From assembly GCA_024637225.1 (NCBI GenBank), contig JAGXFP010000047.1, positions 1-64,000 of the forward strand: 64,000 bases of DNA, written 5' to 3'. How positions within the stretch are numbered: position 1 is the stretch's first letter; each line of letters opens with the position of its first letter. Source of the DNA: Desulfobacterales bacterium (lineage in GTDB: Bacteria > Desulfobacterota > Desulfobulbia > Desulfobulbales > JAGXFP01). The notes beneath the pieces are model-generated. The model did not search any database. It was not told the origin of the DNA and saw only the letters and a list, made by a program, of their open reading frames with translations. Of the stretch, positions 1-64,000 are shown one piece after another. Position numbers and translations under genes: made by a program.

Positions 1-2
1 CT

Positions 3-66
3 AAAAAAAAAAGCCCCGCCGTCAACTTTTAGTCCACAGGGGGGCGCGAAACTTTCTTCGGGGCTT
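3..66 (-). terminator. Probable rho-independent terminator downstream of rplS
   Basis: Read on the minus strand: AAAGCCCCG ... CGGGGC followed by a T tract (A10 on + strand at 3-12). Loop is long (~40 nt). Confidence 0.55.
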
Positions 67-119
67 TCCCGGTCCCCCCGGATCGGGGGGGGGGGGAAGA
101 GCGGACGGCAACCTCGGGA

Positions 120-467
120 TCAGATGATGCCACGCTCCTTGATCCTGGCCGCTTTACCGCGCAGATTGCGAAGATAGAACAGCCGGGAGCGACGCACCTT
201 GCCGCGGCTGTCTACAACGATCTTTTCAATACGGGGATTGTGCAGGGCGAAACACTTCTCGACTCCAACCCCGTGGGATACCTTGCGTACCGTAAAGCTG
301 GCGTCCATGGTGCCCTTCTTACGCATGATGACCACGCCTTTGAAGATCTGAACCCTCTCCTTGGTGCCCTCGATAATCCGGATATGAACGCTGACCGTGT
401 CGCCAGGCCGAAATTCCGGAATATCGTAACGCATTTGCTCTCTTTCTATCTGTGCCAATACATTCAT
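120..467 (-). CDS. rplS: 50S ribosomal protein L19
   Basis: 115 aa; [28 protein letters not shown]...[24 protein letters not shown] is typical L19; gene context trmD/rimM/rpsP. Confidence 0.98.
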
Positions 468-695
468 TGTTCTGTCTCCGTAAAATAATTCCCGTAAAAG
501 GAAGCCGCTAACCTAACGTATGGAATAAAAAATTTCCACTACTGATTTGTAATTAAGTGTTTTTTTTTAATGCCGACTGATTAATCCGGCAACCACCGGT
601 GAGCCTAAAACGAGATCAAACCGCTCCCTTTTTCCCGTGTCCTTAGCTTTCGCTTTTCAACTTATAACTTTCAACTTTCAAATTATATCTTCCCC

Positions 696-1283
696 CTACC
701 GCTCCCCGAGCAGCCGATCCAAAATAATGGCGGCTGCCGATCTTACCGACAGATGGTTGTAGTCACCCGGCCCCTTGAGCGGCGGCAAAAGCCCGTCAAC
801 TTCGGCCAGCAGCTCCGGCGCCATTCCCCAGCCGGTCCCGAACAGGAGGAGAATCGGCTCGCCATCAAAAATCCTGGCTCTGACCTCATCATATCCAAGC
901 ACACTTTCCGGGTCCGCGGCACTGGTCGCCAGGATGGTAGGCCGCTGCCGCCACTTGGCGGTGACTTCCTCGTAAAGAGCGGCCATATCGTCACAAAGAC
1001 GAACTATGGAGAGCGCCTCCTTACGATGAACATTGTAGCACGAGCCGTAGCCGGTTTGCCAATGATCGAGGATTTCCCGGACCAGCCGCTGCTGATCGGC
1101 AAAGGGGGTTACCAGATAGTATCTGTCGATCCCGAAGGTGCGCCCGAGCCTGGCAATATCATGAAGATCGAGATTGGTTACCGCCGAACCGATGATTTCC
1201 CGGTTGCGATTGCAGACCGGGTAATGAATCAGGGCGAGATCAACCCGCAATTTTCGTCCCGCCACGTTCTTGATGCTCACCAT
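696..1283 (-). CDS. SPOUT-type RNA methyltransferase, TrmD-adjacent
   Basis: 195 aa; LALIHYPVCNRNREIIGSAVTNLDLHDIAR...LLFGTGWGM resembles SPOUT-fold methyltransferases; sits between trmD and rplS. Confidence 0.85.
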   Translation of the reverse strand: MVSIKNVAGRKLRVDLALIHYPVCNRNREIIGSAVTNLDLHDIARLGRTFGIDRYYLVTPFADQQRLVREILDHWQTGYGSCYNVHRKEALSIVRLCDDMAALYEEVTAKWRQRPTILATSAADPESVLGYDEVRARIFDGEPILLLFGTGWGMAPELLAEVDGLLPPLKGPGDYNHLSVRSAAAIILDRLLGER

Positions 1284-1286
1284 CCT

Positions 1287-2072
1287 TTACTCTTCCGCTT
1301 CGGCGGAATGATCATAGGTGGAGTTAACGATCCTTTCGATCGCCGCCCAGATTCCGGCCTTGACCAGAACCTTTTTTTCGGACGGGGAAAAATCCACCCG
1401 GGCCAACAGCTCAGGCCGCTTGGCCAGGGTCTGCCGGACCGCGGCCGCCAACCGCCAATCATCGACAGCGCCATGGTCACCGGACAAGAGCTCCTCGGGT
1501 ACTTCGAGCCCCCGAAACTCCCTTGGCCTGGTATATTGCGGGTGCTTAAGGATCCCCCGGCTGAAAGTATCCCGGTCCGCCGAATCGGCGCAACCGAGGA
1601 CTCCCGGTTGCAGCCTGGTCACGACATCGATCAGCACCATGGCGGCAAGCTCGCCGCCGGTCAGGATATAATCGCCGATGGAGATCTCTTCGCCCCCATA
1701 GAGGGTGACCACCCGTTCGTCGATCCCCTCATAACGACCGCAAACCAAAACCAGATGGTCAACCGCGGCCAACTCCACGGCTTTGGCCTGGGTAAGGGTG
1801 CGCCCCTGGGGACTCAGGAAAACAACCCGGCCCGGCCCAGCCTCTTCCTCGATCTTGTCGAGGGCGGCCGCAATCGGCTCGGGCTTCATGACCATGCCCT
1901 CCCCGCCCCCAAAAGGACGGTCATCGGTCATGGCCTGCTTGTCGATGGCGAAATCCCTGATATTGTGGATAGCCACCTCGATCTTTTCGTCTCTGATCGC
2001 CCGGCGGATAATCCCCTCTTGCAAGGGTGAAAGCAGCAGTTCGGGGAAAATTGTGAGGATGTCGAATCGCAT
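1287..2072 (-). CDS. trmD: tRNA (guanine-N1)-methyltransferase
   Basis: MRFDILTIFPELL...DDRPFGGGEGMVMKPEP...YEGIDERV...ISIGDYILTGGELAA. Confidence 0.98.
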   Translation of the reverse strand: MRFDILTIFPELLLSPLQEGIIRRAIRDEKIEVAIHNIRDFAIDKQAMTDDRPFGGGEGMVMKPEPIAAALDKIEEEAGPGRVVFLSPQGRTLTQAKAVELAAVDHLVLVCGRYEGIDERVVTLYGGEEISIGDYILTGGELAAMVLIDVVTRLQPGVLGCADSADRDTFSRGILKHPQYTRPREFRGLEVPEELLSGDHGAVDDWRLAAAVRQTLAKRPELLARVDFSPSEKKVLVKAGIWAAIERIVNSTYDHSAEAEE

Positions 2073-2093
2073 GGCGGGCCGGTCCGGCCTTGA

Positions 2094-2642
2094 TCAATCG
2101 TTTATTTCAAAGAGACCGGGAACATCGGCCACGGTCAGGAGACCGGCCGCTAAATCGACATTGCGCAGAAACTCATCGGCCAGCGGAATAAGATATTCCC
2201 GGCCATCGTCAAGCACCACCAGAACATCGTGCCCGCCCGTGGCCAGAAGAGTTTCCACCCGACCGAGCTTGCGCCCTTTCTCGGTTTCAACCCGCAGGCC
2301 GATCAGATCGTGCCAGTAATACTTCCCGGCCGCCAATTCCGGCAACAAGTCCCGATCGACCCAGACCTCGGTGCCGCGAAGATCATCGGCCGCGGTCCGG
2401 TCGCCGATCCCCGCCAGCTGTAAAATCACGAGATCACCCTGGAACCGGCAGCGTTCGACCTTGAAATCGCGGCGTAACTCCGATTCCGGCGAAACCAGGA
2501 GAATTTCCCTGTAGTTCAGGAAATCCTCGGCCGGACCGAAATCGGGCTGCACCTTGACCTCGCCCTTAATGCCGTGGGGCTTGGTAAGCCTGCCCACCCG
2601 GACGAGCTGCGCGGAATCGGTTTCGAAATCATGGTCAGTCAA
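2094..2642 (-). CDS. rimM: Ribosome maturation factor RimM
   Basis: VGRLTKPHGIKGEVKV...YYWHDLIGLRV...YLIPLADEFLRNVD. Confidence 0.97.
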   Translation of the reverse strand: MTDHDFETDSAQLVRVGRLTKPHGIKGEVKVQPDFGPAEDFLNYREILLVSPESELRRDFKVERCRFQGDLVILQLAGIGDRTAADDLRGTEVWVDRDLLPELAAGKYYWHDLIGLRVETEKGRKLGRVETLLATGGHDVLVVLDDGREYLIPLADEFLRNVDLAAGLLTVADVPGLFEIND

Positions 2643-2670
2643 GACGCTACCTGCAAGACGGTAAGGATGA

Positions 2671-2901
2671 TCAATCGAGAATCTCCAGCCTGGCCTTGCG
2701 GTTTTCCTTGCTGGCGGAGGCGGAGAGCAGAGATCTGATCGCCCGGGCCGTCCGGCCCTGCTTGCCGATCACCTTGCCCAGATCTTCCTTGGCAACCCGA
2801 AGCTCGAATACCGTGGCGTCATCACGCTCCACCTCGTTGACCTGGACGGCATCAGGATCATCAACCAGAGCGGCGGCAATAAAATTTACCAACTCTTTCA
2901 T
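2671..2901 (-). CDS. khpA: KH-domain RNA-binding protein
   Basis: 76 aa; [28 protein letters not shown] core (GKxGR); between rpsP and rimM. Confidence 0.93.
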
Positions 2902-2907
2902 GATAAT

Positions 2908-3159
2908 TTACTCGGCCGCCGGAGCCGGATTTCTGGCCAGAAGACTCTTGACGGTATCGGTCGGGATAGCACCCCGGTCAAGCCAGACTTTAAGTTTGTC
3001 ATGCTTGATTGCCACTTCGACCGGATCCTTCAATGGATCATAGGTGCCGACTATCTCCAGGAACTTACCATCCCGGGGAGCCTCTGAATTGGCTACGACA
3101 ATACGGTAGAAAGGCCTCTTTTTCCGGCCAAATCTGGCCAAACGTACTTTAACTGCCAT
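2908..3159 (-). CDS. rpsP: 30S ribosomal protein S16
   Basis: MAVKVRLARFGRKKRPFYRIVVANSEAPRDGKFLEIVGTYDP. Confidence 0.98.
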   Translation of the reverse strand: MAVKVRLARFGRKKRPFYRIVVANSEAPRDGKFLEIVGTYDPLKDPVEVAIKHDKLKVWLDRGAIPTDTVKSLLARNPAPAAE

Positions 3160-3177
3160 TACATCCTCCTCACTTGA

Positions 3178-4545
3178 TTATCTGAACAACCCTTTAGGTT
3201 TTTTTCTCTTCTTCTTGCCGACGGGGGCTCCCCCGCCGCCAAAGACGCCTTTGCCCTTCATCTTCTTCATCATCTTGAGCATATCGGCATAACTCTTGAT
3301 GACCTTGTTCACATCCTGGACCGTAGTGCCGCTGCCCCGGGCAATTCGCTGCCGACGGCTTGAGTTGATTATATCATAACGGCGCCGTTCCTGGACGGTC
3401 ATTGAATTGATGATCGCCTCGATCCGGCCCAGTTCGCTCTCATCCGGTTTGGGCAGGTTATTGGTCTGCTTCAGCTTGTTCATCCCGGGCACCATGGCCA
3501 TCAACTGGTCAAGGTTGCCCATCTTCTTAATCTGCTGAATCTGTCCCTGGAAGTCTTCCAGGGTAAAGCTGTTGCTCCTGATCTTTTTGGCCAGCTTTTC
3601 GGCCTTCTTCCTGTCGACGACTTCCTCGGCCTTCTCGATCAGGGAGAGCATGTCACCCATGCCGAGAATCCGGGAGGCCAGGCGATCGGGATGAAAAACA
3701 TCCAGAGCGTCGAGCCCTTCGCCCACACCGACGAACTTGATGGGCCGACCGGTAACCTTTTTGATCGACAAGGCGCCGCCGCCGCGGGCATCGCCATCCA
3801 TCTTGGTCAGGACCACTCCCGACAGGGCAAGATCCTCGTTAAACTTGGCGGCTACGGTGACCGCATCCTGGCCGGTCATGGCGTCTGCCACGAAAAGGAT
3901 TTCGGCCGGTCTGATCTTGGCCTTGATCCGTTCGAGCTCGCCCATGAGTTCTTTGTCGACGTGGAGACGTCCGGCCGTATCGACGATCAGGGTATCGCAA
4001 TTTCTCCCCTTGGCACCTTCCACAGCCGCCCGGCAGATATCTACCGGATCCTGCCCCGGTTCGGAAGGATGCACCGGCATGGCCAGGTTGCCACCCAGGA
4101 CCTTTAACTGCTCGATCGCGGCGGGCCGGTAGACATCGGCGGGAACCAGATAGGGCCGCCGCCCCTGTTTTTGCAGAAAACGGGCGAGCTTCGCCGAGGT
4201 GGTCGTTTTACCGGACCCCTGAAGGCCGACCAGCATGATAACGGCCGGCTGGGGGCCTTTAAGATCAAGGCCCTCGGTGGTTCCCCCCAGCAGTTCGATA
4301 AGCTGCTGATGGACGATTTTCACAACCTGTTGGCCGGGGGCCAGACTGGACAAGACCTCGCTGCCAACCGCCTTCTCGGAGACCGTGGCGATAAAATCCT
4401 TGACGACCTGATAGTTGACGTCCGCCTCCAGCAGAGCGAGACGAACCTCATCCATCGCCTCCTTAATATTGCTGTCGGTCAGTTTGCCGTGGCCGCGAAG
4501 CTTTTTTAAGGTGGAATTGAGCCGGTCGGATAAGTTTTCGAACAT
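3178..4545 (-). CDS. ffh: Signal recognition particle protein Ffh
   Basis: GLQGSGKTTTSAKLA, DTAGRLHVD, Met-rich M domain. Confidence 0.98.
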   Translation of the reverse strand: MFENLSDRLNSTLKKLRGHGKLTDSNIKEAMDEVRLALLEADVNYQVVKDFIATVSEKAVGSEVLSSLAPGQQVVKIVHQQLIELLGGTTEGLDLKGPQPAVIMLVGLQGSGKTTTSAKLARFLQKQGRRPYLVPADVYRPAAIEQLKVLGGNLAMPVHPSEPGQDPVDICRAAVEGAKGRNCDTLIVDTAGRLHVDKELMGELERIKAKIRPAEILFVADAMTGQDAVTVAAKFNEDLALSGVVLTKMDGDARGGGALSIKKVTGRPIKFVGVGEGLDALDVFHPDRLASRILGMGDMLSLIEKAEEVVDRKKAEKLAKKIRSNSFTLEDFQGQIQQIKKMGNLDQLMAMVPGMNKLKQTNNLPKPDESELGRIEAIINSMTVQERRRYDIINSSRRQRIARGSGTTVQDVNKVIKSYADMLKMMKKMKGKGVFGGGGAPVGKKKRKKPKGLFR

Positions 4546-4797
4546 TTTTAGTACTCAGCCAATAGAAACGAAAGGCGCGCCCGGGCGGGGCGCAAATCCT
4601 TCAGGTATTAAAGTTTTAATTTTATCGGCCTCGCAAAAAGCCGCGAGCCGGGAGGAAAGAAACACTTAACTAACTGATTTACCGTTTGTCAAGCTGGTCT
4701 GTCCTCGGTTTTCACAACGCTATTACTTTTCACAGGAAAATCGCGCAAAGATACCTGGATAAGGGATACATGTCAAGGGAGATTAACGCTGCCGCCG

Positions 4798-5754
4798 TCA
4801 CCGATCTGACGAGGTCAACTCCCTTAAGCACAACTGGACGGCTTCGGGGGTGTCAACCTGTAATATTCTGCACTCGCAGTCGACCGGAATAATCTTTTTG
4901 GCAAGACCGGAGAGGACCTTTTTCGGTCCGACCTCGATAAAGGTCCGCACTCCGAGGGCCAGCAGGTTGTTCATGATCTCATACCACCTGACCGTAGAGG
5001 CGATCTGCCGCGCCATTATCGAACGAATCACCACGGGGTCCCGCTCCTCGGCCGCCGTCACATTAAACAGAATCCCGACTTGCGGACTCCCGAAATCAAC
5101 CTTGGCCATATATGCCGAAAAATCCTCGACGGCGCCGGCAACCAGATCGCTGTGCCAGGCGCCGCTGACCGGCAAGGGTATCGCCTTGCCGCCCCGCTCG
5201 GCGACCAGGACCGCCGCCTCTTCCAGCGGGGCCGCTTCCCCGGAGATGACAATCTGTTTTTCGGAATTATGGTTTGCCGCGGTGATCACTCCCTTATCAT
5301 TTATCCGAGCGATGATATCCATAACCTCGGCAATGGCCAACCCGAGGATAGCCTGCATCACCCCGGGATTGCGATCGGCTTCCCTTTCCATCAGCCTGCC
5401 CCGCTCGGTAACCAAACGCAGGGTGTCTTCCGGACTTAATACCCCGGCCCCGCAGAGGGCCGCGTACTCGCCGAGGCTATGGCCGACGACAAAATCCGGA
5501 GTTATTCCCGCATTTTTCAGGGCAGTCAGACAGATCAGATTCAAGACGGTAATGGCCGGCTGCAAGTGGGCGGTACGAGTCAACTCCTCCATCGGCCCTT
5601 CCAGGCATAATCTCTCAATGGGATAGCCGCTGATCTCCCCGGCCATATTCATCAGGGTGCGGGCCTGCTGATCGTTGTCGATAAACTCCCTGCCCATGCC
5701 GATAAATTGCGAACCCTGCCCGGGAAAAAGAAACGCTGTCTTGTTGTTCGACAT
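4798..5754 (-). CDS. fabD: Malonyl CoA-ACP transacylase
   Basis: MSNNKTAFLFPGQGSQFIGMG...VVGHSLGEYAAL; start moved from 5772 to internal ATG 5754. Confidence 0.95.
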   Translation of the reverse strand: MSNNKTAFLFPGQGSQFIGMGREFIDNDQQARTLMNMAGEISGYPIERLCLEGPMEELTRTAHLQPAITVLNLICLTALKNAGITPDFVVGHSLGEYAALCGAGVLSPEDTLRLVTERGRLMEREADRNPGVMQAILGLAIAEVMDIIARINDKGVITAANHNSEKQIVISGEAAPLEEAAVLVAERGGKAIPLPVSGAWHSDLVAGAVEDFSAYMAKVDFGSPQVGILFNVTAAEERDPVVIRSIMARQIASTVRWYEIMNNLLALGVRTFIEVGPKKVLSGLAKKIIPVDCECRILQVDTPEAVQLCLRELTSSDR

Positions 5755-5806
5755 TAAAATTACTCCTTGCACGAATACCCGAAACGGGCGCCATGCCCAA
5801 TCGATT

Positions 5807-6313
5807 TCAATCGGCTGACGGCGGCTGATCCCTTTTGCCGGTCTCCATTAAACCGGCAAGAAGAAACAATACGACTCCCACGCTAATGGCTGAATCAGCC
5901 ACATTGAAGGCCGGCCAGTGATAATCCTTTATATAGAAATCGAGAAAATCGACGACATGACCGAAGCGAAGCCGGTCGATAAGATTACCAAGCGCCCCGC
6001 CGCCGATCAAGCCGATCGCCGCAATATAAACTCCCCCCTCCCGCCGGTACTGCCGGAAAGCCATGGCGAGGACCACCAGGGCGACCAGGGTTACAACCAC
6101 GAAAAAGAGCTGGCGCCACGGGTTCTGATCCCCAGCCAGCAGTCCGAAAGCCGCCCCGGTATTGACCACGAAGGTCAGATCAAAAAAACCGGGAATAACC
6201 TCCACCGACTCATAAAGTTCGAAGGTGGCGAGAACCCACCACTTGGTGAGCTGATCGAGCATTACCACCGCCACCGCGATCAGGACAGGGTTCCAGGGCG
6301 AAGTAGATTTCAT
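5807..6313 (-). CDS. lspA: Lipoprotein signal peptidase
   Basis: LDQLTKWW, VVNTGAAFG, GNLIDRLRFGHVVDFLDF; ATG at 6313 overlaps the ileS stop by 4 nt. Confidence 0.95.
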   Translation of the reverse strand: MKSTSPWNPVLIAVAVVMLDQLTKWWVLATFELYESVEVIPGFFDLTFVVNTGAAFGLLAGDQNPWRQLFFVVVTLVALVVLAMAFRQYRREGGVYIAAIGLIGGGALGNLIDRLRFGHVVDFLDFYIKDYHWPAFNVADSAISVGVVLFLLAGLMETGKRDQPPSAD

Positions 6314-9105
6314 AGGCTGTTCACTACCTGAACGCAACGACCGCAGAGGGTCGGATGCTCCGTGGCGGAACCAACCGAGTCAGCCCTGGTCCAGCATCGC
6401 TCACACTTGCCTCCCGGGGCCGCTCTGACCAGAACGGCAAGCTCGGGAATCTCTTCCGAGACCACGGCTTCAGGTCCTGTTTCAGCAACCCGGTGAAGTT
6501 CGGAAACGATACAGATCGTCTTCAGTATTTCCCAGTTTTCCGCCATAAAATCGCCAAGTTGTTCGCCAACCCGGATATCCACCTCGGCCTCAAGGGGATG
6601 GCCGATCACCTTGTTCTGCCGGGCCAGTTCAAGCACCTTGGTCAACTCTCCCCGGACCCCGATCAACTTCTCCCACTTTTCATCCAATTCGGGCCGGACC
6701 CGCATTTCGTGCCGGGCCGGAAAAGCGGCCAGGGCTGCGTCTTCCTCCCGATTGGCGGCGGCGGGCAGATGGTCCCAGGCCTCGGTTGCCGTAAAGGTCA
6801 TAACCGGCGCCATCAGACGCACCAGGGTGTCCGCTAATTCGTAGAGTACGGTCTGAGCGCCCCGCCTGGCCGGAGAATCCGGGGCCGAGGCGTAGAGCCG
6901 GTCTTTGATGACATCGAGATAGAAGGCGCTCATGGTCACCGTGCAGAAATTGAGCAGGCTGTGAAAAATGGCATGGAATTCGAAAGTATCGTAGGAGTCC
7001 CGCACCTTTTTCTTGAGGTTTTCCAAACGGGAGAGGGCCCACTGATCGATCTCGCCTAGATCCTCGTAGGCAACCCCATCCCGGTCCGGCGCGAAATCAT
7101 CGAGATTGCCGAGCAGGTAGCGCAGGGTATTTCTGATCTTGCGATAGGCGTCGGAGAGCTGCCGGACGATGTTATCGGAAATCTTGATGTCGTCCCGGTA
7201 GTCTTCCGAGGCCACCCAGAGGCGAAGGATCTCGGCGCCGTACTGCTTGATGATCTTATCCGGGGCGATGACGTTGCCGACGCTCTTCGACATCTTCCGG
7301 CCATTCTCGTCAACCACGAAACCGTGGGTCAGCACGGTCTTGTAGGGCGGGCGGTTACGGGTGCCGACCGAGGCCAGGAGCGAACTCTGAAACCAGCCCC
7401 GATGCTGGTCGCTGCCTTCGAGATAGAGATCGGCCGGCGAAGAGAGGTCATCGCGAAGCTCTAGAACCGCGGCATGGCTGGTCCCCGAATCGAACCAGAC
7501 ATCGAGAATATCCTCTTCCTTTTCGAAATTATTCGATCCGCACTCCCGGCAGGTCGCGCCATCGCCGAGGAAATCCCCAAGCTCATGGGAAAACCAGGCA
7601 TCGGCCCCCTCCTTCATGAACAACTCGTCGATCCGGGAATTGACCTCGTCGTCATTGGCGACCGCCCCGCAATCCCGGCAGAGGATCGCGGTAATCGGCA
7701 CCCCCCAGGCCCGCTGCCGGGACAGGCACCAGTCCGGTCTGGTTTCGACCATGCCGTAGATCCGCTCCATGCCCCACTTCGGCACCCAGGTCACCTCGCG
7801 GATCGCCTTAAGGGCCCGCTCGCGCAAACCGTTTTTATCCATGGAGATGAACCACTGCTCGGTGGCCCGGAAGATCACCGGCTTTTTGCAGCGCCAGCAA
7901 TGGGGATAGCTGTGAGAGAGGCTGCTGTGTTTGATCAGATGACCGCTCTGCCGCATATCCTCGCAAATCACCGGGTTGGCCTTTTTATAGAAAAGATCGG
8001 CATAGGGACCGGCCTCACTGGTAAAGACCCCGCGGTTGTCGACCGGTGAGAGGATCTCCAAACCGTAGTTCAGGCCGGTCATATAATCCTCGCGGCCGTG
8101 CCCGGGGGCGGTATGAACACAGCCGGTCCCGGTTTCCAGGGTCACGTAGTCGGCCAGAACGATCAGCGAATCCCGGTCCAGAAAGGGATGACGGCACTTG
8201 CGGCCTTCCAGCGCCTTGGCCGAAAAGGTGTTCAGGATTTCATAGTCGGAAATTTCGAATTCGGCAAAGGCCTTTTCGACCAGAGCCTCGGCCATGATCC
8301 AGATCTCCTCGCCGACCCTGACTGCCGCGTAAGTGAAATCGGGATGAAAGGCCACCGCCAGGTTGGCGGGCAGGGTCCAGGGGGTGGTGGTCCAGATCAC
8401 CGCCGAGACTTGATGATCCCCCGCGCCGGGAATCAGATCTTTTACCTCGCCGACCAGGGGGAACTTCACATAGATCGAGTCGGAGGTGTGATTGGCGTAC
8501 TCGACCTCGGCCTCGGCCAGGGCGGTCTTGCAGGAGGGGCACCAGTGCACCGGTTTTTTGCTGCGCACCACCGCCCCGGCCATTAGAAACCTGTTAAACT
8601 CCCGGGCCGTGGCCGCCTCGTAGGAGTGGTTGATGGTCAGGTAGGGATTGTCCCAGTCGCCCAGGACGCCCAGGCGCTTGAACTCTTCTTTCTGGGTCTT
8701 GATCCACTTGCCGGCATACTTGCGGCAGGCCTTCCGGAAAGCAAGTTTGCTGATCTCCTTCTTCTTGGCGCCGAGTTCCTTGTCGACATTAAGCTCGATG
8801 GGCAGACCATGGCAGTCCCAGCCCGGCACGAAGGCACAGTTATAGCCGCTCATCCGCTTGGAGCGCAGGATGATATCCTTCAAGATCTTGTTAAGGGCAT
8901 GGCCCATATGGAGATGGCCGTTGGCATAGGGCGGGCCGTCGTGAAGGACGTAGGCGGGCCGGCCGGCGGCCGCTCCCAACAACTTTTCGTAAAGTTTTTC
9001 CTTATCCCACTTCTTCAAGAATTCCGGCTCGCGCTGAGCCAGATTGGCCTTCATCTTGAATTTGGTCTGGGGCAGGTTGAGCGTTGCCCGGTAATCCATC
9101 GACAT
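6310..9105 (-). CDS. ileS: Isoleucyl-tRNA synthetase
   Basis: HGPPYANGHLHMGHALNK, KMSKSVGNVIAP, C-terminal Zn motif CERCWTR...CGRC. Confidence 0.98.
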   Translation of the reverse strand: MSMDYRATLNLPQTKFKMKANLAQREPEFLKKWDKEKLYEKLLGAAAGRPAYVLHDGPPYANGHLHMGHALNKILKDIILRSKRMSGYNCAFVPGWDCHGLPIELNVDKELGAKKKEISKLAFRKACRKYAGKWIKTQKEEFKRLGVLGDWDNPYLTINHSYEAATAREFNRFLMAGAVVRSKKPVHWCPSCKTALAEAEVEYANHTSDSIYVKFPLVGEVKDLIPGAGDHQVSAVIWTTTPWTLPANLAVAFHPDFTYAAVRVGEEIWIMAEALVEKAFAEFEISDYEILNTFSAKALEGRKCRHPFLDRDSLIVLADYVTLETGTGCVHTAPGHGREDYMTGLNYGLEILSPVDNRGVFTSEAGPYADLFYKKANPVICEDMRQSGHLIKHSSLSHSYPHCWRCKKPVIFRATEQWFISMDKNGLRERALKAIREVTWVPKWGMERIYGMVETRPDWCLSRQRAWGVPITAILCRDCGAVANDDEVNSRIDELFMKEGADAWFSHELGDFLGDGATCRECGSNNFEKEEDILDVWFDSGTSHAAVLELRDDLSSPADLYLEGSDQHRGWFQSSLLASVGTRNRPPYKTVLTHGFVVDENGRKMSKSVGNVIAPDKIIKQYGAEILRLWVASEDYRDDIKISDNIVRQLSDAYRKIRNTLRYLLGNLDDFAPDRDGVAYEDLGEIDQWALSRLENLKKKVRDSYDTFEFHAIFHSLLNFCTVTMSAFYLDVIKDRLYASAPDSPARRGAQTVLYELADTLVRLMAPVMTFTATEAWDHLPAAANREEDAALAAFPARHEMRVRPELDEKWEKLIGVRGELTKVLELARQNKVIGHPLEAEVDIRVGEQLGDFMAENWEILKTICIVSELHRVAETGPEAVVSEEIPELAVLVRAAPGGKCERCWTRADSVGSATEHPTLCGRCVQVVNSL

Positions 9106-9160
9106 CTCCTGTTTACTTTTTCAGTCGGGTGTCACCCTGACAACGGGCGTTTTTCTTAAT

Positions 9161-9414
9161 CCTGAATCCTGAGCGTTCGAGAACGATGCAGATGCAAGGC
9201 GGCAACGATGTAGTTTACTGATAGTATATCAAAAAATTGCCAACACGAAAAAATTGCCAACACGGTAGATGCATCGTTATCGAACGCCCGCGAGCGGCGG
9301 AGTGAATCGTAACGACTCAGCTAAAAAACGATTATCTCATGGAACTACAAATTGATAAAGCTGAGTCGAGCAGCTTGTCTGCTTCGTACGAAACTTATGC
9401 CCTTGTGATTCAGG
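9161..9414. repeat. Repeat family B copy 3 (composite with family C segment)
   Basis: Begins CCTGAATCCTGAGCGTTCGAGAACGATGCAGATGCAAGGCGGCAACG, matching the 24297 copy; right part shares CATAAGTTTCGT...ACTCAGCTTTAT (rc) with 50470-50570; ends GATTCAGG. Confidence 0.8.
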
Positions 9415-9415
9415 T

Positions 9416-9610
9416 TTATGTACAACATGCCTCTAAAGGCTGCTTTGGCAAGGTATGGCCGCAAATGTCCGGGTAAAATACCAGCTCATCGGCAAGATGC
9501 AATACTAAAAAGCGGTGCGCCGGGATAATCAGCCCGCCAGCTCGGCAGCACAGATTAAATTCCCGCCCGGAATTATTATCGGTCATCCCATCCCCGCTCT
9601 CGTCAATCAT
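9416..9610 (-). CDS. Hypothetical small protein
   Basis: 64 aa ORF whose start overlaps the antiporter stop by 4 nt; no recognised domain. Confidence 0.35.
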   Translation of the reverse strand: MIDESGDGMTDNNSGREFNLCCRAGGLIIPAHRFLVLHLADELVFYPDICGHTLPKQPLEACCT

Positions 9611-11724
9611 CGCTTATTAGTTGCCGAAGAACCATAAACGATGAGCATCGGCCGCGCGCATCGATTGGCGACATCGTCGGCCAGCGAGCCGAACAGTTTT
9701 TTGGGCAGCGAGTACTCCTCCGCCCCGGCCATCAGGATCAGATCGTGCTGGGCCGCTTCCCCGAGAATGGTTTCCAGGCGCGTTTCGGTAGCCCTCGCCA
9801 GGCAGCGGACAAAGGGCAGGTCGTTGGCAGTGGCCCAGGCATGTAATCTCTTCTCCTGTTCGCCTGATTCTTCCCTGGGAATATCCGGCGGCAGCAACCT
9901 CAGCAGGGTGATCCGGTGCCGTCCCACCTGGGCCAGGGCTCGCAGAGGCGCCATAATGGTTTCAAGATGACGGGAATGAATAATCGGCACCAAAATCCGT
10001 TCCGTATGGAAAATGCCGATCAGCCGGACCAGAATCACCGGACAGGGCGCCCGATTAACTACCTCCTCAAGCACCTTCTTGAATTCCTGGGGGCCGTGTC
10101 GTTGCGGGTAACCGAGGATCAGGGCCAAGCCTTCATGGCAGCGGGCGCATTCGACCAGCCCTTCCACCACGCTGTCGGATTCAATGGTTACCGCCTGCAG
10201 ATGATAGCCCAGGTCCGCCACCTCTTTCCCGGCCATCGCGAACAACGGATTTATGGAAACCGAATTTTTATCGGGTTGCGGAATCAGGCCCGGGGGCATG
10301 ACATTTATCGCCAGGGGTGCGGCTTTATAATGGTGGGCCAACAAAGTGGCCAGACGGGCCAGACCAACCACGGTCTTATGATGCGAAGCCCCGAAGATCA
10401 CCACTCCGCGGGGCGGCACTGCAGGCTTCAGTTTTTCCCAGGTCCAGGGCACCAGCTGCCCCTCGGTAAAATCCCCACCCTGGTAATCCATTGTGCCGTC
10501 AAACTCCTCCTCGGTCGTTTCACCTGCTTTCTGCAGAGCGAATTTGGCGGCGGGAGGCCCCACCAGTTCAGCAAGAAAAACCCCGGCCAGGACAATCGGG
10601 GTAAGGATCCCGCCATAAATACTGATGATTGGGTCGCTACTGACCAGAAAGACAAGACCGATGGCGATCCCCGCCTGGGGCACCAGAGCCAGGCCCAGAT
10701 AATGGCGAATAGCGGGCGGGGCCTTAATAATAAAACCGCCCAAGGCGGCGCCGCCGATCTTACCGGATACCCGCAGGAGAAAATAGATTACCCCCAGCCA
10801 ACCTGCAACAACCAGCGATTTCAGGTCAAGATGGGCGCCGGCCAGGGTAAAAAACAGGACATATAACGGCGGCTCAACAGAGTTAAATATCCTGAACAAC
10901 CGGACATCGCGGCGATCGCGATTGACGATGGTGAATCCCACCGCCATGCCGACCAGCAACGGGGAAAGGTCAAGGATCCGGGCCGACTCCACCCCGAAAA
11001 GCAACAGGGCCAGACCGCTGATCAGCATCTCGGCGGGCTTGCGCAGCCGGTGCATAAAGGCATCGATCAGCAGACCGGTAATGACGCCGATCGCCAGCGA
11101 CAGGAAGATAACCAGCAGGCTGTTGATTGCGGCATTCGCGAAAGATTCCGGTGCGGCTCCGGTAAGGCCGCGGGCAATGGCCCGGGCAAAACCGAACATG
11201 ATAATGGCCATTCCGTTGTTTATCGCCACGACTTGGAGGATAGTCGTGGTAAGGGGACCGACCGCCCTGGCTTCCCGCAAGACATGCAGGGTAGAGGCGG
11301 GTGCGGTGGCAATGGAGATCGCACCGAGCAACATAATGAGAACCAGCACCTCGCCACCCGGAAGATTAAGGCTCTCAAGACTGAAATAATGGTCGAGCAA
11401 AAGCAGTCCGCAGATCACCACGAACATGGTGCCGATAATTTCACCCAGGCTGAAGGCGATCAGAAACCTGGCATTTTCCCGCATCCGCTTGATTTCCAGA
11501 TGCTCACCGATACCGAGGGCGATCAGCATCAGGGCGATCTGGATAAAATGGTCCAGCTGTTCGGCCATTATCTCCTTGCCGATCAGATTAAAACCGGCCG
11601 GACCGAGCAGAAAACCGGCACAGATATAGCCGGTTACCGAAGGCAGGCGTATAAGCTGGGCCAGCTTGGCTGCGAAAAAACCTGCGGCGAGGAGAATTGC
11701 CAAGATGAAAGTTATATTCTGCAT
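9607..11724 (-). CDS. Cation:proton antiporter (KefB/NhaP-like, CPA2) with C-terminal universal stress-like domains
   Basis: 705 aa; many TM segments, YICAGFLLGPAGF, then soluble UspA-like region ending LADDVANRCARPMLIVYG. Confidence 0.88.
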   Translation of the reverse strand: MQNITFILAILLAAGFFAAKLAQLIRLPSVTGYICAGFLLGPAGFNLIGKEIMAEQLDHFIQIALMLIALGIGEHLEIKRMRENARFLIAFSLGEIIGTMFVVICGLLLLDHYFSLESLNLPGGEVLVLIMLLGAISIATAPASTLHVLREARAVGPLTTTILQVVAINNGMAIIMFGFARAIARGLTGAAPESFANAAINSLLVIFLSLAIGVITGLLIDAFMHRLRKPAEMLISGLALLLFGVESARILDLSPLLVGMAVGFTIVNRDRRDVRLFRIFNSVEPPLYVLFFTLAGAHLDLKSLVVAGWLGVIYFLLRVSGKIGGAALGGFIIKAPPAIRHYLGLALVPQAGIAIGLVFLVSSDPIISIYGGILTPIVLAGVFLAELVGPPAAKFALQKAGETTEEEFDGTMDYQGGDFTEGQLVPWTWEKLKPAVPPRGVVIFGASHHKTVVGLARLATLLAHHYKAAPLAINVMPPGLIPQPDKNSVSINPLFAMAGKEVADLGYHLQAVTIESDSVVEGLVECARCHEGLALILGYPQRHGPQEFKKVLEEVVNRAPCPVILVRLIGIFHTERILVPIIHSRHLETIMAPLRALAQVGRHRITLLRLLPPDIPREESGEQEKRLHAWATANDLPFVRCLARATETRLETILGEAAQHDLILMAGAEEYSLPKKLFGSLADDVANRCARPMLIVYGSSATNKR

Positions 11725-12107
11725 CGGAAAGATAGACCCCGTGGAAATACACCGGCGGCGGATTCATCATCTCCGCCGTTTCCTGAAACGCCTTGAACCC
11801 CATCCTGAATCCGTGAACTCAGGCGCCGGGAGTGGGCGGCGTTGATTATTCTCATGCCATATTCGACGGGCAGCCGGCACCCGAAATTACTCCAGCAGCA
11901 AACGCCTTGGCGGCAGGGTCTGCCGCCACTGATTCAGGAACATGGTAATGCCGACATTACCGATGATCATTCCAGGATGATTGTACCATAACATCGAGCC
12001 GTCACTACCCCGTTAAGGGCTATGAAAATCATACATGGTCAGGAATTGAGATGGAAAGAACAAGTTCACGGTAAGAAGTTGATGGCGGCAGAGCCTGGAT
12101 CTGATCA

Positions 12108-12719
12108 TTAGAACTTATCAAGCCAGGTCCCCACTCCCTGCATGATCATCTCAATCGCCACGGTACCGACATACAAGGCGGTGATCCGGCCGGCAATCTC
12201 TATATAACGCTGGATCAGCGCCTCCCGGCGCGGGCGGACCCGGTCATGGAGAGATTTGAGCAGGACGATAGTGGCAAGACAGGTTACTACGGCCAAAATT
12301 ACCGCAAGGCAGGCCACCAGCGGCGGATGATTCTGGCCGACAACCACGCTGGCGCTGATCGTACCCGGCCCGATCAGGACCGGCATGGCAATGGCGCCGG
12401 CGACATGTTCCGACTCCCCCCGCAACATTTCGATGGCGTTCGGGCCGTTAAAGACAAACTGGATCCCGATCAGCAGGAAGATGATTCCGCCGAAGATCTT
12501 GAATGAGGCAAATTCCAACTGCATCAGTCTGACAAAAATCGCATCCCCCAGAACCGCAAAAAGGCAGAAAACCACCGTGGCAATCATTCCAGCCCGCAGC
12601 AGGACCCGGCGGAATTGGTGCTTTTCGAGCTTCTGAACAACATCGACGAGGTAGACGATGACCAGAAAAGGGTTTAACAGGGTGAAAAGTAACAGACTCG
12701 AACTAATAATATCAGTCAT
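12108..12719 (-). CDS. MarC family integral membrane protein
   Basis: LLFTLLNPF...GGIIFLLIGIQF...AIAMPVLIGPGTIS typical of MarC/YhgN family; start at internal ATG. Confidence 0.85.
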   Translation of the reverse strand: MTDIISSSLLLFTLLNPFLVIVYLVDVVQKLEKHQFRRVLLRAGMIATVVFCLFAVLGDAIFVRLMQLEFASFKIFGGIIFLLIGIQFVFNGPNAIEMLRGESEHVAGAIAMPVLIGPGTISASVVVGQNHPPLVACLAVILAVVTCLATIVLLKSLHDRVRPRREALIQRYIEIAGRITALYVGTVAIEMIMQGVGTWLDKF

Positions 12720-12987
12720 GGATTCCTTATTAACCTCGGGTTCGACGGAAAACACACTCGGATGTTTTCAACTCTCTGCTCAACCAATCCAACAACTGGC
12801 CCGCGATCATCGAGTTCCGTTCTTCCCTTTCTTCATTAATTTATTCGCCTTAATTAAGTTTGTTTTCCCGATTGGTCAATGTTATTTTTGATTCTTCTCG
12901 CAAACACCGGGCAAACCGTTCCCGGTTCATCAGCTACAAGCCGGACGACAACAGAGAACTGATTTTGCAGACCAGAGACAATTCACG

Positions 12988-13434
12988 ATGACCGAGTATT
13001 ACGAAGACATCGCCCTGCACCAGCGCCGCCGGCTGGGGCCGCACCTCCTTACCGGGAAGGAGATCCGCGATTTTGCCGGGAGCTGGGATCCCCTGCCCCT
13101 CCACACCGATCCCGGATATGCCGAATCATCCGGCCAGGGCGCGGTCATCGCATCGGGTTTTCACCTGCTGGCCATCTGCCAGAAACTGATGATCGAACAG
13201 AATCCGATGGCGGTCGTTATCGGTCTGGGCCTGGACGAGGTGCGGTTCCTGGCGCCCGGCAGGCCGGGGGATCGCCTGACCGTGGAGATCGAGGCGATTT
13301 CGAAACGGCAGTCGCGATCGAGACCGGAGGCCGGCATCGTCAGCCATTCCCTGCGCCTGTTCAATCAGAACGAGGAAGTGGTGCTGAGCTACAAGGGAAC
13401 CGGGATGATCGCAAAAAGGAATCGGTGGGAATAG
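12988..13434 (+). CDS. MaoC-like dehydratase / acyl dehydratase
   Basis: LGPHLLTGKEIRDFAGSWDPLPLHTDPGYAESS...GAVIASGFHLLAI; hot-dog fold MaoC signature. Confidence 0.85.
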   Translation: MTEYYEDIALHQRRRLGPHLLTGKEIRDFAGSWDPLPLHTDPGYAESSGQGAVIASGFHLLAICQKLMIEQNPMAVVIGLGLDEVRFLAPGRPGDRLTVEIEAISKRQSRSRPEAGIVSHSLRLFNQNEEVVLSYKGTGMIAKRNRWE

Positions 13435-13500
13435 GGGCAAGCCGGATCCTCGCCCGGTCCGTTCAGAAGAAGGGGAGGCAGAAGACAGTCCCCGCCGGGC

Positions 13501-14007
13501 TCACCAGTTTTCCGGCGGAGCCGCCGCGAAAAAGCGGCGGAGGGCCATGAACTCGCCGAGATGGTAAGCGTTATGGTCGGCAATCACCAGGATCTCCCGC
13601 AGGATATTGTAGTCGGGAGCATGGGGGATGGCCGAGAAGAAATCGGGCTCCGGATTGTTGACCATCGCCAGGACCTCATCGAGATCGGCCCTGAACCCGG
13701 CCACCGATTCCCGCCACTTCGCTTCGGTCGCCTCTGCCGCCGGGTCCGGCCAGAATTCCGCGTAGGTCGGCGATTCATAAACGGGATCCTTGATGAAATT
13801 CAGCACGTCGAGCTGAGCCCGGCGCATATGCTCCAGCAGTTGCCAGGGCGTATAGTTGAAATGGTCCGCCCGGGTATTGGCCGCGGCCAGGGGCATCTCG
13901 GCCACCACCAGATCGAAGTTCATATGGGCGTTGCCCCCGTCCAGCAGGGCCGCCAGTTGTTCCCGCAAGGTTTTCCCCGCCCCTTTGCGAATAGTTGCTT
14001 CAGCCAT
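13501..14007 (-). CDS. DinB family protein
   Basis: 168 aa; YTPWQLLEHMRRAQLDVLNFI...EILVIADHNAYHLGEFMALRR four-helix DinB pattern. Confidence 0.85.
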   Translation of the reverse strand: MAEATIRKGAGKTLREQLAALLDGGNAHMNFDLVVAEMPLAAANTRADHFNYTPWQLLEHMRRAQLDVLNFIKDPVYESPTYAEFWPDPAAEATEAKWRESVAGFRADLDEVLAMVNNPEPDFFSAIPHAPDYNILREILVIADHNAYHLGEFMALRRFFAAAPPENW

Positions 14008-14140
14008 GGCAAGCCTCCCGTTTGAGAAGATTTGATCCGGTTGCGATCCTTATCGAACCGCAATTACAGCTAAATCATACCAGAGGCCCGCTTGCGATCG
14101 CGAATTTCATCGAAGATTAAATTGTTCCGGACCGAAGTTT

Positions 14141-14314
14141 GATGGCGTCGCAAAAAGTCGAAAAAGGGGTTGGCTAAGCAAAAATCGTCAGATCCAAGCG
14201 CGCGTAAATTTCGAGGAATGAAGCGTACTTCAGTACGCTGCAATGACGAGACAATTTGCAGCAACGCAGGAGCTGGCGATTTATGCCCTTGAGGGTGCTT
14301 TTTGCGACGCCATC
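14141..14314. repeat. Repeat family A copy 1 (MITE-like, 174 bp)
   Basis: Terminal inverted repeats GATGGCGTCGCAAAAAG / CTTTTTGCGACGCCATC, flanked by 6-bp direct repeat AAGTTT (14135-14140, 14315-14320). Confidence 0.85.
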
Positions 14315-14419
14315 AAGTTTGACACGAGCGGTCCGGCCGGGTAATAGTGCGGCGAGAGCAAAACCGCTGATAATTCGCAAAGGCTGGCCAATACCGGCGG
14401 CAGCCGGAACAAACGGAAC

Positions 14420-14863
14420 ATGATGAACAACCGCGAGACATTCAGGGCAAGAACCGGACCCGCATTCCGGCGGACGGTGGGGCTTTTCAGGACGGTGCTG
14501 CCGATGCTGGCGGGCATCCTGCTGCTCATCGGCCTGCTCCACCAGTTTTTATCCGATAGTTACCCGAAATGGTTCAGCGGCAATTACCTGCTCGATCCGC
14601 TGATCGGCGCGGTGGCGGGCTCGGTCTCCTTCGGCATCCCGATAACCAGTTATGTGGCCGGCGGCGAGCTGTTGCAGGCCGGGGTCAGCCTGCTGGCGGT
14701 GACCGCTTTTGTCATGGCCTGGACCACCGTGGGACTGGTGATGATTCCCATCGAGGCCTCGGAACTGGGCCTGCGTTTCACGGTAATCCGTAATCTGGTC
14801 AATTTCGTTTTTTCCCTCCTGGTGGCGATCGCCACCGTCCTTACCCTGGGATTTCTGCCATGA
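14420..14863 (+). CDS. Half-size permease (DUF318/ArsP-like), first subunit
   Basis: 147 aa; FSGNYLLDPLIGAVAGSVSFGIPITSYVAGGELLQAGVSLLAVTAFVMAWTTVG resembles one half of the 388-aa permease at 21283. Confidence 0.7.
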   Translation: MMNNRETFRARTGPAFRRTVGLFRTVLPMLAGILLLIGLLHQFLSDSYPKWFSGNYLLDPLIGAVAGSVSFGIPITSYVAGGELLQAGVSLLAVTAFVMAWTTVGLVMIPIEASELGLRFTVIRNLVNFVFSLLVAIATVLTLGFLP

Positions 14864-15390
14864 CTGCCCGCCGGCACCGCTCCTCCGGAAAAATAGGCGG
14901 CAGGGTTAAATTCCTGCTTTTCGTCCTGGGACTATACGGCGTCACCGCCCTGTTCGATCCGGCCCTGGCAATGGCTGCCTTAGGCTATTTCGCGGTGATG
15001 CTGGTCAAGGTGGTGCCGGTTCTGGCCCTTGTCTTCGTGGTCCTGCTGCTGACCAACATCTTTTTGAATCCGGAAAAGATCCGCCGCCATCTCGGCCGCG
15101 AGTCGGGTCTGAAGGGGTGGCTGTATGCGGTAGCGGCGGGGCTGTTTATTTCCGGTCCGCCCTATCTGCTCTTCCCGATGCTGGGCGAATTGAAAAGGCA
15201 TGGGGCAAGAAACGGGCTGCTGGCCGCCATCCTCTATAACCGCAACGTGAAGATTCATTTCCTTCCCGCCATCGTCTATTACTTCGGCCTGCGCTACACG
15301 GTGGTCCTCTCCTTCTACATCATCCTTTTTTCCCTGATAAACGGCAAGCTCGTGGAACTGCTCGTCGGCGACGACAGCCGCCCGGCTTAA
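14860..15390 (+). CDS. Half-size permease (DUF318/ArsP-like), second subunit
   Basis: 176 aa; overlaps the previous gene by ATGA; EKIRRHLGRESGLKGWLYAVAAGLFISGPPYLLFPMLGELKRHGARNGLLAAILYNRNVK. Confidence 0.7.
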   Translation: MTARRHRSSGKIGGRVKFLLFVLGLYGVTALFDPALAMAALGYFAVMLVKVVPVLALVFVVLLLTNIFLNPEKIRRHLGRESGLKGWLYAVAAGLFISGPPYLLFPMLGELKRHGARNGLLAAILYNRNVKIHFLPAIVYYFGLRYTVVLSFYIILFSLINGKLVELLVGDDSRPA

Positions 15391-15411
15391 CAGCCCCTTT
15401 CCCTGTTCCCT

Positions 15412-16302
15412 TCATCCGGAATATTCACTGAGTCCCGCGCTGCTGCAACCTGTTTCGAATTTATGGGTTTTAATTCCATTGGCTTTGAATCGGGCGATTA
15501 AATTGGCGCGAATATCACTTCTCAACTCCCAGGCATCAATCGGAGAATTGGCCCAGGCAGCCACCCAACACTTATAACCCTTCTCTCCCATTTCCATAAT
15601 CCAGAAACTGGGCGGTTCATAATCGGCACAATATTTACTGGTTGAGGTAGCATTAACTGCCAGCTTTTTAACGGTTTCGAGATCGCTGTCATACGCAACG
15701 GAGAATTCCACATGGGCCCATTGATATGCATCATGGATGGTATAATTAATTATTTCCTTAGTCAACATTCGACCGTTGGGGATTATGTATCGTTGCCAGT
15801 TCCATATCTTCATGACGGTATGGGTTAAGGTTATATCCTCAACAGTGCCGTATTTATCGTCGATTAATATGGTATCGCCAATTCGGGTAAGACCTGAAAA
15901 TGAAATAACAATACCCGAGATAAGATTTTCAATAAATGGCCGGGAAGCAACCCCCAGGATTATACCGGAGGCGCCGACCAGGACCGAAACAAAGGTGGCC
16001 GGCACTGCCCTCAAAAACGGATAAACAAGAGCTGTGATCCAGATGGTAACGATTAAAAAAAAGGAAATCTTCTTGATTATCGAAAATTGATATTCAACGC
16101 TTTCCAAGGCCGCTTTTTTGGCATCAGCCACCGGAGTATCTACCGGCGTGGCGGTCCTTAAAGGTTCAAAGCGCTTAAGCTTCTTGATGCTTGCCCTTCG
16201 CTCCGTCTTTGTTTTGAATATCCAGTTTTTGGTCCACCAGATCAAGAGTACGCCTAGCGCAGCGACGGACACGAAATATACCAGGGAAAACTTGGTAATC
16301 AT
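15412..16302 (-). CDS. Mechanosensitive ion channel (MscS family)
   Basis: LVGASGIILGVASRPFIENLISGIVISFSGLTRIGDTILIDDKYGTVEDITLTHTVMKIWNWQRYIIPNGRM. Confidence 0.92.
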   Translation of the reverse strand: MITKFSLVYFVSVAALGVLLIWWTKNWIFKTKTERRASIKKLKRFEPLRTATPVDTPVADAKKAALESVEYQFSIIKKISFFLIVTIWITALVYPFLRAVPATFVSVLVGASGIILGVASRPFIENLISGIVISFSGLTRIGDTILIDDKYGTVEDITLTHTVMKIWNWQRYIIPNGRMLTKEIINYTIHDAYQWAHVEFSVAYDSDLETVKKLAVNATSTSKYCADYEPPSFWIMEMGEKGYKCWVAAWANSPIDAWELRSDIRANLIARFKANGIKTHKFETGCSSAGLSEYSG

Positions 16303-16782
16303 AACTCTCCTTTGCTATCAAAAACTATTTAATTCAGTGCAGCTGCATATCGGCAGCGATGCTGATAACACATACGGATAAACAGTTCACCACACAGCCG
16401 TCACGGATTCAGGAAAACTTTTTTGTTTCTTCGACTCCATAGTCTAATCTTATCCCCCTCAATCTCGCAAACCATTGATCAAAAAACAATCGCGACAAGG
16501 CAGAGACTGAAGCACATAAAAATTCTGGGCGCAGTGGACAAAAATCAGGTTTAGAAAAGAATTTTGAATCGCTGGACTTTATCGGAAAGGAATGCGTGGA
16601 CTTCGACGGAAGAGAATTGAATCCGATAATCGCCATGGTGTGGCAGGTATATTTTCCATCAATAATTTCAATTGTCGGATTTAATGGCGAAATTACCCGA
16701 AACCTAGTAAGTATGTTCATGTAATGTCGAATTTTTTTCCAGGCAATTTTGCCAGGAAATTAAATGCGGGGGGAGTGTAAAT

Positions 16783-18588
16783 ATGCGAATGAGAGAAGCG
16801 GTCTACTCCATTCGTTTTCGCTTATTGGGAAGTCTTTTTGTGCTTCTGGGGTTATCCCTCGTCATTTGGATGTATGGTCTCTGGTCCTTTGAAAGGGACC
16901 GTTATATAAAAAACTCCGGAACAGAAGCTCTGCGGGCTGGGCAGACCATTGAACAGACATTGCGCCGCGCCATGCTGGAAAATGACTGGGACAGGATCCG
17001 CCGATCCGTCGGCGACATCCAGCAAATCATGCAGCCGGAGATGATCAGTATCCTCGCCTTTGACGGCAGGGTGGCGGTTTCCACCGACGACTCCCTGATC
17101 GGCATACGGCTCGACAGGAACACGATGGCGGGCTGCACCACCTGCCATAACGGCAGACAGGAACTCCCGGCAGCCGGTTCAGCCTTCCTGGAGACCGAAG
17201 CCGGCCCGATCCTGCGCAACACCATCAAAATATCCAATGCTCCCGAGTGTTATGGCTGCCATGCAGCAGACCGAGAAACACTCGGGGTCGTCATCTATGA
17301 CACCGCCTTCGACGGAACCTTCGCGATGCTGCACGATGTTCTGTTGCGCTCCGTACTCACCGGCCTTTTCACCTTCCTCGTCGTAATCGTCGTTTTATCA
17401 TGTATCATTCAGCGTTTCGTGCATCGGCCGCTCCATCAGCTGATGAATGGTTTCATCCATGTGGGCAGGGGTAATTTCGATTACTGGGTCGAGGTCCGGA
17501 CCAAAGGAGAATTCCGGGAGATGGCCGACCAGTTCAATGTGATGAGCCGGGCGATCGGCCGGTCATTTGTCGAGATCAAGCACAAGAACTGGGAAACCGC
17601 CAGTCTCTATGCCTTCGTGCGGCAACTGAGTCAGGCCATCGAGTGGAGTAAACTGCAAGGCATGATCACCAACCTGCTTTTCGAGACCTTCAGCGTCGAG
17701 CAGGTGGTGCTGTTGCTGCGGCAGGAAGAAAGGGAGGAGAAAGTGGTCGAGGTTTCCAGGTGGCGGGAAAACGACCAGCGCCTTAGTCACCGCGAATTTG
17801 ATAGCCGCAAGGAAATCGACGGGATGCCCGCCTGGATTATGACCGAATATCAAAAATGGCGGCAGGATGCCTTAAATTCTCCCGTTTTTTCCCCGGATGG
17901 CACCAGGGCCGTTTTACCGCTGACTTCCAAAAAGATGGCCATCGGCATGTTTTGCCTGCAACGGGGCCGCGATAATCCATTCAGCGAAGCGGAAAAGAAG
18001 CTAATCATGGCGGTTGGAGAGCAGATCAGCATTGCCATTGCCAATGCCAGATTATACCGGATGGCTATTACCGACGGACTGACTGATCTCTATGCCAAAC
18101 GTTACGGCGAATCCATTATCCGTAAGTTACTCGATGCCTACGAGCCCGCCGAGAATAACGGTTTTTGCGTGCTGATGCTCGATCTTGATCACTTTAAAGA
18201 GGTAAACGACACCCATGGCCATCAGGTGGGGGACGAGGTGCTGGTCCAGATCGCCGAATTGATCCGGGGCAGCATTCGCTTCGACGATATCGCCTGTCGT
18301 TTTGGCGGCGAAGAGTTTATTGTTTTGGTACTAGGAGCGCCGGAGGTGGGACGAGAAGCCGCTTCCCGCCTGCGGCAGGCCATTGAGCAACATGACTTCA
18401 GGTGCGGCGCCGGGTTGTCCCTGCGGAATACGGTCAGTATCGGGGTTGCGGCCTTTCCGCAACACGGCAAGACGGCCGAGGCGGTGGTCGCCGCCGCGGA
18501 TCAGGCTTTATATGAAGCAAAAAACAGCGGCCGCAACCGGATCGTATGTCTTGACGGCCATGCGTACTCCAAAGGGCTTCCGGACTGA
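16783..18588 (+). CDS. Membrane diguanylate cyclase with periplasmic di-heme c sensor, HAMP and GAF-like domains
   Basis: Two CxxCH motifs (CTTCH, CYGCH) between TM1 and TM2; HAMP region; C-terminal GGDEF domain with RFGGEEF. Confidence 0.9.
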   Translation: MRMREAVYSIRFRLLGSLFVLLGLSLVIWMYGLWSFERDRYIKNSGTEALRAGQTIEQTLRRAMLENDWDRIRRSVGDIQQIMQPEMISILAFDGRVAVSTDDSLIGIRLDRNTMAGCTTCHNGRQELPAAGSAFLETEAGPILRNTIKISNAPECYGCHAADRETLGVVIYDTAFDGTFAMLHDVLLRSVLTGLFTFLVVIVVLSCIIQRFVHRPLHQLMNGFIHVGRGNFDYWVEVRTKGEFREMADQFNVMSRAIGRSFVEIKHKNWETASLYAFVRQLSQAIEWSKLQGMITNLLFETFSVEQVVLLLRQEEREEKVVEVSRWRENDQRLSHREFDSRKEIDGMPAWIMTEYQKWRQDALNSPVFSPDGTRAVLPLTSKKMAIGMFCLQRGRDNPFSEAEKKLIMAVGEQISIAIANARLYRMAITDGLTDLYAKRYGESIIRKLLDAYEPAENNGFCVLMLDLDHFKEVNDTHGHQVGDEVLVQIAELIRGSIRFDDIACRFGGEEFIVLVLGAPEVGREAASRLRQAIEQHDFRCGAGLSLRNTVSIGVAAFPQHGKTAEAVVAAADQALYEAKNSGRNRIVCLDGHAYSKGLPD

Positions 18589-18645
18589 GTTGATCCTCGA
18601 ATCAACACACTAAGCCGTCACGGATTCAGGTTGATCTTAATCCTT

Positions 18646-18795
18646 GATGCGTTCGCAAAAAGTCTGGGGATGGCTAAGCTAAAATCGTCAGATCCAAGGC
18701 GCGCAAATTTCGAGGAATGAAGCGTACTTCAGTACGCTGCAATGACGAGACAATTTGCAGCAACGCCGGAGCTGGCGACTTTTTGCGACGCCATC
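18646..18795. repeat. Repeat family A copy 2 (150 bp)
   Basis: GATGCGTTCGCAAAAAGTC ... GACTTTTTGCGACGCCATC, flanked by 7-bp direct repeat AATCCTT (18639-18645, 18796-18802). Confidence 0.85.
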
Positions 18796-19654
18796 AATCC
18801 TTCCAGATCGACAGGGCTCGGCTGTACACCTCGGATCGGGATATGTTCAGATCAGCCGCGATTTTCCGGCAGACATCCCGCATGGAAAGATCGGATTGGT
18901 CCCGATACCAGGCCAGAATATCCTCAAGTTCACCTCCGGTCGGACCTTCGTTTTCAGAGGCGGCCGGGCCGACGATCACCACAAACTCGCCCTTGATCCG
19001 GGGCCGGGCGGCCAGATCGTCAAGGACCGAAGAAAGACGCGCATGGAACAGTTCTTCATGGAGCTTAGTCAGCTCCCGGCCGAGAAAAACAGGGCGGTCT
19101 CCGAAAACCTCGAGACATTCCCGCAGGGATTTGATTATCCGGCGGGGCGATTCATAGAAGAGCAGGGGCCGGCCCGCCTCCAGCAGACCCTGGAGGAGAC
19201 GGCGCCGTTCGCCTTTCTTGCCGGGCAAAAAACCGAGAAAGATGAAGCCTCCCTCTTCAAGACCCGCCACGCTGACTGCGGCGGTCAGGGCCGACGGCCC
19301 GGGGATCGGCACAACCCGGATCCCCTCGCCGATGGCCTGCCGGACCAGAACGGCCCCCGGATCGGACACCGCCGGCGTACCCGCGTCGGAGACCAGCGCC
19401 ACATCCTCCCCCCCGAGTAGTTTTTCGATAACCTGCCGGGAGCGGCTGAACTCCTGTCCCTTATAGTAGCTGACCAGAGGGGTATGAATATCGAGACTGG
19501 TCAGCAGCTTTCTGGTATGCCTGGTATCCTCGGCCGCGACCAGGGCGACCTCGCTCAGAATCCGGATTGCCCTCCGGGTGATATCCTCCAGATTGCCGAT
19601 CGGGGTGGCCACCACATAGAGCACGCCGGAACCCTCACCCTGAGCGCTTTTCAC
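18794..19654 (-). CDS. rsmI: 16S rRNA (cytidine-2'-O)-methyltransferase
   Basis: GVLYVVATPIGNLEDITRRAIRILSEV...AEDTRHTRKLL...SDAGTPAVSDPGAVLV. Confidence 0.96.
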   Translation of the reverse strand: MKSAQGEGSGVLYVVATPIGNLEDITRRAIRILSEVALVAAEDTRHTRKLLTSLDIHTPLVSYYKGQEFSRSRQVIEKLLGGEDVALVSDAGTPAVSDPGAVLVRQAIGEGIRVVPIPGPSALTAAVSVAGLEEGGFIFLGFLPGKKGERRRLLQGLLEAGRPLLFYESPRRIIKSLRECLEVFGDRPVFLGRELTKLHEELFHARLSSVLDDLAARPRIKGEFVVIVGPAASENEGPTGGELEDILAWYRDQSDLSMRDVCRKIAADLNISRSEVYSRALSIWKD

Positions 19655-20478
19655 CCCTTATTCCCCTTGACCGGCACCCGAAGGACAAAACAGGTCCGTC
19701 CGGGCGAACTCTCGCAGGTCAGTTCTCCGCCTGCATTCCGAGCCAGGATCCGGGACAGGTAAAGACCCATGCCTAAACGGTCTTGCCTGGTCGTGTAAAA
19801 AGGCGCAAAGACCTTTTCCAACTCACCGGCCTCGATGCCGGGACCATTGTCGCATACCCCGATGACGATTTCATCATTTTGAACCGCGGCATCAATTGAG
19901 ATCTCCGGCGTGGCGGCCTCGGCGACATTTTCAGCCAGGGCCAGGGAAGCATTCTCCAGAAGAGCGGCCAGAATCTGGTGGAGCTCGAGACGATGGCCGG
20001 TCAACTCGGGAAGATTATCGGACAACTCCAGGTTTTTCCTGATTCGATGCTTGAAGAAACCATCCGAATTCAAAAACTCCAGTTCAAGCTCGATTTCCGT
20101 CCCGAGATCATAGGATTCGGTGACGGATGATCCCCCGATCTCCCTGCTGACCAGAGAGGTGTGCTTTAAGGTTTTCTGGAGAATGTCGACCTCATCGGCC
20201 AGGAGTTTGACCAGATCACCGCGTCCAGCCAGCATTTTTCGCAAATTGGCGATCTTCTCGTGTTTTTCTTCCGGGCTTTCGGCGCGGTCGATTTCGTCAA
20301 GGGCCGCATCCGCCTGGTTAAACATCATGTTCAGCAATTCGGTCTGCATCATAAAGGCCTGCCCCACCCCGTTAAGGTTGTGGATTATGCCCCTGAACTG
20401 CCGGCCGACCGCGGCATCAAATCCGTATCGGATGAAAGCCGCTTCCCATTTCTGGTCTTCAGGGAAAGTTGTGGCCAT
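19651..20478 (-). CDS. Sensor histidine kinase (soluble, HATPase_c)
   Basis: HQILAALLENASLAL, GVCDNGPGIEAGELEKVFAPFYTTRQDRLGMGLYLSRILARNAGGELTCES; overlaps rsmI start. Confidence 0.88.
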   Translation of the reverse strand: MATTFPEDQKWEAAFIRYGFDAAVGRQFRGIIHNLNGVGQAFMMQTELLNMMFNQADAALDEIDRAESPEEKHEKIANLRKMLAGRGDLVKLLADEVDILQKTLKHTSLVSREIGGSSVTESYDLGTEIELELEFLNSDGFFKHRIRKNLELSDNLPELTGHRLELHQILAALLENASLALAENVAEAATPEISIDAAVQNDEIVIGVCDNGPGIEAGELEKVFAPFYTTRQDRLGMGLYLSRILARNAGGELTCESSPGRTCFVLRVPVKGNKG

Positions 20479-20610
20479 TTTTAATACCCTCTGTGGTTAA
20501 CTGTTATCTCAGCAGGTTTCCGTTCAAATTCAGGTAAATAATATCCCCGACATGTTCAACCAATATTCGCTTAAATGCAAGATTTTAATCCAGCAGGGAT
20601 CCTACTTTAT

Positions 20611-20652
20611 TTGACACCGGCGCCGCTGGCTGTTAGTATATGAGCATATACT
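20611..20652 (+). promoter_or_regulatory. Sigma70-type promoter overlapped by ArsR/SmtB-type operator
   Basis: TTGACA (20611-20616), 17-bp spacer, TAGTAT (20634-20639); perfect inverted repeat AGTATATG-AG-CATATACT at 20635-20652. Confidence 0.75.
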
Positions 20653-20669
20653 CACATGCAAGGTGCCGA

Positions 20670-21038
20670 ATGAACAAACTCCAGGAAGACGCCTGTCTAT
20701 GCCGGATAATCCATACCGATCGGGTTGAAAAAGCCCGCCGCGCCGCGCTTGAGACGAGGGAGCACCAAAGATTGACCAATATATTCAAGGCCATGGGCGA
20801 TCCGACCCGTTTACGGATCCTGTTCGCCCTCTCCCAGGAGGAGATGTGCGTCTGCGACCTGGCCGCCTTCCTGGATATCACCGAGTCGGCCGTCAGCCAT
20901 CAGCTGCGGATGCTCCGCCAGCTTTATCTGGTCGCCAACCGCCGCCAGGGTCCGGTCCTTTATTACCGCTTAACCGACGAACATATCAGCCGCTTGATTG
21001 CTATCGGCCTTGAACATCTCAGGGACCTGAATCCATGA
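20670..21038 (+). CDS. ArsR/SmtB family metal-responsive repressor (CadC/ZiaR-like)
   Basis: CLC near N-terminus, CVCDL alpha-3 motif, SAVSHQLRMLR recognition helix, C-terminal DEHISRLIAIGLEHL alpha-5-like site. Start at 20670 preferred because ATG 20640 lies within the operator, upstream of the predicted TSS. Confidence 0.9.
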   Translation: MNKLQEDACLCRIIHTDRVEKARRAALETREHQRLTNIFKAMGDPTRLRILFALSQEEMCVCDLAAFLDITESAVSHQLRMLRQLYLVANRRQGPVLYYRLTDEHISRLIAIGLEHLRDLNP

Positions 21039-21266
21039 CGGCTTTGTGGGGAATTTCACTTTATCCGTTTGTAATTGCATTAGATAATGCTTTTTCTCTG
21101 GATTGCCATGGTTCACCCCGCCGCTCTGCAGAGCGCCCGATAACGGCGCATCTGCGTCCCGCAGCCCTTGGGGTGCCGCGTTGGCAACTTGTTGATATAC
21201 CATTAGTATTATCAACATTGTTGCCGCCTTGCATCTGCACCGTTCTCGAAAGCTCACGGTTTCAGG
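21026..21266. repeat. Repeat family B copy 2 (inverted relative to copy 1)
   Basis: CCTGAATCCATGACGGCTTTGTGGGGAATTTCACTT ... CACCGTTCTCGAAAGCTCACGGTTTCAGG is nearly the reverse complement of 24297-24515, plus a small internal insertion. Confidence 0.88.
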
Positions 21267-21282
21267 AGAAAATAAAGATCCA

Positions 21283-22395
21283 ATGACTTTTATCATTAAC
21301 GTTTTAATGGCATCCTGGGACCTTCTCCTGGACGCCTCCGTATATATCCTCTTCGGCATCGTAATCGCAGGGCTGCTGAAGAGCTTCCTGTCCACGGAGT
21401 ACGTGGCCAGACATCTCGGCCGGGGCCGCTTCGGCCCTGTCTTTAAGGCGGCGCTGTTCGGTATCCCTATACCTCTCTGTTCCTGCGGAGTAATGCCCGC
21501 CGCCGCCTCCCTCAAAAAACAGGGTGCCAATAACGGCGCGACCATCGCTTTCCTGATCTCCACCCCGGAATCGGGGGTCGACTCGATCAGCGTCACTTAT
21601 GCCCTGCTCGACCCGATCATGACAGTGGCCCGGCCGGTCGCCGCCTTCGTAAGCGCCGTGACGGCCGGTATCATCGAAAGCTTGTTCGGGCGGGAAGCAA
21701 GGCCGATCCCGCCGCCACTCGTCACCTTGCAGGGCGGCAGTCCCGGCCCGAGCGGTAATGGCGCCAACGATCAGGGAATTTTTGTCAGGGTCGGGGCAAG
21801 TCTCAGATACGCATTTGTCGAATTGTGGGGCGATCTGGCAATCTGGTTTGCTTTCGGCCTGGTACTGAGCGGGATCATCACCGTCTGGATCCCCCAGGAA
21901 ATATTTATCAACTATCTTGGCGGCGGCATCACCTCGATGCTGGTAATGCTGGCAGCGGGCATTCCGCTCTACATCTGCGCCTCCGCCTCGACCCCGATCG
22001 CCGCCGCCCTGATCCTCAAGGGGGTCAGCCCCGGCGCCGCTCTGGTCTTTCTGCTGGTCGGCCCCGCCACCAATATGGCCTCCCTCTCCATCCTCACCGG
22101 CCTGATGGGCAAAAGGACCACCCTTCGCTATCTTCTGGTGCTTTCGGTAACCAGCGTCACTTTCGGGCTGCTCCTGGACAAGGTCTACCAGTGGAGCGAT
22201 ATTTCCGCCCAGGCCGTAGTCGGCCAGGCCGGGGCGATCATGCCATACCCCATCCAACTGGCAGGCGCCATTCTTCTGCTCATTCTCTCGGCAAAGCCTT
22301 TTTATCTGGCAAGCCGCAGGCTGTTCTCCCGATTCGGCGCCCCGGGCGAGGGGGATAACGGCTGCGACTGCTCCAACGGAAGTTGTCGGGAATAG
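21283..22395 (+). CDS. SO_0444-family Cu/Zn-type efflux permease (ArsP/DUF318 superfamily)
   Basis: ALFGIPIPLCSCGVMPAAASLKKQGANNGATIAFLISTPESGVDSISVTYALLDPIMTVARP; Cys-rich tail CDCSNGSC. Confidence 0.88.
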   Translation: MTFIINVLMASWDLLLDASVYILFGIVIAGLLKSFLSTEYVARHLGRGRFGPVFKAALFGIPIPLCSCGVMPAAASLKKQGANNGATIAFLISTPESGVDSISVTYALLDPIMTVARPVAAFVSAVTAGIIESLFGREARPIPPPLVTLQGGSPGPSGNGANDQGIFVRVGASLRYAFVELWGDLAIWFAFGLVLSGIITVWIPQEIFINYLGGGITSMLVMLAAGIPLYICASASTPIAAALILKGVSPGAALVFLLVGPATNMASLSILTGLMGKRTTLRYLLVLSVTSVTFGLLLDKVYQWSDISAQAVVGQAGAIMPYPIQLAGAILLLILSAKPFYLASRRLFSRFGAPGEGDNGCDCSNGSCRE

Positions 22396-22653
22396 CCAGA
22401 CCGTTAGTGTCTATCCGGATGAGGATTTTTGTCCGAGTGCAAGGATGTATGAACAGGCACCAGTTAGACAACCAAGGCCTTCCCGGCCGAACGGGCAATC
22501 TTTGCCTCCACTGAATTTTCCAGGATAAAAAAACACAACCACCTGTTCTTTTCCAGCAAATTCACGATATGATATTCAATATACCGCCTCGCCGGGATTG
22601 CGCTATCATGGATCCGCGATATCGGCCCGGCGAAGCGCCTGTAAGGAAGGTGG

Positions 22654-24309
22654 TTGATTTGTCGCCCTTTACAAATCGAGAATTACGGTGGACGCAAAAT
22701 GGTCTGCGAACAACCTGCATTCAATATAAGCAAAGATAAATTCGAAGGCATCCTCTTCGACCTGGACGGAGTGGTCACCAAAACCGCGAATGTGCATGCG
22801 GCCTCCTGGAAGAAACTCTTCGACGAATATCTGGAGGGGCGGGCCGGGCCAGACGGGAAGTGGCAGCCCTTCGACCTCGATTCCGATTACAGCACCTATG
22901 TCGACGGCAAGCCGCGCTATGACGGAGTTGCGAGCTTCCTTAAATCTCGAGGCATCGTTTTGCCTTACGGCAACCCGGGTGACCCCGTGGATGCCGGGAC
23001 GGTCTGCGGCCTGGGCAACAAAAAGAATCAAATATTTAACGAGCATCTGCAAAGCCATGGCGTCGAACGTTATGAAATTGCCGTTGAACTGATCCGCCTA
23101 CTCAAGAAAAACGGCTTCAAGACCGGGGTTGTCTCTTCCAGCAAAAATTGCCGGACCGTGCTTAACGCCGCCGGCATCGAAGAGTTATTCGATGTGCGGG
23201 TCGATGGCGTCGTTTCCGAACAACTAGGTCTGAACGGCAAACCGGCGCCGGATATTTTCCTTGAAGCAGCCCGACGCCTTGAGGTATCCCCCGCCCGGGC
23301 AATCGTCCTGGAAGACGCGATATCCGGAGTTCAGGCCGGCAGCCGCGGCCATTTCGGCTGCGTTATCGGAGTGGACAGAAGCGGCCGCGCCGAAGCCTTG
23401 CAGGAACAGGGCGCCGATGTCGTGGTAAAGGTGCTTTCCGAACTTACGGTGGAAGGGCAAATTCCCCTTTGGGAACATGACATGGAAGAGCTGCCGTCGG
23501 CGCTGGCCTCCCTTCCCGAGATCCGGAAGCTGCTCGCAGCCAGGCAACCTTTCATTGCCCTTGACTATGACGGCACCTTGACTCCGATCGTCGAAAGTCC
23601 CGAACTGGCGAATCTGTCTGATGAAATGCGCGACGCCGTCGTGACCCTGGCCGATAAATCCGTGGTAGCGATAATCAGCGGCCGCGACCTGAGCAATATC
23701 AAAAAACTTGTCTCAATCGACAGCCTGTTCTACGCGGGAAGCCACGGCTTTGACATCTCCGGTCCCGCCGGCCGGCGACTCGGTTCGCAGCAGGGGGTTA
23801 AATTTCTGCCGGTTCTTGATCGCGCCGAACAAAAACTCCGGACCCTGTTGGACAATATCCCGGGCACCCTGGTCGAACGCAAAAAATTTTCCATCGCGGT
23901 CCATTTCCGAAAGGTGGCTGAAGAGAAGTTACCGGAGGTGGAAGCGGCGGTCGCTCAAGTCCTGGAATCCCATGCCGGACTTCGCAGAAGTTCAGGTAAA
24001 AAAATCTTCGAGCTGCAACCGGAAATCGACTGGCACAAGGGTAAGGCCCTATGCTGGTTGATGGAGGCCCTTGACCTGAACCGGCCCGAGGTTCTGCCCT
24101 TCTACCTCGGCGACGACCTTACCGACGAAGACGCATTCGGGGTTCTCCAGTCCGAAGGGATCGGCGTGGTCGTAAAGGGTGATGAAGCGGATGCGGCCCC
24201 ACGCACTTCGAGAGCTCGATATGTGCTGGAAGACTGTCGACAGGTCAGGGATTTCCTAGAAGCGCTTAGCGGAATGCTTCAGGAGAAAACCGATGACCTG
24301 AATCCGTGA
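22654..24309 (+). CDS. Fusion of HAD beta-phosphoglucomutase-like domain and trehalose-6-phosphate phosphatase (OtsB-like)
   Basis: N-term GILFDLDGVVTKTANVHAASWKKLFDEYL...VLEDAISGVQAG; C-term FIALDYDGTLTPIVESPELANL...VAIISGRDLSNIKKL...LGDDLTDEDAF. Alternative start ATG 22699. Confidence 0.88.
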   Translation: MICRPLQIENYGGRKMVCEQPAFNISKDKFEGILFDLDGVVTKTANVHAASWKKLFDEYLEGRAGPDGKWQPFDLDSDYSTYVDGKPRYDGVASFLKSRGIVLPYGNPGDPVDAGTVCGLGNKKNQIFNEHLQSHGVERYEIAVELIRLLKKNGFKTGVVSSSKNCRTVLNAAGIEELFDVRVDGVVSEQLGLNGKPAPDIFLEAARRLEVSPARAIVLEDAISGVQAGSRGHFGCVIGVDRSGRAEALQEQGADVVVKVLSELTVEGQIPLWEHDMEELPSALASLPEIRKLLAARQPFIALDYDGTLTPIVESPELANLSDEMRDAVVTLADKSVVAIISGRDLSNIKKLVSIDSLFYAGSHGFDISGPAGRRLGSQQGVKFLPVLDRAEQKLRTLLDNIPGTLVERKKFSIAVHFRKVAEEKLPEVEAAVAQVLESHAGLRRSSGKKIFELQPEIDWHKGKALCWLMEALDLNRPEVLPFYLGDDLTDEDAFGVLQSEGIGVVVKGDEADAAPRTSRARYVLEDCRQVRDFLEALSGMLQEKTDDLNP

Positions 24310-24515
24310 GCGTTCGAGAACGGTGCAGATGCAAGGCGGCAACGACGTTGATAATACTAATGGTATATCAACAAGTTGCCAACGCGGCAGATGCGCCGTT
24401 ATCGGGCGCCCCGCAGGGCGGCGGGGTGTACCATGGCAATCCAGGGAAAAACGATTTTCTAATGCAATTACAAACTGATATGGTGAAATTCACCACGAAG
24501 CCGTCACGGATCCAG
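24297..24515. repeat. Repeat family B copy 1 (219 bp)
   Basis: Ends CCTGAATCCGTGA / TCACGGATCCAG; flanked by 6-bp direct repeat CGATGA (24291-24296 and 24516-24521). Confidence 0.88.
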
Positions 24516-24517
24516 CG

Positions 24518-26929
24518 ATGAGTAAATGGTCATTGATATATGAAGGTTTCGAGCCGGGAAAGGAGGATCTGCGCGAAGCATTGTGTACCCTCGGCAATGG
24601 CTATTTTGCCACTAGAGGCGCAGCGGCGGAAGCGGAGGCCGACAACACCCATTATCCGGGAACCTATCTCGCCGGCGGCTACAATCGTCTGAAAACGGAG
24701 ATCGCCGGCCGGGTAATCGAAAACGAAGACCTGGTGAATCTGCCGAACTGGCTGCCCCTCACCTTTCGTATTGATGACGGGGAGTGGTTCGATCTGAAAT
24801 CGGTTGAAATCCTTTCCTATCGACAGGAGCTGGATATTAAAAATGGCCTGCTCCTGCGGAATGTGCGTTTCCGGGATGAGAAAAAGCGGCTGGTCACCAT
24901 GCAAAACCGGCGCCTGGTCCATATGGGAAATTATCACTACGCGGCCCAGGAGACCACTCTGATCGCGGAAAACTGGTCGGGCCGGATCGAGGTGCGCTCC
25001 GCACTGGACGGCCGCGTGATAAACGCGGGGGTGGAACGCTATAAAGAACTCAACGCCAAGCACCTTGAACCGCTTGATACCGAAAAGCTGGACGAAGAGA
25101 CGATTTACCTCGAAGTCCGAACCAGTCAGTCAAGGACCAAAATTGCCCAGTCGGCGGCAACTCGAATATTAAAAAAGGGCCGGAGTTTACCCCTGAAACG
25201 GACCACGGTTCGGGAAAGCGGCTATATCGCTCAGCATTTCACGCTGGAGATCGCGGAGGGGGAATCGGTCACCATTGAAAAAATTGTTGCCCTGTTCACC
25301 TCCAGCGATCGCGGCATCTCGGAATGCGGCCTCTCCGCGCGCGAGGCCCTCAAGCAAGTGGGATCTTTCGCGAATCTGCTCGAAAGTCACGTTCTGGCCT
25401 GGAAGGATTTATGGCGCCATTTCGAGTTAAAATTTGAGTCGAACAAAAACAGCAAGGGAGATCGCACCCCCCGTATTCTCCACCTCCATATATTTCACCT
25501 GCTCCAGACCACCTCCCTGCACACCAAGGATCTGGATGTTGGGGTCCCGTCCCGAGGATGGCATGGAGAGGCTTACCGGGGCCATATCTTCTGGGATGAA
25601 CTCTATATTTTCCCCCTCCTTAACTATCGGATCCCCGCGATCACCAAGTCCCTTCTCATGTACCGTTACCGCCGTCTGGATGCGGCTCGCAAATTGGCAA
25701 GGGATACGGGACACCAGGGTGCCATGTATCCCTGGCAAAGCGGCAGCAGCGGCCGCGAGGAAAGCCAGCAGCTTCATCTCAATCCCAGGTCCGGACGATG
25801 GCTTCCCGACAACTCTCATCTCCAGCGCCATATAAACGCGGCAATTGCCTATAATCTCTGGCAATACTACCAGGTAACCGGGGACAAGGAGTTCCTCTCC
25901 TTTTACGGGGCGGAAATGCTCTTTGAACTCGCGCGTTTCTGGGCAAGCGCCTCCACCTATAATGCCGAGGCCGGCCGCTACGAAATCCTCGGGGTCATGG
26001 GTCCGGACGAATACCACGACGCTTACCCCGATTCGACAAAACCGGGCTTGAACAACAACGCCTATACGAACATTATGGCGGTCTGGGTATTGAGCCGCGC
26101 CCTGGAACTGTTTGAGATCCTAGACGAGGTTATCTGTCGGGGACTGTGCGAAAAGATCAAGATCGGTGAGGATGAAAAGCGGCTGTGGCGGGAAATCACC
26201 CGCAAGATGAAAGTGCCTTTTCACGACGACGGAATCATCAGCCAGTTCGAAGGCTACGAGCACCTGCACGAATTCGACTGGCAGGCACACCGGGAAAGGT
26301 ACGGTGACATCCAGCGCCTGGATCGGATCCTGGAAGCCGAAGACGATACGCCGAACCGCTACAAGGCGTCAAAACAGGCCGATGTGCTGATGCTTTTTTA
26401 CCTTTTCTCCTCAGAGGAGTTGCAGGAGATTTTCGAGGGACTGGGCTACCCCTTCGAATATGAAACGATTCCCAAAAACATCGAATATTACAACAGCCGG
26501 ACTTCCCACGGCTCCACCTTGAGCCGGGTCGTCCACGCCTGGGTGCTGACCCGGTCGGACCGGGCGCGTTCCTGGAAGTTTTTCCTGGAGGCCCTGGAAA
26601 GCGACGTGAACGACATCCAGGGGGGGACCACGCCCGAAGGCATCCATCTCGGCGCGATGGCCGGCGCGGTGGACATCCTTGACCGCGCCTATACGGGCCT
26701 GACGGTCCGAAACGATGTGCTGTGGTTTAACCCCGTTCTGCCGGAGGAAGTCGGCAGGCTGCATCTACACATCCGCTTTCGCGGTCACTCGCTGGAAGTT
26801 GATATAACCGGGAAAAAACTCCAGATCCGAGCCCTGGCTTGTGCCGGCAGACCAGTAAAGATCGGCTTTATCGACCGGGTTTTTGAGCTCAAAATGGGCA
26901 AGGATCTTGACTTCGAGTTGAGCAGCTAA
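24518..26929 (+). CDS. Glycoside hydrolase family 65 protein (trehalose/kojibiose/nigerose phosphorylase-like)
   Basis: 803 aa; GRHIFWDE-like YRGHIFWDELYIFPLL, GVMGPDEYHD catalytic region, TSHGSTLSRVVHAW, EGIHLGAMAGAVDI. Confidence 0.92.
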   Translation: MSKWSLIYEGFEPGKEDLREALCTLGNGYFATRGAAAEAEADNTHYPGTYLAGGYNRLKTEIAGRVIENEDLVNLPNWLPLTFRIDDGEWFDLKSVEILSYRQELDIKNGLLLRNVRFRDEKKRLVTMQNRRLVHMGNYHYAAQETTLIAENWSGRIEVRSALDGRVINAGVERYKELNAKHLEPLDTEKLDEETIYLEVRTSQSRTKIAQSAATRILKKGRSLPLKRTTVRESGYIAQHFTLEIAEGESVTIEKIVALFTSSDRGISECGLSAREALKQVGSFANLLESHVLAWKDLWRHFELKFESNKNSKGDRTPRILHLHIFHLLQTTSLHTKDLDVGVPSRGWHGEAYRGHIFWDELYIFPLLNYRIPAITKSLLMYRYRRLDAARKLARDTGHQGAMYPWQSGSSGREESQQLHLNPRSGRWLPDNSHLQRHINAAIAYNLWQYYQVTGDKEFLSFYGAEMLFELARFWASASTYNAEAGRYEILGVMGPDEYHDAYPDSTKPGLNNNAYTNIMAVWVLSRALELFEILDEVICRGLCEKIKIGEDEKRLWREITRKMKVPFHDDGIISQFEGYEHLHEFDWQAHRERYGDIQRLDRILEAEDDTPNRYKASKQADVLMLFYLFSSEELQEIFEGLGYPFEYETIPKNIEYYNSRTSHGSTLSRVVHAWVLTRSDRARSWKFFLEALESDVNDIQGGTTPEGIHLGAMAGAVDILDRAYTGLTVRNDVLWFNPVLPEEVGRLHLHIRFRGHSLEVDITGKKLQIRALACAGRPVKIGFIDRVFELKMGKDLDFELSS

Positions 26930-26932
26930 GAT

Positions 26933-27001
26933 GTAAGCGATCACAGGGTATCGTCTGGGAGATTAGCCAATCCTGGGCAGCTTATCCCGTGATTGGTATA
27001 C
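26933..27001. repeat. Repeat family R copy 1 (short form)
   Basis: GTAAGCGATCACAGGG ... CTGGGAGATTAGCCAATCCTGGGCAGCTTATCCCGTGATTGGTATAC; shares both ends with the longer 51304 and 61656 copies but lacks the middle. Confidence 0.8.
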
Positions 27002-27020
27002 GCTGAGGTCGGGAAAAGGA

Positions 27021-27596
27021 CTAAACAGAAACCTTGCCGATCAGCCAGGCCAGGTTCTCCCCCAGATCCCGCATGGTTTTGACCCCTTCCGCGTCATCCA
27101 GCACCTCGCCGGGATTCTTGCCGATCCCGATATTCCAGTAGGAAGAGCCGGCCACGATCATCTGTCCGATCAGAAAGAAGTTGTTCAGGGAGCTGAAGAC
27201 GTGGGAGGCGCCGGCCCGCCGCACCGCCACCACCGAAGCCCCGACCTTGCGCCGGAAGATATCGTTATTGGCCCGGCTGACCATGCCGGTTCGTTCGATA
27301 AAGGCCTTCATATTGGCCGAGACATCGGCGAAATAGGTGGGTGAGCCGAGAATAATGCCGTCGGCTCCCCGCATCTTGCCGATCGCCTCATTGATGAGAT
27401 CGTCATCCACCGCGCAGCGGCAGTCCTTGGTCTCGAAGCACTGATAGCATGCCTTGCAGCCGCTCAGGTTAATCCCGGCCAGCTCGATCAGTTCAGTCTC
27501 GCCGCCCCGGCTCCTGATCTCTTCCAGGACGATGTTCAATAAAGCCGTGGTGTTGCCGTTCTTGCGGGCGCTGCCGTTAAAAGCGATGACCTTCAT
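27021..27596 (-). CDS. Flavodoxin family / NAD(P)H-dependent FMN reductase-like protein
   Basis: MKVIAFNGSARKNGNTTALLNIVLEE...GCKACYQCFETKDC...ADGIILGSPTYFADVSANMKAFIERTG. Confidence 0.92.
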   Translation of the reverse strand: MKVIAFNGSARKNGNTTALLNIVLEEIRSRGGETELIELAGINLSGCKACYQCFETKDCRCAVDDDLINEAIGKMRGADGIILGSPTYFADVSANMKAFIERTGMVSRANNDIFRRKVGASVVAVRRAGASHVFSSLNNFFLIGQMIVAGSSYWNIGIGKNPGEVLDDAEGVKTMRDLGENLAWLIGKVSV

Positions 27597-27655
27597 TATT
27601 TAACCTCGTTAATTGTTTTGGTTTACAGTTCACAAAAAGTCAAAAATGAGAAAAC

Positions 27656-30151
27656 TTAATCGATTTTGACCCCCCAGATATCCCGGGCATATTCGCGCAC
27701 GGCCCGGTCGCTTGAGAACTTACCCATCCGGGCCACATTGAGAATCGCCCGCCGGGCCCATTCCCGCCGATCACGATATACCTCTTCCACCGCGTTCTGA
27801 CAGACCAGATAAGAGCCGAGATCCTTCAAAACCAGATAGGGATCGTTGGGATCAAGCAGACTGTCGACGATCGGCTTGAACAGTTCACGGTCCCCACCAC
27901 TGAACTCGCCTTTAGCGATACCGTCGATCACCCCGGCTATGGCGGGATCGGAGAGATAGATATCCCCGGGAGATCGCTTCGGCGCCTGTTTTTCTTCGGC
28001 CACCTCCCCGGCGGTCATCCCGAAGATGAAGATGTTATCCGGGCCGACCTCATCCCTGATCTCGATATTGGCGCCGTCCAGGGTGCCGATGGTCAGGGCT
28101 CCGTTCAGGGCGAATTTCATATTACCGGTTCCGGAGGCCTCGGTGCCGGCCGTGGAGATCTGTTCGGAGAGATCGGCGGCCGGGAAGATCTTCTCGGCCA
28201 GGGAAACCCCGTAGTTGGGGATAAAGACCAGTTTGAGCCGGCCGGCCGTTCGGGGGTCGCGGTTAACCACCTCCCCTACCGAGGTGATCAGCTTGATGAT
28301 CAGTTTGGCCATGGCATAGGATGGCGGCGCCTTGCCGGCAAAAATCACGGTCCGGGGCACGGTCTCCAGTTCCGGGTCGGAACGGAGCCGGTGATAGAGG
28401 TGGATGACATGCAGGATGTTGAGCAGCTGCCGTTTGTATTCGTGAATACGCTTGATCTGGACATCGAACATGGTGTCCGGTGATACCTCGACACCGCAGA
28501 CCTGGCCGATATACTCGGCCAGCCGTGTCTTGTTGTCCTGCTTGGCTGCGCGCCACTCATCGACAAAGGCGGAATCTTCGGCCAGCGGCTCCAGCTGGCG
28601 GAGCTGATCGAGATCCACCACCCAGCCCTCGCCGATCCGGCCGCAGATCAGTCCGGCCAGGCCGGGATTGCATTTGAGAAGCCAGCGGCGCTGGGTGACG
28701 CCGTTAGTCTTGCAGTTGAAGCGGGTGGGAAAGAACTCGTCAAAAAGCCGGAATATCCTTGATCTCATCAATTCGGTATGAATCTCGGCAACCCCGTTGA
28801 CCGAATGGCTGCCGACGATGGCCAGGTGGGCCATCCGCACCCGCTTCTCCGGCTCCTCGGCGATGATCGACATATCGCGCTGCCGGTCAAGATCCCCCGG
28901 ATAACAGGCTGCAACCTCCTCAAGAAAAAGATGGTTGATCATGTAGATGATTTCCAGGTGCCGGGGCAGCATTTTCCCGAGCAGCTTAACCGACCAGGTT
29001 TCCAGCGCCTCCGGCATCAGGGTGTGATTGGTGTAGGCGAAGGTGGCCACGCAAATCGACCAGGCCCTATCCCAGTCGAGCCCCTCGATATCAACCAGCA
29101 AGCGCATCAGCTCCGGAATGGCAATGGCCGGATGGGTGTCGTTAAGCTGGACCGCGATCCGCTCGCTGAACTTGTCGAAGTCGCCGTTCTTTTTGGTATA
29201 ACGCCGCATGATGTCCTGGAAGGTCGCGGCCACGAAAAAATATTCCTGCTTGAGGCGCAGCTCCTTGCCCTCCACAACCTGATCGGCCGGGTAAAGGACC
29301 TTGGAAACCGTCTCCGAGCTAACCTTTTCCTTGACCGCCTCAATGTAATTACCCTTAACGAAATAGCTCAAATTGAACTCCCGGGAGGCCTTGGCGGTCC
29401 AGAGCCGCATATTTACCACCTGGTCGTTCATAAAGCCGGGAACCAGCATATCGCAGGCCATCGCCATGACAATATCGGTATCCACCCATTCGTTGCGGGT
29501 CCGACCATGCTCATCAACAGAGGTTTGCACCCGGCCATAGAAACCGATCGGATGCAGGTGCTGGGGCCGTTCGAACTCCCAGGGATTTCCGTAACGCATC
29601 CAGTTGTCCGGGGTTTCGACCTGGTAGCCGTCGAGTAGATGCTGATAGAAAAGGCCGTACTCATAACGGATCCCATAGCCATAGCCGGGCACGCCGAGAG
29701 TGGCCATCGAATCGAGAAAGCAGGACGCCAGCCGGCCCAGGCCGCCGTTGCCGAGGGCGGCGTCCTCCTCCTGCTCGCGAACCTCTTCCAGATCGTAACC
29801 GAGCCGCTCCACCGCTTCGGTCAGCGGCCCCTGCATCCCGAGGTTGATCATGCTGTTGCCGAGAGAACGGCCGACCAGAAATTCGAGGGAGAGGTAGTAG
29901 ACCCTTTTCTTGTGCTGTTCGTAGTAACTTTTCTGGGTATTGATCCATCTTTCGATGAGGTTATCCCGCAGAACATAGGATACGGCTTTGCAGAAATCGG
30001 TATTGCTGGCCCGGCTGGGATCGCGCCCCAGAAAACTGAGAAGGTGATGGTTCAGGACTTTCTGCAATTCCGCGACGGACATGGTCCGGCCGGCTGAACA
30101 GAAACAAACAGGCCCCGATGCTTTCAAAGGAATTTCAGACATAGAGATCAC
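27656..30151 (-). CDS. glgP: Glycogen/starch phosphorylase
   Basis: VYYLSLEFLVGRSLGN, GNGGLGRLASCFLDSMATL, EASGTGNMKFALNGALTIGTLDGANIEI PLP region. Confidence 0.97.
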   Translation of the reverse strand: MISMSEIPLKASGPVCFCSAGRTMSVAELQKVLNHHLLSFLGRDPSRASNTDFCKAVSYVLRDNLIERWINTQKSYYEQHKKRVYYLSLEFLVGRSLGNSMINLGMQGPLTEAVERLGYDLEEVREQEEDAALGNGGLGRLASCFLDSMATLGVPGYGYGIRYEYGLFYQHLLDGYQVETPDNWMRYGNPWEFERPQHLHPIGFYGRVQTSVDEHGRTRNEWVDTDIVMAMACDMLVPGFMNDQVVNMRLWTAKASREFNLSYFVKGNYIEAVKEKVSSETVSKVLYPADQVVEGKELRLKQEYFFVAATFQDIMRRYTKKNGDFDKFSERIAVQLNDTHPAIAIPELMRLLVDIEGLDWDRAWSICVATFAYTNHTLMPEALETWSVKLLGKMLPRHLEIIYMINHLFLEEVAACYPGDLDRQRDMSIIAEEPEKRVRMAHLAIVGSHSVNGVAEIHTELMRSRIFRLFDEFFPTRFNCKTNGVTQRRWLLKCNPGLAGLICGRIGEGWVVDLDQLRQLEPLAEDSAFVDEWRAAKQDNKTRLAEYIGQVCGVEVSPDTMFDVQIKRIHEYKRQLLNILHVIHLYHRLRSDPELETVPRTVIFAGKAPPSYAMAKLIIKLITSVGEVVNRDPRTAGRLKLVFIPNYGVSLAEKIFPAADLSEQISTAGTEASGTGNMKFALNGALTIGTLDGANIEIRDEVGPDNIFIFGMTAGEVAEEKQAPKRSPGDIYLSDPAIAGVIDGIAKGEFSGGDRELFKPIVDSLLDPNDPYLVLKDLGSYLVCQNAVEEVYRDRREWARRAILNVARMGKFSSDRAVREYARDIWGVKID

Positions 30152-30290
30152 ACTGGGTTATTTGATTTATCGCTTCAGTTTCTTAACTTTGGACGAGATC
30201 ATCGTTTTCAGGGAGAAAACTTTTATCAGGTTAATCAGTCTACCAAAAAAAAATCCCGGCAGAACAATTAAAATTATTGTCCGAGATCAT

Positions 30291-31769
30291 TCAATCCCGC
30301 TCTTCAGGCCTCGCCGCCAGAAAAGCGCGGACCCAATCTTTGGCCTGCTCTTTTCCCTCAATTTCCCCGGCAACCCGGGCCTGTTCCAGTCCCGAAAGAA
30401 TCCGCCCGAACAATGGTCCCGGCTCAAGTCCCATCTCCTTAAGATCATGGCCGGTCAGGAGGGGCGGTCCGCTGAGGACCGGCCGGATCGATTCCCGGTA
30501 GACCTTGTCAATTCTAGCATAGAGATTGGCCAGATCCTCTTCCATGTCCGCGGGGCGCAGAGGTCCCTGGGAGGCCAGGCTGTCGGCCATGGCCAGCATG
30601 AAAAGGCCCGGCAGATCCTCTCCGGCGGCCTTGACCAGCCGCAGACAGGCCTTGGGGGTGATGCCGCTCTTGCGAACGGCGTTACTGAGATGAAACGGAT
30701 ACATGTGCAGTTCGATAAGCCTGGTCACGGTCCGCAGATGGTCCCGGCTCCAGCGAAGGCGGCGGCCGATCCCCGTAAAGATCTCCGCCCCGGCCTGATC
30801 GTGATTGTAAAAGGTGGTACGACCGTCCTCCCTGGTTTCGCAGGTTTCAGGTTTGCCGAGATCATGGAACAGGGCGGCCCATTTCAGCAATCGGGGACGG
30901 GATGGGGCGGCCAGATAAGCACGGAAATGATCGGGATGCTCCGGGAAAAAGAGGGACGGCTCAGCAATTATTTTTTCAACGGCGGCCAGGGCGGCGAGGT
31001 TATGGCTCAAGACATCGAGATGATGACTGGCCGGCTGCTCAAGCCCCTTACCCGGTAACAGTTCCGGGAAAATCACCCCGAGTATGCCGGCCTCGTTCAT
31101 TTCGGCGACGGTCACTGCGGCCCGGTCGCTGGCCATGATTGCCATAAGTTCGTAGTTGATCCTTTCGGGGGCCGGGCGGCGGAGCAGCTCCCCCCTCGGG
31201 ATTATCCACTCCCGGGTCTGGGGTTCAATCGTAAAAGAAAGACAGGCAGCGAAACGATAGGCCCGAAGCAGACGAAGTGGATCATTCTCGAATACCTCGG
31301 CGGCAGGCGCCCGGATCAAACCTCCGGCGAGATCGGCCGCCCCCCCTAGGGGGTCGATCAGCGACAAAGGCTCACGCAGGGTTCCGGTGACCCGGTCCAG
31401 GGCCACCCCCATGGCGTTGATCGAAAAGTCGCGGCGGGACAGATCGTCGACAATCCCGGAGGTTCCCTCCCGAAAAGAGGAGATATCGACGGTAAGGCCG
31501 TCCGTCACCACGCGGCCGACCCTTTCCCGCTCATCAAGGGGCACGAAGGCGCCGCCGGTCTCTCCGGCCAGAAAGCGAGCCGCGGCAAGGCCGTCGCCGG
31601 CCACGGTCAAGTCCAAGTCAAAGGCCTGATTACCTCTCAACCAGTCCCGTACCGCGCCACCGGTTACATAGACCTGCCGATAACCTTCGGCCAATTTTTT
31701 AAAGGCCGTTAAAATGGCTGGCGGATACTCATTCAGCCAGTTCCTGGCAAGACTCCGTTCATCAATCAT
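30291..31769 (-). CDS. CCA tRNA nucleotidyltransferase / poly(A) polymerase family with HD domain
   Basis: VYVTGGAVRDWLRGNQAFDLDLTV, RRDFSINAMGVAL, DPLRLLRAYRFAA, KWAALFHDLGKPET. Confidence 0.92.
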   Translation of the reverse strand: MIDERSLARNWLNEYPPAILTAFKKLAEGYRQVYVTGGAVRDWLRGNQAFDLDLTVAGDGLAAARFLAGETGGAFVPLDERERVGRVVTDGLTVDISSFREGTSGIVDDLSRRDFSINAMGVALDRVTGTLREPLSLIDPLGGAADLAGGLIRAPAAEVFENDPLRLLRAYRFAACLSFTIEPQTREWIIPRGELLRRPAPERINYELMAIMASDRAAVTVAEMNEAGILGVIFPELLPGKGLEQPASHHLDVLSHNLAALAAVEKIIAEPSLFFPEHPDHFRAYLAAPSRPRLLKWAALFHDLGKPETCETREDGRTTFYNHDQAGAEIFTGIGRRLRWSRDHLRTVTRLIELHMYPFHLSNAVRKSGITPKACLRLVKAAGEDLPGLFMLAMADSLASQGPLRPADMEEDLANLYARIDKVYRESIRPVLSGPPLLTGHDLKEMGLEPGPLFGRILSGLEQARVAGEIEGKEQAKDWVRAFLAARPEERD

Positions 31770-31821
31770 CGCTACCCGTACAACAAAAAAGATTTTAATA
31801 AAACTCCAGGCCCGTTAATAT

Positions 31822-32014
31822 TGACATGTTTGCAAAAGTCAAAAATGGGATGGCTAAGCATGCAATACCCTTTGCGGGTGAAAATCGTCAGATCCAAGGC
31901 GCGCAGATTTCGAGGAATGAAGCGTACTTTCAGTACGCTGCAATGACGAGACAATTTGCAGCAACAAAGGAGCTGGCGATTTATGCCCTTGAGGGTGCTT
32001 TTTGCGACGCCATC
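31822..32014. repeat. Repeat family A copy 3
   Basis: Shared core AAAATCGTCAGATCCAAGGCGCGCAGATTTCGAGGAATGAAGCGTACTTTCAGTACGCTGCAATGACGAGACAATTTGCAGCAAC; right end GCTTTTTGCGACGCCATC; left end degenerate. Confidence 0.8.
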
Positions 32015-32062
32015 AAATACTAACCAGACCATATATATACTAACCCATTCCAAAGAGTCCGG

Positions 32063-33025
32063 ATGAATATAAAACCACTGTACCGGGAAATCCTCCTGGC
32101 CCGGATCGACCTGACCGATCAAACTTTTCGGCTGGCCCCGGTCGAAAACGAGGAGACTGAAGACCGCTCCTGTGACTTCATTACCAGATGGGCCGTCATT
32201 CACCCCCCGATTCTGCAAGAGAAAGAAGAGGACGGCTTCATTATAGTTACCGGACGCCAACAGATCATCGCCGCCCGGGGTCTCCCCGATAAAGAGTGCT
32301 GCGGCTGCCTGATCCTCCCGAGCGACACTCCGGCCCTTGATCTTTTAGCCTTGGCACTCCAGGAGATCCTGCTCCGCCGCCCCGCCACGCCGATCGAGAA
32401 GGCGGTCTGCTGGCAAAAGGGGGTAACCCTCGCAGGCCGTGACCGCGCCAGGCAGGAGTTTGGAGCGCTGCTTGAGTTATCCGACCGAATGTCCCCGGCC
32501 GGGCTGGAAAAACTTCTAACCCTCGACCGGGAAATACAGGAGGCCCTGCACCGGGGCAGTCTTGAGCTGAAAACCTGCTTTAAACTTCTGGATATGGCGC
32601 AAGCCGACCGCGCTGCCCTGTTCGGGATCATCGCGCAATTGCGGTTAAGTTCCTCCAATCAGCGCAAAATCATCGAACTTTGCCGCGAACTGGAGAAACG
32701 CGAGGCCCGATCTATAGCAGAGATCCTCACCGAGTCCGAATGCCTTGAGATCATCAACCATGCCGAGGCGAATCCTCCCCAGAAAACCGCGATGCTGATG
32801 AACTGGCTGACAGGCAGATGTTACCCTCGCTTGAGCGAAGCCGAGGCGGCGTTTCGCGGTTTCGTCGCCAAATTAAGATTGCCCAGAGGAGTTTCGATCG
32901 AACACGCGACCTCATTCGAGAAAGATTCCCTGAAACTGGCCATCGAATTTGCCGACCGGGAACAGCTGGCGGAAAAATGGCCGATAATCTGCAAAGCCTT
33001 TACCTCCGGCCAGCAAGGACGATAA
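32063..33025 (+). CDS. ParB-like N-terminal (nuclease-type) domain protein
   Basis: 320 aa; ILLARIDLTDQTFRL...VIHPPILQEKEEDGFIIVTGRQQIIAARGL resembles ParB N-terminal domain; no ParA neighbour. Confidence 0.6.
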   Translation: MNIKPLYREILLARIDLTDQTFRLAPVENEETEDRSCDFITRWAVIHPPILQEKEEDGFIIVTGRQQIIAARGLPDKECCGCLILPSDTPALDLLALALQEILLRRPATPIEKAVCWQKGVTLAGRDRARQEFGALLELSDRMSPAGLEKLLTLDREIQEALHRGSLELKTCFKLLDMAQADRAALFGIIAQLRLSSSNQRKIIELCRELEKREARSIAEILTESECLEIINHAEANPPQKTAMLMNWLTGRCYPRLSEAEAAFRGFVAKLRLPRGVSIEHATSFEKDSLKLAIEFADREQLAEKWPIICKAFTSGQQGR

Positions 33026-33063
33026 ATCCGCGAAAAAGTCTTGAACAGCAAACAACAGCGTGG

Positions 33064-33480
33064 CTATTCTCCGATGATTTTGACCAGCACCCTCTTTTTA
33101 CGGCCACCGTCGAATTCTCCGTAGAAAATCCTCTCCCAGGTCCCGAAATCAAGCTGTCCCCTGGTGATCGCCACCACCACCTCACGGCCCATGACCTGCC
33201 GCTTCAGATGAGCATCGGCATTGTCTTCATAACCGTTATGGCGGTATTGCGAGACCGGCTCGTGGGGAGCCAGTTTTTCAAGCCATACTTCGTAGTCATG
33301 GTGGAGACCGGATTCGTCGTCATTGATGAAAACCGAGGCGGTTATATGCATGGCGTTAACCAGCACCAGCCCCTCGAGGATCCCGCTTTCCCGCAGACAG
33401 GACTCCACCTCTCCGGTAATATTGACAAAGGCCCTGCGGGTCGGAATATCAAACCACAATTCTTTCCGGTAACTCTTCAT
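33064..33480 (-). CDS. YjbQ/UPF0047 family (secondary thiamine-phosphate synthase enzyme family)
   Basis: [54 protein letters not shown]...[39 protein letters not shown]. Confidence 0.92.
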
Positions 33481-33957
33481 TCTCTCTCTCCTTTAACCCT
33501 GATACTGTCGCAAAAGCACCCACAAGGGGCATGCAACCCGATCTACTGCGTCGTGGCGTATTTTTGTTCTTCGGCATACCACATGTATGGAATCAGGCAC
33601 CCATAAATTCCATGAACAAAAATGGGCTTTATGGCCAATTTGTCAATTTCAGGAATAATTCTGAAAAAGATCCGCGCATTACTCTTAAACCCCTAATTTG
33701 CAATAAAAAGTTGTTAAATAATTGCATTTTTGGTTAATGTTAGCGTCATGTCTACAAGATTACTAGTATAAATCCGAGTGGATTTTAATGTTGATGGCGC
33801 CGCAAAAAGAATCCGTCACTTGCGACTGGCATATTTCTGCTTAGCCATTCCGTGATTTTTTTGCGAGTTTGTCAATGTATCCGGACCCATTCCTAAACTG
33901 GGGCCGGCCAACCCATAAAAAACCAGCTGGTAAATAAAAACGGTACCGGGAGGAGTT

Positions 33958-34509
33958 TTGATGAAAAAGATTATAGGAATTGCGGCAATTTTGCTGATCT
34001 GGGTAGGATCGGCAAGCGGCGGAGTACTTAAGGTGAAAGTGCCGGTGGATGAATTGGAACAGATGAAATCCCGGCTTGAAACCCTGGAGAAGAAAAACCA
34101 GGAGCTGAAAAGCGAAATCACAACCCTGTCGCAAACCACAACCGATACCGAGATGAACGAGCGGCTGGAAAAGATGGCCCGGGAAAACGAAGGGCTCCAG
34201 CATGAGTTAAATATCCTGGCTGAGAAAACTACCGATGCCGAGATGAACGAACGGCTGGAAAAGATGGCCCGCGAAAATGAAGAGTTGCACCAGCAAGTCG
34301 CGGCTCTGGCTAAAAACCCCTCGCAAGAAGCCTCTTTAACCGAAAAAAAAGACAGCCGTATCGACGCTCTGGGCCGCGAAAATCGCCAGCTAAAAAGAAC
34401 GGTTACATCTCTTAAAGAATCGGGGACGGTACTGAGAAGCGATCGCCGAACGGCAAGACAGGTCTACTTTGAAGCGAATAAGAAATTCGCCTCCCATTCA
34501 TATAAATAA
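33958..34509 (+). CDS. Secreted/periplasmic coiled-coil protein
   Basis: Signal-like MKKIIGIAAILLIWVGSASG; heptad-rich; two tandem 30-aa units containing EMNERLEKMARENE. Confidence 0.65.
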   Translation: MMKKIIGIAAILLIWVGSASGGVLKVKVPVDELEQMKSRLETLEKKNQELKSEITTLSQTTTDTEMNERLEKMARENEGLQHELNILAEKTTDAEMNERLEKMARENEELHQQVAALAKNPSQEASLTEKKDSRIDALGRENRQLKRTVTSLKESGTVLRSDRRTARQVYFEANKKFASHSYK

Positions 34510-34533
34510 ATCTATTCCTGATTTATCAAGGGG

Positions 34534-34564
34534 CAGCATAACCGAAGGGCTATGCTGTTTCTTT
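34534..34564 (+). terminator. Probable rho-independent terminator
   Basis: AGCATAACCGAAGGGCTATGCTGTTTCTTTT just after the 34509 stop. Confidence 0.6.
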
Positions 34565-34635
34565 TCCCCCCGTTGCACCAGAACTCCAAACAATGTCTCG
34601 TTTTTTTAGTGAAGATCGGTCTGGTCTGCCGGCAG

Positions 34636-36297
34636 TCACATAGCCTGCCTGGCAAAGACGTTGCCCTTCTCGGCCGCCCGGCTGTAATGTTTCTTAACCG
34701 AGGCCGGATTCATTTTAACTCCGGAACCGGTTTCATACATGTATCCCAGAAAAAAAGCGGCCATGGAGTTGCCTTTTTCGGAGGCGGCCTGCCACCATTT
34801 AACCGCTTCGGCGTAGCTTTTCCTGGTTCCTCTGCCGCTACTCTTTAAAAACCCCAAGCGGTACTGGGCGTCTGCATTACCTTTTTGCGCCGCGTCTGCA
34901 TACAATTTTACCGCAGCGCCATCGTCCCTTTTCACGCCTTCTCCGGTTTCATACATGTAACCAAGCCTGTACTGCGCTTCTACATGGCCCTGCCCTGCCG
35001 CTAACCCGTAAAATTTAGCGGCCTCAACCATGGATTGGGGGGTGCCGTCGCCTTGGGCGTAATTTTTACCGGTTTCAAACCGGGCCTCTACATGTCCCCG
35101 TTCGGCCGCGCTCTTGTGCCAGGCAAAGGCTTTGGCCGCGTTCTTATCGACTCCGAATCCTTTCTCGTAAAATCCTGCCAGTTTATACTGGGCTTCGGCA
35201 TCCCCCGCCTCGGCGGCCGTGAGTAGAAGTTCAAGCTCCAGGGCGGCCCCGGCTTGCGCATGACCTTGTTTAGCGGCCATTTTCCACCATTTGTTTGCCT
35301 CTGTCGTGTTCTTGTCAACCGCGTTGCCCGTGGCATACATGAGACCGAGAAGATATTGCGCCTCGGCATGGCCCTTTCCGGCCGCCTGTTCAAATCGCTT
35401 AAATGCTTCGGAATCATTCTGCTGAACTCCTTTACCTTCCTTGTACATCCGCCCCATCAGAAAAACCGCATGGGGATGCTCCTGGCTCAAGGCCCCGGCA
35501 AACGCATACTGGGCCTCGACATGGCCCTGGGCGGCCGCCTTCTGATACCAGCTGATCGCCTTGATGGCATCTTGGGGGGTATCTTTCCCGGCCTCATAAA
35601 ATTTAGCGAGCTTATACTGGGCTTCAGCATTACCCCCTTCGGCGGACCTTTTAACCGCTGCGAATTCATCACCGCCGCCTGCAACCGAGGAACCACCATC
35701 GACAGCTCCCGCCTCGACAGTCACGGCGGTATCGAATTTATCGGCGAGATCGGCTTTCGCCTTCACATGCCCCTGGGCTGCGGCCTTCTTCCACAATCTG
35801 ATCGTTTCGCCATTATCCTGCTCAACCCCCGAACCCGATGCATAAAGGGAACCGAGGGCATATTGCGCTTCGGCATGGCCCAGGTCCGCCGCCTGCTCGA
35901 TGAGCCGAACCGCCGCGTGCAGGTTTTTCTCGACGCCGGCGCCGTCACGATACATCTTGCCGATCAGAAAAGCGGCATCTGGATTACCATCAAGAGCCGT
36001 GGCAAACTCATATTGGGCCTCGACATGCCCCATGGTCGCAGCCTGATGATACCAGTTGACCGCATTGGCGATACTTTTCGTCACCCCGGCTCCTTCCTCA
36101 TAGGATTTCGCCAGATAATACTGGGCCTCGACATCTCCTGATTTGGCCGCGGCGATAACCGAAGCAAAGGGGAGCCCGGCATAGCCGGCGGCCCGGGCGA
36201 ATTCGGCCGACCCAATCAGAACCCCAAAAGCAGCCGCAAGAATCAGGATAAGACGCGGCATCAATACGAGAGTTCCCAGTTTTAAAGTTTCGGACAT
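34636..36297 (-). CDS. Sel1-like (TPR-type) repeat protein
   Basis: 553 aa; many copies of the A.xGhaEAQYxLGxMYexGxGVxxD pattern; signal peptide-like N-terminus. Confidence 0.9.
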   Translation of the reverse strand: MSETLKLGTLVLMPRLILILAAAFGVLIGSAEFARAAGYAGLPFASVIAAAKSGDVEAQYYLAKSYEEGAGVTKSIANAVNWYHQAATMGHVEAQYEFATALDGNPDAAFLIGKMYRDGAGVEKNLHAAVRLIEQAADLGHAEAQYALGSLYASGSGVEQDNGETIRLWKKAAAQGHVKAKADLADKFDTAVTVEAGAVDGGSSVAGGGDEFAAVKRSAEGGNAEAQYKLAKFYEAGKDTPQDAIKAISWYQKAAAQGHVEAQYAFAGALSQEHPHAVFLMGRMYKEGKGVQQNDSEAFKRFEQAAGKGHAEAQYLLGLMYATGNAVDKNTTEANKWWKMAAKQGHAQAGAALELELLLTAAEAGDAEAQYKLAGFYEKGFGVDKNAAKAFAWHKSAAERGHVEARFETGKNYAQGDGTPQSMVEAAKFYGLAAGQGHVEAQYRLGYMYETGEGVKRDDGAAVKLYADAAQKGNADAQYRLGFLKSSGRGTRKSYAEAVKWWQAASEKGNSMAAFFLGYMYETGSGVKMNPASVKKHYSRAAEKGNVFARQAM

Positions 36298-36546
36298 CCG
36301 GTGACCTCTTTATTTTTATGTAACTCAGCAATTAGAAAGATAATTAAGATGCAAAAATAATTCAGCCTTCTTTTTATTTTTTACTTTCCTTCTCACATAT
36401 CCTTATTAATATCTTGGATTAATTATATTTTCTTGCTATATAACACCAAATATAGGCTAGCACAAAAAAATCTGTCATTTATTCTGACATTTAAAGCATC
36501 TCTTCTGCAAGTTTAATCTGCGAATCTCAAGGGGAAGGAGAACGGA

Positions 36547-37563
36547 ATGAACCTAAGAACAAGTCTTGTGAAGGGAGTGCTGCTCGGCGTCTTGCTGACA
36601 ATCCCTTTCACCGGCGGTTGTACGGGCAAGCTCAAGGAAGACAATCCTATAATTCCCGTTCGGGAGTATGAAAAAATGCTCCTCGGCAAACTTACTTCGG
36701 ACTATATAGGCAACGAAAACTGCCTTAAGGGATGTCATACCCATGACACATTAGCCCTCGATTTCAAATCGAGCACCATGGGCGACCAACTCCAACAATC
36801 CTCCCATGGCATGAAAATCGTCGACTGCGAGTCATGTCACGGCCCCGGCAGTGAACTGATGGATGAAATCGTCGGTCTCGATGTGGATAAAAACAGACAG
36901 GAGATCGTCGAAGCCCACCGGGATAACCTGATCAATTACAGTACCCTGCCGGCCGGCGCCCTCTCCCTGATCTGCCTGAAATGCCATACAACCAACGCGA
37001 CCTTTAATATTCATAACTGGAATTCCGGCGTCCATGTCTTTAACGGCGTATCCTGTTCCAACTGCCACCCGATCCATGCCGGAGCCGACCTGATTACCCC
37101 GCCCCGGGATGTTCCCGGTTTGTGCTTCTCCTGCCATATCGAATTAAAAGCCCAATTCTCTCTGCCGAGCCATCATCCGGTCAGGGAAGCCAAGATGTAC
37201 TGTGTCGACTGTCACGACCCTCATGGAACGGCAAATCCCGGTCAACTGAAAGAAATCAACGAAAAAGAGACCTGCGGACGCTGCCATACCGAAAAGACCG
37301 GTCCTTTTCTTTTCGAGCATGGCGACGTCACCGACAAATGCTCCAACTGCCACTCTCCGCACGGTTCGACCAACAATAATCTCCTGAAACTCCGGGAGCC
37401 TTTTCTTTGCAGGCAATGTCATCCGCAACATTCATCGGATGATACGCTTGCCGCCAAAAGCATGTTCAACACCAGATGTACGGATTGCCACTCGATGATC
37501 CATGGCAGCGACACACCGGGGGCAAGCACGGTTCCAACCAGCGGGGGGACTCTGACGCGATGA
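36547..37563 (+). CDS. Decaheme-type c cytochrome, DmsE/MtrA-like
   Basis: 338 aa; 9 canonical CxxCH motifs plus one CLKGCH (CX3CH); secretion signal; overlaps the MtrB-like gene by ATGA. Confidence 0.9.
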   Translation: MNLRTSLVKGVLLGVLLTIPFTGGCTGKLKEDNPIIPVREYEKMLLGKLTSDYIGNENCLKGCHTHDTLALDFKSSTMGDQLQQSSHGMKIVDCESCHGPGSELMDEIVGLDVDKNRQEIVEAHRDNLINYSTLPAGALSLICLKCHTTNATFNIHNWNSGVHVFNGVSCSNCHPIHAGADLITPPRDVPGLCFSCHIELKAQFSLPSHHPVREAKMYCVDCHDPHGTANPGQLKEINEKETCGRCHTEKTGPFLFEHGDVTDKCSNCHSPHGSTNNNLLKLREPFLCRQCHPQHSSDDTLAAKSMFNTRCTDCHSMIHGSDTPGASTVPTSGGTLTR

Positions 37564-39542
37564 AAAAACCAATCTTACTTTCAGCCATTGTATTAGTGAT
37601 TCTGATGGGAGCTTCCGTCAGTTTCGCGGATTATAAGGATATCGCCGACGGAGTAGACTCCGTCTTTAAATTCTGGGCCGGCGGCTCGCTGCGGGAAACC
37701 GACACCACCGTCAATGAAAGCTTCGCCGACCAACAATCCCCCCCTCTTCCCGAAGCAGACGGCCGAGTCGGAACCGCCAAGGCCGGCGAGTACTACTATG
37801 GCGAAAGCTCGGCCAGCGGCGGTTTCTTTTTAAAGACGGCCAAACTGCCCCAGCGCATCCACCTGGAATTGGATTATTTTAACGACAAGGAATGGTACGG
37901 AGATTTCCGCTATTCATATCTGGACTATGTGCAGATCCGGGTCTTGCCCCGCCGCCTCTATCACAACCTCGACAATATCACGATTTACGACTTCACTCCC
38001 ACCGACCCGACCTTCTCCGAAATCGAAATAAATGACCAGGGCATCGACGACTACGGATTGCGCACCGACATCAACAAGTACAAGCTCCGCTTTAAAACAC
38101 CCAATTTTCCCTTCCATCTTTATGGTAACGGAGAGACCGTAAGGCGAGCAGGCACCCGGCAGGATCGTTTTCTGGGCGGCTCCGCTTTCTTCTCTGATCT
38201 GCTCAGAACCACCGAGAGCCGTGAAGTCGACCAGGAGAAACTGGAGTACACCATTGGCGCCAACGCCCACCTGGGAATGATCGAATTCGACCTTTCCCAT
38301 AAAAACCGTAATTTCGAGAGCGACGTGGACGCCCCCACCTACGATTACACAGGCGGCACTTCCGTGCACGGCGTCACCCCGGAACTTGAGGCAACCACCG
38401 ATACCCTGAAGATCCATACTTCCCATTCGGGCCGGATTTTTGCCGCCGCCACATTTTCACAGTTGAAAAGCGAAAACACAGACAGCGGCGCCGAAGCGGA
38501 AAACACATTGAGCTACGGGGAGATATTCTGGCTGCCCGCCACTTATCTGGCGATGACCGCAAAGTTCCGCCACCAGGAAAATGAATCCAGCTCCCCCGAC
38601 ACGGTTACGGGAACCGACTGGCAGGGAAACAGCACTACTTATATCGTCAATCCCGGCGTTGTGTCCGATACAGATACCGCCATTTTCAGTATTCGCTACT
38701 CTCTTATTCCTAAAACAAACCTTAATTTCAAATACACTAAAAAGATCAAAGAGGTCGATGATCAATCCGCCCAGGACTGGAGTACACCTCCCAAAAGGAC
38801 CAAGGACGAATATGAACTTGGACTGAGCAACTGGGTTATTCCGAAGGTCAGGACTACCGCCAAGTTTATTCATACCAGGGTTTCGACCGACTTAGATCCG
38901 AACTCGATAAACAATATGCCGGATCAGACCAATCAGGTCAATCTCGGGATGACCTGGACCATAACCCCTAAAATCATGACCTACGGCAACGCTTATGTGG
39001 CCAGGGAAGACACGGACAGCAACCGAATGGGAGGCGGCATCACCAACGCCAACGAGGCCGAAGCGTTGCGGCAGCGATATCTGTTAAGCATCGCCTTTAT
39101 GCCCACTGACAAGTTGACTATTTCACCCACCTATACTTATTTGTCCGACGAGGAAAGCCGGGATATAGTCTGGAACGCCGCGATCGACTCCGATTACACC
39201 AATGAACAGACCGCCCATAACTACGCACTAAACCTGCTCTACATGCCCGCCGAGATACTGGCCTTCAACTGTTCGGTAGACTACACAACAAGCGACGGCA
39301 ATTACTACCCGAGTCATCCCTTTATCGCTTCGACCGGCAGTTACAACACCGTCGAAGTCGCTCAGTTTTCCAGGGTGCGCACAGAGGAGATCAATGTGCG
39401 TTTCGATACCGATTTAGACCTCGACCATGGTTGGGGAATCGGCCTGAATCTCCGCTACACCGATTGGCGGGATGACTCATTCGACAATCCGGCCGATGGC
39501 GAATTCCTGGGCGGTCTGCTGAAGTTAACCAAGGTTATGTGA
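37560..39542 (+). CDS. MtrB/PioB-like outer membrane beta-barrel protein
   Basis: Start ATG 37560 overlaps the cytochrome stop. Signal peptide MKKPILLSAIVLVILMGASVSFA; alternating amphipathic strands; adjacent to MtrA-like cytochrome. Confidence 0.85.
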   Translation: MKKPILLSAIVLVILMGASVSFADYKDIADGVDSVFKFWAGGSLRETDTTVNESFADQQSPPLPEADGRVGTAKAGEYYYGESSASGGFFLKTAKLPQRIHLELDYFNDKEWYGDFRYSYLDYVQIRVLPRRLYHNLDNITIYDFTPTDPTFSEIEINDQGIDDYGLRTDINKYKLRFKTPNFPFHLYGNGETVRRAGTRQDRFLGGSAFFSDLLRTTESREVDQEKLEYTIGANAHLGMIEFDLSHKNRNFESDVDAPTYDYTGGTSVHGVTPELEATTDTLKIHTSHSGRIFAAATFSQLKSENTDSGAEAENTLSYGEIFWLPATYLAMTAKFRHQENESSSPDTVTGTDWQGNSTTYIVNPGVVSDTDTAIFSIRYSLIPKTNLNFKYTKKIKEVDDQSAQDWSTPPKRTKDEYELGLSNWVIPKVRTTAKFIHTRVSTDLDPNSINNMPDQTNQVNLGMTWTITPKIMTYGNAYVAREDTDSNRMGGGITNANEAEALRQRYLLSIAFMPTDKLTISPTYTYLSDEESRDIVWNAAIDSDYTNEQTAHNYALNLLYMPAEILAFNCSVDYTTSDGNYYPSHPFIASTGSYNTVEVAQFSRVRTEEINVRFDTDLDLDHGWGIGLNLRYTDWRDDSFDNPADGEFLGGLLKLTKVM

Positions 39543-39576
39543 GCTAAATCAAATCCACGCTAAGGATGAACAGGCC

Positions 39577-40482
39577 ATGCTAAAACTTCTTCTTGGTGCA
39601 GCCGTTCTGCTCTTCGCCAATATGCATCAGGTTGCCATGGCGGAGACAGTCGGTGCTTTAATGCCGGCAAAAGATATCCCTTATTATGTGGAGATTCACG
39701 ACACCATGACCCGGGAGTTGCAAAGCCTGAACGCGAATTCCAATGTTATACTCCAAAGACCTTCACCGAACGTGCGGGCCTGGAGCAATGCCACCCGTAA
39801 ACTGGTTATCCTGGGATCGGAAGTTATTGTCGCCTACGGTTCGGCTACGGCGATCTGCGTCGGCAGCGAAAACGAAGATGTGCCGGTGGTATACAGCGGC
39901 GCTTACAAACCGGCCGGGTGCGGGATTGCCGGCAAGGTGACCGGCATGGAATCGACTATTCCACTGGATAGCCTGATCGACAACCTTAAAAAAATCTCCA
40001 AGTTTTCTACACTGGCGATTCTCTATGCCAAGGAAGAGCAGGGTTCGATAATGCAGATGGAAGAAGCAGCCGCCCTGGCCGTTAAAGCCGGAGCCGAAGT
40101 TATCAAAATAGATGTCCACGATGAGAGTTCTTTTGCCCTTCCCGATGTCGATGCGGTCTTTTTGACCGGAGCCGCGACCATCAATCAAAAAGAAAACCTC
40201 GAAGCCATCATAACAAGCGCCCGCGCCAAGAAAATCGCCAGCGCCTCGGTCTTGAGCGGCACCTGTGAACTCGGCGTGCTTATATCGTTGTCGGCCAACC
40301 CGGAACATCAGGGTATAGGGACCGCGAAAATGGTGGCGGCAATCCTGGATGGAAAAAGTCCCGGGGACATCCCGCCCGATAAAAACCCGGAGGCCGAGAT
40401 GACCATCAACCTCAAGGAGGCCAAGGAACTTGGTTTCAGTGTCCCCTTTGAACTGCTCGGTACCGCCAGGTTGGTAAAATAG
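39577..40482 (+). CDS. ABC transporter substrate-binding protein-like (TrpX/PF04392-type)
   Basis: Signal peptide then TVGALMPAKDIPYYVEIHDTMTREL...EVIVAYGSATAICVG...DVPVVYSG; no ABC permease/ATPase nearby. Confidence 0.7.
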   Translation: MLKLLLGAAVLLFANMHQVAMAETVGALMPAKDIPYYVEIHDTMTRELQSLNANSNVILQRPSPNVRAWSNATRKLVILGSEVIVAYGSATAICVGSENEDVPVVYSGAYKPAGCGIAGKVTGMESTIPLDSLIDNLKKISKFSTLAILYAKEEQGSIMQMEEAAALAVKAGAEVIKIDVHDESSFALPDVDAVFLTGAATINQKENLEAIITSARAKKIASASVLSGTCELGVLISLSANPEHQGIGTAKMVAAILDGKSPGDIPPDKNPEAEMTINLKEAKELGFSVPFELLGTARLVK

Positions 40483-40673
40483 TGTTTTATAAATTATCAT
40501 CTCGCTTCAACAGGCATGTTTCCGACCAGTAAATCATCAATCGGCGCATACCGAACGGTTGGGTCACTGCCAAGGCTTTAATTTTTATATCATCAATTTT
40601 ATCGCGTAAATATCTGGAAGGATGAATGGCCGCAAAGTCCCGTAAACCGGCTTGGCCGTGAAAGGAGGAAGTT

Positions 40674-43034
40674 ATGATGTCTGGTAAAAAAGTGATCCTG
40701 TTGGCCGCCTCTCTATTGGCTATGTCACTTTGGGGTTGCAGCACCGATTTCGATGCCGAAAACAATTCGGCCGCAAGCGATGCCACGATATCCGAAGCGA
40801 CCCTGGCTGGGGCGGGAAACTGCGTGGGCTGCCATGAAGATGCCGATCTGAGCACCGCCGACAGCCCCCAGGCCGTAGCCGATTATCTGGCCGGTAAGCA
40901 TGTCATCCATAGCACAAGCATCAATGCCGGTTCTGACTCCGGTTGTCTGGAATGTCATGACCCGCTGGGTGACGGTCCCAGCCTGGAGCAATACATTACT
41001 GACCCGGCTAATATCCCCCTTGATGGACTGGCCGCTGTAACCTGCGAAACCTGCCACGGCGGCGGTGGGGACCATGTAAGCGGGCAACTTCCGGTTCCCT
41101 ATGTAACTCCCGACTACAACCGCTGCGGCCAGTGCCACAACGCAGACGTTGACCACCACAAATACCACCCGGAAGCTGACAGTATTGTCGAGAAAGTCAG
41201 CGCTTCGCCCCATCTAACCGGGGTCCGGAAGACCGAAGCGCCTTGCGCAAAATGCCACTCCGATGAAGGCGCCAAACTCTACAAGAATGTAGTCGGTATT
41301 CCTGCCGTTATTGAAACAAATGCTTCCGCTGCAATAACGAAAGCTTCACCTATCCAGTGCCGGACTTGTCATCAGGCGCACAGTCTTGAACTGCTGCTTG
41401 CCGCCGATGAAAACTATCCGGGTTCAGCCGAATTCAATACCTGCACCAACTGCCACCAGACAGATTATGCCTACCACGGCGAAACCGGTCCGGTGGGACT
41501 CGATCTCGCCAGGGTGATCTACGATACCCATTTTGACGATCCATTTACCCCGGATATAGAAGGTTACAACCTGGGACCCGATCATGATCTGGATGATGAT
41601 CCGCTTACTACTATTTTTGGTTCTGCCAGCGAGCGGGTCTGCCGCGACTGCCATGACGTCCATGAGGCCGATACAACCATAAACAAGCAATGGGCCAACT
41701 CCAGCCATGGCGGAAATATCGCCCAGCTCAAAGCTGCGGCGGTTGTAGCAGCGGGCACCGCGGAAGCTGCCCTGACCGCGGGAGTTGACAGCACCACCGG
41801 CTCGGACTTCCCCGGCGACCTTACCACCGGCGATGCCTGGGAACATTACGACTGGAAAGACACCACCAATCGTGACACCTGCCAGCGCTGCCATACCGCA
41901 ACCGGGGCCAGGAACTACCTTGAGGCGATGATCTCTCTGAATGACGACGATACAACCAACGATATCACCTACGACCCAATCAATAATGACTTCAGTCACC
42001 TGGCCGGCAATGCCCAGGAGATGCTCTACTGCTGGGGCTGCCATGCCAACAACTCCGGCGATCTGCGTAATCCCGGCGGACGCACCATCGAATACGTCGA
42101 TGAGGACGGCGAGCTGCTGCCCGAGTTGCCGGTACTGCCCGATCTGGGCAAGTCCAATGTCTGCAATTCCTGCCACAGCGGCCGAGGCAATATGGATTCC
42201 TATGGTTTGAGCGGAAACCCGTCAACGCCCATGACCTCCGCACCCGGTTACACCGGCAAGAACGTCACCGCAACCCACTACCTGGCCGCTTCGGCAACCA
42301 TTTACCAGGCTCAAACCAAGGTCGGCTATCAGTACCCGGATTTGTCTTACGCCGATAAGTCTTTTTATAGTCATAAATCAATCGGAATTAACTCCGACTC
42401 TCCCGAAACAGGATCCGGGCCTTGTGCTTCCTGTCATCTTGAGGACTCCAATCATCGCCTGCAGATAATCGAAAGGGATGCCGCCGGGATTATTACCGAG
42501 TTAAAGGCCGCGATCTGCGTTTCCTGCCACAACGGGAAAAGCACCCTATTCGTGGCCGCGAGCCTGGTTGGCACAACCCAGGATATTTGGAATGATGTCA
42601 CCGAAACTGCGGTATCGACCACGGTTACTGCTCAGCTGGTCGATGATTCGGTTGCCGAACTCAACTCCAAGTCCGACGGCTTCCATGAAGCACTGGCTAT
42701 TGTCGCCGAGGAATTAGCCGCCGATGGACTTAATTTCACCCCGAATTCATACCCCTATTTTAACGGCCCCAGCTGGGTCAACGAAGGAACCTTCGGAGCG
42801 GCCCATAACCTTAACTATCTTTATAATGAACCGGGCGCTTACGCCCATAACCGCTTTTACGCCAAACGGCTGATCTTCGACTCGATCGACTGGCTGGACG
42901 ACGGAGTGCTTGACGGGACCATTAACATCGATGCCGTGACCTACCCTGACGCAGCCGCCTGGTTCGGGGCGGCCGAGACAGCCGATTCCACGGCCGTCCC
43001 GTCCATTGCCGTGGGTGATGCCAACCGACCCTGA
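40674..43034 (+). CDS. Outer-membrane-type lipoprotein multiheme cytochrome c (13 CxxCH)
   Basis: N-terminal lipobox-like LLAMSLWGC; 13 CxxCH motifs counted in the translation; RBS AAAGGAGG upstream. Confidence 0.9.
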   Translation: MMSGKKVILLAASLLAMSLWGCSTDFDAENNSAASDATISEATLAGAGNCVGCHEDADLSTADSPQAVADYLAGKHVIHSTSINAGSDSGCLECHDPLGDGPSLEQYITDPANIPLDGLAAVTCETCHGGGGDHVSGQLPVPYVTPDYNRCGQCHNADVDHHKYHPEADSIVEKVSASPHLTGVRKTEAPCAKCHSDEGAKLYKNVVGIPAVIETNASAAITKASPIQCRTCHQAHSLELLLAADENYPGSAEFNTCTNCHQTDYAYHGETGPVGLDLARVIYDTHFDDPFTPDIEGYNLGPDHDLDDDPLTTIFGSASERVCRDCHDVHEADTTINKQWANSSHGGNIAQLKAAAVVAAGTAEAALTAGVDSTTGSDFPGDLTTGDAWEHYDWKDTTNRDTCQRCHTATGARNYLEAMISLNDDDTTNDITYDPINNDFSHLAGNAQEMLYCWGCHANNSGDLRNPGGRTIEYVDEDGELLPELPVLPDLGKSNVCNSCHSGRGNMDSYGLSGNPSTPMTSAPGYTGKNVTATHYLAASATIYQAQTKVGYQYPDLSYADKSFYSHKSIGINSDSPETGSGPCASCHLEDSNHRLQIIERDAAGIITELKAAICVSCHNGKSTLFVAASLVGTTQDIWNDVTETAVSTTVTAQLVDDSVAELNSKSDGFHEALAIVAEELAADGLNFTPNSYPYFNGPSWVNEGTFGAAHNLNYLYNEPGAYAHNRFYAKRLIFDSIDWLDDGVLDGTINIDAVTYPDAAAWFGAAETADSTAVPSIAVGDANRP

Positions 43035-43058
43035 TTGAATGAAACATCATATGATCCA

Positions 43059-43116
43059 AAGGTACCGTTATTCCGCTATGAGAGTGATTACGGGTGCCTT
43101 TATTGTTTTTTTATTT
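43059..43116 (+). terminator. Possible rho-independent terminator
   Basis: AAAGGTACCG ... CGGGTGCCTTT followed by ATTGTTTTTTTA; imperfect stem. Confidence 0.45.
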
Positions 43117-43149
43117 ATAAACAAATAAATACTCCTGGCGGAGAAAGAG

Positions 43150-44409
43150 ATGCGCAATAAAAATAATCCACTGATCGTTAAAATACTGATCTTGACCGCA
43201 ATGCTCTGCTTCTCGGTCAGCGCAATGGCAGCCGATCCGGCCGAACTTGTCAGGCTGCGCCATTCATTCGAGTCAGAAAAATCCCGGGTTTCAAGTGAAA
43301 GCGGGCGCCGGGATCTGGTCAACAACTATATTCAGCAGTTGACTGATCTGGCCACCGATCTGAGGATTTACAAAAACGACCGGGAGGGGACTAACGCGGT
43401 CCGTCATGAAATCCGCAATGCTAAAAAAGAACTGGAAGCCGATCTTTCCCTTCCCAAGCCGGAACAGGAACCCACCAAGGCGCAAGCCCCCCCTAGGGCC
43501 GAACCGGAGCCGGTTCCAGTGGACAAACTGGGGCCGACAGTGACCGAATCTGCTACAAAGCCCGAGCCTGGATCGATACCCGAACTAACTGGCGGAAAAT
43601 TCGCTACCAAGCCCGGGCCGGAACCGGCCCCCCTGGACACCAGACCGGAAGCCAGACCCGCACCCCGACCGCAAGCAGATACTCCGGTTACCACGCCGAT
43701 AGCTAAGCCCATGTCCGAGCCTGAACCGCCAAAGGTCAATACTGCGCCTAAAACAAAATCCGCTCCCGCACCGGTGTCTAGCCCTGCAGAGACAGAAACC
43801 AGGCAAGCGCCGAAAAGAGTATCCAAACCGCAGCCGGAATCGGCAGCAAGGAAGAGGGCTCCTGAACCAGAGCCTAAGCCGGCACCAAAACCGGTGGTGA
43901 CCAACGCTGTCAAGCCCGCCGCGACCCCGGTTCCCGCAATACCAGCTCCCAAACCGGTGGTTAAGAAGGCGGCTCCGAAACCACAGCCTGTGCCAGCCGA
44001 GGAGAAAAAAGCCGCTCCCCCAGAAAAACACAGTCCCCAGACCCATGTCAGCAGCGAACAGGGTTTGGCCGGCCCGCCGGGCGTCAATGGTAAAAACGTC
44101 TATACTTTCGAGCTGCCCGGTATAGGAGAAACAACCACTCTCGCTTTCTGGGCAACCGGCAAGGAATCCCTCGATTCATACGGCAAGGTTTGGCTGATTA
44201 CCCCGGAAGGCCGCAGGAACATCCTCGGCATCTGGAAGGAAAGCTATCTTGATAAACCCTCCACCGAGGTTTATTCATATTACAACCTGAAACCGATAGC
44301 CGAGGATATAACCCGGAAGGTTACAACCCCCGGCACCTATAAAGTTGAATTCGAGTGGACCAACGGCAAGGACCCGTTAGTTATCTACCGGGTGGAAATA
44401 ACCTCCTGA
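43150..44409 (+). CDS. Pro/Lys/Glu-rich exported protein with conserved-looking C-terminal domain
   Basis: Signal peptide; ~190-aa low-complexity P-x-P-E/K region; globular C-terminus VYTFELPGIGETTTLAFWATGKESLDSYGKVWLITPEGRRNILGIWKESY. Confidence 0.75.
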   Translation: MRNKNNPLIVKILILTAMLCFSVSAMAADPAELVRLRHSFESEKSRVSSESGRRDLVNNYIQQLTDLATDLRIYKNDREGTNAVRHEIRNAKKELEADLSLPKPEQEPTKAQAPPRAEPEPVPVDKLGPTVTESATKPEPGSIPELTGGKFATKPGPEPAPLDTRPEARPAPRPQADTPVTTPIAKPMSEPEPPKVNTAPKTKSAPAPVSSPAETETRQAPKRVSKPQPESAARKRAPEPEPKPAPKPVVTNAVKPAATPVPAIPAPKPVVKKAAPKPQPVPAEEKKAAPPEKHSPQTHVSSEQGLAGPPGVNGKNVYTFELPGIGETTTLAFWATGKESLDSYGKVWLITPEGRRNILGIWKESYLDKPSTEVYSYYNLKPIAEDITRKVTTPGTYKVEFEWTNGKDPLVIYRVEITS

Positions 44410-44434
44410 ACCTGCGCTTCACCTTGCTACAACT

Positions 44435-44477
44435 GAAAAAGGCCGGCGGATTTAATTATCCGCCGGCCTTTTTATTT
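44435..44477 (+). terminator. Rho-independent terminator
   Basis: AAAAAGGCCGGCGGATTTAATTATCCGCCGGCCTTTTTATTT; 10-bp perfect GC-rich stem. Could act bidirectionally. Confidence 0.85.
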
Positions 44478-44694
44478 GGGCAAATCCCGCCAGGACGAGA
44501 TCGCAACTTATTATTCATCAGAGTTACAAGGACAAGCTTACCGGATGTAGCGGTCCGCTGAAAAGTTCATTTACAATTTTTTACCCTCCTGGCATCCCGG
44601 TAGCGCACCCGAATTGCCAGGCCTGGTGTGGGAAAAATCGTAACCCTTCACCGGGGCGGTCGTCAAAGTACCAAAACCACCGGACTGTAACCGT

Positions 44695-46875
44695 TCAGCA
44701 GGAAGAGTAGCCGCAACTCATACACTGGTTACAGCCGCCGCTGCGCCGCATCGACATCCTGCCGCAAGTCGGGCAGGATGAATAGGTAGAGGGCTCGACG
44801 TAAGGTTCCGGTTCATTCTCCACCTCGTCTTCGCTGCACTTATCAAGTACTTTGGCCAGGGCAGCCGGGATCGAGTAACTGCGGCCAAGATTACCGTTGT
44901 GCCAGGCCCCATCCGAAGAAATATCCTCAAGAGTGCGGGCGATCTTGCCGACCAGGCGATAATCGTGTTGCAGCGCCACGGAAATCACCCGCCCCAGCGC
45001 CTCGGCCAGGCCGTGCAGGGTCGAGCCTGATTTGGTGGTGTTGAGGAATATCTCACGGACATGCCCCTGTTCCCCACGGTTGGCGGTAACATATAACGGA
45101 GCCGGGCCGCGCCATTTGAAGGTGCTGCCCCGCCGTTCGCCCATGTCACTGAATTCCTGGGTTTTGACACCTTTACCGGTTTGGTCCGACAACACTCCTT
45201 CCATCGAAGAGTCTCTGAACATTGTGATTCCTTTCAGATTGCTCTTGCGGGCATAATCGAGAAACTTGCGAATGTCGGCAACCGTAGTTGATGCGGGCAT
45301 ATTGATGGTCTTGGAGACGGCGGTATGATTAAAGGACTGACATGCCTCCAGAATTCTGATTTGCTGATATGGATCAATTTCATGGGCGGTCTGGGTTGCA
45401 ATCCAGTCAAGTTTCTCGGCGCTGTAGGAATAAAACTCGAGGGGCACCAGGGTAAAGTCTTTCCACGATTCGTCGATGTCCTTGACCTTCCGAGTCTGAA
45501 TCATCGAGTAATAAGGTTCGACCCCGGTACAGGTTACCCGCAGCAGTTGCGATATCGAACCGGTCGGAGCCTGGGAGGTGGTTACCGAGTTATAAAGTCC
45601 GCCCATCTCTCTTAAGGGAACAAAGACATTTTCAATTTTTTTCAGCCAGTCCTTGTGGTCGGCAATTGCACTTTTCACAAAGGAGATCGCCTCGGTTTCG
45701 ATCTTGTCGACATAGGTTTTGTTCCATTTCCGGGGTTTGAGCTCCTGGCCCTTCTTTTTACTGATCTCGCCGTAATCAAGACTGCCCTGCATCGAACCGA
45801 GCATCAGGGCGAGCTGGGTTGATTTGGCGAAAAGCGGTGCGTCATGCTCATCGGCATAGGATATTTCGAAATGATTCATGGCATGATGCAGCCCGGTAAA
45901 ACCGATGCCGATCGGCCGGAACTTCAAGGTGTTATCCTTAATCCTTTTCACATTCGGGAAACCGCCCATGTCAAGAATTTCGTTGCCGGCAATGGCGGCA
46001 AGCCGGGCCGCTTCAAAAACATTGACAAGATAGGCATCTTTATCGATTTCCAGACATTTCGAGAGACTTACAGTAAGAAGGTTGCAAGCCGTGTCCTTGG
46101 TGGAAAGGTATTCTCCGCATGGATTAGAAAAGACCGGGTTATACTTGGCCGGTACCGGCGTATTCGCCAAGCTCTTTTTGGTGAACAGCAGGCCGGGATC
46201 CCCCGATTTCCAGATATATTCGGCAATGGTCTGGAGAAGTTCCTCGTTCTCCCAGAACTTTTCATCGGTAACGTTCACTGAAATGTTACATCCCGTATAC
46301 TTGCCGGGATTATCGCCCTTGAAGGTGATGAAATCCATGATGTCGGGAATGTCCCAATTTGCCTGGATCATTAGAGCGCCACGCCTTTTCCCGCCTTGAC
46401 TGATCCGGGCGGAGAGATGGGAAAACCCCTTGGCAAAAGAGACCGGACCCGAGGCGGTGCCCTGGCCGTTATCGACGATGGTGCCGCGAGAACGCAGATT
46501 GCTGACATCGATCCCGCCGCCGCCGGCGTGCTGGAAGATGGAGACCAGATCACGTTCCATATCGAAAATCGCCTCGGTCGAATCCTCGACATCGCCGAGA
46601 GGGTAGCAGGAATAATAACCCTGCCTTGAGGTATGGGGGTTACCGCCGTTCATCAGAAAAGGGGTGGCGGTAATAATCCGGCCATGGGAAAGGGCCTTGG
46701 CGACATCCTCACTTGCAAACTGGCCGCTGACCCTGGTCATCACCTTGGAAAAATCCTCTTCCACCGGGGTGCCGGTCTTGGGATCGCGAATGGCGTAACG
46801 GGCCTGGACCAGATATTGTTCAAAACGCTCCCACTCTTCAAGAGCCTCATCATAAGAAATCGGCAGTTCCATCAA
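44695..46875 (-). CDS. nrdJ: Adenosylcobalamin-dependent (class II) ribonucleoside-diphosphate reductase
   Basis: MNGGNPHTSRQGYYSCYPLGDVEDS, NPCGEYLSTKDTACNLLTVSLS, C-terminal Cys-rich tail SCPTCGRMSMRRSGGCNQCMSCGYSSC. Confidence 0.93.
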   Translation of the reverse strand: MMELPISYDEALEEWERFEQYLVQARYAIRDPKTGTPVEEDFSKVMTRVSGQFASEDVAKALSHGRIITATPFLMNGGNPHTSRQGYYSCYPLGDVEDSTEAIFDMERDLVSIFQHAGGGGIDVSNLRSRGTIVDNGQGTASGPVSFAKGFSHLSARISQGGKRRGALMIQANWDIPDIMDFITFKGDNPGKYTGCNISVNVTDEKFWENEELLQTIAEYIWKSGDPGLLFTKKSLANTPVPAKYNPVFSNPCGEYLSTKDTACNLLTVSLSKCLEIDKDAYLVNVFEAARLAAIAGNEILDMGGFPNVKRIKDNTLKFRPIGIGFTGLHHAMNHFEISYADEHDAPLFAKSTQLALMLGSMQGSLDYGEISKKKGQELKPRKWNKTYVDKIETEAISFVKSAIADHKDWLKKIENVFVPLREMGGLYNSVTTSQAPTGSISQLLRVTCTGVEPYYSMIQTRKVKDIDESWKDFTLVPLEFYSYSAEKLDWIATQTAHEIDPYQQIRILEACQSFNHTAVSKTINMPASTTVADIRKFLDYARKSNLKGITMFRDSSMEGVLSDQTGKGVKTQEFSDMGERRGSTFKWRGPAPLYVTANRGEQGHVREIFLNTTKSGSTLHGLAEALGRVISVALQHDYRLVGKIARTLEDISSDGAWHNGNLGRSYSIPAALAKVLDKCSEDEVENEPEPYVEPSTYSSCPTCGRMSMRRSGGCNQCMSCGYSSC

Positions 46876-47110
46876 TTACTCCTTGTAAATTAAAGTTTTG
46901 GACATTGAAATTAAGATGGCGGGCAAAAAGCCAGGATCACCATTGATGCCACTTCATCCAGACGGAAGAAATCCTGGTAATACCAACGGATTTGAAAAAA
47001 GATTTCTCACCCAGTGTATGCCCAGCAGTTGTTTCGACTTTTTGCGAATTAATCAGATAAGAAAGGCCTGAAAAAAAGACCTGCGCGGATTTATGGAAAA
47101 AGCTTACATA

Positions 47111-47158
47111 ATACAGCATATGGTGTAACTGAAGTCATTATTGCACTATATGCGGTGT
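47111..47158 (-). promoter_or_regulatory. Tandem NrdR-box-like sites upstream of nrdJ
   Basis: ATACAGCATATGGTGT (47111-47126) and GCACTATATGCGGTGT (47143-47158), each 12/16 to the NrdR consensus acaCwAtATaTwGtgt by eye, separated by 16 nt. Confidence 0.6.
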
Positions 47159-47316
47159 ATCCGTCAAGCAGAAAAAATCCGTTCGCGAATGTTTTTTTTG
47201 GATCAGGTCAGGCCTTGGATAAACGACTGATAATAAATTGATGACAAGTTCGAGAAAAGCGAAGGACTAGTTTGCCAGGTAACCGACCAGGGACTAACAG
47301 CTTTGTTGGGCCTCAG

Positions 47317-49041
47317 TTATGTTTTCAGTGCCTCGGTTTGATGGCGGGGCAGGCGGACGATGAAGGTAGCACCGTTTGCCGAATTGGCCCGGGCGGTGAT
47401 CCCGCCGCCGTGCCGGGCGGCGATTTTTTTGCAGGTGGTCAACCCCATGCCGGTCCCCTCACGGTTATCACCGTTGCGCAGCCGCACAAACGGTTCAAAG
47501 ATTTTTTGCAGGTCTTCATCCTTGAGCCCGATACCGTCGTCGTCCACGGATATCTCGCAGAAATCACCAATAATCCGGCTGCTGATCGAGACCGAGGGGG
47601 CCGCGTTCTTCCGGTGATACTTTAAGGCATTGGAAATCAGATTCTGAAAAAGCTGACGGATCTGGACCCCATCCCCTGTGAGGTCATCAAGCGTATCGAT
47701 TTCGACCCGGGCGCCGGTTCGGTTAATGCTCTCCTCCAAATCCCCCAATACATCGAGGATCAGTTCATTCATATCCAGGAGTTCGAATCTGGCCGTCGCG
47801 GTCACCACTCTGGACATCTGGAGAAGAGCGGAGACCAGCCTCTGCAGCTTGTCGGTGCCCTTCTTGATTCTGTCCAGATAATTTCTGCCGCGTTCATCCA
47901 GAGAAGAGCTGTATCGGGCCAGGAGCCGTTCGGCAAATGAAGCGATCAGCATCAAAGGTTCCTGCAGATCATGGGAAACGACATGGGCGAAATGATCAAG
48001 TTCAGCGTTGGAACGTTTAAGGGAGGCAGTGACCTCGATCAACTCTTTTTCAATATGACGCCGTTCGGCAATTTCATTTTTCAGATTTTCGTTGGCTGCG
48101 AGCAGTTCCTCGGTACGCTCGTCAACCAGGTCTTCCAGCCAGTTTCGATATTTCTCAAGTTCCCGCTCGTTTTTTTTCCGGTCGGTGATGTCCTGAAAAA
48201 CCACAATAGCGCCCTGGTTACCTTCCCTGGGGCTGCCCAGGGCAGAACCTGCCATCAACATGGTCTTGACGTTGTCGAAAGATGAAGCCTTCGCGGCCAA
48301 CAGGGAAGTTGAGATCTCCGCATTGGAGAAAGATCCGCCGGAGACCAGAATTTGCTCCAGGGGACAGCCGTCGCAGATATCCCGGCCGAGCAGGTCACAG
48401 CAACTCAAACCGATCGCTTCAGCTTCGGGGATTCCAAAAAAATTCTCGAAAGAGGGATTGACGTCAATAAGACACAGATCATGATCGACCACAAAGGCGG
48501 GTTCGTTCATCTGATGGAAGACGGCCGCATACCGTTTTTTTTCCTGGAGAATGTGGCGTCTCGCTTCCTGCTGACGACGCCGGAAAGCGGTTTTGACGGT
48601 CCGGACCCACTCCTGAACAAAACCGGCCGCCAGCCCGCTGAAAAAATCGTCCAGACCGGCAAGACTGCGCCGGAACTGCAAGGATTCAGGCTTCAGCCGA
48701 TAAAGCCGGTCCAGCAGGTTTGACTTGACGGCGGTATAATGGCTGAAAAAATCCTGCAAGCCGACCCCCTGGCCCCGAAGCTTTTCGGCCAGGGAGAACC
48801 CGGCGATCTGACCGAGCCAGACGCACTTCCTGGTGACCCGCGAAAGTTCCTTGTCACCATTTTCAAGCTCAATCAAGGCATCCTCCAAAGCAAAACAGAG
48901 GACCGCATCGATTATCTCGCGATCTATCGCACCATCTCCCTCCCGCAATTCACCGGCCCGCCCGGAATCCTCCCTGGGAATTTGGGCCAGCAGCCCCTCG
49001 GCAACATCTTTCAACTCACGGGAGAATAGCGCCTCAGCCAT
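47317..49041 (-). CDS. PAS-domain sensor histidine kinase
   Basis: PAS region AVFHQMNEPAFVVDHDLCLIDVNPSFENFFG; HisKA FAHVVSHDLQEPLMLIASFAERL; HATPase NALKYHRKN, DDGIGLKDEDLQKIFEPFVRL. Confidence 0.92.
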   Translation of the reverse strand: MAEALFSRELKDVAEGLLAQIPREDSGRAGELREGDGAIDREIIDAVLCFALEDALIELENGDKELSRVTRKCVWLGQIAGFSLAEKLRGQGVGLQDFFSHYTAVKSNLLDRLYRLKPESLQFRRSLAGLDDFFSGLAAGFVQEWVRTVKTAFRRRQQEARRHILQEKKRYAAVFHQMNEPAFVVDHDLCLIDVNPSFENFFGIPEAEAIGLSCCDLLGRDICDGCPLEQILVSGGSFSNAEISTSLLAAKASSFDNVKTMLMAGSALGSPREGNQGAIVVFQDITDRKKNERELEKYRNWLEDLVDERTEELLAANENLKNEIAERRHIEKELIEVTASLKRSNAELDHFAHVVSHDLQEPLMLIASFAERLLARYSSSLDERGRNYLDRIKKGTDKLQRLVSALLQMSRVVTATARFELLDMNELILDVLGDLEESINRTGARVEIDTLDDLTGDGVQIRQLFQNLISNALKYHRKNAAPSVSISSRIIGDFCEISVDDDGIGLKDEDLQKIFEPFVRLRNGDNREGTGMGLTTCKKIAARHGGGITARANSANGATFIVRLPRHQTEALKT

Positions 49042-50434
49042 ATTTTTTTCTCTGCCTTTCCTTGAGAATAAGCCGCAAGGGGGTTTGCTCAACTCCCAGT
49101 CCCTCCCGAAAGCTGTTAACCAGATAACGGTAATAGGAAAAATGAACCCCTTTGGGATAATTGACAAAGACAATGAAAGTGGGAGGCTTGGTAGCCACCT
49201 GGGTGGCGTAGTAAAATTTCAACCGGTGCCCCCTGTGCAGGGGCGGGGTATGTTTTTCAACGGCGTTCCCCAGAACGCGATTGACCTTATTGGTGGTAAA
49301 CTGCAGGGAAAACTGGCGATAGATGTCATCGATTACCGGAAAAAGTTTCTTGGTCCCCGCCCCGGTCAAGGCTGAGATCGTCATGGTCGGGGCATAACCG
49401 ATGAAATTGGTGGCCATTGCCACTCCATCCATTATCCACTGCTGTTTTTTCTTGTCACCCTTGACCAGATCCCACTTGTTGATCAAAATCAGACAGGCCC
49501 GCCCCCTCTCGATGGCGTAGCCGATGATCTTTGTATCCTGCTCGGTTATCCCTTCGCCGGCATCGACCAGGAATAAGGCTACATCACAGCGCTCCAGAGA
49601 GCTGATCGCCCGCATCACACTGAATTTTTCGAGATTCTCCTGGATTTTGCCGCGCCTTCTGAGACCGGCGGTATCGATCAGCAGATAGGAACGATCATCT
49701 TTCTCCAGCAAGGAATCGACCGAATCCCTAGTGGTGCCGGGCACGTCCGAGACAATCATTCTGGTCTCTCCCAGAAGCTTGTTAACCAGGGATGATTTGC
49801 CGACATTCGGACGTCCGATACAGGCAACCGCCACGGTCCCCTCCGGCAGGTCCACCGCATCTTCGGGAAAGACCAGGTGCTCGACCAGGCTCTCCATGAA
49901 GCTATTAAGTCCGTAACCGTGGGCGGCGGAGATCGGCCAGAGCGTCTCAAGGCCCAGTTCATAGAATTGCCCGACCAGTTGATCTTCAAGCTGGTGAGTG
50001 TCGATCTTGTTAACCAGAAAGAATACCGGCTTGCCGGATTTACGCAGAATATCTGCGACCCGGTAATCCTCCCCTGCCACCCCGGCCCGACCGTCGAGCA
50101 GACAAAGGATCACGTCAGCCTCTTTAATGGCCTGCCAGGTTTGCTCCTGGATACCGCCGACAACCTTGACCCGATCATCGGTGCCTATCTCCTTGGGGAA
50201 GGCCTGGCCGCCATCGCCCTTTCGGGTGGGCAGGGGCTCAATACCTCCGGTATCGATCAGAATGAAAGTCTGCTCCTGCCAGGTGACCTTGGCGTAATGC
50301 CGGTCCCTGGTCACCCCCGGGATCGAGTCAACTATCGCATTTCTCTTTCTGGTCAGCCGGTTGAAAAGCGACGATTTTCCGACATTCGGACGTCCGACCA
50401 GGGCCACCAAGGGTAATCTTTCTGTTTTCATCAA
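49034..50434 (-). CDS. der: GTPase Der (EngA)
   Basis: Two G domains: GRPNVGKSSLFNRL and GRPNVGKSSLVNKL; C-terminal KH-like domain. Confidence 0.97.
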   Translation of the reverse strand: MMKTERLPLVALVGRPNVGKSSLFNRLTRKRNAIVDSIPGVTRDRHYAKVTWQEQTFILIDTGGIEPLPTRKGDGGQAFPKEIGTDDRVKVVGGIQEQTWQAIKEADVILCLLDGRAGVAGEDYRVADILRKSGKPVFFLVNKIDTHQLEDQLVGQFYELGLETLWPISAAHGYGLNSFMESLVEHLVFPEDAVDLPEGTVAVACIGRPNVGKSSLVNKLLGETRMIVSDVPGTTRDSVDSLLEKDDRSYLLIDTAGLRRRGKIQENLEKFSVMRAISSLERCDVALFLVDAGEGITEQDTKIIGYAIERGRACLILINKWDLVKGDKKKQQWIMDGVAMATNFIGYAPTMTISALTGAGTKKLFPVIDDIYRQFSLQFTTNKVNRVLGNAVEKHTPPLHRGHRLKFYYATQVATKPPTFIVFVNYPKGVHFSYYRYLVNSFREGLGVEQTPLRLILKERQRKKYG

Positions 50435-50473
50435 TAGATATCCTAAACTCTCAAGGGGGAAAACTGCAACTTA

Positions 50474-50575
50474 TACATAAGTTTCGTTTGGGCAGGCCAG
50501 CTGCTACTCAGCTTTATACCGCAAGGGCATAAGTTTCGTTGAGGAGGACAGCTGCTACTCAGCTTTATCTTATGG
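50474..50575. repeat. Repeat family C, two tandem units
   Basis: CATAAGTTTCGTTTGGGCAGGCCAGCTGCTACTCAGCTTTATACCGCAAGGG followed by CATAAGTTTCGTTGAGGAGGACAGCTGCTACTCAGCTTTAT. Confidence 0.8.
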
Positions 50576-51823
50576 CGACTGAAAATCATCGATTTGTAAG
50601 CGATCATCAAGGATGCCGGGAAGCTCGCCGGCGAAAGCGCGCAGAACCGGAAAACGGCGCCCGCCCGGTTCCTGTAAAATCCTATGCAGGCTGAGCGCCG
50701 CCGGGGCCAAAAAGGCGCGAAAAAAAGGTTTGCGCCTCACCCCGGAGAGAAAGGCGAAGGCGCCAAGGATCTGGAGGTTGCGCTGGATGGAAAGCAGATA
50801 ATAACTCTCGATCGTAAAAGCGGCCCCTCCTCCGGGATATCCAGCCAGAACCTCGTTATATTTTTGCACAAGCCGCTCCTGGACCTGGGTCGACAGCGAC
50901 ACATAAGGATCGATCAACAGCGAGGCCAGATCATAACCGAGCGGCCCGAAACGCCCCCCCTGGAAATCGATGACCCGGAGGACGCCGTTATGGCGCATGA
51001 GATTGCGGGACTGAAAATCCCGGTGCAGAAAAAAACCGGCCGGGGCCGCCGAAGCCAACTCGGCCAGCTCAACAAATTCTTCGGCTAGCCCGGGTGGCGC
51101 ATCAATCCCCAGAAGCCCCCGGCAAAATGACTCCAGAAAATAACCGGACTCGCGGGAAAGCATGAGCCGGCGATCATATATTCCGGTTTGCCAACACCAT
51201 TCCGCCTGAAAACCTTTGCCGCCGACCACCTGCATCCGGGCCAGAAGGACCACCGCCTCTTCGTAGACCGCGATCAGCCTCTCATCCGGCCACTCGCCCG
51301 CTGGTAAGCGATCACAGGGTACCGAATCTGCTGTGTTATCGGCCTGCTCATGTACACCAGTACCCATCGCAGGCCGATGCCTTGCATCTCCACCACCCTG
51401 TAATCGCTTACAGTCTTGGAGATTCGCCAATTCTGGGCAGCTTGTCCCGTGATCGGTTACACCGATTGTAATCTCGTCATGCAGTAACACGGCGCCCAGG
51501 TCTTCACAGGCGATAACCCCGGTTTCGGAATCATAGGCGAATATCTCGGGAACCTGCACCCCGCTACGGCGCAGATGACCACCGATCAACCGGGTCGAAC
51601 GGGATTCAGCCAGGCCGTGTTCAGCGGAGCGGTTCGGTAAAATCAAGACCAGGGAATGTTGCTTATGCTCCGCCCGATAGAACCGGCGTTCGGAGCCGTC
51701 CCCGGCCAGCAGGCTGAGTTCAGCTTTGCGAGGATCGAATCCCGCTTCCAGGAGCAGCTTCGCGACGGCGCACCGTTCGGGCGCGGTTATGTTAACCGCA
51801 AGATCAATCGACAACGATCTCAT
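50570..51823 (-). CDS. amgK: AmgK-like sugar kinase (aminoglycoside phosphotransferase family), carrying an in-frame repeat insertion
   Basis: LLAGDGSERRFYRAE...FFLHRDFQSRNLM...LRVIDFQGGRFGPLGYDLASLLIDPYV; ATG 51823 near the murU-like stop; repeat-derived 53-aa segment internally. Confidence 0.8.
   Translation of the reverse strand: MRSLSIDLAVNITAPERCAVAKLLLEAGFDPRKAELSLLAGDGSERRFYRAEHKQHSLVLILPNRSAEHGLAESRSTRLIGGHLRRSGVQVPEIFAYDSETGVIACEDLGAVLLHDEITIGVTDHGTSCPELANLQDCKRLQGGGDARHRPAMGTGVHEQADNTADSVPCDRLPAGEWPDERLIAVYEEAVVLLARMQVVGGKGFQAEWCWQTGIYDRRLMLSRESGYFLESFCRGLLGIDAPPGLAEEFVELAELASAAPAGFFLHRDFQSRNLMRHNGVLRVIDFQGGRFGPLGYDLASLLIDPYVSLSTQVQERLVQKYNEVLAGYPGGGAAFTIESYYLLSIQRNLQILGAFAFLSGVRRKPFFRAFLAPAALSLHRILQEPGGRRFPVLRAFAGELPGILDDRLQIDDFQSP
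51304..51460. repeat. Repeat family R copy 2 (long form), inside amgK-like CDS
   Basis: GTAAGCGATCACAGGG ... internal CCCTGTAATCGCTTAC ... CCCGTGATCGGTTAC; same arrangement as 61656-61818. Confidence 0.88.
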
Positions 51824-52718
51824 CCTCGACCACCGCCCCTTCCGGCACCTGTGCCCCATCCCAGACAACCGACCGGATGATCCGGGCTTTATCGCCGATC
51901 CTGGCCCCTGCCCCGACAAAAGCCCAGTCCCGGAATTTAACACCCCTGCCCAATAAAGCTTCCGGAGGGCAATGCACCGGTCTTCGAAAATCATAAGCGA
52001 GGCCGCTTTTAACAGCCAGACCGGGATCGGTCAACAATCCGCCGTGCAGCTCCAGATAATCCCCGGGAGTACCGATGTCGCTCCAGAAGTGGCCGCTCAC
52101 TTCGATGGCGTTGACTTCGACGCCGGCAGCAGCCAGACGTATATATAAATCGATGATATCGAAAAAACCGGAAGCAGGAATATCTCCAAGCACCTCCGGA
52201 TCAATGACCTGAACGCCGGTAAAGGCCAGCAGCCGATTGTCGCCGTCAGGCTCCAGATCTCCTACACCGACCCGTAAAGCGCTCACCCGGCCATCAGCTG
52301 AAATCCGCAGATTATTAAACCTGGGCCGATCATGGACTACCAGTGAAACCGGAGCCCCCGAAGCAAGATGGCGACGGTAGATGTAGGCCAGGTTCAGGGA
52401 ATGGAAGACATCGCCGTTGACTGCCAGGAAGGGCGCCTTTCCCAAAAAGGGCCGGGCCTTGCGCAGCCCGCCGCCGGTTCCGAGAAGTTCCTCTTCGATC
52501 TGGAGGTGTAAGCCTCTCTCGCCATCGAGGGCCGTCACGAATTGTTCGCTGAGATAATTGGCATTGACCACAAAGTCTCGGAAACCATTACTTCGCAACT
52601 GGTCAAGGAGGTGAAAAACAAGGGGCCGGCCGAGAACGGGGAACAGGGGTTTCGGGCGGGATTCCGAGTAGGGCCTGAGCCTGGTGCCCAGACCGGCGGC
52701 CAGAATCATGGCTTTCAT
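51804..52718 (-). CDS. murU: Sugar-phosphate nucleotidyltransferase (MurU-like)
   Basis: MKAMILAAGLGTRLRPYSESRPKPLFPVLGRPL; paired with AmgK-like kinase. Confidence 0.8.
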   Translation of the reverse strand: MKAMILAAGLGTRLRPYSESRPKPLFPVLGRPLVFHLLDQLRSNGFRDFVVNANYLSEQFVTALDGERGLHLQIEEELLGTGGGLRKARPFLGKAPFLAVNGDVFHSLNLAYIYRRHLASGAPVSLVVHDRPRFNNLRISADGRVSALRVGVGDLEPDGDNRLLAFTGVQVIDPEVLGDIPASGFFDIIDLYIRLAAAGVEVNAIEVSGHFWSDIGTPGDYLELHGGLLTDPGLAVKSGLAYDFRRPVHCPPEALLGRGVKFRDWAFVGAGARIGDKARIIRSVVWDGAQVPEGAVVEDEIVVD

Positions 52719-52735
52719 ATCTTTCCTCTAAATGG

Positions 52736-53575
52736 TTAACCGGTGCCGAGATCAAGTTGGCCGGCTCCGATCTCTTCAATCCCGACCACCACGATGCCGG
52801 CCCGGTTGGCCTGGTCGATCATCGCCTGGCCGTCAAAAAGCAGGGCCTGGCCGGCTTCCACCGCCAGAACCTCGGCCCCGACCGAAATCATGCTGTCAAT
52901 CGTCTTTACTCCGATCGCGGGTAGATCGAACCGGAAATCCTGATCCGGTTTCTTGACCTTGACAACCACACTTTTGCCCCTTCCCAACCCGCCTCCCCGG
53001 ATGATCGCGGCATCCGTGCCTTCAATGGCTTCCACCGCCAGAACGGTGCCATCTCTGACTACAACGCACTGGCCGATGTCGAGCCGTCCGATCTCCCTGG
53101 CCATCCGCCAGCCGAAATTAATATCTTCAAGTTGGCCGGGCGAATATTTTTTTTCGGTCAGCAATCCTTTGGGGAAGAGCAGTTCCTGCAGATAACAGGT
53201 AGATTCGAGAATCTTTATGCCCTCGCCTTCCAGGGCGCCGGCCACGGCGCGCAGGATTGAATCATCCTGCCTGACCTTAAGCCGGTTCCACAAAGCCAAG
53301 CCTTTTATATCCGGAAGAATATCCTTGAAAATACGGGTCTTGGTGATGGTCCCCAGCAAGACGGCCTCGCTGACCCCGCTCTGCCTGAAAAACTTGACGA
53401 CCTTGCCGAGCTGACCGAGCTTGACCCAGCAGATATCGTCGGCAACTTCTCCGATTTGAGGGTCGGATTCGCCCTTATGGGCGGCGACCATTACCTGGCG
53501 CCCCTCTGCCCTGGCGGCCTTCGCGAAAAGGATGGGAAACTGACCACCGCCGGCAACAATTCCGATCTTACTCAT
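52736..53575 (-). CDS. lpxI: UDP-2,3-diacylglucosamine pyrophosphatase LpxI (DUF1009)
   Basis: MSKIGIVAGGGQFPILFAKAAR...GLLGxITK-like VLLGTITKTRIF...EGTDAAIIRGGGLGRG...KTIDSMISVGAEVLAVEAGQALLFD; next to lpxA. Confidence 0.92.
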   Translation of the reverse strand: MSKIGIVAGGGQFPILFAKAARAEGRQVMVAAHKGESDPQIGEVADDICWVKLGQLGKVVKFFRQSGVSEAVLLGTITKTRIFKDILPDIKGLALWNRLKVRQDDSILRAVAGALEGEGIKILESTCYLQELLFPKGLLTEKKYSPGQLEDINFGWRMAREIGRLDIGQCVVVRDGTVLAVEAIEGTDAAIIRGGGLGRGKSVVVKVKKPDQDFRFDLPAIGVKTIDSMISVGAEVLAVEAGQALLFDGQAMIDQANRAGIVVVGIEEIGAGQLDLGTG

Positions 53576-54368
53576 CCTCGCCGACTCTCCTGACAATACC
53601 GCGCTGGGAACTCCTGATAAATTCGACAAGGTGAAGGACCAGGGCGCAGTCGGAATATTCCTCCATGGTACGATCGAGAGCTTCCTTCAACAAAAGATCC
53701 TGGTTGAGAAAAATTATCTTGAAGGCGCCGCGCAGCTTTTTGATATCTTCGGCGGAGACCCCGTTTCTCTTGAGACCGATGTGATTGATCCCGGAGACCC
53801 GCATCTGGTTTCTGGTTCCGGCGACGATCATATAAGGCGGCACGTCCTTGGCAACCCCCGATACGCCGCCGACATAGGAATAAGTTCCGATTCTGGAAAA
53901 CTGGTGGACCCCGACGTGGCCGCCTAGGCTTGCCATATCCTCGATGACGACATGGCCGCCCAGGGTGCCGCCGTTGGCGATGATAATATGATTGCCCAGT
54001 ATGCAGTCATGGGCCACGTGACTGTATCCCATCAGCATGTTGTCATCGCCGATCACGGTCTCGCCACGGCCCTGCACGGTGCCGCGGTGGATGGAGACAT
54101 ACTCTCTAATCAGGTTATTATTGCCGATCAGGACCGTGGTCGGTTCGTTTTTATAACTGAGATCCTGGGGGGGACCGCCGATAATGGTAAAAGGACCGAT
54201 CTTGTTGCCGAAACCGATCTCGGTTATACCCTGAATAACGGCATGGGCGCCGATCTCCGTATCCGCGCCGATTTTGACCCCTTTCTCGACAACCGCATAC
54301 GGACCGACAATAACCGTGGAGTCCAGTTCCGCCTCGGAGTCGATAACCGCAGTTTGATGGATATTCAT
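53568..54368 (-). CDS. lpxA: UDP-N-acetylglucosamine acyltransferase
   Basis: Left-handed beta-helix hexapeptides; NIHQTAVIDSEAEL...GNHIIIANGGTLGGHVVIED...IGLKRNGVSAEDIKKLRGAFKIIF. Confidence 0.97.
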   Translation of the reverse strand: MNIHQTAVIDSEAELDSTVIVGPYAVVEKGVKIGADTEIGAHAVIQGITEIGFGNKIGPFTIIGGPPQDLSYKNEPTTVLIGNNNLIREYVSIHRGTVQGRGETVIGDDNMLMGYSHVAHDCILGNHIIIANGGTLGGHVVIEDMASLGGHVGVHQFSRIGTYSYVGGVSGVAKDVPPYMIVAGTRNQMRVSGINHIGLKRNGVSAEDIKKLRGAFKIIFLNQDLLLKEALDRTMEEYSDCALVLHLVEFIRSSQRGIVRRVGEDE

Positions 54369-54430
54369 TAATAATTCCGATTTCGTTGATGATTATTGCG
54401 ACCCTGTCAGTAGATCAGAGTCCCTTTAGA

Positions 54431-54515
54431 GTAGCTCTAGCTCCGGCGTTACTGCCCATTATCTCGTCATTACAACGTACCGGAGCAGGCTTCATTCCTA
54501 GAAATTCGCGCACCA
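54431..54515. repeat. Degenerate repeat family A copy (reverse orientation)
   Basis: AGCTCCGGCGTTACTGCCCATTATCTCGTCATTACAACGTACCGGAGCAGGCTTCATTCCTAGAAATTCGCGCACC resembles the reverse complement of the family A core. Confidence 0.65.
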
Positions 54516-54523
54516 TGGACAAG

Positions 54524-54967
54524 TTAACCAAAAGAGGCCATCAAGTTGGCTTCGGCGGCAAGTTGCTCATCGACGAAGGCCTTGGCACTGAATTTATATA
54601 TCTTACCCTTGCGCCGCACCACATCGGCTTTAATTATCAATTGGTCGCCGGGAATCACCTTGCGTCTGAAACGGACATTATCCAGGCCGGCAAAATAAAC
54701 CAGATCTCCCTCGAACCTGTCTTTATCAGTCAGATAAGCCAATATCCCCCCCACCTGAGCCATGCTTTCCAGAATCAAAACGCCGGGCATGATCGGGTCA
54801 GTGGGGAAATGGCCCTGAAAGAACGGCTCGTTGATGCTGACGTTTTTCAACCCCACGGCCCGATCTCCCAATTTCAGCTCGATAATTCTATCGACCAGGA
54901 CAAAGGGGTAACGATGGGGCAGAAGTTTAAGAATCTCTTTAATATCAATTTGATCATTGTAGTTCAT
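54524..54967 (-). CDS. fabZ: 3-hydroxyacyl-ACP dehydratase
   Basis: ILKLLPHRYPFVLVDRIIEL...NEPFFQGHFPTDPIMPGVLILESMAQVGG. Confidence 0.97.
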   Translation of the reverse strand: MNYNDQIDIKEILKLLPHRYPFVLVDRIIELKLGDRAVGLKNVSINEPFFQGHFPTDPIMPGVLILESMAQVGGILAYLTDKDRFEGDLVYFAGLDNVRFRRKVIPGDQLIIKADVVRRKGKIYKFSAKAFVDEQLAAEANLMASFG

Positions 54968-55152
54968 AGCTGTCTCGACTCTCCTTCGTGCAAGATGGCG
55001 CCAAATTGGTAATGGTTTAGCTTGAACCAGTTATCGACCGACTGAAGGGCAAGGGGTGAAATTCTCCACCGCGATCACGGTCAAGCAAACAAGTTATTAC
55101 AGGTTGACAAGGGCAAATTACCCGATAGACGTCACCGATTAAACCTGGAGAA

Positions 55153-56202
55153 TCATTTATCGGCCGATTTTTTCTCAGACAATTCCTGAAGTTTTTTTCG
55201 CAATTCCCGAACTTCCTTGGCCAGGTCGGGAAGCTTCTGGAACAAGGCCGCGGCCCGCAGCCATTTCCTATGGGAAAAGGCCGGAAAACCGGCGACCACG
55301 GCACCATCCTCCTGATCATTCATAACCCCGGCCTTGCCGGCCATGGTCACCCTGTTGCCGATCTTGAGATGTCCATTGACCGCCACCTTGCCGCCCATGA
55401 TCACGCCGTTGCCAAGGGTGGTGCTGCCGGCGATACCGGATTGGGAGACTATAATCGAGTCCTCACCTATTTCGACGTTATGGGCGATCTGGACAAGGTT
55501 ATCAATTTTGGTGCCGCGCTTGATCCAGGTCCGTCCGAAGGTACCGCGATCGACACAAACATTGGCGCCGATCTCAACATCGTCATCCACCTGGACATAA
55601 CCGACATGGGGTTTCTTAAGATGCCGGCCGGCACGATCATGGGCATAGCCGAAACCATCACTGCCGACCACGGCGCCGCTGTGAATTATGACCCGGTCTC
55701 CGATGACACTGCCGTCAAGAATGGTGACGTTGGGATGAAGCAGCACATCCGAACCGATCTTGACGTCAGCGCCGATAACCACGCCGGCCCTGATCTCAAC
55801 CCGGTGACCCAACTCGACCCGATCGCCGATCACTACCAGGGGGGCGACCGCGACTGCTCCGGCTATCGAACATCCCTCGCCGACAACGGCTTTGGGATCT
55901 ATCCCCGCGTCGACGAAATCCTGATGGAGAAGATGATGGTGAATAACCGTCGCGGCCCAGGCCGGATCTGAAACCTTGATAACCGGCAAGGAAAGTTGAC
56001 CCGCGTCCAAGGGCACGATCAGCGCCGAAGCGGAGCATTCCGCCGCCGCCGTCATCTTGCGAATGTCATCGATGTAGGCAAGCTGACCGGCTCCGGCGCC
56101 GGCAAGATCGGCCAGCCCATCAACCGCCACGTCTTCACCGCGCCATTCACCATCGACCATTGCGGCCAGTTCGGAAATATTTACCTTTCGTTTATTCATC
56201 AC
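55153..56202 (-). CDS. lpxD: UDP-3-O-(acyl)glucosamine N-acyltransferase
   Basis: LpxD N-terminal region, hexapeptide repeats, GSDGFGYAHD..., VKIPHxG-like LKKPHVGYVQVDDDVEIGANVCVDRG. Confidence 0.96.
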   Translation of the reverse strand: MMNKRKVNISELAAMVDGEWRGEDVAVDGLADLAGAGAGQLAYIDDIRKMTAAAECSASALIVPLDAGQLSLPVIKVSDPAWAATVIHHHLLHQDFVDAGIDPKAVVGEGCSIAGAVAVAPLVVIGDRVELGHRVEIRAGVVIGADVKIGSDVLLHPNVTILDGSVIGDRVIIHSGAVVGSDGFGYAHDRAGRHLKKPHVGYVQVDDDVEIGANVCVDRGTFGRTWIKRGTKIDNLVQIAHNVEIGEDSIIVSQSGIAGSTTLGNGVIMGGKVAVNGHLKIGNRVTMAGKAGVMNDQEDGAVVAGFPAFSHRKWLRAAALFQKLPDLAKEVRELRKKLQELSEKKSADK

Positions 56203-56338
56203 TTATTACGATTGCGATTTCCGGAGGAGAATATTTTCAAAAAAAAAAAAGCTGATCTCCCTGCCGGAAGGGAAACCAACCCGTTCGATCAAAACCGGAA
56301 GACATTGCAGCCATCGGTCCGCGTCCCCCTGCCCATTG

Positions 56339-56626
56339 CTATCTGTTATTATTAATCCTCTCTCTCAAGATGCCGGAAGGTTTAAATGTTACAACCCGGC
56401 GAGCCGTTAGAACCAGTTCTTTCCCGGTCTGGGGATTTCGCCCGCGGCGGGATTTTTTTCTTTTGATATTGAATTTGCCGAATCCGCTGATCAAGAGGTC
56501 CTCACCTTCCACCAGGCAATCCTTGGCGATCTTCAGGAAAGTCTCGACCACTTCGGTGGCCCGCGCCTTGGTCAGATCATGTTTTTGATAAACTTTTTGG
56601 ACAAGATCAGCTTTGGTAATGGTCAT
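56339..56626 (-). CDS. ihfA: Integration host factor alpha subunit / HU-family protein
   Basis: MTITKADLVQKVYQKHDLTKARATEVVETFL...GEDLLISGFGKFNIKRKKSRRGRNPQTGKEL. Confidence 0.9.
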   Translation of the reverse strand: MTITKADLVQKVYQKHDLTKARATEVVETFLKIAKDCLVEGEDLLISGFGKFNIKRKKSRRGRNPQTGKELVLTARRVVTFKPSGILRERINNNR

Positions 56627-56741
56627 ACTCCACCTTTGTCTTGAAAAAACCGTCTCAGATAAATCTTAAAATATGCTTTCCGCCCGGCTTTGCAGAAGCA
56701 ACCGGTTACCCAAAGGTCTCTTGCCTCGAATCATCCTGCTT

Positions 56742-57950
56742 TCAACCAACCACTTCACCCATCTTGAAGATCGGCAGATACATCGCAACCACCAGACCAC
56801 CAACCATGCCGCCGAGAAAGACCATCATGAAAGGCTCGATCATGGCCGTCATGTTTTCCACGGCCTGATCGACTTCTTCATCGTAGAAATCAGCGATTTT
56901 TTCAAGCATTGCATCGAGGGCGCCGGTGGCCTCGCCGACCCCGATCATCTGCACTACCATCGGCGGGAATATCCCCGTTTCCTCGAGTGGTTCGGCAATG
57001 GTGCGTCCCTCGCTGATGCTGTCGGAAACCCGGACAACCGCGGTTTCAATGACTCGATTGCCTGCCGTTTTCCCGACGACGCTCAACGCCTCCAGAATCG
57101 GCACTCCGCTCTGCAACATTGTTCCCAGGGTTCTGGTGAACTTAGCAACCGAGACCTTCATGATCAATTCCCCGAAAACAGGCAATTTCAAAGAAAGGGC
57201 ATCAACATTCTGTTCGCCCTTATCGGTGCTTTTATACTTTTTAAAGATGAAGGAGATAAGCACCGCTCCCATGATAATGTAGAGGATCTTGGATTTGACA
57301 AAATTGCTCATGGCCACAACGATCTGGGTCGGCACGGGCAGGGCCGCCCCGAAGTCGGCGAACATCGACTCAAAAGTCGGGACTACGAAGATCAGGATAA
57401 CCCCGAGAATCACCACCGAAATGGCGAGACAAATAACCGGATAGGTAAAAGCACCCTTGACTTTCTTTTTCAGGTTCATGGCCTTTTCCATGAACTCGGC
57501 AAGACGGCCCAGGATGATGTCGAGAATACCGCCGATCTCACCGGCCTCGACCATATTGCAGAAAAGAGTATCAAAGATCTTCGGATGCTTTTTCATCGCA
57601 TCTGCAAAAGTGGTCCCGGTTTCCACGTCCGCCTTGATATCCCGCAAGGCCTGCTTGAAGGTCGGATTATCCTGCTGGTTGGAGAGGATTTCCAAACTCT
57701 GGACCAAGGGAAGACCGGCATCGATCATTGTCGATAACTGGCGGGTGAAAATGACCACATCCCGGCCGGTTACCTTGGGCTGAAAGAAAGAAATCCCCGC
57801 CAGAATGTCTTTAGGTTGCTCCTTGACCGAAGAGGGGGATATTCTGATTTTTTTCAGGTAAGCGTATACAGCGGCTTCGTCATGGGCCTCATGCTTGCCA
57901 TTTCGTTTATCGCCGTATGAATTCTTCCCTTTCCATATGTATACAGGCAT
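56742..57950 (-). CDS. pilC: Type IV pilus / type II secretion inner-membrane protein PilC/GspF
   Basis: VVIFTRQLSTMIDAGLPLVQSLEIL...FTRTLGTMLQSGVPILEAL...MTAMIEPFMMVFLGGMVGGLVVAMYLPIF. Confidence 0.95.
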   Translation of the reverse strand: MPVYIWKGKNSYGDKRNGKHEAHDEAAVYAYLKKIRISPSSVKEQPKDILAGISFFQPKVTGRDVVIFTRQLSTMIDAGLPLVQSLEILSNQQDNPTFKQALRDIKADVETGTTFADAMKKHPKIFDTLFCNMVEAGEIGGILDIILGRLAEFMEKAMNLKKKVKGAFTYPVICLAISVVILGVILIFVVPTFESMFADFGAALPVPTQIVVAMSNFVKSKILYIIMGAVLISFIFKKYKSTDKGEQNVDALSLKLPVFGELIMKVSVAKFTRTLGTMLQSGVPILEALSVVGKTAGNRVIETAVVRVSDSISEGRTIAEPLEETGIFPPMVVQMIGVGEATGALDAMLEKIADFYDEEVDQAVENMTAMIEPFMMVFLGGMVGGLVVAMYLPIFKMGEVVG

Positions 57951-58473
57951 TCCGAGAACTCCTCCACCAAATGGGGCATGAGTCAACCATGAAAATCTGC
58001 CCCGCCGGGCCGGATATCAGCAGTTTTTTTCAGCAAAGATGCTTTCCGCTACAACATCAACGGACATTAAAATAAAATTACATATTTTCTATAAAGTAAT
58101 AACTAATTAAAATCAATAGAATATTTGGGCTAACCGGGCCGCGGGAAACCCAAAATGTCCCTTTCGGAACAGGCTCCGCCAGACATTACTCAAATAGCGA
58201 ATAGCGGAAATCATCTGAATAAAAACCATAATTCTCGAATCGATCAGCGTTTGAGAAAAGATCAAATGCAAGGAGGTGACGATATTGAATTCCTGTCTCG
58301 AATAAAACCTCTCTTTAATCTCATTAATTTTCTTGATCGCGAGTTAAGTACGATCATGACCCGAACGCAGCTTTTTATTGACTTTAATTAATTTTTCATT
58401 TAGAAAGTGTCGTTTCTATAAGTAAAATCATAACGTTCCTCATCGAATACAAACTAAACCAGGAGGTTTGATA

Positions 58474-58752
58474 ATGGCTGGAGCGAAAGCCAAAAAGGGC
58501 AATAAGATCTCGGAAGAAGCCCTTGCCAGATATAACAGCGGCCTCTTCAATCCGATCATCGATAAGTGTGAAGGATGCGAGAGAATAGTTGAAGTTAATG
58601 AAACCAGGTATTGCCGGACCTATCCGATGCCTGAAGTTAAATGGAAAAATGGGATTTGCAATTTCGCCACCCATGTGAAACCGGAAACCATCACAACCAC
58701 GATAAAGATAAATCCCCTGAAGGCCTCGAAACGAGCCGCGGGTAAAAAATAA
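58474..58752 (+). CDS. PxxKW family Cys-rich protein
   Basis: FNPIIDKCEGCERIVEVNETRYCRTYPMPEVKWKNGICNFATHVK; RBS AGGAGG upstream of ATG 58474. Confidence 0.85.
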   Translation: MAGAKAKKGNKISEEALARYNSGLFNPIIDKCEGCERIVEVNETRYCRTYPMPEVKWKNGICNFATHVKPETITTTIKINPLKASKRAAGKK

Positions 58753-58855
58753 TCGCGGTAAAAAAAGTCAGCGCCAAGGCATGATTAATTCTTGCCTGGC
58801 TGACCCGATGAGTTGCGCGACTTTATCAAATTTAAAGATTATCGCTTTAACGTTG

Positions 58856-58889
58856 CCCCCGGAACCCAAAAGTTCCGGGGGTTTTTTTT
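58856..58889 (+). terminator. Rho-independent terminator
   Basis: CCCCCGGAACCCAAAAGTTCCGGGGGTTTTTTTT. Confidence 0.9.
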
Positions 58890-58975
58890 ATTCCTCATTT
58901 GATAAGTTTCTGCTGCCCAATATTCACAAGCCGGTCGATATATACCGAGCCGCGAATGCCGAGGAAATATCAGGA

Positions 58976-59572
58976 CTAATTCGCCTTGGGATACAACATG
59001 CTCAGAATATGCTCGTCCATCATAATTTCGCGGAACCTTTCGTAATTGGCCACAAAATCCTTGGGTGGATTGTCGCTGTTCATAATCTCTTCCGCGGCGC
59101 TTGCCAATATCTCCGGAGATTTTTCCTTGACGGCATGAAACACCCTGTCGATCACCAACAGAGGATTCTTCTCGTAAGGGGGCGGAACCTTGGTCATGGC
59201 TAGAACCGCCTGCTCTTCGGAAATTGTCCGCAAAAGCCCGAATAGCCTGGGGATATCATATATTTCGGCGCACTCGACCATCAAGAGAAGATCACTGGCC
59301 TTGACATTGTCCAGCAGATCCCGCAGCACATCGCCGGCAACGGAAGTGGTTCCACTCTCCTTGCCGCCGGCATTGCCGTCAAGGAGCAAACTGATATAAG
59401 GCGTCAATTCCCGGCAGGTCAGCAATCCTCTTTTTTCTTTGTTTTTAGAAGATCTCAATCTGGACAGGCGATCTACCAGCCATTCCAGTTGCATCTCCGG
59501 ACTTTGGGCCACAAACGGCAGGGAATTTTCATACCATTTTCGCCCCGTCGATCCTTTCCTAACCTTATCCAT
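58976..59572 (-). CDS. Conserved-looking hypothetical protein
   Basis: 198 aa from ATG 59572 (MDKVRKGSTGRKWYENSLPFVAQSPEMQ); upstream part of the long ORF judged non-coding. Confidence 0.6.
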   Translation of the reverse strand: MDKVRKGSTGRKWYENSLPFVAQSPEMQLEWLVDRLSRLRSSKNKEKRGLLTCRELTPYISLLLDGNAGGKESGTTSVAGDVLRDLLDNVKASDLLLMVECAEIYDIPRLFGLLRTISEEQAVLAMTKVPPPYEKNPLLVIDRVFHAVKEKSPEILASAAEEIMNSDNPPKDFVANYERFREIMMDEHILSMLYPKAN

Positions 59573-59765
59573 TCTCTTTCCTCCAGGATCCGCCCAGATT
59601 TCGCGGTTTCCGATTTCATTTGAACTGTGAAGCGGAGCATGATAAGTTATAACATCAGCTAGGCGCTCAACGGGTAGAAACTCTGTTTCAGGGGCTCCCG
59701 CTTGAAGCCCGGTGCCCGAAACCGCGTGCCGATTCTCTCGCAAACGAGTACAGATATAACAATAA

Positions 59766-60698
59766 ATGCCGAAAAAACCACAAAAACAGTCTTCCCTGAA
59801 AACGCCGTTGATAGTGTTGAGTATTCTGGCACTCATCCTTGGCCTGACCTTTTTTCTAAACAAGGATTTCCTGAGCGGCATTTTTTCGTACAAGGAGATT
59901 GAAAAGGAAAAACAGGAACTTGAGGAAAAGGTCGTTACCCTTGAAAAACAGATCGAAGAGCTGACGGAACCCCCGTCCCAAGCTGTGACCGTACCGGAGG
60001 AAAAGGAAGTTGTCACCCCCGCCGCAATGGATTTCAGCAACAGCACCTGTGAAGAGCTGGATCAAAAAATCCAGGAATTTTTCAACTATCTGGACAGCCA
60101 GCCATACATCGCTTCTTATAATCTCGAAAAAGGCTCTCGCGCCCACTTCAAAGAAATAATCGAAAAGTTACTGGATAACCCACCCATAGTCGCCCGGGAA
60201 ACCGACAGCCTTTTTACGATTCTCACCAACACCGCCCATTTTTACAGGATACTCGGCAAAAACAATGTCCTGATGATCCGCGAGATGATTATCCGGGAAG
60301 CCGACATTCTGGAAGCAACCTTCGCCCTCTTTCATCAATGGTCCCGCGTCGGCAGCCAGTGCCGGGATGTCCAAACCGAAATCAGGCTGCCCCTGCCAAA
60401 GTTATACGAATATGCCGGATTTTTCCTGAATACCCTTGGCGGTCAATCCTATCTCTTCAGGCGCACTCCCCATATCCGGCTGCTGATCAAATATTACAGT
60501 GTCATGGTGATCGATCGGGCCAACGCAGAGGTAGTCAACCGCTACGGCATCGACATCGTTCCCCACCTCGAATCCCTTTTAAATGAGATGGAAATCAGCG
60601 AAACAATGGTCTACAAGGAACAATACCTGCGGAAATTACGCGAGCTGCAAAACAAATACCAAACCTATTATGAAGAACGGGAAGCTCCCGGGGGCTGA
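59766..60698 (+). CDS. Hypothetical single-pass membrane coiled-coil protein
   Basis: N-terminal TM (TPLIVLSILALILGLTFFL), Glu/Lys coiled coil, globular C-terminus. Confidence 0.7.
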   Translation: MPKKPQKQSSLKTPLIVLSILALILGLTFFLNKDFLSGIFSYKEIEKEKQELEEKVVTLEKQIEELTEPPSQAVTVPEEKEVVTPAAMDFSNSTCEELDQKIQEFFNYLDSQPYIASYNLEKGSRAHFKEIIEKLLDNPPIVARETDSLFTILTNTAHFYRILGKNNVLMIREMIIREADILEATFALFHQWSRVGSQCRDVQTEIRLPLPKLYEYAGFFLNTLGGQSYLFRRTPHIRLLIKYYSVMVIDRANAEVVNRYGIDIVPHLESLLNEMEISETMVYKEQYLRKLRELQNKYQTYYEEREAPGG

Positions 60699-60924
60699 CG
60701 CCGGCCTCTCAAAGCGAGAGGTCTAGTCAGGGAAGAGATGAAATCGGCCGCTAACCCTTGACTTTTACTTTCCACCTGCACTTATATTTTAGTTCTCGCC
60801 CTACCCTTCACTCGCCCTCCAAACCCCTCACCAACCTTGCGCACAATAAAAAAATGATTATTATGTGATGATTCACTCAACACCAATTCGACTATCAAAC
60901 CGTGCCTTCCGAAGGAGCATTATA

Positions 60925-61644
60925 ATGCGCAACCATTTCCAGCAACAACAGGCCTTCCCCGCCAGTCATAGCGCCTCTCAGGCTTCGACCATCTTCCTGG
61001 CCAAAGTTTTCAACTGGATGGCGATCGGCCTGGGCCTTACCGCTATCGTGGCTTTCTGGGTGACAAACTCAGCCGCCGCCCAGAATATGATTTTCAGCAA
61101 CAAGATGGTATTCTACGGCCTGATATTCGGCGAGCTCGGCATGGTTATTTACCTGTCCGCCCGGATTGAACGCATAACCGCCGCACGGGCCACCCTGCTG
61201 TTTCTCCTCTACTCCGCCTTAAACGGGGCCACCCTCTCGGCCGTCCTCCTCATTTACACCGCCGCCTCGGTCGCCAGCGCCTTTCTTGTGGCAGCCGGCA
61301 TGTTCGGGGCCATGGCTATTTACGGCACCGTCACCAAGAAAGATCTGAGCAGCATGGGCTCATTCATGTTCATGGGGTTGATCGGAATGATCATTGCCTC
61401 GGTGGTCAATATGTTCATGGGCAGCGCCATGATATCCTGGATTGTCTCGGCCATCGGAGTAGTGGTCTTTACCGGCTTGACCGCCTACGATGTTCAGAAG
61501 ATATCGAAATACGGAGCCGGGGGCATCCTGGAAAACGGCGAGGCGGCTATTAAAAAAGGGGCGATCATGGGAGCCCTGACCCTCTATCTTGACTTTATCA
61601 ACTTGTTCCTGAGTCTATTGAGGCTGATGGGGGATCGCCGCTGA
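60925..61644 (+). CDS. Bax inhibitor-1 / YccA family membrane protein
   Basis: STIFLAKVFNWMAIGLGLTAIVAFWV...YGTVTKKDLSSMGSFMFMGLIGMIIASVVN...TGLTAYDVQKISK. Confidence 0.95.
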   Translation: MRNHFQQQQAFPASHSASQASTIFLAKVFNWMAIGLGLTAIVAFWVTNSAAAQNMIFSNKMVFYGLIFGELGMVIYLSARIERITAARATLLFLLYSALNGATLSAVLLIYTAASVASAFLVAAGMFGAMAIYGTVTKKDLSSMGSFMFMGLIGMIIASVVNMFMGSAMISWIVSAIGVVVFTGLTAYDVQKISKYGAGGILENGEAAIKKGAIMGALTLYLDFINLFLSLLRLMGDRR

Positions 61645-61655
61645 ATTGATTAAGG

Positions 61656-61818
61656 GTAAGCGATCACAGGGTACCGAATCTGCTATGTTATCGACCTGCT
61701 CATCTCATGTGCATCAGTACAAATCGTGCAGGCCGATGCCTTGCATCTCTGGCACCCTGTAATCGCTTACTGCTGGGAGATTGGCCAATCCTGGGCGACT
61801 TACCCCAAGACAGCTTAC
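61656..61818. repeat. Repeat family R copy 3 (long form, intergenic)
   Basis: GTAAGCGATCACAGGGTACCGAATCTGCTATGTTATCG ... CCCTGTAATCGCTTAC ... CTGGGAGATTGGCCAATCCTGGGCGACTTACCCC; near-direct flanks GATTAAGG / GATTAACG. Confidence 0.85.
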
Positions 61819-62014
61819 GATTAACGGGTTATCCCGAAAAAGCGGGCAACTCCGGCGGACCGGATAAACGGGAACCTGAATCAGTAAAGGTATTGGGAAC
61901 CCGCACGGATTCGGGAATATTTTTCAATCTCCCTGCCTGCCCCGCTATTTCCTCGGAACTCGGCAACCGCCCTGACTTCCTTCATTACCCAAACAGCCAG
62001 GCCAGGTCATTCAA

Positions 62015-62995
62015 GTGGAGTATTCAGCAGAACAGCATATGGGATCAGTTAAAGTACGGGCAATCAGAAAGAGCTTACTTTTTGGGCTGATCACAACGAT
62101 CCTCTCCCAACCCTGCCTCGCCTCCGAAGCAAAAGACAACAATCCCGAATATTATGAAAACGGCCTGGTTCTGTGGCGGGAACCCCTGATTGAACTTGAA
62201 TTTGTCTGGCTGGAAGGAGGCTGCTTTCCGATGGGACAATCCGTCCCGGAAAAGCGTACCCTTATCGAAGAGGCCGGGGAGTTAAAATACCGCGAGTTCT
62301 ATGCGGACGAACTCCCGCAACATCAAGCCTGCGTGGACGGCTTCTGGATGGCCCGGCAAGAGACCACGCGTCACCAGTGGCAGCAACTGATGGCCACCGT
62401 CCCATTCCTCGCCGATCTCCCCGGTAATCACCCGGCCACAAATATCTCCTGGCTGATGGCCATGGATTTTATCGTGGTACTAAACGGGATCGCCGATGAA
62501 AATTTCCGCCTGCCAACCGAGGCGGAAATGGAATATGCCATCCGGGCCGGAAGTGAGACCCCTTTTCATACCGGCAAGACCATATCGACCGGACAGGCCA
62601 ATTATAACGGGATTCACACCTACGGCAGCGGTCAGAAAGGAACCTACCTCCAGAAAACCTCCCCCGGAAGAAGCTATCCGGCCAACCGGTTCGGATTATT
62701 CGACATGCACGGCAATGTATGGGAATGGTGCTCGGACTGGTATGCCAAGGATTATTACGAGGAGAGCCCGGTCGACAATCCCCGGGGACCGGAGACTGGT
62801 AAAAACAAGATCATGCGTGGAGGGTCGTGGTTTACCGCCCCGCGCAGCGTTCGTTCCGCCAACCGGCGCGGTCTGCAACCGGACATCGCCCTGGAGGACT
62901 CGGGATTCAGATTGATAGCCAATAGATCCCCGCCGCAGCCGAAAACCCCGCCTTCCTCCAAAGATCAAAAAGTCGCTTATGACCCCGATTTTTAG
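62015..62995 (+). CDS. Formylglycine-generating enzyme (SUMF1/FGE-sulfatase) family protein
   Basis: FVWLEGGCFPMGQS...RLPTEAEMEYAIRAG...YPANRFGLFDMHGNVWEWCSDWY...IMRGGSWFTAPRSVRSANR. Start may be 62039. Confidence 0.92.
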   Translation: MEYSAEQHMGSVKVRAIRKSLLFGLITTILSQPCLASEAKDNNPEYYENGLVLWREPLIELEFVWLEGGCFPMGQSVPEKRTLIEEAGELKYREFYADELPQHQACVDGFWMARQETTRHQWQQLMATVPFLADLPGNHPATNISWLMAMDFIVVLNGIADENFRLPTEAEMEYAIRAGSETPFHTGKTISTGQANYNGIHTYGSGQKGTYLQKTSPGRSYPANRFGLFDMHGNVWEWCSDWYAKDYYEESPVDNPRGPETGKNKIMRGGSWFTAPRSVRSANRRGLQPDIALEDSGFRLIANRSPPQPKTPPSSKDQKVAYDPDF

Positions 62996-63068
62996 GACCT
63001 TGGTTATTGTAAGGAGATGAGGGGTGAGGAAACCCGGTAATCTTCGGCTTTCCACTTCTTATTAGAAA

Positions 63069-64000
63069 TCAGGAGAGGGACTTGATGATGCGGGCGGTGG
63101 CAAGTCCGATTTCGCCGAGCGCCTCAACCTCCCGAGGGCAGATCGCGACCAGCATGTAGTTCTCGTCCAGAAGCGAGAAGCGGTGCAAGACCAATTTGTC
63201 TTCCTGGTTGATGTCCATGACCAGATTATTTACCTCGGACATTTCGATAATGGTGCCGGCCTTAACCAGCGCCTCGCCGAGCAGCGAACTGCAGGTGGCC
63301 AGGGCATCGACTCCGATCGGGCTGCTGTAATCGGCCAAGGGGAACCCCATCTCATCGGCCACCACCGCCCCATAAAAGCCGCCGTTTTCACACATCTCGC
63401 TCAAAGCTTCCTTGAGTTCATCACGATTGGGGGCGAGGGCGGACTCTTCACCCCGGGCTTCCTCCGGCGGCGCAAAATCATAATCGTCGCCAAACATGAC
63501 ATCCCCGATAAACTGATGCTTTCTGGTCTCCACTTCAACCGCGAGCGCCATAAAATCCCGGGCTGTCCGATGGCCGGCCTGCAATTTTTCAAGAGGCAGC
63601 GCTTTGATGGCGGCGACTTCGAAGGCATCGTCGAATGGAATGGCGGTATCGAAAAACAACCTAGCCGGCAACCGCGATTTCAGCTGCTTAACGATCTTGC
63701 TTTCAATCACGCTTGAACTGTTCAGCATGTTGAACAGGATCCCCTCGATCTTAAGGTCTGGATTAAAGTTTTTCCTGATCCAGATATAGAGATTCAACAG
63801 CCTGGAGAGGGTAATGACGGTGCCGGCCCGACAGTTGAGGACCTGGATGAAGCTGTCGCTGATGGCAAAAAGCCCCCGGGTAACCACGCCGATACCGACC
63901 GGGGCATCATATAGGATAAAATCATAATTATCGAAGTCCCCGGAAAAGAGCGCCCCCAACCTGCCGACCGCCGCCTGTTCCTCGAAATAGACGATATCTT
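63069..64000 (-). CDS. ParA/MinD-type ATPase fused to Roadblock/LC7 domain (truncated by window edge)
   Basis: Frame stays open to 64000: DIVYFEEQAAVGRLGALFSGDFDNYDFILYDAPVGIG...; C-terminal region LKEALSEMCENGGFYGAVVADEMGFPLADYS...NLVMDINQEDKLVLHRF is Roadblock-like. Confidence 0.65.
   Translation of the reverse strand, partial: DIVYFEEQAAVGRLGALFSGDFDNYDFILYDAPVGIGVVTRGLFAISDSFIQVLNCRAGTVITLSRLLNLYIWIRKNFNPDLKIEGILFNMLNSSSVIESKIVKQLKSRLPARLFFDTAIPFDDAFEVAAIKALPLEKLQAGHRTARDFMALAVEVETRKHQFIGDVMFGDDYDFAPPEEARGEESALAPNRDELKEALSEMCENGGFYGAVVADEMGFPLADYSSPIGVDALATCSSLLGEALVKAGTIIEMSEVNNLVMDINQEDKLVLHRFSLLDENYMLVAICPREVEALGEIGLATARIIKSLS

Follow-up and report, generated by a model that had tools for sequence, protein, structure and literature searches.

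The window analysed here, 64,000 nucleotides of a Desulfobacterales contig, holds two copies of a MITE at gene junctions (Table 1). Copy 1 lies between an ArsR-family regulator gene (arsR) and a permease gene; copy 2, its reverse complement (arms 88–96% complementary), lies between a two-domain HAD-hydrolase/trehalose-phosphatase gene and a GH65-family gene. Compared with the 220-bp consensus, copy 1 is 93% identical, leaving aside 21 inserted bases, and each of its terminal repeats (TIRs) has one mismatch. The 3′ end of arsR reads GAC CTG AAT CCA TGA. A bridging frame starts at the ATGA over the arsR stop and ends at the ATGA over the permease start (21283), and the bridge of copy 2 finishes at the ATGA that overlaps the GH65-family start (24518). 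The preliminary description of this DNA had reported the DLNP* end of arsR, the bridging frame with ATGA overlaps at both ends, and a copy at 24297 in the opposite orientation that gives its host gene the same tail and a bridge to the next start; all of these read in the sequence as it described them.

Its boundaries needed correction. The interval 21026–21286 had been treated as one feature, but the element occupies only 21026–21266, and the last 20 bases are the decayed duplication plus the native permease leader. It had also seen no clean target duplication at 21026, because that duplication has decayed. The duplication is indeed not clean, but it is present as AGGGA/AGAAA, with native AGGGA/AGGGAG in relatives; that it matches at only three of five bases we count against the explanation favored below. 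Together with the TIR end CAGG, the AGAAA forms AGGAG, 14 nt 5′ of the permease ATG. At the second junction, the HAD/phosphatase-like and GH65 parts form one 1144-codon open frame in the relative G004 (L078); in the window, the two parts are separate, overlapping genes with the MITE between them.

Table 1. Coordinates of the two element copies, their parts, and the neighboring genes in the window
Feature	Position	Strand	Remarks
ArsR-family regulator (arsR)	20640–21038	+	PF01022, E=1.1e-17; native end LRE* changed to LRDLNP*
Target duplication, upstream copy AGGGA	21021–21025	+	Relatives: Shine-Dalgarno-like AGGGA at arsR end
MITE copy 1	21026–21266	+	241 bp; filler-first on +, core at right end
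Left TIR of copy 1, CCTGAATCCATGA	21026–21038	+	Gives arsR stop TGA (21036–21038) and bridge ATG (21035)
Bridging ORF of copy 1	21035–21286	+	83 codons; not conserved between copies
Right TIR of copy 1 (TCACGGTTTCAGG on +)	21254–21266	-	
Target duplication, decayed downstream copy AGAAA	21267–21271	+	Sequence
Permease (ArsP_1 / PF03773)	21283–22395	+	Native start kept; start aligned in G002, G003, G004
Two-domain HAD-hydrolase/trehalose-phosphatase gene	22654–24309	+	PF02358, PF00702; end became DLNP*, empty-site tail E*
Target duplication of copy 2, GATGA, perfect	24292–24296 and 24517–24521		
MITE copy 2	24297–24516	-	220 bp; orientation opposite to copy 1 (core-first on +)
Conserved core of element (copy 2), 132 nt	24297–24428	+	Covarying stem-loop
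Bridging ORF of copy 2	24306–24521	+	GTG start, 71 codons
GH65-family glycosyl hydrolase/phosphorylase	24518–26929	+	PF03632, PF03636; start codon inside duplicated target GATGA

The element family and its probable mover

The same 13-bp TIR, CCTGAATCCGTGA, bounds the element at both ends. In the element's own genome (G000), 239 TIR-like ends were found at one mismatch or fewer, against 0 with a reversed-pattern control, and a DNA search gave at least 46 matches (40 of 123 candidates scored). For 38 copies delimited with their flanks, the 5-bp duplication was perfect in 22 and matched at four of five bases in 13; perfect duplications were 83% A+T in a set of 77 elements that had already been filtered on duplication match. 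Most copies measure 217–222 bp and carry no element-borne gene. The many dispersed copies, the length below 600 bp, the TIRs, the fixed 5-bp duplication, and the empty orthologous sites identify the family as a MITE, as do ends common to an autonomous element, which was detected in relatives but not in G000. A search at the level of the order placed the element in 20 of 146 genomes. The relatives (G handles) are draft genomes in which stretches around elements were sampled, with a bias to copies found via similarity or exact TIRs, and ORF calls were mechanical save where Pfam supported them. We searched the literature on MITEs in this bacterial group and found no paper.

The window also contains a degenerate relative of the element (9161–9360, 75% identity over 205 nt) and a 135-bp short element bounded by the TIRs (11804–11938). 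Another genome of the order, G106 (L244–L283), has 655 TIR-like ends in 2.7 Mb, approximately one per 4 kb, with length classes near 219, 244, and 127 bp. Elsewhere, elements measure just 55–68 bp from TIR to TIR (L054:539–593, L055:555–622, and L251:6381–6435), which suggests that the TIRs alone may be enough for mobility.

TIRs that start with CCT and 5-bp duplications are features that we take to point to IS1380. We searched twelve element-carrying genomes of the same order for PF13701 and found complete IS1380-family elements in two: a 1661-bp element in G075 (L178:1–1661) with the TIR exact at both ends, and a 1656-bp element in G038 (L179:1343–2998) with one TIR mismatch and an ATGTA/ATGTA duplication. 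Both transposases are IS1380 by NCBIfam NF033539 (E of 4e-102 and 4e-100), and the MITE TIR matches at 13/13 positions at three ends and 12/13 at one. Relatives carry IS1380 elements that end in this TIR, one of them with a short duplication. No IS1380 (PF13701) transposase was detected in G000 (88% complete) or in G002, so the mover has to be inferred from these relatives; an IS1380-family transposase acting in trans most likely moved the element. The MITE has only ∼13–15 nt per end in common with L178 and L179, so simple internal deletion of these two elements does not account for it. Other sources were rejected. As to an autonomous copy in the same genome, four TIR pairs 3–4 kb apart look like separate elements, and the two with listed ORFs hold ordinary genes; the PF01609 transposases at C49 and C35 are without these TIRs.

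Correia/NEMIS, ERIC, and Rickettsia palindromic elements are short interspersed palindromic repeats that are transcribed with genes or inserted in them. The MITE resembles them by description rather than by sequence comparison, and we do not claim membership for it. A closer precedent for elements that supply gene ends is found in the passages of PMC5896051 on QMITE1 and QMITE2 of Coxiella burnetii, non-autonomous elements of ∼150–400 bp with TIRs and direct repeats and ∼50 copies each. According to those passages, QMITEs overlap the 3′ ends of functional genes and give them a stop or a few residues (at ubiB, 2 bp and the stop only), and QMITE2 has a highly stable stem structure (PMC5896051). 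QMITEs differ from the MITE here in sequence and in their duplications (2–3 and 7–11 nt vs. 5); DUF1658 peptides are annotated in QMITE1 copies, whereas our element shows no coding selection, and the passages concerned make no link to IS1380 (PMC5896051).

Insertion at the arsR end and TIR-encoded tails

The empty site is preserved in three relatives (G002, G003, and G004), where the orthologous arsR ends in ..LRE/IRE/SRE* a few nt 5′ of the permease gene and the element is absent. Among 51 further arsR–permease junctions from related genomes, in some of which the upstream ORF was not cleanly traceable, no TIR was found. When the two window flanks are joined and one duplication is dropped, the reconstructed end is HLRE*, which places the insertion in the last sense codon of arsR. 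Insertion in that codon (GAA|TAA) turned the E* end of arsR into DLNP*. The codon for D is made up of GA from the target and the C that opens the TIR, and LNP* is written by the TIR alone. The site at 24297 likewise shows a change from E* to DLNP*.

These tails follow from how the TIR reads, C-CTG-AAT-CCR-TGA. Of the three frames in which a gene can enter it, two meet a stop (CC-TGA and C-CTG-AAT-CCG-TGA). RTGA is present at 69 of 76 ends. Wherever a gene runs into the TIR in the frame that reads LNP*, it again acquires an xLNP* tail and an RTGA overlap. Counting ORFs with at least 100 aa in G000 and G002, we found 27 that read into an element; in 17 of these, the reconstructed ancestral stop is within 8 codons, and xLNP*-type tails recur among such ORFs. 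The elements persist at gene ends, where they add xLNP*, or one residue and a stop, to the encoded protein. The matching tails and gene overlaps thus stem mostly from the fixed end sequence of the element. Where the preliminary description had suggested overlap beyond chance, the DLNP* tail and the 4-nt overlap on the upstream side come with the TIR itself; the open bridge with the downstream overlap, on the other hand, is unusual in occurring twice in one window.

We consider the following account highly probable as a whole. A transposase acting in trans, most likely of the IS1380 family, would have placed a MITE ∼219 bp long at 21026 and duplicated 5 bp of target. The insertion point is the last codon of arsR, so that reading continues through the duplicated target into the TIR and stops there. 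The permease gene keeps its native start, both the insertion point and the duplication being upstream of it. Every same-frame insertion gives xLNP* and an RTGA stop–start overlap. In copy 1, frame 0 of the element happens to contain no stop and has the phase that lets it finish at the permease ATGA. On this account, a 13-bp transposon end explains what looks like a designed gene overlap, and many unrelated proteins can receive an identical C-terminal LNP tail and stop from a single TIR.

Bridging frames within operons

PMC6728339 and PMC10666635 report that overlapping ATGA gene pairs show translational coupling by termination–reinitiation. The ATGA/GTGA stop–start overlaps found here have the arrangement for which that coupling is reported (PMC6728339, PMC10666635), here as a feature of the sequence. 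Unlike in such gene pairs, one partner at our junctions is a nonconserved frame inside a mobile element, and translation of the bridge would be the corresponding prediction. Open bridge and downstream overlap together are reproduced by 5 of 60 full-length copy orientations when placed at each window site; to meet this geometry twice in one window is unusual, yet it was picked after the fact. As a control, we placed other elements into observed ORF ends and computed the expected rate (swap-in). Among ten ORF ends that stop at the TIR TGA (frame 1), 4 cases were observed against 0.25 expected. When the window copies were left out, these frame-1 ends gave 2 against 0.07; a second class of ends gave 1 against 0.23.

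From three genomes, we assembled an intra-operon set: 10 sites flanked by co-directional genes. The bridge was open at 6 of the 10 sites (1.43 expected by swap-in, P = 0.001), and at 5 of 10 its stop was no more than 8 nt away from the next start (0.34 expected), with the 8-nt window and the site definitions set while looking and the thresholds thus partly post hoc. Without the two discovery copies, 4 of 8 bridges were open (1.11 expected, P = 0.016), and 3 of 8 ended near the next start (0.17 expected, P = 0.0002). Among the sites, L212 was counted as real on Pfam and inspection after the automatic filter had called it doubtful, and L247 is an element of just 40 bp with no Pfam support on either side. 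In the third genome, G106, a replication set beforehand and of little power, the bridge was open at 1 of 3 operon sites and ended near the next start at 0 of 3; by end class, G106 gave 0/8 and 1/7. One further batch of G002 contigs and nine other genomes yielded no clearly usable intra-operon site.

The control weakens an account of the bridge by chance only: because intra-operon bridging is commoner than swapped-in copies predict, chance alone may not be the whole account. The excess hints at survivorship, with cells possibly favoring those insertions that leave an open frame between operon genes. Tentatively, the host may keep operon insertions whose element frame is open and in phase, the element itself not having evolved for it. 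An equally tentative mechanism is that ribosomes restarting at RTGA would cover the insert, lower Rho-dependent polarity, and hand over by termination–reinitiation. Besides the excess of open and near-start bridges, with and without the window copies, survivorship is consistent with sites at L214 (an ABC ATPase gene followed by a POTRA/BamA-like gene), L012 (a CBS-domain protein gene followed by a CoA ligase-like gene), and L212 (a thiamine-phosphate synthase gene followed by an ORF). At 24297, moreover, the native AGGAG was left 5′ of the element, and the GH65 start is now without an obvious Shine-Dalgarno of its own. Against survivorship stand the small numbers, the choices made while looking, the G106 result, an insertion between V-ATPase subunit I and K genes (L031) that has no bridge, and the absence of a Shine-Dalgarno before the GTG/ATG restart. 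The earlier proposal of selection for coupling-compatible insertions keeps some force from the open bridges in excess of swap-in expectation, but it is held back by the few and partly post hoc sites, the weak replication in G106, and the V-ATPase counterexample. Should larger samples bear out the intra-operon excess, genome sequence alone would suffice to measure both what insertions into operons cost and ribosome coverage as their rescue.

Conserved core, filler, and coding potential

In the majority of ten genomes compared within the order, the first 128 nt of the element (core-first) match the window copy at 84–93% identity; the extremes are 97% in the same-genus G002 and 71% in G011. The filler of about 68 nt is, outside the genus, at or near shuffled-sequence identity. 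Length is nevertheless held fixed, and 89 of 94 elements of 200–235 bp measure 217–222 bp (including L168–L175 and L304–L326). The 132-nt core forms a long stem-loop with 97.4% of cells paired. Changes on both sides of a pair occur at 13 pairs and in 51 cells, compared with 6.4 and 12.4 in shuffled controls; slid controls reach no more than 7 and 10.

Core and fixed length are candidates for serving either cis-requirements of transposition or an RNA role. That the core acts as a transcribed RNA stem-loop, a site of mRNA processing or stability, with insertion into transcribed junctions as part of its biology, is possible but somewhat doubtful. The covariation far above both controls favors it, as do a single-strand fold z of -8.0 for the core-first consensus and an excess of G-U over A-C deviations on the core-first strand (29 vs. 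12, P = 0.01), from a structure that had been fitted with G-U allowed. A DNA cruciform or a palindrome bound by transposase would covary too, however; an Rfam search of the element gave no match at the gathering score or at E≤1, and both orientations relative to transcription occur, the two window copies included.

Less likely still is a broader reading, in which order-wide MITEs with IS1380 ends, made of a covarying 132-nt core and ∼68 nt of sequence-free, length-fixed filler, would persist in operons preferentially when read through in phase, as a length-measured, translation-compatible linker. A length-locked, sequence-free filler beside a covarying core is, in itself, a testable feature.

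The preliminary description had also proposed that the element evolved to permit translation on both strands. This did not hold up: we found neither stop depletion nor a conserved frame, and the TIR, which closes two of three entry frames with TGA, is a terminator rather than permissive. Thirty full-length copies contain 442 six-frame stops against 433 ± 14 in dinucleotide shuffles, and at least one interior frame is open in 15 of the 30, against 13.3 ± 2.7 when shuffled. Frame 0 is open across the element at 11 of 76 ends. In the bridge frame that starts at 21035, stop gains across copies number 31 against 15.1 ± 3.6 expected, and synonymous changes in the bridge frame of copy 1 are below expectation. 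A small protein encoded by the element (VSVRERCRCKAATMLIILMVYQ... on one strand, MTALWGISLYP... on the other) is very improbable: the consensus frame 0 is open, the other strand is open in some copies, and frame -0 has 128 synonymous changes against 100.5 ± 8.8 expected, but the stop-filled frame -1 has a larger excess (144 vs. 100), so that the excess tracks the conserved hairpin and not coding, while the consensus of frame -0 contains a stop, lengths vary freely modulo 3 (14/7/3), stop gains in frame +0 are twice expectation, and neither peptide matches Pfam. We rejected this reading, as frame, stop, and synonymous tests across copies show no coding selection.

Other repeats share the window with the MITE. 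A second dispersed family (AAATCGTCAGATCCAAGGCGCGC...TTCAGTACGCTGCAATGACGAGACAATTTGC) lies at 14182–14316, 18681–18815, 31881–32016, and 54439–54519, with copies up to 98% identical, and a two-copy repeat (GGTAAGCGATCACAGGGTACCG...GCAGGCCGATGCCTTGCATCTC) with ends GGTAAGCGAT/ATCGCTTAC lies at 51303–51411 and 61655–61770 (93–96% identical).

Follow-up and report, generated by a model that had tools for sequence, protein, structure and literature searches.

A MITE in the overlap of two genes

We found that a MITE of 220 bp, a mobile element with no conserved open frame, separates a HAD/trehalose-phosphatase gene from a GH65 glycoside hydrolase gene in the window (the whole 64-kb stretch of DNA that was analysed). 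In the explanation that we hold to be highly probable, an IS1380-type, non-autonomous MITE entered the ATGA overlap of these two genes, a separate deletion changed the end of the phosphatase, and the link of GH65 to its upstream gene was weakened. The 5-bp target duplication would have spanned the whole ATGA, so that the phosphatase kept its stop TGA in the left GATGA and GH65 its start ATG in the right one. A separate 1-nt deletion upstream would have shifted the phosphatase frame, which would run past the old stop to the TGA of the terminal repeat and end in DLNP*. The insertion would also have displaced the GH65 Shine-Dalgarno by about 220 nt and placed a stably folding RNA between the cistrons, with the most likely outcome that GH65 translation became weaker or less coupled. 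Comparison of the sequences established the identity of the MITE, the family-wide duplications, the empty sites, the 1-base difference and the loss of the Shine-Dalgarno, and the order of insertion and deletion and the effect on GH65 expression are inferred. The features of the locus are as follows.

22654 to 24309, plus strand: HAD/trehalose-phosphatase gene with two domains, the upstream gene (open reading frame; Pfam Trehalose_PPase, E 3.5e-52, and HAD hydrolase; choice of start codon uncertain), ending ...EKTDDLNP* with its stop in the terminal repeat
24281 to 24285, plus strand: AGGAG (in AAGGAG), the ancestral GH65 Shine-Dalgarno, which lies within the 3' end of HAD; the GH65 ATG is now about 220-230 nt away
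24292 to 24296: left copy of the target duplication GATGA, containing the ancestral HAD stop TGA, now one base out of frame
24297 to 24516, plus strand: IS1380-type MITE, non-coding, 220 bp, delimited by the family-wide termini and duplications
24297 to 24309, plus strand: terminal inverted repeat at the left end, CCTGAATCCGTGA, which the HAD frame reads as (GA)C CTG AAT CCG TGA (D L N P stop)
24306 to 24521, plus strand: 71-aa open frame with its GTG over the HAD stop and its TGA over the GH65 ATG, judged to be no gene
24504 to 24516, minus strand: right terminal inverted repeat TCACGGATCCAGC (family consensus TCACGGATTCAGG)
24517 to 24521: right copy of the target duplication GATGA, containing the GH65 start codon
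24518 to 26929, plus strand: GH65 glycoside hydrolase gene, 803 aa, the downstream gene (Pfam GH65 catalytic, N-terminal and C-terminal domains)

Extent and copy number of the element

An earlier note on this DNA had described an element of 219 bp (24297-24515) flanked by a 6-bp repeat, CGATGA. The element between the HAD and GH65 genes, its terminal repeats and the two copies of CGATGA are all present as claimed; the size was one base off. The boundaries were set here by the rule of the family, namely the 13-bp terminal repeat CCTGAATCCGTGA at both ends of its members together with 5-bp duplications, which gives 220 bp and GATGA. The last base of the focal element is C where the family has G, and the extra matching C of CGATGA is thus the mutated terminal base of the element.

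An exact motif count gave 138 occurrences of CCTGRATCCRTGA in the 3.28-Mb genome and none of the reversed pattern, so that the repeat family is far beyond chance. Approximately 40 copies of the element were detected in the same genome by blastn, and at least 64 non-redundant copies with paired termini were found there, ranging from 40 to 282 bp and mostly of about 130 bp or 218-225 bp. In about 30 of the paired copies, the flanking 5-bp duplications agree at four or five positions (for example, ATATA/ATATA, TTCTT/TTCTT and TAATA/TAATA). In a copy of 136 bp (L058:1955-2090), the duplicated sequence is AAGGA, by which the Shine-Dalgarno of the downstream gene was duplicated and retained.

Relationship to IS1380-family transposons

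Transposons of the IS1380 family (PF13701) in the related genome G006 are 1674 bp long, and both of their termini are identical to CCTGAATCCGTGA at 13 of 13 positions; two of these copies (at L133 and L134) have clear 5-bp duplications, TTGAT and TATTA. In one PF13701 transposon of G038, one terminus matches at 13 of 13 positions and the other at 12 of 13. The focal element is classified as an IS1380-type MITE because the transposons of these relatives, which belong to the same order, carry the identical terminal repeat and duplications of the matching length. It differs from them in its size of 220 bp, in having no transposase gene, and in an interior that is unlike the IS sequence just inside the termini. 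We infer from this likeness that an IS1380 transposase would have mobilised the MITE. No PF13701 match was found in the genome's own assembly (G000; 87.9% complete, 74 contigs) or in that of the congener G001, both of which are drafts in which absence is weak evidence, and single termini in the own assembly, followed up as leads to an autonomous copy, led to ordinary genes only. A transposase in the same genome is not a strict requirement for a MITE that has lost its source IS.

MITEs with the same termini and duplications are present in several other families of the order; a sample of 198 genomes from the phylum has almost none. They define an IS1380-type MITE family that is spread over an order of Desulfobacterota-like bacteria. 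A literature search, with most subscription papers outside its reach, gave no paper on a bacterial IS1380 MITE family among the results listed, and this particular family may, on such weak evidence, be undescribed.

The ancestral junction and the 1-base deletion

The empty site was found in three relatives (L106/L107, which are two contigs of one MAG, L108 and L109), in which GH65 is 74-77% identical. In each of these, the HAD stop TGA overlaps the GH65 ATG as a 4-base ATGA (CTTCAAGGAGAAAGCCGATGAGC in L108), and the same overlap is seen in the more distant L111 (59%). At the GH65 locus, the closest relatives with a name are MAGs assigned to Desulfobulbaceae/Desulfobacterales. We relied on relatives at 74-77% protein identity because a deletion in the congener G001 spans the locus; there the locus is deleted or rearranged and gave no empty site. 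In that genome (L044, G001:C177), HAD and GH65 are joined by the deletion, with a short junction sequence that has inverted GGGGTCAATTCTTTATT-like ends, and another repeat may have been involved.

The focal flank CTTCAGGAGAAAACCGATGA is one base shorter than the HAD 3' end of the relatives (CTTCAAGGAG / CTTCAGGGAG). Over positions 24270-24300, CTTCAGGAG would give the DLNP* ending and CTTCAAGGAG would give a HAD stop inside the GATGA copy; without the 1-base deletion, the focal HAD would stop at the TGA of the left GATGA. As the earlier note had stated, the terminal repeat is the current stop of the upstream gene, CTG AAT CCG TGA giving DLNP*, and the target duplication contains the GH65 start codon, which lies in the right GATGA copy. 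The note had also reconstructed an ancestral HAD ending DE* at a TAA. This follows from the letters of the focal sequence, but the relatives show HAD ending at the TGA of the ATGA overlap, and the DE*/TAA junction GATGAGTAA could have existed only if the deletion preceded the insertion. An assembly error in the draft genome could account for the 1-nt deletion; the element would then supply no stop at this locus.

Since the old stop TGA and the start ATG are both contained in GATGA, the insertion alone would have been silent for both frames. An overlapping gene pair has few points at which an insertion breaks neither frame; thus, a surviving insertion at ATGA is what selection predicts.

Translation of the GH65 gene

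The calculated energy of pairing with the anti-Shine-Dalgarno at the GH65 start is -3.3 kcal/mol at present, compared with -7.4 kcal/mol in the reconstructed empty site and -8.0 to -10.6 kcal/mol in L106, L108 and L109; the mean of random sites is -3.0 kcal/mol. GH65 translation is likeliest to be reduced or altered after the insertion. A polar effect on the mRNA or an internal promoter is possible, and a scan of the element for promoter and terminator patterns gave single weak matches on the minus strand, at chance level, and no promoter on the forward strand.

It had been proposed that the insertion preserves translational coupling: HAD would end at GTGA, the 71-aa frame would be translated, and ribosomes would re-initiate at ATGA on GH65. 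The open frame at 24306-24521 and its GTGA and ATGA overlaps exist as claimed, the frame is open throughout the element, and the element plus duplication amounts to 225 nt, a multiple of three. Furthermore, the GH65 start now has no good Shine-Dalgarno of its own, and some re-initiation could matter. However, 26 of the 33 full-length copies interrupt the 71-aa frame and only 7 leave it open, and the family consensus has a stop in it. Substitution rates at its three codon positions (0.113/0.092/0.127) show no clear bias, and it has no Pfam match. Its GTG is about 20 nt from the nearest Shine-Dalgarno, the intercistronic RNA is strongly folded, and the match in phase hangs on the separate 1-base deletion. 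With the Shine-Dalgarno displaced, the pairing energy near the random mean and the frame interrupted in most copies, we consider preserved coupling quite unlikely; the insertion probably weakened the link between HAD and GH65. A version limited to this locus, in which the element acted as a ready-made coupling cassette and the 71-aa frame relayed ribosomes from GTGA to ATGA in place of the lost Shine-Dalgarno, seems to us very unlikely.

Stop codons supplied by the terminal repeat

From either end, the terminal repeats stop two of the three frames within 13 nt. Across the 64 copies, a terminal repeat supplies the stop codon of ten genes. The stop is at nt 13, in the LNP*-type phase, in six of them (DLNP*, DLNP*, RLNP*, HLKP*, ILKP* and ILNS*) and at nt 5 (CC-TGA) in the other four; none is read in the open phase. 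Nine of the ten have a Pfam match, the exception being a 60-aa frame at L049. None of the 64 copies is inside a gene, where genes were called with a simple codon-usage gene finder and single boundaries may be off.

One of the six endings at nt 13 belongs to a gene next to a second copy in the window:

21026 to 21266, minus strand: second MITE copy, between an ArsR-type regulator gene (20640-21038, ending HLRDLNP*) and an ArsP_1 permease gene

The ArsR orthologs in the congeners G001 and G002 (L146 and L144) have no element and end in HLRE*, which gives an independent empty site. For the copy at L080, an empty site was found in a congener (L143, 93% identity).

The flanking genes of 59 copies are co-directional in 38 cases, divergent in 14 and convergent in 7, and the intergenic bases in element-free gaps are distributed as 61%, 27% and 13%, respectively. 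An enrichment of copies between co-directional genes, on which the earlier note had made its reading depend, is not borne out by 38 of 59 (64%) against 61% of the intergenic bases. Of the 30 insertions between co-directional genes, 14 are no more than about 13 nt from the stop of the upstream gene, compared with 11.0 expected if insertions were uniform over the tolerated sites. The supply of stop codons is recurrent; its number and the gene orientations match the neutral expectation, and no special targeting is needed.

An alternative would be a benign "gene-end" element, whose terminal repeat evolved, or was selected, for providing stops or for inserting where genes end. The closing of two frames within 13 nt, the ten of 64 copies that supply a stop, and the lack of open-phase cases among the ten, which has a probability of (2/3)^10 = 0.017 if phases are random, would suit such a role. 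However, the excess near upstream stops is that of 14 over 11.0, the gene orientations are in line with the shares of intergenic bases, and the same terminus is present on the IS1380 transposons of the order, which points to the transposase-bound sequence. We therefore regard selection for gene ends as highly improbable and prefer the neutral account given above.

Structure of the element

The predicted fold of the element's RNA is far more stable than those of shuffled sequences (z-score -5.4). Its 5' half forms a long imperfect hairpin, in which 97.8% of the cells are paired over 39 copies. In the same 39 copies, seven pairs of the hairpin have changed on both sides, compared with a mean of 1.2 in shuffles, although this control ignores relatedness. 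Positions with G-U number 9 and those with A-C mismatches 8; since these are about equal, nothing indicates that one RNA strand has been under selection. The pattern of the hairpin may derive from a palindrome at the DNA level or from shared ancestry among subfamilies. In copies from other families of the order (L038 and L039, in G011 and G036; alignment A1, columns 1-139), the first 130 bp are alike, with covariation in the hairpin, and the 3' third of the element is much more variable than these 130 bp.

It is conceivable that the element is a structured RNA or regulatory module, conserved and dispersed in the form of a MITE, and that in operons it regulates the downstream gene. The high proportion of pairing in the 5' hairpin, the double-changed pairs and the similarity across families of the order agree with this idea. 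On the other hand, G-U positions barely outnumber A-C positions, copies occur in both directions relative to genes, the excess of double changes comes from a control uncorrected for relatedness, and Rfam has no match anywhere in the 64-kb window. We consider a regulatory RNA of this kind unlikely, and a non-coding MITE remains the preferred reading.

Comparison with known elements

The arrangement had been thought not to have been described for such an element, but there are reports of MITEs within operons and of repeats that provide stop codons. The Chunjie MITE of Geobacter uraniireducens is about 235 bp long and has tens of full and partial copies, one of them inside an operon (Chen et al. 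2008, as cited in PMC10969869 and PMC5896051), the structure of which is undisturbed according to the title of that paper. As far as these citing papers describe it, Chunjie resembles the focal MITE in size, in copy numbers and in having an operon copy, a likeness by description only. In Streptococcus pneumoniae, 36 genes have their stop codon encoded by a BOX repeat at the extreme 3' end; BOX repeats can also give rise to expressed open frames within operons, and for three annotated frames of BOX origin the direction of the RNA contradicts the annotation (PMC3049150). BOX and the focal MITE both supply stop codons, but BOX is an unrelated modular repeat, likened here by description only. In Coxiella burnetii, QMITE1 and QMITE2 are MITEs located at the 3' ends of genes, where they alter C-termini and stops (PMC5896051); they differ from the focal MITE in size and in their duplications of 2-3 or 7-11 nt, and they too are likened by description only.

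The present locus is a clear and checkable case of how two genes with an ATGA overlap can take up a transposon that duplicates 5 bp and keep both frames unbroken, and it shows how terminal repeats become C-termini (DLNP*). It reveals no new mechanism and is a neat but ordinary case of a known type of insertion.

Other repeats in the window

A second dispersed repeat family (TTCAGTACGCTGCAATGACGAGACAATTTGCAGCAACG...), of about 130 bp, has three copies in the window, at 14182-14316, 18681-18815 and 31881-32016. Another repeat, of about 110 bp, has two copies, at 51303-51411 and 61655-61770; their outer parts are nearly identical (GGTAAGCGATCACAGGGTACC... / ...CACCCTGTAATCGCTTAC) and look like the inverted termini of another small element.

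Follow-up and report, generated by a model that had tools for sequence, protein, structure and literature searches.

A candidate MtrAB-type electron conduit linked to a Pcc-type cytochrome and a binding protein in a Desulfobulbales bacterium

The analysed window, a 64,000-nucleotide stretch of contig JAGXFP010000047.1 from a Desulfobulbales metagenome-assembled genome (MAG), encodes five genes, here called A, B, S, C13 and P, which are best read as an MtrAB-type wire combined with a Pcc-type outer cytochrome, C13, and a dedicated binding protein, S (probability about 0.68). The locus is likely to serve electron exchange with minerals or neighbouring cells, and the presence of dsrA (578 bits) in the genome makes the host a likely sulfate reducer. 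All five open reading frames lie on the forward strand where the first-pass annotation had placed them, as an MtrA/DmsE-like cytochrome, a barrel, a solute-binding protein, a 13-CxxCH protein and a Pro-rich protein. The A and B genes overlap by 4 nucleotides and A, B and S are at most 34 nucleotides apart, while the 191 nucleotides between S and C13 make a separate C13 transcript possible. A terminator scan of the locus remained at chance level and a promoter scan returned 12 against a shuffle mean of 6.7, which leaves the operon limits not clearly marked. The independently assembled MAG of a second member of the genus (L041/L059, JARGFN010000090.1) repeats the order A-B-S-C13 followed by the start of P, where its contig ends, and this repetition excludes an assembly accident as the source of the cluster.

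A (36547..37563, + strand) is a multihaem cytochrome of the MtrA/DmsE family and likely a lipoprotein. It contains nine CxxCH motifs and a single CX3CH, which occupies the haem-1 position and is invariant in 27 of 27 homologues. The assignment to the MtrA/DmsE family, already made in the first-pass annotation, holds in two ways: A scores 239.4 bits against the DmsE/MtrA model TIGR03508, above the curated cut-off of 192.2, and it matches the MtrA chain 6r2q_A at 7.4e-39 (phmmer) with colinear haem sites. A thus provides the decahaem MtrA/DmsE-family cytochrome of an MtrAB core. Its homologues carry a Gly/Ala-Cys lipobox, whereas A itself has a Thr at position -3, a point that counts against the proposed reading.

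B (37560..39542, + strand) is assigned to the superfamily of outer-membrane barrels that comprises MtrB/PioB and OmcL (GSU2204). The barrel had been described as MtrB/PioB-like, a description that finds no direct match between B and the MtrB/PioB models PF11854 and TIGR03509 but is upheld by matches within the family and by the predicted structure. Among 16 family members, seven match PF11854 (best 1.4e-13), four match TIGR03509 and all 16 match NF041027. The AlphaFold2 model of B, with a pLDDT of 76.8, has 26 strands, and its top solved match in Foldseek is MtrB (6R2Q chain B, 1.4e-19); aligned to 6r2q_B with VIA-align it reaches a Z of 23.5 with an rmsd of 3.0 over 557 residues, the next unrelated structure having a Z of 15.1. 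The gene next to A is therefore predicted, from the model and its 6r2q_B match, to encode the 26-strand barrel of MtrB/PioB fold that belongs to an MtrAB core. A PDB sequence search with the B profile gave no match, and a scan of genome contigs with B as the query reached two loci.

S (39577..40482, + strand) is an exported binding protein of the PF04392 family (ABC_sub_bind, TrpX-like), which it matches with 80.4 bits against a Pfam gathering cut-off of 25.9. The earlier description as a solute-binding protein stands at the level of the family; within the gene order that had seemed unfamiliar, S is a near-obligate third gene. S lies directly 3' of B in 26 of 26 testable genomes, which rules out a chance neighbourhood for S. 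Among 77 relatives B and S occur together in 20, S occurs alone in two (both at contig ends) and neither is found in 55, a co-occurrence with a Fisher p of 1.6e-16 when kinship is ignored. The conserved unit is A-B-S, and S is not an insertion. No transporter genes are recognised next to S; in most relatives it is signalling genes that lie downstream of it. At 12 loci S is followed by PhnD and a kinase that carries a CxxCH motif in position 89, N-terminal to its HAMP domain, and elsewhere receivers (L082, L083, L085) or chemoreceptors (L047, L048, L086) lie 3' of S. One locus (L111) carries the S-PhnD-kinase set without A and B, and the genome of the window has a separate set of PhnD, kinase and response regulator (L030). 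In the window, its own family f1 and families f2 and f9, S has no signalling gene after it, so that a sensory role of S draws on relatives outside the window's own clade.

C13 (40674..43034, + strand) is an outer-membrane lipoprotein with exactly 13 CxxCH motifs, the lipobox LWGC and a match to PF22113 (2e-22). The expected multihaem lipoprotein beside the conduit is thus present, but judged by its sequence it is a member of the Pcc-type surface-cytochrome family and not an MtrC, having no match to the OmcA/MtrC model TIGR03507. Its homologues form the third gene of trios made up of a barrel, an 8-10-haem cytochrome and a C13-like protein at nine loci, including contig C57 of the window's own genome (G000), where the paralogue shares 34.8% identity with C13. 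PDB sequence searches with C13 and its profile gave no match, and a structure model built on a 9-row alignment was set aside at a pLDDT of 39.6. Synteny across relatives holds for A-B-S, whereas the linkage of C13 is mixed: the sister species keeps the order A-B-S-C13, a 12-haem homologue lies 26 nucleotides 3' of S in G051, a 13-haem homologue is divergent from A in G311 and a further homologue is found near A-B-S in G003, but most A-B-S loci lack C13, from which it follows that the core does not need it. A single origin of the MtrAB-linked C13 genes was considered and rejected, as the AU test rejects one clade for all five genes (p 0.003); for subsets of four and three genes it gives p values of 0.033 and 0.074. 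Given the long branches, uneven composition and a possibly ancestral adjacency, independent recruitment of C13 is not claimed.

P (43150..44409, + strand) is an exported Pro-rich protein whose C-terminal domain spans about 105 amino acids and which has no match in Pfam or NCBIfam. It had been proposed to span the cell wall or tether the cytochrome, an idea that its distribution does not bear out: P occurs in 14 of the 77 relatives, mostly unlinked to the cluster, and also in G002, where no B was found. A TonB-like, periplasm-spanning part in the conduit was likewise discarded on account of the poor linkage and the lack of a TonB match. P is accessory and probably lies outside the conduit core. 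Upstream of A, a gene for an exported coiled-coil protein (33958..34509, + strand) and one for an exported Sel1-repeat protein (34636..36297, - strand; PF08238, 2.6e-91) have homologues in the L041-L046 loci and are conserved neighbours of A-B-S in families f1, f2 and f9.

It is proposed that A, a decahaem cytochrome probably anchored by its lipid to the periplasmic face, threads the 26-strand barrel B, and that A and B would together form an MtrAB-type wire that moves electrons across the outer membrane. C13 would most likely be the terminal or docking cytochrome on the outer face, in place of MtrC; a Pcc-family protein behind MtrAB is the basis for reading the cluster as a Mtr/Pcc hybrid. 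S may be a periplasmic binding protein dedicated to the A-B conduit, and the PhnD-like protein, haem-c histidine kinase, receiver and chemoreceptor found beside it in relatives suggest that, instead of taking up nutrients, S would most likely report a ligand or the state of the conduit to signal transduction. Electrons could leave the cell for minerals or electrodes, or enter it during syntrophy. A distinct though less than even possibility is that the conduit runs inward, with a partner cell or Fe(II) as the electron donor for sulfate reduction, as the dsrA of the host and the high expression of the related OmcKL pair in the sulfate-reducing partner HotSeep-1 (PMC10553843) would suggest; sequence does not fix the direction, however, and homologous systems run both ways.

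It is somewhat unlikely that A and B instead partner an OmcA/MtrC-family decahaem cytochrome encoded on contig C57 (L033:8917-10974), C13 then being an independent accessory or spare copy. The C57 protein matches TIGR03507 with 280 bits (cut-off 209.3), the 191-nucleotide interval precedes C13, and in Desulfuromonas acetexigens and other Desulfobacterota paired mtrAB genes are described with mtrC elsewhere in the genome, a partnership proposed for the former (PMC12133095). Nevertheless, the window genus, G051 and G311 all have C13-family genes adjoining A-B-S. The C57 gene has all three genes of a Pcc-type trio beside it, an arrangement shared by the MtrC-like genes of G311:C66 and G033:C3, which ties the C57 MtrC to Pcc rather than to MtrAB. 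We also doubt that A-B-S is chiefly a module for sensing or energy taxis, in which a minor conduit outside respiration would have its redox or ligand state read, through S, by a haem-c histidine kinase or chemoreceptor. The PhnD, CxxCH kinase, receivers and chemoreceptors 3' of S in relatives, the A-B-free set in L111 and the set at L030 would fit such a module, but signalling genes are missing after S in the window, f1, f2 and f9, and the 13-haem surface cytochrome of the window cluster suits respiration. That S, C13 and P are all chance neighbours of mtrAB is highly improbable: C13 is missing from most A-B-S loci, but the sister MAG and G051 speak against its chance placement, and S adjoins B in all 26 testable genomes. 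For P, in contrast, chance neighbourhood is the likeliest reading.

To our knowledge, how cells detect and choose their extracellular electron partners is largely open. A conduit with the near-obligate S as its third gene, followed in relatives by haem-c kinases and chemoreceptors, offers a testable link between a wire and its control. A more speculative and rather unlikely version is that A-B-S is a sensing conduit in which S would pass information on the extracellular electron partner to the haem-c histidine kinase or chemoreceptor, while Pcc surface cytochromes would be swapped in according to niche. The Mtr/Pcc mix suggests that surface cytochromes can pass between two conduit types of separate evolutionary origin, and such loci would escape surveys that search for whole mtrCAB or whole Pcc clusters. 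Neither the hybrid nor the link of A-B-S to signalling was found in the searchable literature, nor was a binding protein linked to MtrAB, in a search of freely available articles and a minority of subscription papers.

Among known systems, mtrAB in Desulfobacterota and OmcKL are already published. The architecture had been likened to both Mtr-type and Geobacter-type conduits, and what stands is an MtrAB-type core with a Pcc-type surface cytochrome, but not a complete set of either kind. With MtrCAB of Shewanella (6R2Q) the window shares a decahaem MtrA-family gene adjoining the gene of a predicted 26-strand barrel whose top structural match is MtrB; it differs in that a 13-haem Pcc-type lipoprotein, and not MtrC, is linked to it as the third cytochrome, no TIGR03507 gene being present in the window operon, that A is apparently a lipoprotein whose haem-1 motif is CX3CH, and that S is encoded between B and the cytochrome. 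The mtrAB genes of Desulfuromonas acetexigens and other Desulfobacterota are similar in being paired and distant from mtrC, whereas the accessible text of PMC12133095 mentions neither S nor signalling neighbours, and places no Pcc-type surface cytochrome within the mtrAB operon. OmcK and OmcL (GSU2203/GSU2204; HotSeep-1 OmcKL, PMC10553843) show moderate to weak HMM likeness to A and B, which score 224.7 bits against NF041028 (cut-off 325) and 57.6 bits against NF041027 (cut-off 350), respectively, and are therefore not assigned to OmcKL. With Pcc, Oet and Ext conduits (OmcB-type, OetABI, extEFG; PMC6148476, PMC10553843) the likeness lies in C13, a homologue of the third gene in trios of barrel, cytochrome and surface cytochrome, whereas the barrel of the window is of the large MtrB type and theirs has about 400 amino acids; such a small barrel with an 8-10-haem periplasmic cytochrome is absent beside C13 and present at C57. 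MtrAB alone transfers electrons in proteoliposomes (PMC4245776), and in Geobacter conduits the surface lipoprotein is often swapped while the remaining cluster is retained (PMC6148476).

The five open reading frames named by the first-pass annotation are all present on the + strand of the window: A, an MtrA/DmsE-family cytochrome (36547-37563), B, an MtrB/PioB-type barrel (37560-39542), S, a PF04392 binding protein (39577-40482), C13, a 13-haem lipoprotein (40674-43034), and P, a Pro-rich exported protein (43150-44409). The frames of A and B share 4 nt, S starts 34 nt after B, and gaps of 191 and 115 nt follow S and C13, respectively. By motif count A carries nine CxxCH and one CX3CH and C13 thirteen CxxCH, with no CxxCH in S or P. 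The genome is a MAG of 3.28 Mb in 74 contigs whose closest named relative is a Desulfobulbales MAG, and because it encodes dsrA (578 bits, cut-off 393) the host is likely a sulfate reducer.

Together, A and B make up a pair of the MtrAB type. The MtrA/DmsE identity of A is upheld by the TIGR03508 (DmsE/MtrA) model, which A passes, and by an alignment to MtrA of 6R2Q that runs along the haem sites. The CX3CH of A aligns with the first CxxCH in the aligned part of MtrA and is invariant in 27/27 homologues; covalent haem binding by CX3-4CH motifs has been reported (cited in PMC4245776). A Gly/Ala-Cys close to the signal-peptide end is common to A homologues and suggests that they are lipidated; the lipobox of the window's A has Thr at -3. 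B itself has no match to PF11854, and its proposed MtrB/PioB character stands instead on its homologues and its predicted fold. Among 16 aligned homologues, seven match PF11854, four TIGR03509 and all 16 NF041027 (GSU2204/OmcL model). The AlphaFold2 model (pLDDT 76.8) contains 26 long strands, counted by hand from the DSSP string, and its top PDB match by a wide margin is MtrB (Foldseek E 1.4e-19; VIA Z 23.5 and rmsd 3.0 across 557 residues, against Z 15.1 for the next unrelated barrel). The reading frames of distant B-like barrels (G104, G227, G241, G346, G392, G315 and G188) each run across a single in-frame TGA, which agrees with the remark on selenoproteins in NF041027.

A-B-S forms the conserved unit. 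B is present in 20 of 77 relatives, all 20 of which have S; 55 have neither, and two have S without B, both on short contigs starting or ending within S (Fisher p 1.6e-16, shared ancestry not corrected for). When seven distant genomes of the phylum are counted with the relatives, S is the next same-strand gene 3' of B in 26/26 genomes in which no contig end breaks the join. Genes 3' of S vary by lineage. In six families of loci (f3, f4, f5, f8, f13, f14) S is followed by a PhnD-like protein (PF12974) and a histidine kinase whose single CxxCH, at residue 89, lies N-terminal of the HAMP domain. A receiver protein follows S in L082, L083 and L085, a chemoreceptor follows directly or one gene further in L047, L048 and L086, and the window's family and f2/f9 have genes for an exported coiled-coil protein and for a protein with Sel1 repeats close by. 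At L111, G004 also has an S-PhnD-kinase set that lacks A-B, and a second locus of the window genome (L030:2093-6408, contig C4), adjoining multihaem genes, encodes a PhnD-like protein, a sigma-54 response regulator and a haem-c histidine kinase whose residue 89 carries the CSSCH. Among the neighbours scanned, none adjoining S was recognised as a gene for an ABC permease or ATPase, so that, judged from the gene neighbourhood, uptake is the less likely role and a sensory or structural one, possibly signalling through S, the more likely.

C13 does not match TIGR03507 (OmcA/MtrC) and is a Pcc-type surface cytochrome, not MtrC. Its homologues are the third genes of trios composed of a ~400-aa putative barrel, judged by sequence features, an 8-10-haem cytochrome (7 CxxCH in L088) and a 9-17-haem lipoprotein. 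Nine such loci occur (G000:C57, G017, G051:C2, G033, G311:C66, G424, G293, G100:C18 and G224), and three small barrels compared are mutually homologous and end in Phe. The trio of the window genome itself (small barrel, 10-haem, 13-haem; L033:3812-10992, C57) is the immediate neighbour of a true decahaem gene of the OmcA/MtrC family (280 bits), the only one above cut-off in this genome. The trios of G311:C66 (L104) and G033:C3 (L112) likewise have MtrC-like genes as neighbours. The window's C13 comes after A-B-S without a small-barrel trio. Its expected linkage in relatives holds in part: gene order is identical in the sister species, a 12-haem homologue lies 26 nt 3' of S in G051, a 13-haem homologue is divergent from A in G311, and in G003 the homologue is ~4.5 kb off, past coiled-coil and Sel1 genes; most remaining A-B-S loci are without C13. 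In G224 (L084, 2681-15724) a single contig holds A-B-S and a complete Pcc-type trio no more than ~6 kb from each other. In the tree, the copies linked to MtrAB do not cluster together, and AU tests reject one clade of all five (p 0.003) but not one of the best three (p 0.074); the claim is accordingly limited to a recurrent association of C13 with MtrAB and does not extend to a number of origins. P, suggested earlier as a possible spanning or tethering component, can be no more than an accessory. P or its C-terminal domain is present in 14/77 relatives, among them G002, where B was not found, and is unlinked in most; a second copy exists in the window genome, and the window genus and G012 are the only places where P is near A-B-S.

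Most likely, electrons would cross between periplasm and the outside of the cell via A within B, with C13 as the outer terminal of this wire. This reading builds on the genes present, their order and families, and the modelled barrel of B; A and B would assemble into a complex onto which C13 may dock, and electrons may flow outward or inward. An Mtr/Pcc hybrid conduit is plausible since Geobacter is known to replace the outer-surface lipoprotein of such conduits (PMC6148476) and MtrAB is able to pass electrons without MtrC (PMC4245776). The genome encodes a large further set of cytochromes, consistent with an organism exchanging electrons outside the cell: adjoining 16-haem and 26-haem genes at two separate loci (L030:10844-14116, C4; L031:6947-10218, C9) and a 3,063-aa protein with 67 CxxCH and only weak TIGR03508 similarity (L032:4141-13329, - strand, C5). 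An ImcH/CymA-like partner that oxidises quinol may be the 488-aa membrane cytochrome at L040:10009-11472 (C3), which has 5 CxxCH and a NapC/NirT domain.

Desulfobacterota mtrAB was published in 2025 (PMC12133095) and OmcKL of syntrophic sulfate reducers in 2023 (PMC10553843). None of the open-access papers searched was found to describe S as a constant third member of MtrAB loci, to link it with haem-c kinases and chemoreceptors, or to place a surface cytochrome of the Pcc type 3' of mtrAB. Unlike Mtr systems with MtrC, the window has the Pcc-type C13 as the cytochrome after A-B-S.
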